A program made the translations under genes and the position numbers. This document shows, piece by piece, positions 1-32,573 of a stretch of DNA of 32,573 bases (positions within the stretch are counted from its first letter, which is position 1; each line of letters starts with the position of its first letter). The stretch spans positions 1 to 32,573 of the forward strand of contig JANXUC010000165.1 in the NCBI GenBank assembly GCA_025352065.1. Direction: 5' to 3'. A model generated the notes under the pieces. The model worked only from the letters and a program-made list of their open reading frames with translations. It did no database searches and was not told the DNA's origin. This stretch comes from Acidobacteriaceae bacterium (GTDB lineage Bacteria; Acidobacteriota; Terriglobia; Terriglobales; Acidobacteriaceae).

Positions 1-77
1 GCCTTGTAAACCACTCCCATCCCTCCACCACCGAGCTTCTCCAGGATGCGATAGTGCGAGATAGTGCTACCGATCAA
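1..77 (-). CDS. Serine/threonine protein kinase, N-terminal fragment (cut by window edge)
   Basis: Only the first 25 or so residues are present; the gene runs leftward out of the window. Read on the minus strand from a TTG at 77-75, the protein begins [20 protein letters not shown] and continues GVVYKA. This is the start of a bacterial Hanks-type kinase domain: the tyrosine/arginine entry strand, then the glycine-rich ATP-binding loop and the VxYKA strand. The TTG is chosen because it begins the usual short 'IGxxIxHYRI' leader; no ATG lies in frame nearby, and only a weak GAGG-like site precedes it. It is divergent from ggt. The catalytic loop cannot be checked here. Confidence 0.8.
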
Positions 78-268
78 TCGACGCCTCGAAGGCGACGGTA
101 GCGATTCCGCTTAGAGACAGCAAGCGTGGCCTTTCGGCGGGTAGGTTCGACCAGCGTATGAGGGGGCGGATTTGACTCCCTTGGGCGGGCTAGGCTAGCC
201 TCAAAGTTCTGCCCTTGGGCTATTACCTTCTCTCTCAGCCCAGCCGTTCGGAAGTCTGCGGAAGGCAG

Positions 269-2011
269 ATGCAAAGCATTATGCGAATCAACTGTAAGCC
301 ATTCACTTGTTTAGTAGTTATCGCGGTTTTTGCAAGTTCCCCGGAGCCTTCGCAGGGGACGGTTGTCGAGCCCGTCCGCGCCCGTCACGCGATGGTCGTA
401 AGCGTCCACGAATTGGCCTCCCAAGCTGGCCTAGAGGTGCTCAGGGCGGGCGGCAACGCAATTGACGCTGCTGTGGCCACCGGATTCGCCCTAGCCGTCG
501 TACACCCCCAAGCTGGGAACCTCGGGGGCGGCGGCTTCATGTTAATTCGACTTGCGGATGGGACCGCGCACTTTCTCGATTATCGCGAGAAGGCGCCTGC
601 TGCCGCTCACGCGAAGATGTACTTGGACCGAAGAGGCCAAGTCATTGAAAACAAGAGCCTGGTTGGATACAAAGCTGTTGCCGTTCCCGGCTCCGTGGCG
701 GGCATGGCCTACGCGCGAAAAAAGTGGGGGAAACTGCCGCTCGCGCGGGTGATGGCTCCGGCCATTAAGCTGGCGAAAGAGGGATTTGCACTCTCGCAGA
801 TGGATTGCGAAGCTCTGCACGACGAGGAGCTTGCCAGGTTCCCGGAGTCGCGGCGCATCTTCCAGCGCGACGGAAAGTTCTACGAGCCGGGAGAAACGCT
901 GCGTCAGCCTGAGTTGGCGCGGACGATGGAGCGGATTGCCGCGAACTCCGACGATTTCTATCATGGCAGCCTGGCCCGCGAACTTGCGGCTGCTATCAAG
1001 AAGGGTGGCGGTCTGGTTACGGCTGCCGATTTGGCACATTACAAGGTAAAGGAACGCGAACCTCTGAAGGGGAGCTACCGCGACTACCAGGTGTTGACGG
1101 CACCCCTGCCTTCTTCTGGAGGTATTGTTCTGCTCGAAGCCCTGAACATCCTGGAAGGGTACTACGTCGCTGGCATGGGGAATCGTACTCCGCAATTTAT
1201 TCACATGGCCGCGGAATCATTTCGCAGGGCGTTTTACGATCGCGCTGAATTTCTAGGCGATCCGGATTTTACAAAGATTCCAACCGAGGGTTTGGTCAGC
1301 AAGCAATATGCGGGTGCGTGGCGCCAGACATCCATGGACGCGGAACAGGCTACCCCGAGCGCGAGTCTAAAGCGACCGCCGAATTTTGGCGTGACGCGAC
1401 AGCGTTCTGCGGTGAATTTGCGCCAGGAGCCGACCGACACAACACACTATTCCATTGTGGACGAAGCGGGAAACGTGGCGGCTGTAACGACAACGTTGAA
1501 TGATAATTTCGGATCGCGCGTGACAGCGGATGGTTTGGGCTTCTTGCTCAACGACGAAATGGACGACTTCACATTGAAAGCTGGCGTACCCAACATGTAC
1601 GGGCTGGTGCAGGGAGCGGCCAACGCAATCGGCCCTGGTAAGCGGCCGCTCTCGGCCATGACTCCTACGATCCTGCTGAAGGACGGCAAGCCCTTCCTCG
1701 TGCTAGGCTCGCCAGGGGGACCGCGTATTATTTCAACCGTCGCCAACATCATTATGGGAGTCGTCGATTTCCGGTTGAATATTCAGGAAGCTGTGAACGC
1801 GCCGCGTTTTCACCATCAATGGATGCCGGACAAGATTTATGTAGAAAAAGACTTCTCTCCCGAGACCGTTGCGCAGCTAAAGAAGCGCGGCCATACAGTG
1901 GAGGAAGATGGTCAGTGGAGCGATGGCGAGTGCATCGCGATTGACCTGAAAACCGGCGATCGATTGGGCGCCAGTGATATTCGGAACAACGGAAAGGCGG
2001 TTGGCTACTAA
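269..2011 (+). CDS. ggt: Gamma-glutamyltransferase (gamma-glutamyltranspeptidase)
   Basis: Predicted exported N-terminal-nucleophile enzyme that cleaves or transfers the gamma-glutamyl group of glutathione and related compounds. About 580 residues, normal for the family. Residues 1-30 look like a signal peptide. The large-subunit motif GGNAIDAAVA and the downstream GNLGGGGFM loop are present. The self-cleavage and catalytic threonine is the first Thr of TTHYS, residue 391 from the ATG at 269, followed by the small-subunit signatures NDEMDDF, GPGKRPLSAM, GSPGGPRI and NAPRFHHQW. The start was placed at 269 because GGAAGG lies just upstream and a signal sequence follows directly; the frame stays open to a TTG at 215 and an ATG at 281 is also possible. 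Its stop overlaps the next start by one base, so it probably heads the plus-strand operon. Confidence 0.95.
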   Translation: MQSIMRINCKPFTCLVVIAVFASSPEPSQGTVVEPVRARHAMVVSVHELASQAGLEVLRAGGNAIDAAVATGFALAVVHPQAGNLGGGGFMLIRLADGTAHFLDYREKAPAAAHAKMYLDRRGQVIENKSLVGYKAVAVPGSVAGMAYARKKWGKLPLARVMAPAIKLAKEGFALSQMDCEALHDEELARFPESRRIFQRDGKFYEPGETLRQPELARTMERIAANSDDFYHGSLARELAAAIKKGGGLVTAADLAHYKVKEREPLKGSYRDYQVLTAPLPSSGGIVLLEALNILEGYYVAGMGNRTPQFIHMAAESFRRAFYDRAEFLGDPDFTKIPTEGLVSKQYAGAWRQTSMDAEQATPSASLKRPPNFGVTRQRSAVNLRQEPTDTTHYSIVDEAGNVAAVTTTLNDNFGSRVTADGLGFLLNDEMDDFTLKAGVPNMYGLVQGAANAIGPGKRPLSAMTPTILLKDGKPFLVLGSPGGPRIISTVANIIMGVVDFRLNIQEAVNAPRFHHQWMPDKIYVEKDFSPETVAQLKKRGHTVEEDGQWSDGECIAIDLKTGDRLGASDIRNNGKAVGY

Positions 2012-2835
2012 TGTTACGGGGCGTTTCGACTTATCCCTTTGCGAAGGAGCGGCTGCATCCGGGGATACTGGACCAACTGGTTCGCGGCGGTGCGCAAGCG
2101 ATAGAGATCTTTGCCGACCGCCAGCACTTCGACTACGCCAACCGCAAGCAACACGTTCGCGAGATTGGCGATTGGTTTCGCGCGAATCCAGTCGCTTTGC
2201 ATTCCATCCATTCGCCCGTGTACGCCGACTACGAGTCGGGCCGCGCTGGCGGACCTCCGGTGAACATTGCCGCAAGCGACCGCAAGCTGGGTATCGAAGC
2301 GATGGATGAAATCAAGCGTGCCATCGAGGTTGCCGAGCAAATTCCGTTCCAATATCTGATCCAACACATTGGCGTCAGCGGCGAGTTTTTCGACGACAGA
2401 AAGTGCGATGCGGCAATGACGGCCATCGAGCACCTGCGCGCCTTTGCCAAACCGCTGGGAGTTCGAATCCTACTGGAAAATATTCCCAATGAATTCTCTG
2501 AACCAGCCAAGCTCGTGGAGTTTATTCGAACCGCGCATTTTGAGAATGTAGGTGTGTGCTTCGATCTGGGGCACGCGCACATGACGGGCACCGTTGCGGA
2601 AGCCTTTGAAACTCTGAAAGGGCACATTCGCTCGACCCACGTGCACGATAATGCGAAAGATCGCGATGCGCATCTCTGGCCAGGGCAGGGAACCATCAAC
2701 TGGGAACAAGCCATGGGGCTGTTACGGTCCTCTGATTGGAAACCTGCGCTGGTGCTGACCGTGAAAGCAGAAGAGCAAAAGAAAGACATTGCTGCGGATA
2801 TGGCCGCTGCCTACAAGAAGCTGGAAGAAAGCTAG
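2011..2835 (+). CDS. Sugar phosphate isomerase/epimerase-like TIM-barrel protein
   Basis: A 274-residue protein of the xylose-isomerase-like / AP endonuclease family 2 TIM-barrel superfamily. Recognisable barrel elements are the early 'GAQAIEIF' strand, 'LHSIHSPVY', '[10 protein letters not shown]', '[11 protein letters not shown]' and 'IRSTHVHDN'. The Glu, Asp and His residues in the last three fit the usual divalent-metal site. There is no signal peptide, so it is probably cytoplasmic. The ATG overlaps the ggt stop codon as TAATG, which implies translational coupling, and asnS follows after 23 bases. The family covers sugar isomerases, epimerases, endonuclease IV and inosose dehydratases, so the substrate cannot be named. 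Nothing in the neighbourhood points to a sugar pathway. Confidence 0.85.
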
Positions 2836-2858
2836 TTTTCGCGATCCAAAAAATTCTT

Positions 2859-4187
2859 ATGACGCAATCACCTGTAACAACGATTTCCGAAATTGGCAAA
2901 CACGACGGGCAAAGTGTAACGCTGCGCGGCTGGCTCTACAATCTTCGCGAAAGCGGAAAGCTGCTTTTCCCGATTTTTCGCGACGGCTCCGGCGTGATTC
3001 AGGGTGTGTTGGCCAAAAATGCAGTTGCAGCGGAAGTTTTCGATGCCGTCAAGAGCCTGACACAAGAATCCAGCGTTATTGTGGAAGGCAAAGTCCGAGC
3101 CGATAAGCGCGCTCCCGGCGGCTTCGAGCTTGACGTTGCGGCGATAGAAATCGTCCAGCGTGTATCCGAATCCGACCCTTATCCCATTTCCCCGAAAGAA
3201 CATGGCGTCGAATTTCTGATGGAGCATCGGCATCTCTGGCTGCGCTCGTCGCGCCAATCGTCCATTTTGCGAGTGCGTGCCGAGATCATCAAAGCGGTCC
3301 GCGACTTTTTCGATGATCGTGGATTTGTCCTAACCGATTCGCCAATTCTGACCCCCGCCGCTTGCGAAGGCACCAGCACGCTCTTCCCGGTTGACTACTT
3401 CGACGAACAGGCTTATCTAACGCAGTCCGGCCAACTTTATATCGAAGCCTCCGCGATGGCGCTGGGGAAGGTTTATTCCTTTGGCCCTACGTTCCGAGCT
3501 GAAAAATCAAAAACACGGCGGCACCTCACGGAGTTCTGGATGGTCGAGCCGGAAGTAGCCTACGCCACACTCGATGACATCATGGATCTGGCGGAAGGGT
3601 TGATCAGTTCTGTCGTCAAGAAATGCCTGGAACGCCGCCGTGCGGACCTCGATGTCATCGGCCGCGATGTTTCGAAGCTGGAGAAAATAGAAGCACCCTT
3701 TCCGCGGATTACCTATGACGCAGCAGTCCAGATGCTGCAGGAAGGCCATGCTCAGGGTGCGCTGGAGTCAAAGTTCGAATGGGGAGGCGATCTTGGTTCT
3801 CCAGATGAAACATATCTTGCGCAGAAGTTTGACCGGCCGGTCATGGTCCATCGCTACCCCGCCAAGGTCAAAGCCTTCTACATGGAACCCGACCCGAAAA
3901 ACCCCGCAGCCGCCCTGTGTGTCGACGTACTTGCCCCGGAGGGATACGGGGAAATCATTGGCGGATCACAGCGTATGTCGTCTTACGAGCTATTGGTCCA
4001 GCGCATTCGTGAACACGGATTGCCCGAAGAGGCTTTCAAGTGGTATCTGGATTTGCGCAAGTATGGCAGCGTACCTCACAGCGGTTTCGGTATGGGCATT
4101 GAGCGAGCGGTAGCTTGGATTTGCGGGCTCGAACACGTTCGCGAGACCATTCCGTTCCCTCGTATGCTGAACCGTTTGTATCCTTAG
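2859..4187 (+). CDS. asnS: Asparaginyl-tRNA synthetase
   Basis: Class II aminoacyl-tRNA synthetase charging tRNA-Asn with asparagine. The 442-residue protein has an N-terminal OB-fold anticodon-binding domain (about residues 8-110, including [14 protein letters not shown]) and a catalytic core. Motif 2 appears near residue 211 as [20 protein letters not shown] and motif 3 near residue 409 as [12 protein letters not shown]. The C-terminus '[15 protein letters not shown]' favours AsnRS; a bacterial AspRS would be longer with a GAD insertion. An archaeal-type AspRS is the main alternative. The ATG at 2859 is preferred because the OB fold begins just after it; the longer open frame overlaps the previous gene. 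It sits in the ggt-ddl run with a 22-base gap to arginase. An AsnRS suggests direct charging of tRNA-Asn, without excluding the transamidation route. Confidence 0.92.
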
Positions 4188-4209
4188 ATAAAATAGACAG
4201 GCAAAAATT

Positions 4210-5154
4210 ATGGCAACAAGCACAAACATCCCAAGTTTAATCGCTCCAAAGAAAATTCAGTTGATTGGCGTACCGCTCGATCTGGGACAGGCGAGGCGCG
4301 GGGTCGACATGGGCCCCTCCGCGGTGCGCGTGGCGGGCATCGAGGCTCGTCTCGAAGCCTTGGGCCACATTGTGGAAGACAGCGGAAACGTCGCCGTCGC
4401 CATGGCGGAACTCAAGAAAGAGGGCGATCCTCATGCGAAGTATCTAAAAGAGATCACCGCGACCTGTACCAAGAGCGCCGAGCTTGTTCTCAAAGCCCTC
4501 GAAGCGGGAAAAATTCCCATGGTGTTAGGCGGCGATCACTCCGTCGCAGCTGGCACAGTCTCAGGAGTCGCCGAATTCTACCGCCGCGATAACAAGAGAA
4601 TTGGCCTGATTTGGCTCGATGCACACAGTGACATCAACACACCGGAGACCTCGCCGAGCGGGAACGTTCACGGTATGCCGTTAGCGGCGCTGATGGGTCT
4701 CGGCCCGGCCGAACTTGGAAATATTTACGATTTTTCTCCTAAGGTGAAGCCGGAAAACTGTGTGTTGTTCGGCGTGCGGGATATCGATGCTACTGAGCGA
4801 GAAAATATCCGGCGAGCCGGAATCGAAGTTTTCACGATGCGCGATATCGATGAGCGCGGGATGCGAGCGGTGATGGAAGAAGCGTTACGCATGGCTGGAA
4901 GAGGGACGACGGGATACCACGTTTCTCTCGATATGGATTGGATCGACCCCGAGGATGCGCCAGGAGTGGGCACGCCGGTGCGAGGCGGCGCAACTTACCG
5001 CGAAGCTCATCTTGCAATGGAGATCATCGCCGATCATGGGCGTATGCTAAGTTTCGAAATCGTCGAAGTGAATCCCGTCCTCGATGAGCAAAATCAGACG
5101 GCGGACTTAGCTGTCGAGTTGGCTCTTTCTGCATTTGGAAAGAAAATTCTGTAA
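4210..5154 (+). CDS. rocF: Arginase (ureohydrolase family)
   Basis: Hydrolyses L-arginine to ornithine and urea at a two-manganese centre. All expected metal ligands are visible in the 314-residue protein: GGDHS (His110), DAHSD (Asp137, His139, Asp141) and SLDMD (Asp241, Asp243), with HGMP at 154-157 and the TYRE glutamate at 265. The GVGTPVRGG segment is typical of arginase rather than agmatinase. The usual DGLDP after the last ligand pair is DWIDP here, a modest variation. Length is normal and there is no signal peptide. Start ATG 4210 has only a weak ribosome-binding site. No urease or ornithine genes are in the window, so whether its role is nitrogen release or polyamine supply is open. 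Confidence 0.92.
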
Positions 5155-5184
5155 GTCCGAGAAGTTTTCTGGAGCAAGTATTCT

Positions 5185-6381
5185 TTGAAAAACACGAAGA
5201 AACTACGGGTCGGTGTCTTGTTTGGCGGGCGATCTGGCGAGCATGAAGTCTCGCTGCTCTCCGCCTCCTCGGTCCTCAACGCGATAGATAAAACAAAATA
5301 TGATGTCGTTCCCATTGGCATCACCAAGGATGGCTCCTGGGTCACTTCTGCACATGCCGAGGCACTGCTTCACGGCAAACAGCAACCGAGTGCGCTCCGA
5401 GCGGGAGACCCTGAGGCTACAAGTGCCGCCGCTGTTTTGGCGCAAGGCTCCGCGATTGTCGTTCCGCCGGTCCCCGCGCAAAGCAGTTCGATGGTTCCGT
5501 TCCAAACCCAGTCTTCCGAGATGTCGCGCCGCTGGACCGATCGCAGTATCAATGTCGACGTGATCTTCCCAGTTCTCCACGGCACCTTCGGCGAAGACGG
5601 TACCATCCAAGGTCTCCTCGAACTTGCCGACATCGCTTACGTGGGCGCCGGAGTGCTAGGCTCTGCCTGCGGCATGGACAAGCATGTGATGAAGCAGCTG
5701 TTCCTCGCGGTTGGGCTGCCCATCGTGAAGCACGTCACGATCCTGCGTGCTGATTGGGAGGCCAATCCCAAGAAAGCTCAGAAGCTGATTGAAAGCAAGT
5801 TAAAGTACCCAGTGTTCGTGAAACCCGCCAACTTAGGCTCTTCCGTCGGCATCTCGAAGGCCCGCAACCGTGCAGAGCTTGCTCCAGCGATGAAGGAAGC
5901 TGCTCTTTACGACCGTAAGATTGTCATCGAGCAGGGAGTCGGTGGCAAGAAACGGAAAGCCCGCGAGATTGAGTGTTCGGTCCTAGGCAACGACAATCCG
6001 TCCGCGTCGGTGCCCGGCGAGATCGTTCCCAGTACAGAATTTTACGACTATAAAGCGAAGTATCTCGACGAGGGCTCACGCCTCATCATTCCCGCGAAGC
6101 TGACCAAGGCGCAAACGAAGCAAGTCCAACAGCTGGCCATCAGCGCATTTCAGGCAGTAGATTGTGCTGGCTTGGCGCGAGTTGATTTCTTGATGGATCC
6201 AGTGAGCAAGAAGTGCTATGTAAACGAAATCAATACCATGCCAGGATTTACTTCCATCAGTATGTACCCCAAACTGTGGGACGCGTCCGGGCTTCCATAT
6301 CCGGAATTGATCGACCGGCTGATCCAGCTCGGTATCGAGCGCCACGAAGATAAGAAGAAAAATCGTTACAGCCACGAATAA
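5185..6381 (+). CDS. ddl: D-alanine--D-alanine ligase
   Basis: ATP-grasp ligase that makes the D-Ala-D-Ala dipeptide for peptidoglycan. The N-terminus '[16 protein letters not shown]' is the D-Ala-binding signature. Later come [31 protein letters not shown] (ATP-grasp) and the omega loop FYDYKAKY, whose tyrosine fits D-Ala rather than D-lactate specificity, then '[20 protein letters not shown]'. The start is a TTG at 5185 with GGAG at 5171-5174, ten bases upstream. At 398 residues it is longer than usual because of a low-complexity insertion at about residues 55-125. It follows arginase by 30 bases and converges with the receptor gene, only 3 bases separating the two stops. Confidence 0.94.
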
Positions 6382-6384
6382 TCG

Positions 6385-9300
6385 CTAGAACGACAACCGT
6401 AGAGACAGCTGGATGATGCGGGGATCGCCGGCGAATCGTACCTGCCCGAACGTCGAGTTGTTGATGTTTGTGTCTGGATCTCCGAAATTCGTGTGATTGA
6501 AGATGTTGAAGAAGTCGGCGCGAAGCTCCATCTTCGAACGTTCTCCCCACATCGGAGTTTCCTTAGCGACGGCCATGTCGGTTCGTATGCTACCCGGGCC
6601 GCGGAAGAAATTACGTGGCAAACTGCCATAGGCAAGAGTCGGCGGAGTCTCACTCGGTTGCTTGAAACTAGCGGGATCAAACCAAAGATGCTGTGGGTCC
6701 TTGCGCGGATCCTTCAAGCGCAGGGCAACTAAATCAGCGCGTACGAGCTCAAGATCGCCCGCCCCCGAAGGGCCCGGAACTGTAAAATCACCTGCTTGCT
6801 GGGCGGGCAGATTGGCAAACACATCCACTGGAAATCCAGTCCGCCACCGGACAATAGGAAAAACGCGCCAGCCCTGCGTTATCCGCTTCGGGGCCGCGGG
6901 CCGCAGCTCCGCTATGGGCAGCGTCCAGCCTCCGCTAAATACAACGCGGTGCCGCAAATCGAAATCAGAGGAAGCGCGAAAGAAATTATGGCTGTAGAAC
7001 GGGACTTCTGTATTCCTGTTGTCCTGCAATCCGGATCCCGAAGCGTTGTCGAGGTTATGCGACCAGGTGTAGGCCAGAGTGAAATAAGAGTCTCCGAACC
7101 ATCGATTGTGCGAGATTTGTTTTCGCAGGCTGGCTTCCAAGCTGTTGAAGTTTGCGCTGCTCACATTTGCGTATTCCAGGATTTCTGCAAAACTATTGCT
7201 GTCGTTTCCGGGATAAGCATTCAGAACACGGTTCTCTGTTCCCAATATGAAGGGATTCACCTGTACGAGGCTGGTAAGCTTTCGGGAACTACTGCCGACG
7301 TAATTCAGCTCTAAAACCGTGTTGGCTCCCAAGTCATGCTGCAGGCTTAAGTTGTACTGGTAGACATAGGGCGTGCGCAGGTGCGGATCAACCACGAACA
7401 CGCTACCGGAAGCCCCGATCGGCAAAAAGCCAGCACCGGCATCGGAAAAGTCAATATTGTGAGCAGGCGATTTCGAGGGAAAAGGGTTGGTAGTGCCGGT
7501 TGAGAGAAACGGTTGACTCAAATAATTGAGTGGAGCCCCAGAACGAGGGGCTGCCGTTGGGAAGAGAATTCCCGCAGTCGAATAGAAAGGCGGCTGCCCA
7601 TTGAACTGCAGATTGTCATCCGCTTTTAAGATGTTGTGAAAGACGCCAAATCCGCCGCGTAGACTCGTCCTGCCCTTGCCCGTTAGGTCCCACGCAAAGC
7701 CAAGGCGAGGCGCAAAATCATTTCTGTCGGGAAAGTTCGCGCCCTCGGGAGCGCCCGGGTCTCCCGGGAACACCATTCCCACCGGCGCATTCGGAAAGAC
7801 GCGTGAGCGTACCCCCGGCACGATGGAATACGAACGTCCTTCGGTATCCCGCTTCGGAGTGCTGTATTCATAGCGCAAGCCCAGAGTAAGCACCAAACGC
7901 TGGTTTACTCGCCACTCATCTTCAACAAATGCGTGTGCAGCTTTGTTGCGAATATTGGAATGGGCGTTGGGCCCCTGCACGTACTGCGCAGGTATCCCCA
8001 AAAGAAAATTAGCCAGATCATTGGGCGTTCCAAACTCATTTTTTGTTGGGTCCCTTGGAACAAATACAAAGAGGCCATCAACGAAAAACGCGAACGAAGT
8101 GTTGTTCTGGTAGGCCGCCACCCCTCCGCCCATTTTCCAGGTATGGCGTGCGTGAGCCCAGGTTAAAGTATCGGCAAATGAGAATGTATTGTGCGCAAAA
8201 CTCGTCGGACCCTGATTGCTGAACCCAACTCCCAACCCAGAAGCGAATTGCAGCGTCGTCGGGCCAGTCGCGAGATCCGGCGTCACGGCAATCCCCAATT
8301 TCCCCGGTGTTGGCAGGTGCGTTCGTGGATGCCCACGATCTGACATCGAACGGTGAGCAGTGAGGCGCAGCTCGTTGATCAGCGTCGGCGAAAATATGTG
8401 TGTGAAGCTGCTGTTCACAAACTTGTCAGCAGGCTTGGACCAGGTTGCGAACCCGCTGACATTCGCGAAATCGAACGGAACGAGTATGCGTGCCTGATCC
8501 CCGCCCAGCGTCAGTGACAATTTGTCCTTCGCCGAGAACTCGAAATCAAATTTTCCAGTTAGCTCATGCGGTTCCACTTCACGGCGTCCGAGAGCAGTAA
8601 TCTGGCCGCCCGAAGTCGTTGGAATTAATCCAGCTTTGATGTAATTCTGTGCGACGGGATCAATATTGATGATGCCGTTCGAAGGATCCCCCACCGCAAA
8701 GGAAGGGTTGTTCGCGAGGAAGGAGGTCACATCGGAATTCTGATGAAAGTCCCCTCGCAATTCTGCGGGTGTGAATGTAGCTCCCGGAAAGGGAGGAATC
8801 TCCTCGGCTTGCCGTTCGCCCTGGTAGCCCACAAAAAAGAAAGCCTGATCCTTCCCGCGAAGAATACCGGGTATCGTAAGCGGCCCCCCAAGCGATCCGC
8901 CAAACTGGTTACGCCTTAGAATGGGTCGCCCCAAACTTTTATTCTTGTTAAAGAACGTATTGGCGTCCAGAGCTTCGTTGCGCAAATAGTCGTAGGCCGC
9001 GCCATGAAAGGAGCTTGTTCCTGATCTTGTAGCCACGGTAATGATGCCCCCGCCGTTTCGTCCGAAATCCGCCGTGTAGTTGCTGGTGAGCACACGGAAT
9101 TCCGCAATCGTATCGGGGTTCGGGTTGAAGGTGACGGAGTTGCTCAGCAGATCGTTGTTGTGAGCCCCGTCCAGCAGGAAGGTTACGGAATCTTCCCGGT
9201 TACCCGCAACGCTGAACCCAGTTACTCCCGCTGCGTCGGAATTAACTGGCAGAACCCCAGGTTGCAGGACCGCGAGCCCAAGAACATCTCTTCCGTCGAG

Positions 9301-9723
9301 CGGAGCGTTGCGGATCACATCCCCGGTGACGACTTGTCCAAGCGTCGGGCTTACCGTTTCCACGTTTCCGGTGCCGTCGTTGACGTGAATCTGGATTCGC
9401 ACCTTGGCGACGGGTAAAACGAGCTGGAGCGTCCGCGCGTCTCCTACGTGGAGGACAAGGTCAGTGACCTCCAGTATTGCGAATCCGTTTTTCTCAGCTG
9501 AGACAACGTAGTTTCCCGGCTGCAGCAGCGGGATAGAGAAGGATCCTGATCGGTCTGTCTCTGTTTCACGCTTCAGCCCTTGGTCGGTGTTGAGCGCAAC
9601 AATGCTCACGCCTGGCAACACTCCCCCTGTCGAGTCACTAATAGTGCCTCGAAGGCTTGCTCTTTGGGCTGCGGCTGCCTGAACCAGCAGGACCAGGATG
9701 AAACAGAGAAGGGTAGTTCTCAC
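6385..9723 (-). CDS. TonB-dependent receptor-like outer-membrane protein (Oar/CarboxypepD_reg family)
   Basis: A 1112-residue outer-membrane protein of the Oar-like type abundant in Acidobacteriota. Residues 1-19 form a signal peptide ending AAA-Q. Residues about 21-105 are a carboxypeptidase-regulatory-like beta-sandwich (SLRGTISDSTGGVLPGVSIVALN). A plug-like region follows, with 'FSVAGNREDSVTFLLDGAHNNDLL' and 'NGGGIITVATRSGTSSFHGAAYDYLRNEALDANTFF' style signatures, given here only as landmarks within about residues 165-260. The remaining roughly 800 residues are alternating beta strands ending in phenylalanine (RLSF), as outer-membrane barrels do. The substrate is unknown; an oligosaccharide or peptide ligand is a guess. 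It lies 45 bases downstream of the anti-sigma-like gene on the same strand, consistent with a sigma/anti-sigma/receptor arrangement. Confidence 0.9.
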   Translation of the reverse strand: MRTTLLCFILVLLVQAAAAQRASLRGTISDSTGGVLPGVSIVALNTDQGLKRETETDRSGSFSIPLLQPGNYVVSAEKNGFAILEVTDLVLHVGDARTLQLVLPVAKVRIQIHVNDGTGNVETVSPTLGQVVTGDVIRNAPLDGRDVLGLAVLQPGVLPVNSDAAGVTGFSVAGNREDSVTFLLDGAHNNDLLSNSVTFNPNPDTIAEFRVLTSNYTADFGRNGGGIITVATRSGTSSFHGAAYDYLRNEALDANTFFNKNKSLGRPILRRNQFGGSLGGPLTIPGILRGKDQAFFFVGYQGERQAEEIPPFPGATFTPAELRGDFHQNSDVTSFLANNPSFAVGDPSNGIINIDPVAQNYIKAGLIPTTSGGQITALGRREVEPHELTGKFDFEFSAKDKLSLTLGGDQARILVPFDFANVSGFATWSKPADKFVNSSFTHIFSPTLINELRLTAHRSMSDRGHPRTHLPTPGKLGIAVTPDLATGPTTLQFASGLGVGFSNQGPTSFAHNTFSFADTLTWAHARHTWKMGGGVAAYQNNTSFAFFVDGLFVFVPRDPTKNEFGTPNDLANFLLGIPAQYVQGPNAHSNIRNKAAHAFVEDEWRVNQRLVLTLGLRYEYSTPKRDTEGRSYSIVPGVRSRVFPNAPVGMVFPGDPGAPEGANFPDRNDFAPRLGFAWDLTGKGRTSLRGGFGVFHNILKADDNLQFNGQPPFYSTAGILFPTAAPRSGAPLNYLSQPFLSTGTTNPFPSKSPAHNIDFSDAGAGFLPIGASGSVFVVDPHLRTPYVYQYNLSLQHDLGANTVLELNYVGSSSRKLTSLVQVNPFILGTENRVLNAYPGNDSNSFAEILEYANVSSANFNSLEASLRKQISHNRWFGDSYFTLAYTWSHNLDNASGSGLQDNRNTEVPFYSHNFFRASSDFDLRHRVVFSGGWTLPIAELRPAAPKRITQGWRVFPIVRWRTGFPVDVFANLPAQQAGDFTVPGPSGAGDLELVRADLVALRLKDPRKDPQHLWFDPASFKQPSETPPTLAYGSLPRNFFRGPGSIRTDMAVAKETPMWGERSKMELRADFFNIFNHTNFGDPDTNINNSTFGQVRFAGDPRIIQLSLRLSF

Positions 9724-9768
9724 CTACGGTATTGTACCCGCGAGAATCGGAGCCCAGCAGCCGATTGG

Positions 9769-11649
9769 TTAGCGGCTTATTTGATGGAGGGTTTCGAACA
9801 GCTGGTTCAGGCTAGCCTCGGTGTCCCCGGCCGGGTCCGACATCGTAAACAGCCGTCGCATCAACAGGTTTTGCTGCTCAGCGAGGCGCAGCAGAACTTC
9901 AGCGTCCTGCAAGTGCTCTCCCACCGATGTGGGGTCCATGGCGTGTCCGGTCAAGGAAGCCAGCAGTTCCGCCTGCTGCCGTGTCAGTTTGGAGATTGCC
10001 TGCCGATGTTCGTTTCGCAGGCGCTCCGCAGTTTGTCGAGCCGCAGTCGGAAGCTGCGCAATACGGCGCTCTGAGAATTCGGTATCCAGGCGGCGCAGGG
10101 CCCACGCATGCAGGAGAGTTTTTCTCGACAGGGTGACTGCCTCGTTGGAGAATGATGCGACGCGCTGGTGCAGCTCTTCTTCCGTGGTTCCCGGCTTTCC
10201 CACATGGCGAGAGATTTCGTCGTACAAAGGAATCTCGCGGCCCGAACCATCGGCGATCGTCACCCTTGCGCCATTGCCCCGAGGTGCGTTGGCCGCCGCA
10301 AGCTGATCCGGAGCCGGATACAAGGTGGCTCCTCTCGCCCATTCCTGAGATGTCGATACCTGCACATTCACCGGAAATGAAAGTTTCCCTAACGCCGTGC
10401 GAATCGCATTGCGACGCTCAGGCCGGTCCACTAGACCCTGCACCAGCACCGTCCCGTCCGACATCGGGAATACATAGATTTCTTCACCAAGGCAGGCGTC
10501 AAGCTTATGCAACGCCGCTGCAGCCGCAACTTCCTGCTCGCTCGCCACCGAATTGGCGTAGGTCAATGGAGTGACCTTGGTCAAGCCAGTCCCGCTCTGT
10601 CCGCCATGTATCCGTGTCGCAGGCAAGGTTGGTTCGCCGAAAATCCTGGCCCATTCTTCCGTACGCGGCGCTGACGTCTCAGCAACCTGGGTAAACCGGA
10701 ACTCCCCCGCCTCAACCGTTACGATGCTGACGCGCTCAGGCTCGTAGGTTTTCGCGTCCATTTCCAGCCGTGCCTCGCGGATCCCCGAGCTGTGGCCCGG
10801 CGCAAAAGGATAGCTGACTTCATAAGCGCTGCCAGATTTCTTGGAAGATGTGTCAGTGCTTTGCCGCGCCGCCACCAACTTGCGAAATTCCGATACAGAA
10901 ACATCCGGCAGCCACTGCTCGGCCTCAAGATAGCGCTCCATCGAAGCGGGCAGCGCCCCTTCCTGCGGAAGCACCTTCGACGTATCTACGACCCCAGTCG
11001 CATGGATCAGTAGGCCTGACTTCCGGTCTGCCACAGCCGTACCTCGAGTTACATACAATGTGTCGCCGCTATCCGTCGCGTATTCGAACGTTCCTAAATC
11101 TTGGGTCTGGTGCCGCGCATCAACGTGCTCCATCTTTATCGACCGTAGTCGAACGGAGCCCGCACTCGGCAAATGCGCGCTTTCAAAGCTTTGTGCGCGC
11201 AACAGCAAGGTCTCCGCCGAAGCCGTCGAGGTCAATACGTCGGTAAAAGTCACTGCCAGGACTACCGCCACAACAACCGCTGCCAAGGCAGCCTGTCGAC
11301 TCCAAACGAGCGCTCCCGCCATCTCGCGGAAGTTCTCCAGCATTCTCGACCAACGTGATCTCGCGGCAAACCGCTCCTCCACGTGCCGCGACAGCCTCTG
11401 CCGAAACTGCTCCACCGGTGCCGGCACGGACGCGATATCTTCCGGAAGCAATGTGTCCCGGAAGGTCAAGAACTGTCCAATGCTGCCTTGCAGTTGCGTC
11501 TGGCGGTCGCGGCAGGTCCAGCAGGCGGCCAGATGATCCTCCGCCCGCTTCTGCTCCGCGCTCGCCAACTCGCCGTCGAGCAAAGACAGCAAAACCGCGT
11601 CGTCCAGATGTTTGAAGTTGTCCAACCCGAGTTTTTGGGTTTCGGTCAT
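9769..11649 (-). CDS. Membrane anti-sigma factor-like protein with large extracytoplasmic domain
   Basis: A 626-residue predicted inner-membrane regulator. The cytoplasmic N-terminus carries a zinc-binding anti-sigma motif, His39-x3-Cys43-x2-Cys46, in 'DGELASAEQKRAEDHLAACW'. One membrane segment lies at about residues 118-137. The large remainder should be extracytoplasmic. It includes a stretch (about 380-440) with a BON-like pattern around 'GTVLVQGLVDRPERRNAIRT', then a charged helical C-terminus. Typical anti-sigma factors are 200-300 residues, so this is unusually large. Its ATG overlaps the sigma gene stop by 4 bases (11646-11649), indicating coupling and probable direct partnership. The extension may sense envelope state or the neighbouring receptor; that is inference. 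Confidence 0.8.
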   Translation of the reverse strand: MTETQKLGLDNFKHLDDAVLLSLLDGELASAEQKRAEDHLAACWTCRDRQTQLQGSIGQFLTFRDTLLPEDIASVPAPVEQFRQRLSRHVEERFAARSRWSRMLENFREMAGALVWSRQAALAAVVVAVVLAVTFTDVLTSTASAETLLLRAQSFESAHLPSAGSVRLRSIKMEHVDARHQTQDLGTFEYATDSGDTLYVTRGTAVADRKSGLLIHATGVVDTSKVLPQEGALPASMERYLEAEQWLPDVSVSEFRKLVAARQSTDTSSKKSGSAYEVSYPFAPGHSSGIREARLEMDAKTYEPERVSIVTVEAGEFRFTQVAETSAPRTEEWARIFGEPTLPATRIHGGQSGTGLTKVTPLTYANSVASEQEVAAAAALHKLDACLGEEIYVFPMSDGTVLVQGLVDRPERRNAIRTALGKLSFPVNVQVSTSQEWARGATLYPAPDQLAAANAPRGNGARVTIADGSGREIPLYDEISRHVGKPGTTEEELHQRVASFSNEAVTLSRKTLLHAWALRRLDTEFSERRIAQLPTAARQTAERLRNEHRQAISKLTRQQAELLASLTGHAMDPTSVGEHLQDAEVLLRLAEQQNLLMRRLFTMSDPAGDTEASLNQLFETLHQISR

Positions 11650-12197
11650 AACGCCCGTCCTTCAATCTTTTTCAACCCGCGCGTGAGATAAACGCTGACC
11701 GACTTCGCGCTAATCTCCAGCACGTCCCCGATTTCCTTGTAACTCAGCCCTTCGGCACGCAGCATCAGGCAGCGTCGCTCGCGTTCGTTCAGCCCGCCCA
11801 GAATCTGACGCACTTGCTGCCGCCGAATCATGCGGTCTTCCGCGGAATCGTCCGCTGCCGTCAATCCGTCCAGCCACTCCGTCGATGCCGACTCTTCCCG
11901 CCCATGGCGCCGCAGGGAATCAATCGCCAGATTGTGCGCCACCTTGTACAGCCAACCGCGCAGTTCCAGGATCTCTGCGTTTTTTTGCAACTGGTTGAAC
12001 AATTTCAAAAACGTAATTTGAACCACGTCCTCCGCTTCGCTCGTCGAGCCCACAATGTGGTACAGATAACTCAGCAGCGCCGGACGCACGCTCACATAAG
12101 CTTCCACCACTACTTCTTCCAGGGGGAGTTTGTGCGGCGCTTCCGTCTTCGAGAAGCCCAGAATTGCTGCCGGGTTCAAAATGCGCTCTGAGTGCAT
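11646..12197 (-). CDS. ECF-type RNA polymerase sigma-70 factor
   Basis: A 183-residue extracytoplasmic-function sigma factor. Region 2 spans about residues 32-99 (SYLYHIVGSTSEAEDVVQ, then LRGWLYKVAHNLAIDSLRR). Region 4 spans about 125-178 (LGGLNERERRCLMLRAEGLS, then YKEIGDVLEISAKSV as the helix-turn-helix). No C-terminal extension is present. The start ATG at 12197 gives a 30-residue N-terminal tail before region 2; the sequence does not offer a clearly better start. It is coupled to the downstream anti-sigma-like gene. A sigma-70-like promoter lies about 45 bases upstream, so at least basal expression probably uses the housekeeping sigma. Target promoters cannot be deduced from one window. 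Confidence 0.93.
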   Translation of the reverse strand: MHSERILNPAAILGFSKTEAPHKLPLEEVVVEAYVSVRPALLSYLYHIVGSTSEAEDVVQITFLKLFNQLQKNAEILELRGWLYKVAHNLAIDSLRRHGREESASTEWLDGLTAADDSAEDRMIRRQQVRQILGGLNERERRCLMLRAEGLSYKEIGDVLEISAKSVSVYLTRGLKKIEGRAL

Positions 12198-12243
12198 GAG
12201 TACTCGGTGCCGCTAGGGCAGGGGCGGGACAGCAATTTCCACG

Positions 12244-12273
12244 ATATTAAACGTCTGTTACAGAGTTCGTCAA
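12244..12273 (-). promoter_or_regulatory. Putative sigma-70 promoter of the ECF sigma gene
   Basis: On the minus strand a -35 box TTGACG (12273-12268) is followed after 18 bases by TAATAT (12249-12244), or after 17 bases by TTAATA. Transcription would start near 12237, leaving a leader of about 40 bases before the sigma gene ATG at 12197. The match to the housekeeping consensus is strong, but no transcript data are available. Confidence 0.55.
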
Positions 12274-12399
12274 CATTCTGCTTGCAGTTTTGCGAGGTTT
12301 CTTGCGGATTCGAGCCAGTCCGCGCCATGTGAAAATCTTTTTCTTTTGCCTGTTAGCAAAATGCCACCCTACTCCGTCTTAGCCAATAGCAGGGGAAAC

Positions 12400-12464
12400 G
12401 CAAGGACCCTCCAGATAAGGGTTGCATATGGCCTGCGAAGTTTCCGAGTCTGTAGGGTCCTTGC
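12400..12464. repeat. Perfect 11-bp inverted repeat with 43-base loop
   Basis: GCAAGGACCCT at 12400-12410 is exactly complementary to AGGGTCCTTGC at 12454-12464. Inside the loop, AAGGGTTGC (12417-12425) can compete for the left arm, so two alternative foldings are possible. No U-tract follows on either strand, so it is not a classic terminator. It could be an mRNA structure, an operator or a decayed mobile-element end. Confidence 0.6.
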
Positions 12465-12506
12465 AATAATTACTGAGTAGTAAACTCTCGTGGCATCTCC
12501 ATCTTC

Positions 12507-13412
12507 TCAGTAAAGGTGAAACTCCACTTCCACTTGGATTTTCACAGGTACTCCCTCTCCATTTTTCTTCCCTGGTTCAAACTTCCATGTGCGGACTGAG
12601 TCGACAGCACGCTCATCAAGCCCCAAACCGGCGGGCCGTTCAATCGCTATATCCGACACCTTTCCTTCGCGTGTTACAACGCACGAGAGCACCACGACCG
12701 CTTGGTATTTACTCTTCCGAGCGGCTTCCGTGTATTCGGGATCGGGTTGGTAGATCGGTTTGGGCGGGGTTACGCCCTTCTCTAGGCAACTGAAGACCTT
12801 CTCGCCACTGGGCGCAGGCAGTTCTTCGCGTTTTCCTTCTAGACCGCGTATCAACTTCCGCCAGTAGCCCGGAACTGCTTCCGAAAGCTCGGTGCTTTGA
12901 GACAAAAAAACTCTCCACATGGAATCCAGAACTGCCTGCTGATTGGGTTCGCCGGGTGGACGCAGGATTGTGACATGGACACGATTGTTTTTGGCGAGCT
13001 TCTTGTTGTCGAATCTCCTCGCTTCTCTTGGGTCGGCTGGAAGGATTTCGCTGCCCCTTCGATTGGATCCAAATCGAGAGGCGCTGCGGAACTTCTTCTG
13101 CTTTGTCTCGTATAACAGCCACACCCGCTCACCCTCCATCTCAATTGCGGAATCCGTAAAGTGGATATCGTGAATAGCAATTACAGCCCCAAGTGTCCAC
13201 GGTCCGTTTTCCGTGTTCTCCGAGCGCCCCTCGGAATCGAACTGCAGCTTGTCGCCCAACAGTGAACTGCGCAAGAACAGAGTCGCGCCCGCAAAGTCTT
13301 GTTGCAAACGCTTTTCAACTTCTGCATTGGTTTCCGCAAGCACGGCCGGAGCCATCGACAGAACTGCCGCGGCGAATGCTGCGTAGCTGATTGCACGCAA
13401 TAAAGGCTTCAT
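12507..13412 (-). CDS. TonB C-terminal-domain protein (energy-transducer-like)
   Basis: About 301 residues with an N-terminal signal peptide or anchor (MKPLLRAISYAAFAAAVLSM, cleavage possible after VLA). A central unrecognised domain covers about residues 25-205. The C-terminal 80 residues match the TonB C-terminal fold: PPKPIYQPDPEYTEAARKSK, then 'GKVSDIAIERPAGLGLDERA' and 'WKFEPGKKNGEGVPVKI'. The usual proline-rich periplasm-spanning linker is missing, so it may be a periplasmic TonB-like protein rather than a true energy transducer. Start ATG 13412 has GGAG nine bases upstream and leads straight into the signal peptide; the longer frame would overlap the flavin reductase gene. It lies upstream of the sigma/anti-sigma/receptor run, which makes a link to that receptor possible. 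Confidence 0.85.
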   Translation of the reverse strand: MKPLLRAISYAAFAAAVLSMAPAVLAETNAEVEKRLQQDFAGATLFLRSSLLGDKLQFDSEGRSENTENGPWTLGAVIAIHDIHFTDSAIEMEGERVWLLYETKQKKFRSASRFGSNRRGSEILPADPREARRFDNKKLAKNNRVHVTILRPPGEPNQQAVLDSMWRVFLSQSTELSEAVPGYWRKLIRGLEGKREELPAPSGEKVFSCLEKGVTPPKPIYQPDPEYTEAARKSKYQAVVVLSCVVTREGKVSDIAIERPAGLGLDERAVDSVRTWKFEPGKKNGEGVPVKIQVEVEFHLY

Positions 13413-13455
13413 TTTATGAGTCTCCGGTTGAAATGATTCTGACATAGGCTTCGCA

Positions 13456-13956
13456 TCAGAGATCTTCCCCCACCGCCCGATACCGTCCCCGAAAATAAAG
13501 CAACGGCTCGCCATCGCGAATAACAACCTCTTCCACTTCCGCCAAAAAAATCGTATGGTCCCCCGCCTCATGCTCATGCTGCAACCGGCATTCCAGAAAA
13601 GCGAGCGCTCCCTGCAACACAGGCGTGCCATGCGAGGTGCGATCAAAACGTGCCCCCGCAGCCTCCGCGTGCTGATGCGCTTCCGTCGACCGTGCATAGA
13701 ATTCCGAGATCGCTCGTTGCTTCGCCGAAAGTACGTTGATCCCGAACCGCTTCTTCTCTTTCAGCTGTGCCCGCGTCTTGGCCCGATGGTCGACGCAAAC
13801 GAGCACCAGCAGCGGCTCCAGCGACACCGACGTGAAAGCATTGGCGGTCATGCCGTGAACTTCGCCCCCAGCCTCCGCCACCGTAATGACGGTGACGCCG
13901 GTAGCAAAGCTCCCCATCGCCTCACGAAATTGTTCCCGTGTTACGTTCATAGCCAT
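13456..13956 (-). CDS. Flavin reductase-like FMN-binding protein
   Basis: A 166-residue cytoplasmic protein of the flavin reductase-like domain family (HpaC/RutF type), which uses NAD(P)H to reduce FMN or FAD, often for a partner monooxygenase. Visible signatures are 'REAMGSFATGVTVITV', 'HGMTANAFTSVSLEPLLVLV' (the flavin-binding strand-loop), 'FGINVLSAKQ' and a C-terminal YFRGRYR. ATG 13956, or 13950 two codons later, is preferred. The open frame extends upstream to 14091, but that part overlaps tryptophan dioxygenase and encodes a dispersed repeat, not protein. It is downstream of the dioxygenase on the same strand; a shared role is possible but unproven, because tryptophan dioxygenase itself needs no flavin reductase. 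Confidence 0.88.
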   Translation of the reverse strand: MAMNVTREQFREAMGSFATGVTVITVAEAGGEVHGMTANAFTSVSLEPLLVLVCVDHRAKTRAQLKEKKRFGINVLSAKQRAISEFYARSTEAHQHAEAAGARFDRTSHGTPVLQGALAFLECRLQHEHEAGDHTIFLAEVEEVVIRDGEPLLYFRGRYRAVGEDL

Positions 13957-13990
13957 TGGATTCGCACTTGCTTTGCTCCTGCTAAAGTAG

Positions 13991-14023
13991 TCCTCAGTGA
14001 AACTCTGTGTCACTCTGTGGTGA
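13991..14023. repeat. Dispersed 'CACAGAG' style short repeat
   Basis: On the minus strand this reads as a run of CACAGAG/CACTGAG units just upstream of the flavin reductase start. Fragments of similar wording (ACAGAGGCACAG) occur at about 15423-15450 beside a hairpin element. It is non-coding repeat material. That similar sequences are widespread in Acidobacteriota is recollection, not a search result. Confidence 0.4.
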
Positions 14024-14036
14024 AAGGTTTGGGCTG

Positions 14037-14747
14037 TCATTCCGGCATGGAAGCATTCGTCTCTGCGGTAATCTGATTGCGTAAATCCCAAAGCTCCCGA
14101 TAAGCCAAATGCTGCATACGTTGCTGCAGGACTTCCACGGGAGTCCCCATCGTTCCAATCACGCCGCCACCAATCACCCGTTGCGCCAGCTTCAGATGAT
14201 GAAATCGGAAGACCTGCATACGTTCGTCGAAGTCCAGCATCATCTCCGCCAGCTCATGCAGGTCGAAGAATTCTTCATGCCGCCGATAAATGTCATCCGC
14301 CTTCAGCCCCTTAACCCGTAGCTGTTCCTGAAACGCATCCCCAATCCGAGGCGCAATATGCAGCAGCGCCAGAAAGCCAGGTGAATCCAACCCACTCCCA
14401 TGACCCAACCCCGCACGAATTAAATGGTAGTCGTACGGAGTGATGTTTTCCAGAATATGCAGCATAGCGACGGGATGCTCCAGCATGCCATGCGCCCGCC
14501 GCAACAGCCGTGTCGCTGGAGCAAATTCGCCCGCAACAATCTTCACCCGCGCCCGCTCCAACTCCCAAGCCGCGCCCTTCATCAGCAATTCCGAAGCCTG
14601 ATGTACAACCTGAAAAGTAAGCTCATCCGGATGCAACAACTGCTCCCTCGACTTCTGCAGCGACAACAATTCATCCGTGCGCAGATAGCGCTCGTAGTCG
14701 CTCGCCCCGGTGCCGGGCAATATCGGTTTGCGCAAATCTTCCGTCAC
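14037..14747 (-). CDS. kynA: Tryptophan 2,3-dioxygenase
   Basis: Heme enzyme that opens the indole ring of L-tryptophan to N-formylkynurenine, the first step of the kynurenine pathway. The 236-residue protein carries the family signatures: YERYLRTDELLSLQ near residue 18, HPDELTFQVVHQASELLMK with the distal His50, 'RAGLGHGSGLDSPGF' (111-125) for substrate binding, and FRFHHLK with the probable proximal heme ligand His184. Bacterial members are commonly 270-300 residues, so this is a compact version, but the key residues survive. No kynureninase or kynurenine formamidase gene is nearby. ATG 14747 is followed at once by conserved sequence. Transcription probably continues into the flavin reductase gene. 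Confidence 0.9.
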   Translation of the reverse strand: MTEDLRKPILPGTGASDYERYLRTDELLSLQKSREQLLHPDELTFQVVHQASELLMKGAAWELERARVKIVAGEFAPATRLLRRAHGMLEHPVAMLHILENITPYDYHLIRAGLGHGSGLDSPGFLALLHIAPRIGDAFQEQLRVKGLKADDIYRRHEEFFDLHELAEMMLDFDERMQVFRFHHLKLAQRVIGGGVIGTMGTPVEVLQQRMQHLAYRELWDLRNQITAETNASMPE

Positions 14748-14810
14748 TTCTGAACCTCCATAGCAACGCGTTCGATTCTATCTCAGGTAGCCTGACAAGA
14801 CCGGCGTAGC

Positions 14811-14829
14811 CCCAGGCGCTTCGCCTGGG
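14811..14829. repeat. REP-like hairpin, 8-bp stem
   Basis: CCCAGGCG and CGCCTGGG flank a 3-base loop in the divergent gap between kynA and the small membrane-protein gene. It shares the compact perfect-stem, tiny-loop design of the palindromes near 15.4, 18.5 and 31.1-31.7 kb, though not their sequence. Confidence 0.6.
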
Positions 14830-14880
14830 CGTGCTCTTAGTCATCGCTCTTGATCGTAGCCGAGGCAAGCAACATTTCCG

Positions 14881-14906
14881 GGAACTTTTCGCTCGCCACG
14901 AGTTCC
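14881..14906. promoter_or_regulatory. Operator-like dyad GGAACT-N14-AGTTCC
   Basis: Two exact 6-base half-sites are 20 bases apart centre to centre, about two helical turns, and end 18 bases before the ATG at 14925. The spacing on one DNA face suits a dimeric regulator. A TATAT stretch follows immediately and could be part of a promoter. No regulator is identified. Confidence 0.35.
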
Positions 14907-14924
14907 ATATATGCTTAGAGAGCT

Positions 14925-15368
14925 ATGACATTGATGGATGCCCCTGTCTACGATCCCGGACCCTCACGCCGCCGCAGAATCAAAATTGGCGTCGGAGTTT
15001 TTCTTCTGCTCTTAACCAGCTTCCTCGTGTGGCTCTATCGTTACTGGCCCCAGGAGCACATTGTCGACAACTTCTTCACGTCCATCCAAAACAAAGACTA
15101 CGACACTGCCTACGGCATCTGGATGAACGACCCCACCTGGAAGCAGCATCCGCAGCAGCACCCGAAGTATCCCTTCAACGAGTTCTATACCGATTGGGGA
15201 CCGGGCGGAGAGTGGGGCTTAGTGAAGACGCACAAAATAAGAGCCTCCGGAGAATGTCGCGGCGGCGGCAGCGGAATCGTAGTCGAAGTCATCGTCAACC
15301 GCCGCGTAATGCCAGCCCGCGTCTGGGTCGAGAAGTCGGATAAAACCCTAAGCTACCCGCCCTGCTAA
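14925..15368 (+). CDS. Small single-pass membrane protein of unknown function
   Basis: A 147-residue protein with a short cytoplasmic basic segment (RRRRIK, residues 15-20), one membrane helix at about residues 20-42 (KIGVGVFLLLLTSFLVWLY) and a soluble C-terminal domain. That domain contains 'DNFFTSIQNKDYDTAYGIW', reminiscent of the NTF2/DUF4878-type 'A..F..al...dy..Ay' pattern seen in small lipoprotein-like domains. A C-terminal CRGGGSG segment and final cysteine are also present. ATG 14925 has a GAGAG ribosome-binding site; ATG 14934 is an alternative. It is divergent from kynA and preceded by an operator-like dyad. I do not recognise a function; the protein reads as real from its composition and topology. 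Confidence 0.7.
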   Translation: MTLMDAPVYDPGPSRRRRIKIGVGVFLLLLTSFLVWLYRYWPQEHIVDNFFTSIQNKDYDTAYGIWMNDPTWKQHPQQHPKYPFNEFYTDWGPGGEWGLVKTHKIRASGECRGGGSGIVVEVIVNRRVMPARVWVEKSDKTLSYPPC

Positions 15369-15380
15369 AAGCCCGTGTGG

Positions 15381-15400
15381 CAGCGGAGCTTGCTCCGCTG
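15381..15400. repeat. REP-like hairpin CAGCGGAGC-TT-GCTCCGCTG
   Basis: A perfect 9-bp stem with a 2-base loop, 12 bases after the small membrane-protein stop codon. It is preceded by GTGTGG. A second copy of this motif family is at 31722-31741, where the outer stem differs but GGAGCTTGCTCC and the GTGTGG lead are kept. It could serve as a transcription-end or mRNA-stabilising structure. Confidence 0.7.
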
Positions 15401-15454
15401 AGTTCTTGATCTTGCTGAAAATTACAGAGGCACAGCAAATCACAGATACACGGC

Positions 15455-15500
15455 GGGTGCCCCGTCCTTCTTTCGCGTTCTTTGCGAAAGAGGGCGGGGG
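15455..15500. repeat. 46-base dispersed hairpin element, copy 1
   Basis: Starts GGGTGCCCCGTCCTT and ends AGGGCGGGGG. It folds into a stem of about 16 pairs (one G-U pair, one bulge) with a 7-base loop GTTCTTT between CTTTCGC and GCGAAAG. The near-identical copy 2 is at 31212-31256. It sits in the convergent gap between the membrane-protein gene and fabD. Confidence 0.75.
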
Positions 15501-15513
15501 TTTCAGTTCGCGA

Positions 15514-16458
15514 TCAGTTCGCGCCAGTCAATCCCTGCAACGCCTTCTGCAGCGCCGCGTCATCCGATGTCTGCCACGAAGTTTTCGCACGATCAATCTG
15601 GCGCATCAATCCCCAAAGCACTTTCCCGGGACCGACTTCCACAAACGTCTCTGCGCCCTTTGCGATCAGTCCGCGCACGCATTCATCCCAACGCACAGCT
15701 CCGGTTACCTGACGAATCAGCGCATCGCGACTGGCATCCGCTGTCTTAACCAGCGCCGCGTCCACATTGCACATCACGGGCACCGAAGGATTCTGCATTT
15801 GTAAAGCCTTCAAATCCGACGCTAGCCGTTCCTGCGCCTGCTGCATCAGCGAACAATGGAAAGGTGCACTCACCTGCAGCAAAACAGCTTTCTTCGCGCC
15901 ACGCTCCGTAGCCAGCGCGACCGCTCGCTCCACCGCGCTTTTGTTTCCGGAGATCACAACCTGTTCCGGAGAATTCATGTTCGCGGGCTCGCAAACCTCA
16001 CCCTCCGATGCGTCCGCACAAATCTGCTGTACCTTATCAGTTTCCATTCCAACAATCGCCGCCATCGCACCCACGCCTACAGGCACAGCCTCTTGCATGT
16101 AGCGTCCGCGATTCCGTACCGTTCGCACCGCATCCGCAAAACTCAATGTCCCGGTCGCCACATGTGCGGAATACTCTCCTAAGCTGTGCCCCGCCACCCA
16201 CACGGGTTCCACGCCGTGTTCCTTCAACACGCGCCATGTCGCCACGGAAACTGTCAGGATCGCCGGCTGCGTGTTCTCCGTCAGCCGCAACTGATCCTCC
16301 GGCCCTTCAAAACACAACTGCGACAACGAAAAATCAAGCGCCGCATCCGCTTCTTCAAATGTCTGCCGAGCGACGGGATGCTTCTCCGCCAGCTCCTTGC
16401 CCATACCCACAGCCTGCGAACCCTGACCCGGAAACAGAAATGCAATCGAAGATGTCAT
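15514..16458 (-). CDS. fabD: Malonyl-CoA:ACP transacylase
   Basis: Transfers malonyl groups from CoA to acyl-carrier protein for fatty-acid synthesis in the cytoplasm. The 314-residue protein begins with the family N-terminus IAFLFPGQGSQAVGMG. The active-site Ser92 lies in GHSLGEYSAH, Arg117 in RNRGRYMQ and His201 in SAPFHCSLM, matching the numbering of the E. coli enzyme. QPAILTVS and the C-terminal 'FVEVGPGKVLWGLM' motif are also present. It lies at the end of the yceD-rpmF-plsX run but is separated from the DinB-like gene by 124 bases containing a dispersed repeat, so it may have its own promoter. fabH, often found between plsX and fabD, is absent here. Confidence 0.96.
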   Translation of the reverse strand: MTSSIAFLFPGQGSQAVGMGKELAEKHPVARQTFEEADAALDFSLSQLCFEGPEDQLRLTENTQPAILTVSVATWRVLKEHGVEPVWVAGHSLGEYSAHVATGTLSFADAVRTVRNRGRYMQEAVPVGVGAMAAIVGMETDKVQQICADASEGEVCEPANMNSPEQVVISGNKSAVERAVALATERGAKKAVLLQVSAPFHCSLMQQAQERLASDLKALQMQNPSVPVMCNVDAALVKTADASRDALIRQVTGAVRWDECVRGLIAKGAETFVEVGPGKVLWGLMRQIDRAKTSWQTSDDAALQKALQGLTGAN

Positions 16459-16477
16459 GAAAATCCTAAGAATGAAT

Positions 16478-16510
16478 TGTCATTCCGAGCGCAGCGAGGA
16501 ATCCCTGTAT
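16478..16510. repeat. Dispersed repeat of the TGTCATTCCGAGCGCAGCGA type
   Basis: A 33-base intergenic stretch beginning TGTCATTCCGAGCGCAGCGA and continuing GGAATCCCTGTAT. Near-identical phrases are, from memory, scattered through Acidobacteriota and some other genomes. It lies 20 bases upstream of the fabD start, splitting the otherwise compact cluster. Confidence 0.5.
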
Positions 16511-16582
16511 CCTCCGCACACTCTCAGGATGGCGCATTGAAACTCGCGGGAAACGTCAGAACGCGCCCCGAAAAACGAGCCT

Positions 16583-17104
16583 CTAAGTAGCCCGCCCGGT
16601 CTTATCCAGCTCACGATAAAAACCCAAATCCGCAGCCCGCAGCATCTTGGTGATGTAAACAATCTGCCCATGATGCAGCCCAAAGTGTTCCACCACCTGG
16701 TAAACCGCTTCCAACCCGCTAACGCGATAACCCTGAATATCAAACATCGCAACTAATTCGGCTTCCGTAAGCCGCGCAAGAACTTCGGACGCTCGTTGTA
16801 GCGTCTCGCCAAGCTTTTCGATCAACGCAGCCGCCGGAACAACATCACGCTGCCCAAATTCCGCTGGCCGATCGCGCGTGTCTTCTGTCGCGCTAAACGG
16901 CGCTACCAGCCACTGCTGCACATTGCCATTCAGATGCAGCAACAAGTTCCCAATGCTGTTACTCGCGTGGTTGGGACGCCACCAAACCTGTTCATCCGTC
17001 AGGGACTCCACGCACTCACGCATCCGCGGCCAGTACTGCGTCAGCAACTTGGTGCGTGAAAACTCAAGAAACAAATTGCTCGGGTTGGATCCGGTCGCAG
17101 TCAT
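16583..17104 (-). CDS. DinB-like / DUF1572 four-helix metal-binding protein
   Basis: About 173 residues forming a predicted four-helix bundle of the DinB/YfiT superfamily. The histidines usually binding a divalent metal are visible in LLLHLNGNVQQW and in 'VVEHFGLHHGQIVYI'. The family includes thiol-dependent transferases and hydrolases, but most members, including this subgroup, have no assigned substrate. The ATG at 17104 leaves a 4-base gap after plsX; an upstream ATG at 17125 would overlap plsX by 17 bases. Its insertion between plsX and fabD, where fabH usually sits, is unusual. It need not act in lipid synthesis. Confidence 0.82.
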   Translation of the reverse strand: MTATGSNPSNLFLEFSRTKLLTQYWPRMRECVESLTDEQVWWRPNHASNSIGNLLLHLNGNVQQWLVAPFSATEDTRDRPAEFGQRDVVPAAALIEKLGETLQRASEVLARLTEAELVAMFDIQGYRVSGLEAVYQVVEHFGLHHGQIVYITKMLRAADLGFYRELDKTGRAT

Positions 17105-17108
17105 CCAT

Positions 17109-18143
17109 CTATTCCCGCGCGGCAACTGCCGCCACCGCGCGCTTCGGAATCGCTTTCAATCCTGCCTCGATATGCCGGTTGATGTCGCCCTTCGCCACTT
17201 CCGACGCCACGCGAATCGCATTCTTGATCGCATTCGCATTCGACGATCCGTGGCTCACAATGCAGACGCCCTTTAACCCCAGCAGCGGCGCGCCACCGGA
17301 CTCCGAATAATCGAGTCGTTTCTTGAAATCCGCAAATGCGCTGCGTGAGAGCAAATATCCAACTTGCCGGGTGATTGTGGCCCGCAAGGACTCCTTCAAC
17401 ACGAACCGCACCAGATTCACCACGCCTTCGGAAATCTTCAGCGCCACATTGCCTACAAATCCATCGCAGACAATCACATCCACTTGTCCACCGTACAGAT
17501 CGCGGCCTTCCACATTGCCCACAAAATTAAGAGAAAGCTGTTTCAGTAATTGGAACGAAGCTCGCGTCAGCTCGTTGCCCTTGGTCTCTTCCTCGCCAAT
17601 CGAAAGCAGTCCCACCCGCGGCCGCCTCGCGCCAAACATGCTGCGAAAATAAATTTCGCCCATCACCGCAAACTGTTCCAGATTTTCCGGCGTGCAATCC
17701 ACGTTGGCACCCACATCCAGCATGATCGATGCGGTACCCACAGCATTCGGAAACACCGCTGCCAGCGCCGGACGATGCACCCCCGGCAAAACTCCCAGGA
17801 TCATCTTCGCCGCAGCCATGGCCGCCCCCGTGTTGCCCGCTGTGACAAACCCCGCCGCGCGTCCTTCCCGGACCAGGCGCAATCCCACATGAATGGACGA
17901 GTCCCGCTTGGCGCGCACGGCTTGCGCCGCCTTGTCGTACATGGTGATTTGTTCGCGGGCGTGTACGATTTCGATGGGCAGGCCACTATGCGGATGGCGA
18001 TCCAACTCGGCTCGAATGACTTCTTCGCGGCCCACCAGCAACACTTTTACCCCGAGCTGACGCGCCGCTTGCAGGGCGCCTTCAATCTCAGGTTTCGGCG
18101 CCTTATCCGCGCCCATCGCATCGACGGCTATGACGCTCGGCAT
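17109..18143 (-). CDS. plsX: Phosphate acyltransferase PlsX
   Basis: Converts acyl-ACP to acyl-phosphate, the first step of the PlsX/PlsY route to phosphatidic acid. The 344-residue protein has the family start '[20 protein letters not shown]', then [49 protein letters not shown], '[20 protein letters not shown]' and a C-terminal [20 protein letters not shown]. It is soluble and peripheral to the membrane. It follows rpmF by 17 bases and precedes the DinB-like gene by 4, so all three are probably one transcript. Confidence 0.96.
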
Positions 18144-18160
18144 GCGTTTTCAGGAATGGC

Positions 18161-18346
18161 TTACTTGGATTCTTTTACAACCAGTACTTCGCGGCCTTTG
18201 TAGAAGCCGCACTTGGCGCAGGCGCGATGCGGTAGCTTGCGCTCGTGGCAATTCGGACAGTCCGAAGTCGTGGGCTTAGTCAAAAAATCGTGCGCCCGGC
18301 GCGTGCTGGTCCGTTTTTGTGAATGACGTCGTTTTGGATTTGGCAT
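18161..18346 (-). CDS. rpmF: Large ribosomal subunit protein bL32
   Basis: A 61-residue basic ribosomal protein of the large subunit. It has the typical N-terminus MPNPKRRHSQKRTSTRRAHD and two zinc-ribbon pairs, CPNC and CAKC, so it is the zinc-binding (C+) form. Low-zinc organisms often carry a cysteine-free version; none is in this window. An AGAGA ribosome-binding site precedes the ATG. The leader upstream carries three copies of an A/G-rich motif. It lies between yceD and plsX, the conserved order in many bacteria. Confidence 0.97.
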   Translation of the reverse strand: MPNPKRRHSQKRTSTRRAHDFLTKPTTSDCPNCHERKLPHRACAKCGFYKGREVLVVKESK

Positions 18347-18365
18347 CTAAAATCTCTTTTCTTTT

Positions 18366-18430
18366 TCTAATTCTTTTCGAATTCTTCTTCGTATTTCTTT
18401 CTCTAATTCTTTTTCAAATCTAATTCTTTT
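18366..18430. repeat. Three direct repeats of TCTAATTCTTTT upstream of rpmF
   Basis: Exact 12-base copies lie at 18366-18377, 18402-18413 and 18419-18430. On the rpmF strand they read AAAAGAATTAGA within an almost pure purine leader extending to the ribosome-binding site. The tract may affect rpmF translation or be a simple-sequence expansion. There is no coding potential. Confidence 0.65.
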
Positions 18431-18504
18431 TTGAACTTGATTTTCAAAGCTCGATCTTTATCTCTCCAGAAACCCGACCGCTGTTTGCCATGCTCTGCGG
18501 GAAG

Positions 18505-18555
18505 GGCACGACTTTAGTCGTGCCATCCGAACCCAAAAACACTGGGCTTTAGCCC
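18505..18555. repeat. Two tandem REP-like hairpins between rpmF and yceD
   Basis: GGCACGACT-TT-AGTCGTGCC (18505-18524) has a perfect 9-bp stem. GGGCT-TT-AGCCC (18544-18555) has 5 pairs. Both have the same TTTA-centred 2-base loop. They lie just after the yceD stop on its strand, inside what is normally one operon, so they may shape the mRNA or partly terminate transcription; no U-tract follows directly. Confidence 0.65.
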
Positions 18556-18562
18556 CTGCGGC

Positions 18563-19114
18563 TTAATTCTTCAACTGCGTACGAATATCTTTCAAAGTCG
18601 ACCAGCGCGGATCGTCGGCCTTCGCCACGCAATTACAAGGCTCCACGTTGCGATTCCTTCCGCACGTTGGGCACAGCCCTTTGCAATCCGGACGACACAC
18701 AATCTTCAACGGCACCGCCAGCAATACCTGCTCCAGCAGCACATCCTTCAGCTCCAGCCCGGTCCCAGCATAGTAGCTGATTTCCGCCTCAGCCGCCGTC
18801 ACGCTCAACTCTTCCTTGCCGTCGTCCGACCCCTCAGGCCGGTACAGCAAATCATAGCTGTTCGCCACCTCCGATACGACCGGCTCCAGGCAGCGCGCGC
18901 AAGGCACTTCCAGGGACGTGGAAAAATCTCCATGCACCCGTATATCCAGCAACCGCGCGTGGTTGCCATGCGTTTCTGGCACCAGCTCAGCCCGCCCAGC
19001 CGTTTTCAAAGGCGAACGCTGAATGCAGTCCGGACCAAGGTCCAGAGCCCCAGGAGGAAACTCCTCCACGAAATCCACGGGATGCAGTTCTAACTCGTGG
19101 ATATCGAACAGCAT
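18563..19114 (-). CDS. yceD: YceD/DUF177 family protein
   Basis: A 183-residue member of the DUF177 family linked in other bacteria to 23S rRNA maturation and ribosome assembly. Visible features are 'DIRVHGDFSTSLEVPCARCLEP' with the CARC pair, the central acidic segment, 'ELKDVLLEQVLLAVPLKIVC' and the C-terminal cysteine group CRPDCKGLCPTCGRN plus CNC. The latter probably binds zinc. The position upstream of rpmF matches the conserved order. The gap to rpmF is longer than usual (216 bases) and carries purine repeats and hairpins. The start ATG 19114 opens directly into the conserved N-terminus. Confidence 0.92.
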   Translation of the reverse strand: MLFDIHELELHPVDFVEEFPPGALDLGPDCIQRSPLKTAGRAELVPETHGNHARLLDIRVHGDFSTSLEVPCARCLEPVVSEVANSYDLLYRPEGSDDGKEELSVTAAEAEISYYAGTGLELKDVLLEQVLLAVPLKIVCRPDCKGLCPTCGRNRNVEPCNCVAKADDPRWSTLKDIRTQLKN

Positions 19115-19442
19115 AGCAAACCCCTTAGGCTCAATACGTTAGGTCAATCAATGTACGGGAGACCGCGCAGGACGGAACAAACCGTGAATAGACCAATTCC
19201 TAGGATAAAGGGCGGGGAAAGTAGTGTCAAGAAAACGATACGCCGACTGGAAGGAATGAGCTATTAGCCCATTACCCTGTCTGAAAAAAGTTCAGTATTT
19301 ATTCTTACAAAAAATGCTATAAAATACGCAATAAATTAAATGTAGCTTATCGCTAGTTATTGTATGTATATGTAAATAAATGCATTAGTTAAGTTTAGAA
19401 TAGATTATTCATTGTATTATTTTTTGCGATATAATTTGAAAA
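19115..19442. other. Divergent intergenic region with strongly AT-rich fic-proximal half
   Basis: The gap between yceD and fic holds no gene. The yceD-proximal part (19115-19265) has ordinary composition. From about 19285 to 19442 the sequence is overwhelmingly A and T, with many TATAAT-like hexamers, in clear contrast to the GC-rich surroundings. The fic gene after it has more normal composition. This may be an imported or H-NS/Lsr2-type silenced promoter, or a bendable regulatory tract. Confidence 0.65.
19408..19435 (+). promoter_or_regulatory. Putative leaderless promoter of fic
   Basis: TTCATT (19408-19413), 16 bases, then a perfect -10 box TATAAT (19430-19435). The box ends 7 bases before the fic ATG at 19443, so transcription would begin at or next to the start codon, giving a leaderless mRNA. 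No ribosome-binding site is visible (TTGAAAA precedes the ATG). In so AT-rich a tract chance matches are common, so the call is tentative. Confidence 0.35.
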
Positions 19443-20660
19443 ATGCACGCGATATCTTACGAAGTTCCCGCAGGCTGGATTCAGTACGATAAAGCGGAAA
19501 TATTCAACGAACTGACCACCGCGAAGGCGGCAGTAATAGCCTTACAGACGATGCCGTTTCAACGTAGGTGGGTTGAAGAACTCCAGCAGATTCAGCTCAA
19601 GATGGAAGTAGCGGGTACGTCGCAGATCGAAGGCGCAGACTTCGCTGGCAATGAGCTAGACACAGCGCTCAGGGCGGAGACGGCGGAAGAGCTTCTCACT
19701 CGGTCCCAAAAACAAGCGCACGCCGCCGTGAAAACGTACAAATGGATTGCTGCTTTGCCGGACGGTGTGCCCGTTAGCGCGGAGTTGATTTGCGAAATCC
19801 ATCGCAGAATCGTAGCCGATTGTGACGACGACCACTGTCCCCCTGGGCGCATTCGGTGGGCGGATCAAAACGTTACATTTGGAATGCCCAGGCACAGGGG
19901 AGCCATTGGCGGAAAGGAATGCGAGACAGCCTTCCAGCAATTGGCCCTTGAGGTCCAGACTACATTCAAAGGGCACGATCCCCTGATCCAAGCGCTTGCT
20001 TTGCACTATCACTTCGCGGCGATGCATCCATTTCTGGACGGCAACGGAAGAACGGCCAGAGTGCTAGAGGCCTTGATGCTCCAACGCGCCGGATTGAAGA
20101 ACTCCCTGTTCATCGCGATGTCCAATTATTATTACGAGGAGAAACGGCCCTACCTCGCTACCCTGGCTGCGGTGCGTGCGAGCGCGCACGATCTAACGTC
20201 GTTCTTGCAGTTTGGGCTGCGCGGAATTGCCCAGCAAAGCAAGAGATTAACACTTCTCATCAAGAAAGAAGTGTGCAAACAGCTCTTCCGAAACTTAATG
20301 CATGATCTTTTCGTCCGACTCGAAAGTACAAGAAAGCGAGTTATCGTCAAACGACAGCTACAATTGCTAGAGAAGCTCCTGGATACAGACGGTGCGGTAG
20401 AGTTTACGAAGCTGGCTGACTCCGTCAGAGAGCACTATGCCAAGCGCAAAGTTCCTTATCAGGCAATTGCCAGAGATGTGAATCGGTTATGGGCCTTAGG
20501 GGCGGTAAAAATAGAAAAAGTGGAAGTGGATCCGAATAAGCCGCCTGTTTTTTCCATTGAGGTAAATTTAGATTGGCCCAGCACCATAACCGATACAGAG
20601 TTCTTTGCGAAACTGGAAAATCTGCCGAAATCGAAAACTTATGCTTTCCTTTCCACCTAA
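19443..20660 (+). CDS. Fic family protein (AMP-transferase type, self-inhibited class)
   Basis: Predicted AMPylating or related nucleotide-transferring enzyme, 405 residues. The Fic core motif HPFLDGNGRTAR (195-206) is complete, including catalytic His195. An N-terminal inhibitory helix motif, T59-SQI-E63-G64, fits the (S/T)xxxE(G/N) pattern of class II Fic proteins, in which the glutamate blocks ATP binding. The flap region lies near 'ADQNVTFGMPRHRGAIGG'. Residues about 290-370 look like a winged-helix module (KRQLQLLEKLLDTDGAVEF), often seen in the Fic/DUF4172 group. It is probably cytoplasmic; targets are unknown. It is preceded by the AT-rich tract and overlapped at its 3' end by a small gene. 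Class II proteins usually carry their own inhibition, so no antitoxin is required. Confidence 0.92.
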   Translation: MHAISYEVPAGWIQYDKAEIFNELTTAKAAVIALQTMPFQRRWVEELQQIQLKMEVAGTSQIEGADFAGNELDTALRAETAEELLTRSQKQAHAAVKTYKWIAALPDGVPVSAELICEIHRRIVADCDDDHCPPGRIRWADQNVTFGMPRHRGAIGGKECETAFQQLALEVQTTFKGHDPLIQALALHYHFAAMHPFLDGNGRTARVLEALMLQRAGLKNSLFIAMSNYYYEEKRPYLATLAAVRASAHDLTSFLQFGLRGIAQQSKRLTLLIKKEVCKQLFRNLMHDLFVRLESTRKRVIVKRQLQLLEKLLDTDGAVEFTKLADSVREHYAKRKVPYQAIARDVNRLWALGAVKIEKVEVDPNKPPVFSIEVNLDWPSTITDTEFFAKLENLPKSKTYAFLST

Positions 20661-20862
20661 ATTACACGGCCAAGCCGATTCCAGAGTCGAAGCGATCCGG
20701 CGCTTAGACGAGACTCCGCCCACAGAAGCCGAGCTCGAAGAGCGGAAGTTATTCTGGGAGAGGATACAACGCGTCCATCAGGAATTTGCCAACCGATCTT
20801 TCAAAGATTCGCGCAAATTCCCCACTACGGAAGAAATGCAGCGCGAGGATCGAGAACGCTAG
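20641..20862 (+). CDS. Small charged protein overlapping the fic 3' end
   Basis: A 73-residue hydrophilic protein starting at ATG 20641, overlapping fic by 20 bases and ending 7 bases before the mscS start. It is rich in Glu, Arg and Lys, with a helical look (EAELEERKLFWERIQRVHQE), which resembles small regulatory or antitoxin proteins in size and charge. No known domain is recognised and no separate ribosome-binding site is evident, so translation would rely on coupling to fic. It might be an accessory or antitoxin partner; alternatively the frame is fortuitous. The overlap and its filling of nearly the whole fic-mscS gap support a real gene. Confidence 0.5.
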   Translation: MLSFPPKLHGQADSRVEAIRRLDETPPTEAELEERKLFWERIQRVHQEFANRSFKDSRKFPTTEEMQREDRER

Positions 20863-20869
20863 TCCCATC

Positions 20870-22750
20870 ATGAAACGAACTCCCCAACTCACCTTCGCTG
20901 TCCTGCTGCTGGTCTTAGCGCTCATCCTAACCGCATGGGTGCTGACTACTCCCGGAACCTTGCCGTTCCAAGGCAAATCGCAGACCACCCAGGCGAAGGA
21001 CGCCCAAGCGCAGGGTATTCCGCCAGAGTTCGCCGTGGACAAGCGACCCCTCGTCGTCGCGCGCGATCTCGCTGCGTGGGCTGGCAGTCCTGAAGAGCAA
21101 GACTTAGCCGCTGAGGCGGAAAAGACCGCCGACCACGAAGTGGATCTCGACTTCGCCAGCGCGCTGCGCCGCGTGAACGTTCACCCGCCAGCGCCGTCCA
21201 AGGAAGCCAAAGAGCTGGAGGCGCGCGTCCAGCAGATGGAAATCCAGATCAAAAAAGATCAGGATCGCGCCCTTGATCTGAAGCAAAAGGCGGAAAAGGC
21301 CGGGCTAGGCGAAGGGAACATACAGGGGCAGTCCGAGCTCGCCGACGCCCAGCTTGCGCTTGACGAAGACGAAATCGCCGACGCCAAGGGCGAGCTCGAA
21401 CGCGCCGGCGGTAATGTGCAAGCCAAGGTCGTCCACGCGCGCGAGGAGCACGAAGCGGCCGAAGGCGCACGCAGCAAGACGGTTTACGGCGGCGTGATCG
21501 CCAAACCGTCTGCATCTCCCAACAGCCTGCGCGCCCGGGTGCAGCAATGGAGCCAGGCGCGCTCCGCACAAGCTCAGATCCGGTCCGCGCAGCAACAAGC
21601 TACAGATGCCGTCGCCAACCTCGCCCACCAGCACGACGCGCTGGAAAAGAGAGTCCAGGAAGAGCAGGTAAAAAAGCAGTCGCTTGCGCAACAAGCCTCC
21701 AATAATGGAACAGATTCCTCCACCGCTCGCACTGCCAAGGAAGCCTCGGCGGCAGCATTGGTCTCCGTGCAGCAACTCTCCGAAGATCAGCGCGGCATGG
21801 CGGAACTCGACAAGCGCAGCCAGGATCATCAGGAACTGGTCAGTATCTACAGTCGCTGGATCGACACCGTCAAGCTGCAGCAGTGGGCCGCTTTCCACGC
21901 GATTCTGCAATCGCTGCTCTGGATCACGATCATCGCCTTGCTGGTGTACATCCTCAGCCGCCTCATTGAACGAGCTTTGTCGGACAGCACCATTTCCGAC
22001 CGCAAGCATTTGTTGACCTTGCGCACAGTCATCCGCTTTGCACTGAAAACGGCGGGGCTGCTCGCCATCGTATTTACGATCTTCGGTGTTCCAGAACAAA
22101 TGCCGACCGTTCTGGGACTTGCGGGTGCGGGTCTTACGGTGGCTTTGCAGGATTTCATCATCGGCTTCTGCGGCTGGTTCGTTCTCATGGGCCGGAACGG
22201 AATTCGCGTTGGCGATTTTGTTGAGATCAACGGCGTCGGCGGGGAAGTTGTCGAGATCGGCTTGCTGCGTACTGTAGTTCTGGAAACGGGAAGCTCGACC
22301 GGCTCCGGCTATCCCACCGGTCGCCAGGTTGCGTTCATCAACAGCTACGCGATCAAGGGACACTACTTTAACTTCTCGACTTCCGGCCAATGGCTCTGGG
22401 ATGAGATGGTGGTGCAGGTTCCGTCCGGACAAGACACCACTCCCGTGGCCGACAGTATTCTCAAGATCGTTACCGAAGATACAGAAAAGAACGCGCGCCT
22501 GGCGGAGCAAGAGTGGCAACGTGTTACTCAGCACTACGGTGTAAAGGCGTTTTCAGCCGCGCCGTCCATCAGCGTACGCCCCGCTGGCACGGGGGTCGAG
22601 GTCGTCGTGCGGTACATCACCCGCGCGCAGGAACGCTACGAAGTTCGCACGCGCTTGTATCAGGCGATTGTGGAACTGTTCCAGGGGAAGAGGAGTGTGA
22701 CGGTAGCAGGGTCTGAGCCGACGCTTCCCGGCAATGTGCCTGCGAGTTAG
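20870..22750 (+). CDS. MscS-family mechanosensitive channel with long coiled-coil N-terminus
   Basis: A 626-residue inner-membrane protein. Residues 1-25 form a signal or membrane segment (TPQLTFAVLLLVLALILTAW). Residues about 90-330 are highly charged and coiled-coil-like, rich in Ala, Gln, Glu and Lys. Membrane helices follow at about 341-362 and 387-407. The MscS pore helix is at about 412-440 (VLGLAGAGLTVALQDFIIGF), then the beta domain ('GIRVGDFVEINGVGGEVVEIGLLRT') and a C-terminal cytoplasmic domain to the end. The ATG at 20870 is preferred over an in-frame start at 20786 because it begins the signal segment, though its ribosome-binding site is weak. Pressure-release function is inferred from family; the extended domain, presumably periplasmic, is unlike the minimal channel and may sense the cell wall. 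Confidence 0.88.
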   Translation: MKRTPQLTFAVLLLVLALILTAWVLTTPGTLPFQGKSQTTQAKDAQAQGIPPEFAVDKRPLVVARDLAAWAGSPEEQDLAAEAEKTADHEVDLDFASALRRVNVHPPAPSKEAKELEARVQQMEIQIKKDQDRALDLKQKAEKAGLGEGNIQGQSELADAQLALDEDEIADAKGELERAGGNVQAKVVHAREEHEAAEGARSKTVYGGVIAKPSASPNSLRARVQQWSQARSAQAQIRSAQQQATDAVANLAHQHDALEKRVQEEQVKKQSLAQQASNNGTDSSTARTAKEASAAALVSVQQLSEDQRGMAELDKRSQDHQELVSIYSRWIDTVKLQQWAAFHAILQSLLWITIIALLVYILSRLIERALSDSTISDRKHLLTLRTVIRFALKTAGLLAIVFTIFGVPEQMPTVLGLAGAGLTVALQDFIIGFCGWFVLMGRNGIRVGDFVEINGVGGEVVEIGLLRTVVLETGSSTGSGYPTGRQVAFINSYAIKGHYFNFSTSGQWLWDEMVVQVPSGQDTTPVADSILKIVTEDTEKNARLAEQEWQRVTQHYGVKAFSAAPSISVRPAGTGVEVVVRYITRAQERYEVRTRLYQAIVELFQGKRSVTVAGSEPTLPGNVPAS

Positions 22751-22849
22751 AGCGGCGGGCAAATCCAACGCAATCAGCACTACATCAGATGGAACCCAAG
22801 CGACAGTGCTACGAACATGGATGGCTGCCACAATTCGCGTGAACGCATA

Positions 22850-23214
22850 TCACTTGCGGGCAGGAATGAACCCCAGAAAGACCAGTCCGACAAACCCCAA
22901 AATTAACACGCTATATTCGCCGTAGGCAGGGTTCCTAGGAACCACCGCAACAAGCCAAGCAGCTAGTCCGATCCAAAGAATCGGGCCGTAAAGACACAGG
23001 TTCCTTGCGCCTGTTCTTACTGACCATGCAGCAATTGGCGTCATGACTATCGCAGTGATCGTGGCGCCGATAAAGGCGACGGGAACCACGCCCGGAAGCA
23101 TTAGCGTGCTAAAGGATAGGGACCTGAGGCACAGGCGGCAAATAGCAATCCAAGCGTCAGCGAGTAAATCCAATTGATCATTGCGGCCAACAGCACTCTA
23201 TTCAGTAAACTCAT
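22850..23214 (-). pseudogene. Frameshifted small multi-pass membrane protein
   Basis: The minus strand encodes a hydrophobic protein in two frames. Frame A starts at ATG 23214 (MSLLNRVLLAAMINWIYSLT, then LGLLFAACASGPYP) and stops at 23101. The sequence then continues convincingly in another frame: SFSTLMLPGVVPVAFIGATI, further helices and a C-terminus ending LGFIPARK at 22850. A single-base deletion near 23117 would explain the break. Joined, it would be about 121 residues with four membrane helices. An AAGGAA site precedes ATG 23214. No family is recognised. A sequencing error or a true disruption cannot be told apart here; the second frame alone would give a 107-residue protein from a doubtful start at 23173. 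Confidence 0.6.
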
Positions 23215-23293
23215 TTTGACACATGTTCCTTATCAGGTTGGATGCGCTCGGCAACATGTTAAGGAGCCATACCCGTTCGAGGCTGTTCTGCCA

Positions 23294-23752
23294 TCAGCAT
23301 CCAAACTGCCGTAGATGATGATCCATGTGCAGCCACGCCCAACGCATCCATTCTTCGACCGCCATCTTGGCAAAAAAGGGATGCACAGCGGCGGCCACGC
23401 TCGCTGGCTGCTTTGCGAGTCGTTCCGTTAGAGAGATAAGAATCGAGCGGTCTTTCTCGAATTCCGCTGGCGGGGTACCGCCAATGTTCTGATCGAACTC
23501 AGGCATCGTCTTGATGCCGCGCGGCCAAGGTGCTGGAAGCGCCAGAGCGACCCACTTCATGACTGTGCGCTTGAAGAGATTACTCACGGAGCGGGCTTGC
23601 TTTTCCCCTAGGGCCAGGCGTGACGAATCGCACAAATGGCACACCATCTGGTGCGGCGACATCTTACCCCACGCTCGCGGACTGTCGGTCCGGAGTTTAG
23701 CCACACGCTCTAGCAGCAGTTTCTTGTCGTCAGGATTGGCGAGAGTATTCAT
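23294..23752 (-). CDS. DUF1569 (DinB-like) protein
   Basis: A 152-residue protein of the DUF1569 branch of the DinB superfamily. Typical features are WGKMSPHQMVCHLCDSSRLA near residue 28, a central GGTPP, and the C-terminal 'EEWMRWAWLHMDHHLRQFG'. The histidines in MSPHQMVCH and MDHHLRQ would form the metal site. Function is unknown. It is the second DinB-like protein in this window after the one beside plsX. Start ATG 23752 leaves a 15-base gap from the stop of the upstream TPR gene on the same strand, so the two may be co-transcribed. Confidence 0.85.
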   Translation of the reverse strand: MNTLANPDDKKLLLERVAKLRTDSPRAWGKMSPHQMVCHLCDSSRLALGEKQARSVSNLFKRTVMKWVALALPAPWPRGIKTMPEFDQNIGGTPPAEFEKDRSILISLTERLAKQPASVAAAVHPFFAKMAVEEWMRWAWLHMDHHLRQFGC

Positions 23753-23767
23753 CGCGCGGCCGCGAAC

Positions 23768-24487
23768 TTACTTCTTGATCAATTCCTGCAGTTTGGCCGA
23801 CGCCAAGGCGGCGAACTCAGTGTTGGGATTTTCCTTCTGGAGCTGTTCGTAAATGCGCTGTGCTTCCTTAGGCTGTTGCTTGGCGGCGTAAAGTCCCGCC
23901 AACTCCACTTGCGCGATCTGCTTCGAAACTGTGGAGGAAGGTTTGTCTGACAGTTGCTTGTAGATCTCAATGGCCTGCGTATCGCGATTGGTATCACGAT
24001 ACAGCGCAGCCAACGCCATCTTCGCCAACGCGGAAAGATCGTTGCTGCTCCCGTCAGCCGTCTGCTTCAGAGTTTTCTCGGCGTCAGTGTTGTCTCCCAT
24101 GCCAATCGCGCTCAGGCCGGAGAAATAGCGCGCGAACTCGCCAGACTTAGTAAAGCTGTACTGATCGGCAATCGCCTGAAACTGTTCGTGAGCTTTCTTG
24201 GCGCGTTCGGCTGCGGAAGTGAAGCTAGGGAAGTCGGGCTGTTCCGGCGATCCCGCGGGCCGCAGCGGAGTGTTGTAGGTGCGCAACGCCTTATTCAACT
24301 CGGCGCTGGCAAGCTCGTTGCGATGGTTCAGATACAGCCATCCACCGATCGCCAATGCTGCTACCACCAGCAAAGCGGTTCCTACCTTGATCACGGTGCC
24401 ACGGTGTTCCACGGCCCAGTGAGCGCTCTCCGCCGTCACTTCGCGGAAGCGATCTTCTTTCAGTTTATGTCGAACGTCTGCGCGCAC
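23768..24487 (-). CDS. TPR-repeat single-pass membrane protein (YfgM-like)
   Basis: A 239-residue protein with a cytoplasmic N-terminus, one membrane helix at about residues 33-52 (VIKVGTALLVVAALAIGGWL) and an extracytoplasmic tetratricopeptide region. Helical repeats are visible from about residue 95 on: 'AHEQFQAIADQYSFTKSGEF', 'LAKMALAALYRDTNRDTQAI' and 'AQVELAGLYAAKQQPKEAQR'. The layout resembles YfgM, a chaperone-like partner of the Sec translocon, or a BamD-like scaffold; the sequence does not decide between them. It lies 61 bases downstream of the DksA-like gene and just upstream of the DUF1569 gene. Confidence 0.82.
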   Translation of the reverse strand: MRADVRHKLKEDRFREVTAESAHWAVEHRGTVIKVGTALLVVAALAIGGWLYLNHRNELASAELNKALRTYNTPLRPAGSPEQPDFPSFTSAAERAKKAHEQFQAIADQYSFTKSGEFARYFSGLSAIGMGDNTDAEKTLKQTADGSSNDLSALAKMALAALYRDTNRDTQAIEIYKQLSDKPSSTVSKQIAQVELAGLYAAKQQPKEAQRIYEQLQKENPNTEFAALASAKLQELIKK

Positions 24488-24548
24488 AAAAATTCCTGTC
24501 TCGATCGAAATAAATTTAGGGCTGAATTACCTAGTTTGAGTTACCCGG

Positions 24549-24917
24549 CTACTGCGCCGATTCTTCGAGGATGCCCTGTTCCAGCTTTTCCTGGCACTCA
24601 ATGCAGTGGCGTGTCCAGGGTACCGCATCCAGGCGCTTAGCATTAATTTCCTTGCCGCAGGAAATGCATTCACCGAACGTGCCTTCGCGCATCCGTTCCA
24701 GCGCTTTTTCTACCATAAGCAGAAGCTGGCGTTCGTTGCTGCTCTGGTGAAAAAGAAATTCTTTGGTATAAGAACTGGCAGCCTTGTCGGCAACATCCTG
24801 CGTAGCATCCTGATCGGCATCGCGACCGCTCTGCTGCGTACGCGACACAGTCTGCCGCAGGTCGACGCGACGTGCTTCTAACGTTTTTTTGAACTGCTCC
24901 AGCTTCTTCTTGTCCAT
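24549..24917 (-). CDS. DksA/TraR-family zinc-finger protein
   Basis: A 122-residue protein with a coiled-coil N-terminal half (about 5-75) and a C4 zinc finger: CISC, then CIEC after a 'GKEINAKRLDAVPWTRH' spacer. This is the DksA/TraR architecture; DksA binds the RNA polymerase secondary channel and works with ppGpp. The acidic coiled-coil tip, normally a DxxDxA-like motif, may correspond to DADQDATQD around residues 33-41. ATG 24917 is preferred; the open frame extends to a GTG at 24965 whose extra residues look non-conserved. It is divergent from the beta-lactamase-like gene. It could be a general DksA or a short paralogue. Confidence 0.88.
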   Translation of the reverse strand: MDKKKLEQFKKTLEARRVDLRQTVSRTQQSGRDADQDATQDVADKAASSYTKEFLFHQSSNERQLLLMVEKALERMREGTFGECISCGKEINAKRLDAVPWTRHCIECQEKLEQGILEESAQ

Positions 24918-25066
24918 CGACGTGATATTTCCCGGGGGCGGCTCTACTAGAGCCACGTCCCCCACAACCTCAAACGAAGATGATACGCGCCGAGCGGAAG
25001 CAGCGTCAACTTGAGCGGCGAAGTGGAGGGACAGGTGCAGGGAGCCCCCCGCCGACCGACGAACGA

Positions 25067-25095
25067 GTGACGATGCGCCAGAATCGCGGTATAGT
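25067..25095 (+). promoter_or_regulatory. Putative sigma-70 promoter of the beta-lactamase-like gene
   Basis: GTGACG (25067-25072), 17-base spacer, TATAGT (25090-25095). Transcription would begin near 25102, about 40 bases before the ATG at 25143. This is the best match in the divergent gap from the DksA-like gene. Confidence 0.4.
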
Positions 25096-25142
25096 TTTAG
25101 CGCGGCAGCTTAGCAAGCGGACGCACAATGGAGACCTCAGTC

Positions 25143-26273
25143 ATGAGAATGGTTTGTAAGTCGCTGATGCTGATTTTTCTGCTTCTCGCGATTGCGGGAA
25201 TTGCAAATCCGCAGATCGCAGTCGATGACGCCGTTTCCGCAAAAGTGGACGATGTCGTCCGTGCGCAACTGCGAAAACAGAAGATTCCCGGCATCGGCCT
25301 CGGCGTGACGCGCGATGGGAAGATCATCAAGGCCACCGGCTACGGACTCGCCAACGTGGAACTCAATGTCTCCGTGAAGCCGGAATCAATTTTCCAAACC
25401 GGATCGGTAGGGAAGCAATTTACGGCGACCGCCGTGATGATGTTGGTGGAGGAAGGTAAACTCGGGCTGGACGACAAGATCACCAAATATTTTCCTGAAG
25501 CTCCCGCAGCGTGGAAGGCCGTGACTGTCCGGCATTTACTTACGCACACGTCGGGCATCGCTGATTACGGCGGCGAGGAAAGCACGATGGGCAAAGGTGT
25601 GGTCAACTTTCGCCAGGACTACACGGAAGATGATCTCGTCCGCATTTTCTCAGCCATGCCAATGGACTTCCAGCCCGGCGAAAAGTGGAAATACAGCAAC
25701 ACAGGCTATGTGATTCTTGGCGTGCTGATTCACCGCGTCACCGGGAAGTTTTACGGCGATTTTTTGCAGGAGCGAATTTTTCATCCGCTAGGGATGACAT
25801 CGACAAGAATCATCAGCGAGGTGGATATCATTCCCGGTCGTACCACCGGATATCGCCTGCTGAAGGGAGAATTGAAAAATCAGGAGTGGGTCTCGCCCTC
25901 GCTCAACACCACGGCGGATGGCGCGCTCTACACCAACGTGTACGACCTGGCAAAATGGGACGCGGCGCTCTACACCGAGAAGTTGCTGAAGAAAGCCAGC
26001 TTCGATCAAATGTGGACGCCCGTGAAGCTCAATAATGGAACAAACTATAACTACGGCTTCGGATGGGGTGTTCAGGAAGCGAATGGCCACCGCCTGCTGG
26101 CGCATGATGGAGCCTGGCAGGGTTTCACCATGAACATTTCGCGCTATGTGGATGACCGGTTAACGATTGTTGTCTTTACCAATCTCGACGAAAATAATTC
26201 TCGCCCGGCCGCGATTGCAAGGGCTGTAGCAGCGATCTATATCCCCGCACTCGCCATTTCAGAAAAGAAATGA
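25143..26273 (+). CDS. Exported serine hydrolase, beta-lactamase class C / PBP-like fold
   Basis: A 376-residue protein with a signal peptide ([19 protein letters not shown], cleavage near residue 22). The catalytic SxxK is SVGK (Ser88, Lys91) in '[10 protein letters not shown]', and the YxN motif is YSN (Tyr184) in '[13 protein letters not shown]'. Family segments DDKITKYFP and [11 protein letters not shown] are also present. Members act as esterases, D-aminopeptidases, carboxypeptidases or beta-lactamases; nothing here proves antibiotic resistance. The start is set by GGAG at 25131-25134, nine bases before ATG 25143; an in-frame ATG at 25128 has no such site. It converges with the M28 peptidase gene, 4 bases apart. 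Confidence 0.92.
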
Positions 26274-26277
26274 GCGA

Positions 26278-27711
26278 CTATTGCCTCGGCAACGGCTCCG
26301 GCAAATTTGCCAGCGCATAAGCTAACACGGCCGCAGCTGCCACGTTTTCCTGCAGCTCGTGCGGCACAATTTTGTCCAGCGTGTCGGCGGGTGTGTGGTG
26401 ATAGTTGAAGTAAGTGCGACCATCCTGCATGATTCCAAATGTCGGAACACCAGCTTCGGCCATAGGTGAAATATCCGCTTCCACCTCTTCGGAGCTGACG
26501 CTGAACACATTCGCTCCAAATGTTGCCAGTATTTTTTCCAGCGGCTCAAGCTGGGGCAGAGCAGCGGCCGAAATCTTCGCGTTGAAACCCATTGGATGTC
26601 CCGCGCCTCGGTCGCTTTCAATCGCAGCGACATGGTTCGCAAGTTCTCCTGCATGAGCCTTCGCATATCCGGTGCCGCCGCGCAGACCGCTTTCTTCGTT
26701 CATCCAGGCAACCACGCGGACGGTTCTTTTCGGATGTAAGTGCAACCTCGCCATCAACTGTACCGCATCCATCGCAATCGCAACTCCAGCCGCGTCGTCA
26801 ATCGCGCCAGTGCCAAGATCCCAGGAATCAAGATGCCCCGAAACGATCACAACTTGCTCCGGATGTTCTCTACCTTTCAAATCCGCAACAACGTTGTAGC
26901 CCGGAACTTCAGGCAGAAGTTGCGGCGTCAGGGTCAAATGCAAGCGCACGGTGCCTTGCTGCGCTAAATGTGAGATCAACTCAGCGTCTTCCGCACTCAC
27001 CGCACCCGCCGGAATTCCAGCCGGCACGCTATAGCCCGTATGCGGAATGCGGTAGTCCGCCCCGCCGACGGATCGCACGAGCGATGCCGCGGCTCCCAGT
27101 TCCGCTGCTGCCTTAGCCCCTTGCCCGCGATACTGCACCGCTTCGCCGTAGGCGTCACGCCAATGTCCGCCCGCAGCTTTCCGCGTATCAAACTTCACGT
27201 TGAATAGCACGATCTTGCCCGCAACCTTATCCTTGCCTAGTGCCTTCAATTCGTCGAAGCTGCGCACAACCACCACTTCATTCGTCAATCCCTCTGGAGC
27301 CGTAGCCGTGCTTCCGCCCAGCGCCGTCACCACAACCTTTTGAATAGTTCCCGGAGTTTGACCAGGCCACGCAGCGAGCTCAGCCGTCTCTGCGCCACGG
27401 ACCCAATGCGGAACCATCACTTGCTCCAGTCGCGCATCAAGACCGGCCTGACGCAACGTATCTATTACATGATGCGCCGCCGCATCGGCTTGCGGCGAGC
27501 CAGTCGGCCGCGCACCAATATTCTCTGTGAGGTACGCCACCTGCTGGTAGGCATACTCGCTGGATAGCGCGGCCTCGCGCAGAGTCTCGAGTTCGTGCAC
27601 GAGCTCCGGAGCGTAAACCACCGCAGGTTCTTTCACCGGCACCATCGCCGGACGCTGCCCCCAAAGCATTTCAGAGACACATAAAAACAGAACACAATTC
27701 AGTTTGCGCAT
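26278..27711 (-). CDS. Exported M28-family metallopeptidase
   Basis: A 477-residue zinc aminopeptidase or carboxypeptidase with a signal peptide (MRKLNCVLFLCVSEMLWGQ). An apical PA-like domain is inserted at about residues 130-270. The two-zinc site is intact: His293 in SGHLDSWD, Asp305 in GAIDDAAG, the catalytic Glu339 with ligand Glu340 in MNEESGL, Asp367 in ESDRG and a histidine of YHHTPADT (438-439). It resembles the plasma glutamate carboxypeptidase group. The ATG at 27711 gives the signal peptide directly; the longer frame overlaps the upstream TldD-like gene. The gap from that gene is 49 bases, so these probably form one exported-peptidase operon. Confidence 0.93.
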   Translation of the reverse strand: MRKLNCVLFLCVSEMLWGQRPAMVPVKEPAVVYAPELVHELETLREAALSSEYAYQQVAYLTENIGARPTGSPQADAAAHHVIDTLRQAGLDARLEQVMVPHWVRGAETAELAAWPGQTPGTIQKVVVTALGGSTATAPEGLTNEVVVVRSFDELKALGKDKVAGKIVLFNVKFDTRKAAGGHWRDAYGEAVQYRGQGAKAAAELGAAASLVRSVGGADYRIPHTGYSVPAGIPAGAVSAEDAELISHLAQQGTVRLHLTLTPQLLPEVPGYNVVADLKGREHPEQVVIVSGHLDSWDLGTGAIDDAAGVAIAMDAVQLMARLHLHPKRTVRVVAWMNEESGLRGGTGYAKAHAGELANHVAAIESDRGAGHPMGFNAKISAAALPQLEPLEKILATFGANVFSVSSEEVEADISPMAEAGVPTFGIMQDGRTYFNYHHTPADTLDKIVPHELQENVAAAAVLAYALANLPEPLPRQ

Positions 27712-27760
27712 TATGTTGGGCGTAGCCTTTCGCCAGAAAAAACTTAAGAAAATAGAGTCC

Positions 27761-29407
27761 TTACGGAGCCGACTGCAGCACGGGCGCTGGATACTCCGGC
27801 AACTTATCCTTGCTGGCATCCAGACGCTTCACCTGCAATTCATCGAATAACAACGACGGATTGATAATCGACTGAGGCACCGCGCCGATGCGATTGGAGG
27901 CCTCAAGGTCATCTCCCGCTGCAATCACGTCACTGCGCACAGAACGCGTGTCGAGTTCGCCAAAGAGCCCACCTCGCACCAGTTCCTCGTGGCCATCACT
28001 CACCCAAACGCGGCGCAAAACACGCGGCGCAGATCGGCCCCCCATGCTCTCGACGAAGTAGCCGTATTTTAAATCGTGTTGTTTCGCCAGCTCGATCAAC
28101 TTCTTCTTGAGTTCAGCCGCAGGCGTCGGCTCCGAAGACTCCACGATCAGAACGGCTGATTCAGGCCCGGGGGCGCGGCCCAATCCTGCGCGGCCGTGGC
28201 CGTTTGACTCCGGAAAATCTCGGATGGGCTGGCGGCCAATCAGATAATTCGCCAATTTACCTTTTTCAATCACGGAAACCCGCTGTGCGCGCACTCCCTC
28301 GTCGTCGACCGCATAATTCCCAACCAGCGTGCGGTCTTTGAAGGCCGTCATCGTCGGATCGTCTCTTACCGAAAGAAATTCAGGCAACACGCGACTCTTA
28401 TATTCCGCCGACCACTGTCCTGTGGTCCGTGCAGGCGCCCCTAGCTGAGGTTTTTGCCCCAGCGCATTACGCCCAATTAAGTTGTCCACAATCGATTCCG
28501 CCGCCCCAGGAGCAAACAGAACGGGGCCGCGATAGTCTTCGTCAGCCACCGGCGCTTCCCGCAAGTCCTTTAAAGACGTCAGCACCTTGGCGGACTGTTC
28601 CAAAAATTTGTCACGCGATGGAAGTTCGGAAAGCCGCGTCGTCGCCCAATTCCAATCGCGATCCAGTCGCATGCCGTCCGCAGCTTGCGTTGATCCGTTC
28701 ACGCGCAGAGCAAACACGGTCTTGCCTTCGCGAACCACACTCCCTTCCGTGTTTACAAAATAACGGTTAGTGGCGGAAGCTCGCAGGCTCGCTTCAAAAT
28801 CTTGGACCTCCGGATCACGACGATAAAGCGCACTTGCCGCTTGCAGCGCCTCAATCCACGCCTGCGAATCGATTTCCAGTTTCACCAGCGGCAATATCGA
28901 TTCCACCGGACTCGCCTTGGCAAAGTCATCCACGGGAATTTCTATATTCTTGTCTTTCAATGCGGCTTGCTTCTGGGAAAGCGCTTCGCCCGCTGTTTTA
29001 TAGGCGCGATCGGTCGTCAACCAAAGCTGTCGCCGCAAGGCTTCCACGTCGTCTTCCACTGCTGCAATGTTGACGGTCCCTTCACCCTCTCCAAAGCAAC
29101 TATCCTGCTTGTAGCTACCAACTCGAACCACCACGCGCAGCAGTCGAGCATGTGTTTTGTTCTGCAATCGCAACGCCCCAAACACGGTTTCCGCCGAGAA
29201 CTCGTCCACATCGCCAATGCTGTATTCGATGTAATAAGGCGCGGCCACATCATCGAGCTTGAGCTTCGCCTTGGATCGGTTCAACTCTTCCAGCATCGCC
29301 CGCAGCACAGGGTCATTCGAGGATTTCGCCGCTTCTGTCCCAGCGCCCGCAGCAAATCCGCATATCGAAAACAGAACGAACAGCGAGGCAACCAGAATCC
29401 CCTTCAT
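27761..29407 (-). CDS. Exported TldD/PmbA-family protein lacking the metal site (TldE-like)
   Basis: A 548-residue TldD/PmbA-fold protein with a signal peptide (MKGILVASLFVLFSICGFAA). It is clearly paralogous to its upstream neighbour: both have the 'PYYIEYS' / 'PYFLSYS' N-terminal strand, 'YFVNTEGS' / 'YFVSTEGS', the shared 'VLPEFLSV.DDPTM' segment, 'DDEGV' and the SNGHGR stretch. At the position of the partner's HExxxH it reads VDNLIG (about residues 307-312), and the C-terminal cysteine ligand is also missing. It is therefore predicted inactive as a protease and may be a structural subunit, as TldE is to TldD. Its ATG overlaps the upstream gene by 4 bases, so equal co-expression is likely. 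Confidence 0.88.
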   Translation of the reverse strand: MKGILVASLFVLFSICGFAAGAGTEAAKSSNDPVLRAMLEELNRSKAKLKLDDVAAPYYIEYSIGDVDEFSAETVFGALRLQNKTHARLLRVVVRVGSYKQDSCFGEGEGTVNIAAVEDDVEALRRQLWLTTDRAYKTAGEALSQKQAALKDKNIEIPVDDFAKASPVESILPLVKLEIDSQAWIEALQAASALYRRDPEVQDFEASLRASATNRYFVNTEGSVVREGKTVFALRVNGSTQAADGMRLDRDWNWATTRLSELPSRDKFLEQSAKVLTSLKDLREAPVADEDYRGPVLFAPGAAESIVDNLIGRNALGQKPQLGAPARTTGQWSAEYKSRVLPEFLSVRDDPTMTAFKDRTLVGNYAVDDEGVRAQRVSVIEKGKLANYLIGRQPIRDFPESNGHGRAGLGRAPGPESAVLIVESSEPTPAAELKKKLIELAKQHDLKYGYFVESMGGRSAPRVLRRVWVSDGHEELVRGGLFGELDTRSVRSDVIAAGDDLEASNRIGAVPQSIINPSLLFDELQVKRLDASKDKLPEYPAPVLQSAP

Positions 29408-31119
29408 TGCCCCACCGCCTTGGCGCCTTTGTCATCTTTATCAAACCCGGGTGGAGGCAGCAACGGCGGCCTCATTCTCCCGTGTCCACGCTTCTGCACT
29501 TCAATTTCCGAAAACAACATCGACGGAGCCGCTGCCGAGACCGGAACACTGCCAGACTCCGCTCCACAAATTCCGTTGAACACCTGCTGCGTGTCTCCCG
29601 TTACAACAATCCGGTTCAGCGCCGCCAGCGGTGTCCCCACAATATCCACGCCACGCACTAATTCATCCGGCTTGCCATCCGGATAAACCTTCCACACCAT
29701 CACCGGCAGAATTTGAAACGCTTGCGGAGAGAAACGCGTCGTCAAAGTAAATCCACCCTGAATATCTTCGAAGTAAAGCCCGTAGGCCTTACCTTGCTTC
29801 TTAATTTCATCGATCAACTTCTGCCGCATTTCGGAATCTTTCACCGTGCGCGTCGAACTCACAATCAGGTTTCCCTGCCGCCCGGTCTCCATCAGCCCCG
29901 CCTGCGATCGACCGTGGCCATTCGACTTATCGAAGTGATTGATCGGCATCCGCGACATCAGAAAATTCTTCAATGTCCCGCTCTGGATCAATTCCACACG
30001 GCTCGCCGCGACACCTTCATCGTCAAACGCGTAGTAGCCCGCCAGTTCCACACCATTCAATACCCGCATCGTCGGATCGTCTGCCACACTCAGAAATTCC
30101 GGAAGCACCGGCTGCCCAACCTTCTTAGTAAATGTCTGCCCTTCCTGCTCATCGCGTTGCCGATGTCCTTCCAACCGGTGACCCAGTACTTCATGAAAAA
30201 ACACGGCCGCCGCACGTCCCGAAAGCAGAACAGGTACCGTTGCCGGCTCACTCAGCGGTGCAGCTCTCAAATGCTGAATATCTGCCGCCATCTTCTCAAT
30301 CTTCTTCGTGACCTCAGCCTCCGAAGGCAGCTTGTTCGCCGAAGTCGCCTGAAAAGTCTCCACCCGCATCAGGTCCATACCATCTTCCGCATGCGTCGAA
30401 GCCGTAATCACCATCCGAATCATCGCCGATGATGTAACCACGCGGCTACCTTCCGTCGAAACAAAATAGGTTGTCGACTTCTGCGCTACCAACGTCACAT
30501 ACGACTCTTCCACTTCGGGATATTTCCTGAGCAATCCGGAATACCGTCGCGCCTGTTCTTCCCACTTCTTCTGGTCAACTCCCAGCGGAGCGGCTTCCCC
30601 CGTAACGCTCTTCTGCGCAGCCTCTTCTGAAAAGTCCGCCGACGTATCTTCTTCCTTCGCGCGAACCGCCGTCTGCGTCTTCACATTCAGGAACGCCCGC
30701 TGCGCCTTGCGATACCCCTCGTACGTCAGCTTCCATAGCACACGCGCCGTCGCGTCCGGATCATCTCCGAGCGGCAACAAGCCGGACTCGATGCCCGACG
30801 AACGATTTTCGTCATGCGTGTTGTCCAGCTTTGTCGACCCCACCCGTGTCTGCACATCTGCTTGTCGCGCACGCAATTGTCGAGAATTCAACAGCGCCCC
30901 CTCGCTCGCCGTCACCGCAGTAAGCTCGTTGTCGGTTACCGAATAACTCAGGAAATAGGGAGCCGGATCCCGCTTGCCAAGTTCAGTCTTGGCGCGACCC
31001 AATTCTTTTTCCATGGCGGAAAGCAGCGGTTGCGAAATACCGGCCTGCGCGGAAGCCAACTGCCCAGCAAAATTGAAAGCAAACTGAAGGACTGCTAGAC
31101 GAAACAACGCGGATATCAT
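29404..31119 (-). CDS. Exported TldD-family metalloprotease (intact HExxxH)
   Basis: A 571-residue TldD/PmbA-family protease with a signal peptide (FRLAVLQFAFNFAGQLASAQ). The zinc site HEVLGH (His309, Glu310, His314) lies within 'FFHEVLGHRLEGHRQRDEQE', and the third-ligand cysteine is in 'FNGICGAESGSVPVSAAAPS'. Classical TldD is a cytoplasmic partner of TldE that trims peptides such as microcin B17 and CcdA through a closed chamber; an exported version should act in the periplasm or outside. The downstream paralogue lacks the site, so a heterodimer is predicted. ATG 31119 has AGGA just upstream. The gap before it begins with a perfect 15-bp hairpin at 31144. Confidence 0.9.
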   Translation of the reverse strand: MISALFRLAVLQFAFNFAGQLASAQAGISQPLLSAMEKELGRAKTELGKRDPAPYFLSYSVTDNELTAVTASEGALLNSRQLRARQADVQTRVGSTKLDNTHDENRSSGIESGLLPLGDDPDATARVLWKLTYEGYRKAQRAFLNVKTQTAVRAKEEDTSADFSEEAAQKSVTGEAAPLGVDQKKWEEQARRYSGLLRKYPEVEESYVTLVAQKSTTYFVSTEGSRVVTSSAMIRMVITASTHAEDGMDLMRVETFQATSANKLPSEAEVTKKIEKMAADIQHLRAAPLSEPATVPVLLSGRAAAVFFHEVLGHRLEGHRQRDEQEGQTFTKKVGQPVLPEFLSVADDPTMRVLNGVELAGYYAFDDEGVAASRVELIQSGTLKNFLMSRMPINHFDKSNGHGRSQAGLMETGRQGNLIVSSTRTVKDSEMRQKLIDEIKKQGKAYGLYFEDIQGGFTLTTRFSPQAFQILPVMVWKVYPDGKPDELVRGVDIVGTPLAALNRIVVTGDTQQVFNGICGAESGSVPVSAAAPSMLFSEIEVQKRGHGRMRPPLLPPPGFDKDDKGAKAVGQ

Positions 31120-31143
31120 GTCCTGTGCAGTTTATACGAACCC

Positions 31144-31177
31144 AACCTAGCGCGGACACTCTTGTCCGCGCTAGGTT
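31144..31177. repeat. Perfect 15-bp hairpin with CTCT loop
   Basis: AACCTAGCGCGGACA and its exact complement flank the loop CTCT. The inner GCGGACA-CTCT-TGTCCGC is shared with the hairpin at 31684-31703, while the outer stem differs. It lies 24 bases before the TldD-like ATG, within its probable leader or promoter. Confidence 0.8.
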
Positions 31178-31211
31178 CTTGTTTCTAACCTTGCGGATAC
31201 AGGAAACACGA

Positions 31212-31256
31212 GGGTGCCCCGTCCTTACTTTCGCGCTCTATGCGAAAGAGGGCGGG
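31212..31256. repeat. 45-base dispersed hairpin element, copy 2
   Basis: Matches the element at 15455-15500 except for one extra base and two substitutions in the loop (GCTCTAT against GTTCTTT). The stem CTTTCGC/GCGAAAG and the outer GGGTGCCCCGTCCTT and AGGGCGGG arms are conserved. Confidence 0.75.
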
Positions 31257-31299
31257 AAGGAAGAATTTATCCCCATAAGCGTTTTGGGGGAAAACTGGA

Positions 31300-31321
31300 G
31301 CCCCGCAATCTTCCGCGGGGC
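31300..31321. repeat. GCCCCGC hairpin, 7-bp stem
   Basis: GCCCCGC (31300-31306) and GCGGGGC (31315-31321) flank an 8-base loop. It is part of the hairpin cluster and sits 44 bases after the 45-base element. Confidence 0.5.
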
Positions 31322-31387
31322 CACCACAAAAAGAGGCAAGGAGGCGGGATTCAGCTCAAGGAAGGCGCAACAGCATGCCGTTCCAAA

Positions 31388-31528
31388 ATGTCGAAGCGGC
31401 ACAACGGGAACGTTCGAGGGTATGGGAAAGGAGTCATTGCAAAGTACGGCCTCTTTTTCTACAGAGAGTGGATGCACCTGTTGCGCCAAACTCCAGACGA
31501 GTTCGGGCTCGTAGCCGCCAACCTCTAA
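31388..31528 (+). CDS. Possible small protein of 46 residues
   Basis: Starting at ATG 31388 the frame gives a basic N-terminus (MSKRHNGNVRGYGKG) followed by 'VIAKYGLFFYREWMHLLRQT' and an EFGLVAANL end. The tail is protein-like, with mixed aromatic and aliphatic residues. The frame has no good ribosome-binding site and lies in hairpin-rich DNA. It may be a remnant of a larger gene or a chance frame. No family is recognised. Confidence 0.25.
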   Translation: MSKRHNGNVRGYGKGVIAKYGLFFYREWMHLLRQTPDEFGLVAANL

Positions 31529-31647
31529 CGCATTGAAAACACGAGCGTTCGCACTAGATCGACAGCGGCGTCCAAGTATCGTAGAAAAACTACGGGTGCA
31601 GCCATCTGCACAAGTGTAGACCCCAAAATCAGCCAAAACCCCTGCAG

Positions 31648-31663
31648 GGCGGGCATTCCCGCC
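31648..31663. repeat. REP-like hairpin GGCGGG-CATT-CCCGCC
   Basis: Six-bp stem with a CATT loop, introduced by CTGCAG. The lead and the GCATTCC core resemble the truncated element at the right window edge. Confidence 0.6.
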
Positions 31664-31683
31664 GGCCGCCGTTGATCCTGTAG

Positions 31684-31703
31684 GGCGGACACTCTTGTCC
31701 GCC
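31684..31703. repeat. REP-like hairpin GGCGGACA-CTCT-TGTCCGCC
   Basis: Eight-bp perfect stem with CTCT loop, introduced by CTGTAG. The inner part is identical to the hairpin at 31144-31177. It lies 20 bases after the preceding hairpin, forming a tandem pair. Confidence 0.7.
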
Positions 31704-31721
31704 GCACTAAGGCCTGTGTGG

Positions 31722-31741
31722 CGACGGAGCTTGCTCCGTCG
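31722..31741. repeat. REP-like hairpin CGACGGAGC-TT-GCTCCGTCG
   Basis: Nine-bp perfect stem with a TT loop, preceded by TGTGTGG. Same family as 15381-15400; the stem differs by compensating changes (CAGC..GCTG there, CGAC..GTCG here), which argues that pairing itself is maintained. Confidence 0.7.
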
Positions 31742-31816
31742 GCGGTCACCTTACCTTCTGCAATTGATTCCCTTCGCGCCAAACGGTGCAGTTCAAGCTA
31801 CTGAAACGGAGAGTTC

Positions 31817-32119
31817 ATGGCAACTCCAACCGCGGACAAGAATGGCGCCATCGTAGTCTCCGCCCTGCGCGCTCGCGCCAATTTCGGCAAGCTTCTCCGC
31901 CGCTTAGACGACGAACGCCGGTCCCTGGTGATCGAAAAACGCGGCACCCCGAAAGCCGTGCTCCTCAGCATTCGCGACTATGTGAGGCTCGCCGCGCCCG
32001 AACCCGAGATCCTCAAGCTTATTGGCGAGGAATCCGAACGGAATGGCACGAACCAACTGACAGCCCGCCAAATCGATCAGGTCGGCAAGGCTTCGAGAGC
32101 TACCCGTAAGAAGCGGTAA
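31817..32119 (+). CDS. Type II antitoxin, Phd/YefM family
   Basis: A 100-residue antitoxin-like protein. Its N-terminal half has the Phd/YefM DNA-binding fold pattern: 'VVSALRARANFGKLLRRLDD' then 'RRSLVIEKRGTPKAVLLSIR' and DYVRLAA. The charged C-terminal part would wrap the toxin. GGAG at 31808-31811 precedes the ATG by five bases. Its stop overlaps the ATG of the PIN toxin gene as TAATG, the usual antitoxin-first order. Such antitoxins normally autoregulate. The antitoxin is intact although its toxin is frameshifted. Confidence 0.85.
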   Translation: MATPTADKNGAIVVSALRARANFGKLLRRLDDERRSLVIEKRGTPKAVLLSIRDYVRLAAPEPEILKLIGEESERNGTNQLTARQIDQVGKASRATRKKR

Positions 32120-32539
32120 TGCTGCCCCTTCGCCTTGTAATCGACACCAACGTCATCGTTTCCGGAGCTCTTCAGCCCAAGGGACTGCGCGTACCGTTCT
32201 TCTTCTGCGATCACAAAGCCCGCGCGGCTCTATATCTCCCACTTAATTCTGGATGAATATAGCGAAGTGTTAGCGCGTCCAGAACTGGCCATCCGGAAGG
32301 GCCTGCGACAGCAACTCTTGCAACTCATCAAGAACCGCAGCCACACCGTGGTTCCGTCACGGCTTCTCGAAGTAACCAGCGATCCCGACGACAACATCTT
32401 CCTGGAATGCGCCGATGCAGCCCGCGCCGACTATCTGGTCGCCGGCAATTTAAAACACTTCCCAAGATTCTGGAAGACCACTAAAACCATCACGCCCCGC
32501 GAATTCATCAGCCTGGCCGCGCCCCATCTAACTAACTAA
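32119..32539 (+). pseudogene. PIN-domain toxin, frameshifted
   Basis: A PIN-family ribonuclease toxin read in two frames. From ATG 32119 the protein begins LPLRLVIDTNVIVSGALQPK with the first catalytic Asp, but this frame stops at 32254-32256. The +1 frame, entered after codon TTC at 32203-32205, reads AITKPARLYISHLILDEYSE and then VLARPEL, 'VTSDPDDNIFLECADAARAD' and YLVAGNLKHFPRF, ending at 32539. Removing one T (32206) next to a TTCTTCTTC run restores about 139 residues with all expected acidic residues. A slipped-strand insertion or sequencing error would both give this. If true, the toxin is inactive. Confidence 0.8.
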
Positions 32540-32549
32540 ACACATGCTC

Positions 32550-32573
32550 GTGTAGGGCGAGCATTCCTGCTCG
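32550..32573. repeat. REP-like element cut by the window edge
   Basis: Begins TGTAGGGCGAGCATTCCTGC and ends at the last base. The lead TGTAGGGCG matches that at 31680, and a stem GGCGAGCA with TGCTCG is already forming. It lies 10 bases after the PIN gene. Confidence 0.55.

Follow-up and report, generated by a model that had tools for sequence, protein, structure and literature searches.

TldD/E is a widespread protease, and the E. coli pair TldD/TldE (PmbA; MEROPS M103, structures 5nj5, 5njc and 5njf) is the closest described system to the locus reported here. According to the accessible portion of PMC5810440, both E. coli subunits are needed, the metal site, with Cys454 as its cysteine, lies in TldD alone, TldD and TldE also each form homodimers, and the TldD of Sulfolobus is reported as an active homodimer. 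The available part of PMC10885120 suggests that TldE is a copy of TldD that has lost its catalytic residues. Here we describe two overlapping genes, A and B, in a 32,573-nt stretch of Acidobacteriaceae DNA (contig JANXUC010000165.1 of assembly GCA_025352065.1; hereafter the window), which share with the E. coli system the fold, a subunit with HExxxH and a cysteine, and a motif-free partner (Table 1). We read the pair as a heterodimeric metalloprotease of M103-like type that is exported and acts on small unfolded peptides, a reading to which we assign a probability of about 0.72. The two systems differ in several respects: A and B have signal-like N-termini, A is 571 aa long against 481 positions in the TldD model, A carries CGAES where E. 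coli TldD has CGKEG, and B does not group with TldE.

Table 1. Coordinates of the A/B gene pair, its sequence features and the adjacent M28 gene in the window.
Feature	Position	Strand	Basis
Gene A: TldD-like catalytic subunit, putatively exported, 571 aa	29404..31119	-	ORF, PF19289, AF2 model
Gene B: TldD-fold pseudoenzyme, putatively exported, 548 aa	27761..29407	-	ORF, PF19289, AF2 model
Putative signal peptide of A, aa 1-24, ASA/Q	31048..31119	-	Home-made scorer 2.86, below the cut-off of 3; relatives
HEVLGH of A, aa 309-314, HExxxH metal-binding motif	30178..30195	-	Alignment with 5nj5_A
Cys518 of A in CGAES, expected third metal ligand	29566..29568	-	Aligned to C of CGKEG (E. coli TldD)
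ATGA: A stop / B start overlap, 4 nt	29404..29407	-	Junction sequence
Putative signal peptide of B, aa 1-19	29351..29407	-	Home-made scorer 4.02
VDNLIGR of B, aa 307-313, site of lost HExxxH	28469..28489	-	Alignment
M28 peptidase with PA domain, signal-like start	26278..27711	-	PF04389 110.6 bits, PF02225 24.2 bits

The first-pass annotation of the window had described two adjoining, overlapping reading frames for TldD/PmbA-fold proteins, the upstream one with HEVLGH and a C-terminal cysteine and the second with VDNLIG and no cysteine, and this description was borne out in full. Both frames were found where it had placed them, alignment sets VDNLIG (aa 307-312 of B) opposite HEVLGH of A with no cysteine in B at the column of Cys518, and a Pfam search matched PF19289, the PmbA/TldD C-terminal domain, in A (108.6 bits) and B (68.3 bits) against a cut-off of 22. 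The two window proteins are 34% identical. In the same search PF19290 remained below its cut-off in both proteins and the N-terminal domain PF01523, a further point of difference from E. coli TldD/TldE, was unlisted for either at E <= 1; when the window's own genome was searched with PF01523, matches fell on contigs C80 and C9 only. Protein A also scored under the cut-offs of the NCBIfam TldD equivalogs NF040952 (85.5 vs 635) and NF008006 (54.4 vs 513).

The AF2 models predict a TldD fold over both domains in A and in B, and nearly the whole mature chain of each superposes on E. coli TldD. The model of A (pLDDT 87.5) has 5nj5_A as its best match, with Z 35.6 over 448 residues at 3.5 Å, and that of B (pLDDT 92.4) has 5nj5_C, with Z 32.8 over 432 residues at 3.5 Å; the underlying alignments held 56 of 73 A and 58 of 66 B sequences plus the window, two B rows containing X having been removed earlier. 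Comparison of B with TldE/PmbA by VIA-align gave Z of at most 28.9, and Foldseek returned E 3.1e-26 and a TM by target of 0.74 for TldE/PmbA and E 1.7e-27 and TM 0.70 for TldD. No solved structure was related to B by sequence at E <= 1.

Conserved adjacency in Acidobacteriota and consistent loss of the motif from the second gene, both named as checks by the first-pass annotation, were found in relatives, including many soil bacteria. In a whole-protein survey of 297 genomes of the window's phylum, with A called at E < 1e-50, A was present in 46 genomes and B lay directly downstream in 44 of them. The survey alignment, whose counts are unbiased by any motif search and from which one A fragment (L086) was left out beforehand, contains HExxxH in 45/45 A rows and 0/45 B rows; the C-terminal cysteine column is occupied in 44/45 A rows, the remaining row being cut by a frameshift, and in 0/45 B rows, two of which end short of the column. 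A separate set of 80 loci was located via the patterns CGAESG and FHE[IV][LF]GHR, yielding full-length A from 73 and full-length B from 68; HExxxH is present there in 74/74 A including the window, as selected by construction, and in 0/69 B. B is absent beside A at three pattern-found loci (L138 and L140 at contig ends, and L158, with B ~9 kb away), the genes lie ~9 kb apart at L233 and L234 and on different contigs in G051, and an A-like gene in G033 has B not found beside it. With starts chosen by script, the 4-nt overlap recurs in 14/43 and 46/65 pairs. In the phylum of G480, recorded as a Rhodoferax MAG, the other 199 genomes gave 0 full-length matches; the G480 contig is probably mis-binned.

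Purifying selection acts on B. Over 11 genome pairs, some of which reuse the same genomes and some of which have dS > 1, dN/dS ranged from 0.045 to 0.191, ruling out a decaying pseudogene. Among 106 columns invariant in A, 52 are retained by 80% or more of B and 25 are lost, including H309, H314 and C518, the A motif columns in this count being preselected by the locus-finding patterns.

The window's genome also carries TldD/TldE-type pairs on contigs C80 and C9 in which an active gene is likewise followed by a motif-free one. Unlike A and B, pairs of these types possess PF01523, have several cysteines in the active subunit, fall in separate clades and rarely have signal-like N-termini: in a control set of 10 proteins from each of four types, 1/40 was signal-like with starts taken close to the beginning of the domain, and 10/40 when starts up to 60 residues inside the domain were allowed. 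In an earlier control set of cytoplasmic TldD/TldE-type proteins, which included few motif-free partners, 6/35 were signal-like. All of these scores come from a home-made scorer with a cut-off of 3 rather than a trained predictor, and the start codons were picked by signal score, which inflates that score. By this measure signal-like N-termini (score >= 3) are present in 40/45 A and 44/45 B of the survey set. Of the signal peptides proposed at first pass for both window proteins, that of B scores 4.02, whereas the score of A, 2.86, is under the cut-off and within the range of the cytoplasmic controls. Taken alone, the signal peptide of window A is plausible rather than clear, and the case for its export is made by its relatives. 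The Tat RR.F pattern occurs in 1/73 A and 1/68 B and the lipobox pattern in one A and one B of the same set, and with both near absent we reject Tat export and lipoproteins and regard Sec as the likely route. The proposal of an active/inactive logic outside the cytoplasm is well supported by the signals in relatives, the motif counts and the 44/46 pairing; the three contrary outcomes named beforehand, namely missing signals, a motif retained in the second gene and no conserved pairing, did not occur among the relatives.

In a tree of 67 rows A and B cluster as one clade, separate from the canonical TldD and TldE proteins (SH-aLRT 100), and the clade recurs with support 99/99 in a tree of the C-terminal domain alone, stripped of the motif columns (17 rows of A and B and 24 of canonical proteins drawn from the 67), with a long-branch warning standing over both values since long branches meet in both trees. 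A is not one side of a branch in the C-terminal-domain tree, and a grouping of every motif-free protein into one clade is rejected (p-AU 0.006). Given that A and B group apart from TldD and TldE, the loss of the motif in B looks, on these sequences, separate from that in TldE. We consider it somewhat better than an even bet that an obligate heterodimer of active subunit and pseudoenzyme has evolved on the TldD fold two or more times: a lineage would have duplicated after acquiring export, the metal site of its second copy would have been lost separately from the loss in TldE, and the pair would have fused in some bacteria into a single-chain heterodimer. Acidobacteriota and some Gemmatimonadota would then possess a previously undescribed protease that is exported and self-compartmentalised. 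A separate second origin of such an active/inactive pair, in a different compartment, would point to a functional requirement of the fold for its dead half, which would then be more than a historical accident.

Natural fusions of the two genes occur in some Gemmatimonadota-type genomes as a single A-B open frame with the active half first and one HExxxH (L228 and L229, with a partial example in L202). On the A tree, from which the L202 fragment was left out, they are most simply counted as two events, and a reading of their sequences showed no signal-like stretch ahead of the B half. These single chains are a ready construct with which to solve the complex and probe the role of the dead half.

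Two alternatives concern the descent of B and the location of the pair. B might be a TldE/PmbA orthologue that gained a signal peptide along with TldD, since the gene logic is the same, TldE is also motif-free, by Foldseek the similarity of B to TldE/PmbA almost matches that to TldD, and long branches meet in the trees; the A+B clade, with and without motif columns, the rejection of one motif-free clade and the better VIA-align match of B to TldD disfavour this orthology and leave it very improbable. The pair might instead be cytoplasmic, its hydrophobic N-termini unused, as the low score of window A would allow, but the frequency of signal-like N-termini among relatives relative to 1/40 controls under the stricter start rule, the two other TldD/TldE-type pairs already in the genome, and the position of A and B in a clade apart from both make this the least probable of the readings that we considered.

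Other alternatives concern what the exported proteins do. A could work alone as a homodimer, with B regulating, inhibiting or chaperoning it without necessarily being part of the same shell; the homodimers of E. coli and Sulfolobus described above, the low identity between window A and B, the unlinked B of G051 and the A without adjoining B in G033 are all compatible with such an arrangement, which we nevertheless think unlikely in view of the adjacent and often overlapping A-B order in 44/46 genomes, the fusions without a signal-like stretch before their B half, and the retention of much of the conserved core in B. We give a rather lower probability to an exported pair that is no peptidase and acts instead as an amide hydrolase or deacylase on a small molecule or a compound of the cell wall. 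In favour of such an activity, a review title in the reference list of PMC10885120 places N-deacetylases in the wider family, Lys456 of TldD is replaced by Ala in A, the position of TldD Asp272 is His in the window and variable in relatives (Asp in at least L081), and a lytic transglycosylase-like gene is found near the pair in 31/107 loci; against it, A retains the complete TldD fold together with every metal ligand, and the transglycosylase-like gene lies on the opposite strand in 31/31 loci.

We infer that A and B are exported and form a heterodimer that binds metal and is proteolytic, with the substrate given above; adjacency and natural fusions are indirect evidence for the heterodimer, and the peptide-processing machine suggested at first pass is an extension of the TldD/E mechanism. 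In this exported heterodimer, A and B would be translated from their overlapping genes, leave by the Sec route, most likely to the periplasm, and pair into a closed shell, where A would bind metal through H309, H314 and C518 and B, itself lacking a metal site, would complete the cavity and the channel for substrate. As in E. coli TldD/E, the complex would cut unfolded peptides of a size that can be threaded into the cavity, showing little preference for sequence, and would in this way clear or recycle envelope peptides; in the window's close relatives the downstream exported M28 aminopeptidase may finish the job.

The first-pass annotation had set the pair in a run with this M28 peptidase, an association that is local. 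In the window the M28 gene follows B in the same orientation; counted from its first ATG it would overlap B, and the chosen start at 27711, ~50 nt after B, is signal-like (MRKLNCVLFLCVSEMLWGQ). An M28 homologue (blastp E <= 1e-5) is near the pair in only 4/107 loci, and M28 is therefore rejected as a fixed third component. Many of these 107 loci are truncated where their contigs end, and at least two genomes are represented twice (L046/L118 and L060/L132). The largest neighbour cluster, an M48/CAAX-type protease on the opposite strand, is found in 41/107 loci, followed by an ORF without a Pfam match in 35/107 and the lytic transglycosylase-like gene, of DPBB+SPOR type. With no neighbour cluster exceeding 41/107 loci, no conserved genomic partner was found to serve as a substrate clue, and context gives no substrate.

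U62 is the older MEROPS name for the TldD superfamily. A 'Peptidase U62' of Myxococcus xanthus, MXAN_2519, is listed with vesicle proteins in the accessible part of PMC4158809, which places a protein with a TldD-superfamily name outside the cytoplasm; it is likened to the present proteins by name. A single cysteine after residue 40 is found in 66/74 A, as against 3-6 and 5-8 in the two cytoplasmic TldD types; exported members are not alone in having few cysteines, as the cytoplasmic motif-free C9_E type has 0-2.

The two adjoining TldD-like genes reported in the first-pass annotation are real, and the interpretation then placed on them is supported as far as sequence evidence reaches. As that annotation stated, both genes are open reading frames that overlap. 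A, the upstream member, carries HEVLGH at residues 309-314 and Cys518, B has VDNLIG at the position matching HEVLGH and no Cys at the place of Cys518, and the start codon of B lies within the stop codon of A (ATGA). A C-terminal TldD domain was found by Pfam in both (A 108.6 bits, B 68.3 bits, cut-off 22), the central TldD domain scored only under the cut-off in both, and the N-terminal TldD domain was absent from the Pfam listing for either protein. Searched by sequence against solved structures, A matched E. coli TldD (E 1.6e-15) and B gave no match at E up to 1.

Coordinates of the TldD-like pair and of other features in the window
Feature	Position	Strand	Basis
A, HExxxH-bearing TldD-like gene, 571 aa	29404-31119	minus	ORF
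B, motif-free TldD-like gene, 548 aa	27761-29407	minus	ORF
Beta-lactamase-fold serine hydrolase	25128-26273	plus	PF00144, 256 bits
Fic-domain protein	19443-20660	plus	PF02661, 58.4 bits
Mechanosensitive-channel-like protein	20786-22750

AlphaFold2 models computed from 57 aligned A sequences and 59 aligned B sequences (mean pLDDT 87.5 and 92.4, respectively) both had TldD as their top VIA-align match, with 5nj5_A for A (Z 35.6, 448 residues, 3.5 Å) and 5nj5_C for B (Z 32.8, 432 residues, 3.5 Å), and the first unrelated rows fell to Z 5.2 and 5.6. TldE/PmbA structures ranked behind TldD for B (Z 25.9-28.9), although Foldseek was less decisive, giving E 1.7e-27 for TldD versus 3.1e-26 for PmbA and TM-scores by target of 0.70 versus 0.74.

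Both the adjacency of the two genes and the loss of the motif from the second are conserved. A whole-protein search matched A at E below 1e-50 in 46/297 genomes of the window's phylum, among them G290, whose contig holds only the end of A, and B lies directly downstream in 44 of the 46; A and B are on separate contigs in G051, and no B was found adjoining the A-like gene at the G033 locus. In the alignment of this survey set HExxxH is present in 45/45 A rows versus 0/45 B rows, and the putative metal-ligand Cys in 44/45 A rows, the remaining row being cut by a frameshift, versus 0/45 B rows, two of which end before the column. A second set of 80 loci, whose named members (Edaphobacter, Granulicella, Silvibacterium and Terriglobia MAGs) indicate that the window belongs to Acidobacteriota, was collected by motif patterns that include the A motif, which is therefore not counted as evidence there; HExxxH was found in 0/69 of its B proteins, including that of the window. 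With start codons chosen by script, the exact 4-nt overlap recurs in 14/43 and 46/65 pairs. An A-like protein with HEAVGH, CGAES and a weak N-terminal signal score of 2.73 (L085:5950-7599), beside which no B was found, is a possible solitary relative, and at L084:2165-5670 A is frameshifted, with a stretch matching its C-terminus in another frame.

B is a maintained pseudoenzyme. Across 11 close genome pairs, in which some genomes were used repeatedly and dS sometimes exceeded 1, dN/dS ranged over 0.032-0.139 in A and 0.045-0.191 in B. Columns invariant in A number 106; 52 of them are each conserved in 80% or more of B sequences, and 25 are lost in B, including H309, H314 and C518.

Signal peptides had been proposed for both proteins, and scoring of the N-termini bore this out for most relatives but only in part for the window. 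On a home-made scorer that weighs the hydrophobic core, the charge and the cleavage site (cut-off 3, set by us), 40/45 A and 44/45 B proteins of the survey set and 68/73 A and 66/68 B proteins of the motif-defined set reached the cut-off. The first controls, TldD/TldE-type proteins of close relatives, did so in 6/35 cases; controls balanced over four types did so in 1/40 cases when starts had to lie close to that of the domain, and in 10/40, mostly of one type, when starts as far as 60 residues into the domain were allowed. Window A itself scores 2.86, under the cut-off and within the control range, which slightly raises the odds of a cytoplasmic pair, a reading that we nevertheless regard as very improbable. 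The expected metal ligand is the single Cys past residue 40 in 66/74 A proteins, and the two cytoplasmic TldD types have 3-6 and 5-8 Cys; this content agrees with export of A, yet is no proof of it, because the cytoplasmic motif-free C9_E type has only 0-2.

Two more TldD/TldE-type pairs are encoded in the window's genome (L087 and L088, contigs C80 and C9), each with the active gene first and the motif-free gene after it, making three active/inactive pairs in total. In a 67-protein tree A and B form one clade outside all four canonical groups (SH-aLRT 100); the active/inactive state requires two changes, and forcing all motif-free proteins together was rejected (log-likelihood 76.8 lower, p-AU 0.006). 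A 41-protein subset restricted to the C-terminal domain, with motif columns removed, retained A plus B (99/99) with a less clean split between them. The case for an origin of B separate from that of TldE is strong but not final, because the program issued long-branch warnings and only relatives of this genome supplied the canonical references.

Among the indirect arguments for a 1:1 A-B complex, natural fusions are the strongest. In the phylum of the L168 genome, whose record is titled Gemmatimonadetes, 5/101 genomes have A at E below 1e-50, and in three of these A and B form a single open frame, of 1172 codons stop to stop in L228 and 1196 in L229, and cut by the contig end in L202, whose surviving part does not include HExxxH. 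In the fusions the active half precedes the B half, a single HExxxH is present (L202 remnant aside), and no signal-like stretch was seen by eye between the halves; L228 retains the Cys, as CRAES. L228 and L202 cluster in the B tree, and in both trees L229 pairs with the unfused G479 as its sister (88 and 100), which makes two fusions the simplest account; a single fusion followed by later splits is less simple. In a further phylum A occurs in 4/17 genomes. A contig titled Rhodoferax MAG (L123) bears an A with 55% identity to that of the window, and is probably mis-binned because a full-length match was found in 0/199 other genomes of the phylum of G480. In two genomes of one phylum (L233, L234) A and B lie ~9 kb apart, separated by four ORFs of similar sizes and order and followed by an M23 peptidase after B; one intervening ORF has a secretion-tail domain, tested in L234.

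Passages of two papers on E. coli TldD/E (PMC5810440; PMC10885120) describe a metal held by His262, His267 and Cys454 of TldD, a requirement for both subunits, a dimer forming a hollow sphere, and cleavage of unfolded peptides with no clear sequence preference. A has the matching ligands, A and B share the fold, and B is the motif-free partner. Of the clamp-tethering positions of E. coli TldD, Glu270 is retained in A as Glu317, and Lys456 and Asp272 are replaced by Ala520 and His319 in window A, the latter variable in relatives. By analogy, we infer that the exported pair may be a periplasmic peptidase acting on small unfolded peptides, of which B would be the obligate dead half. Its apparently separate origin and the fusions heighten the interest of such a pair. 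Vobruba 2022, reportedly a review of the TldD family, may bear on its novelty. None of the matches listed in open papers described an active/inactive pair of TldD/E type that is exported; the nearest were a 'Peptidase U62' from Myxococcus vesicles (PMC4158809) and a TldD in a Leptospira exoproteome (PMC5881292).

The run with an exported M28 peptidase, to which the first-pass annotation had also drawn attention, did not generalise: an M28 homologue lies beside the pair in only 4/107 loci, the window included. The biggest neighbour clusters were of M48/CAAX type (41/107), without a Pfam match (35/107) and of lytic transglycosylase type (31/107), and neighbours gave no clue to substrate among the 107 loci. 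Within the window, the beta-lactamase-fold serine hydrolase has a signal-like start and is convergent with the M28 gene, and the Fic-domain protein is encoded upstream of the mechanosensitive-channel-like protein.
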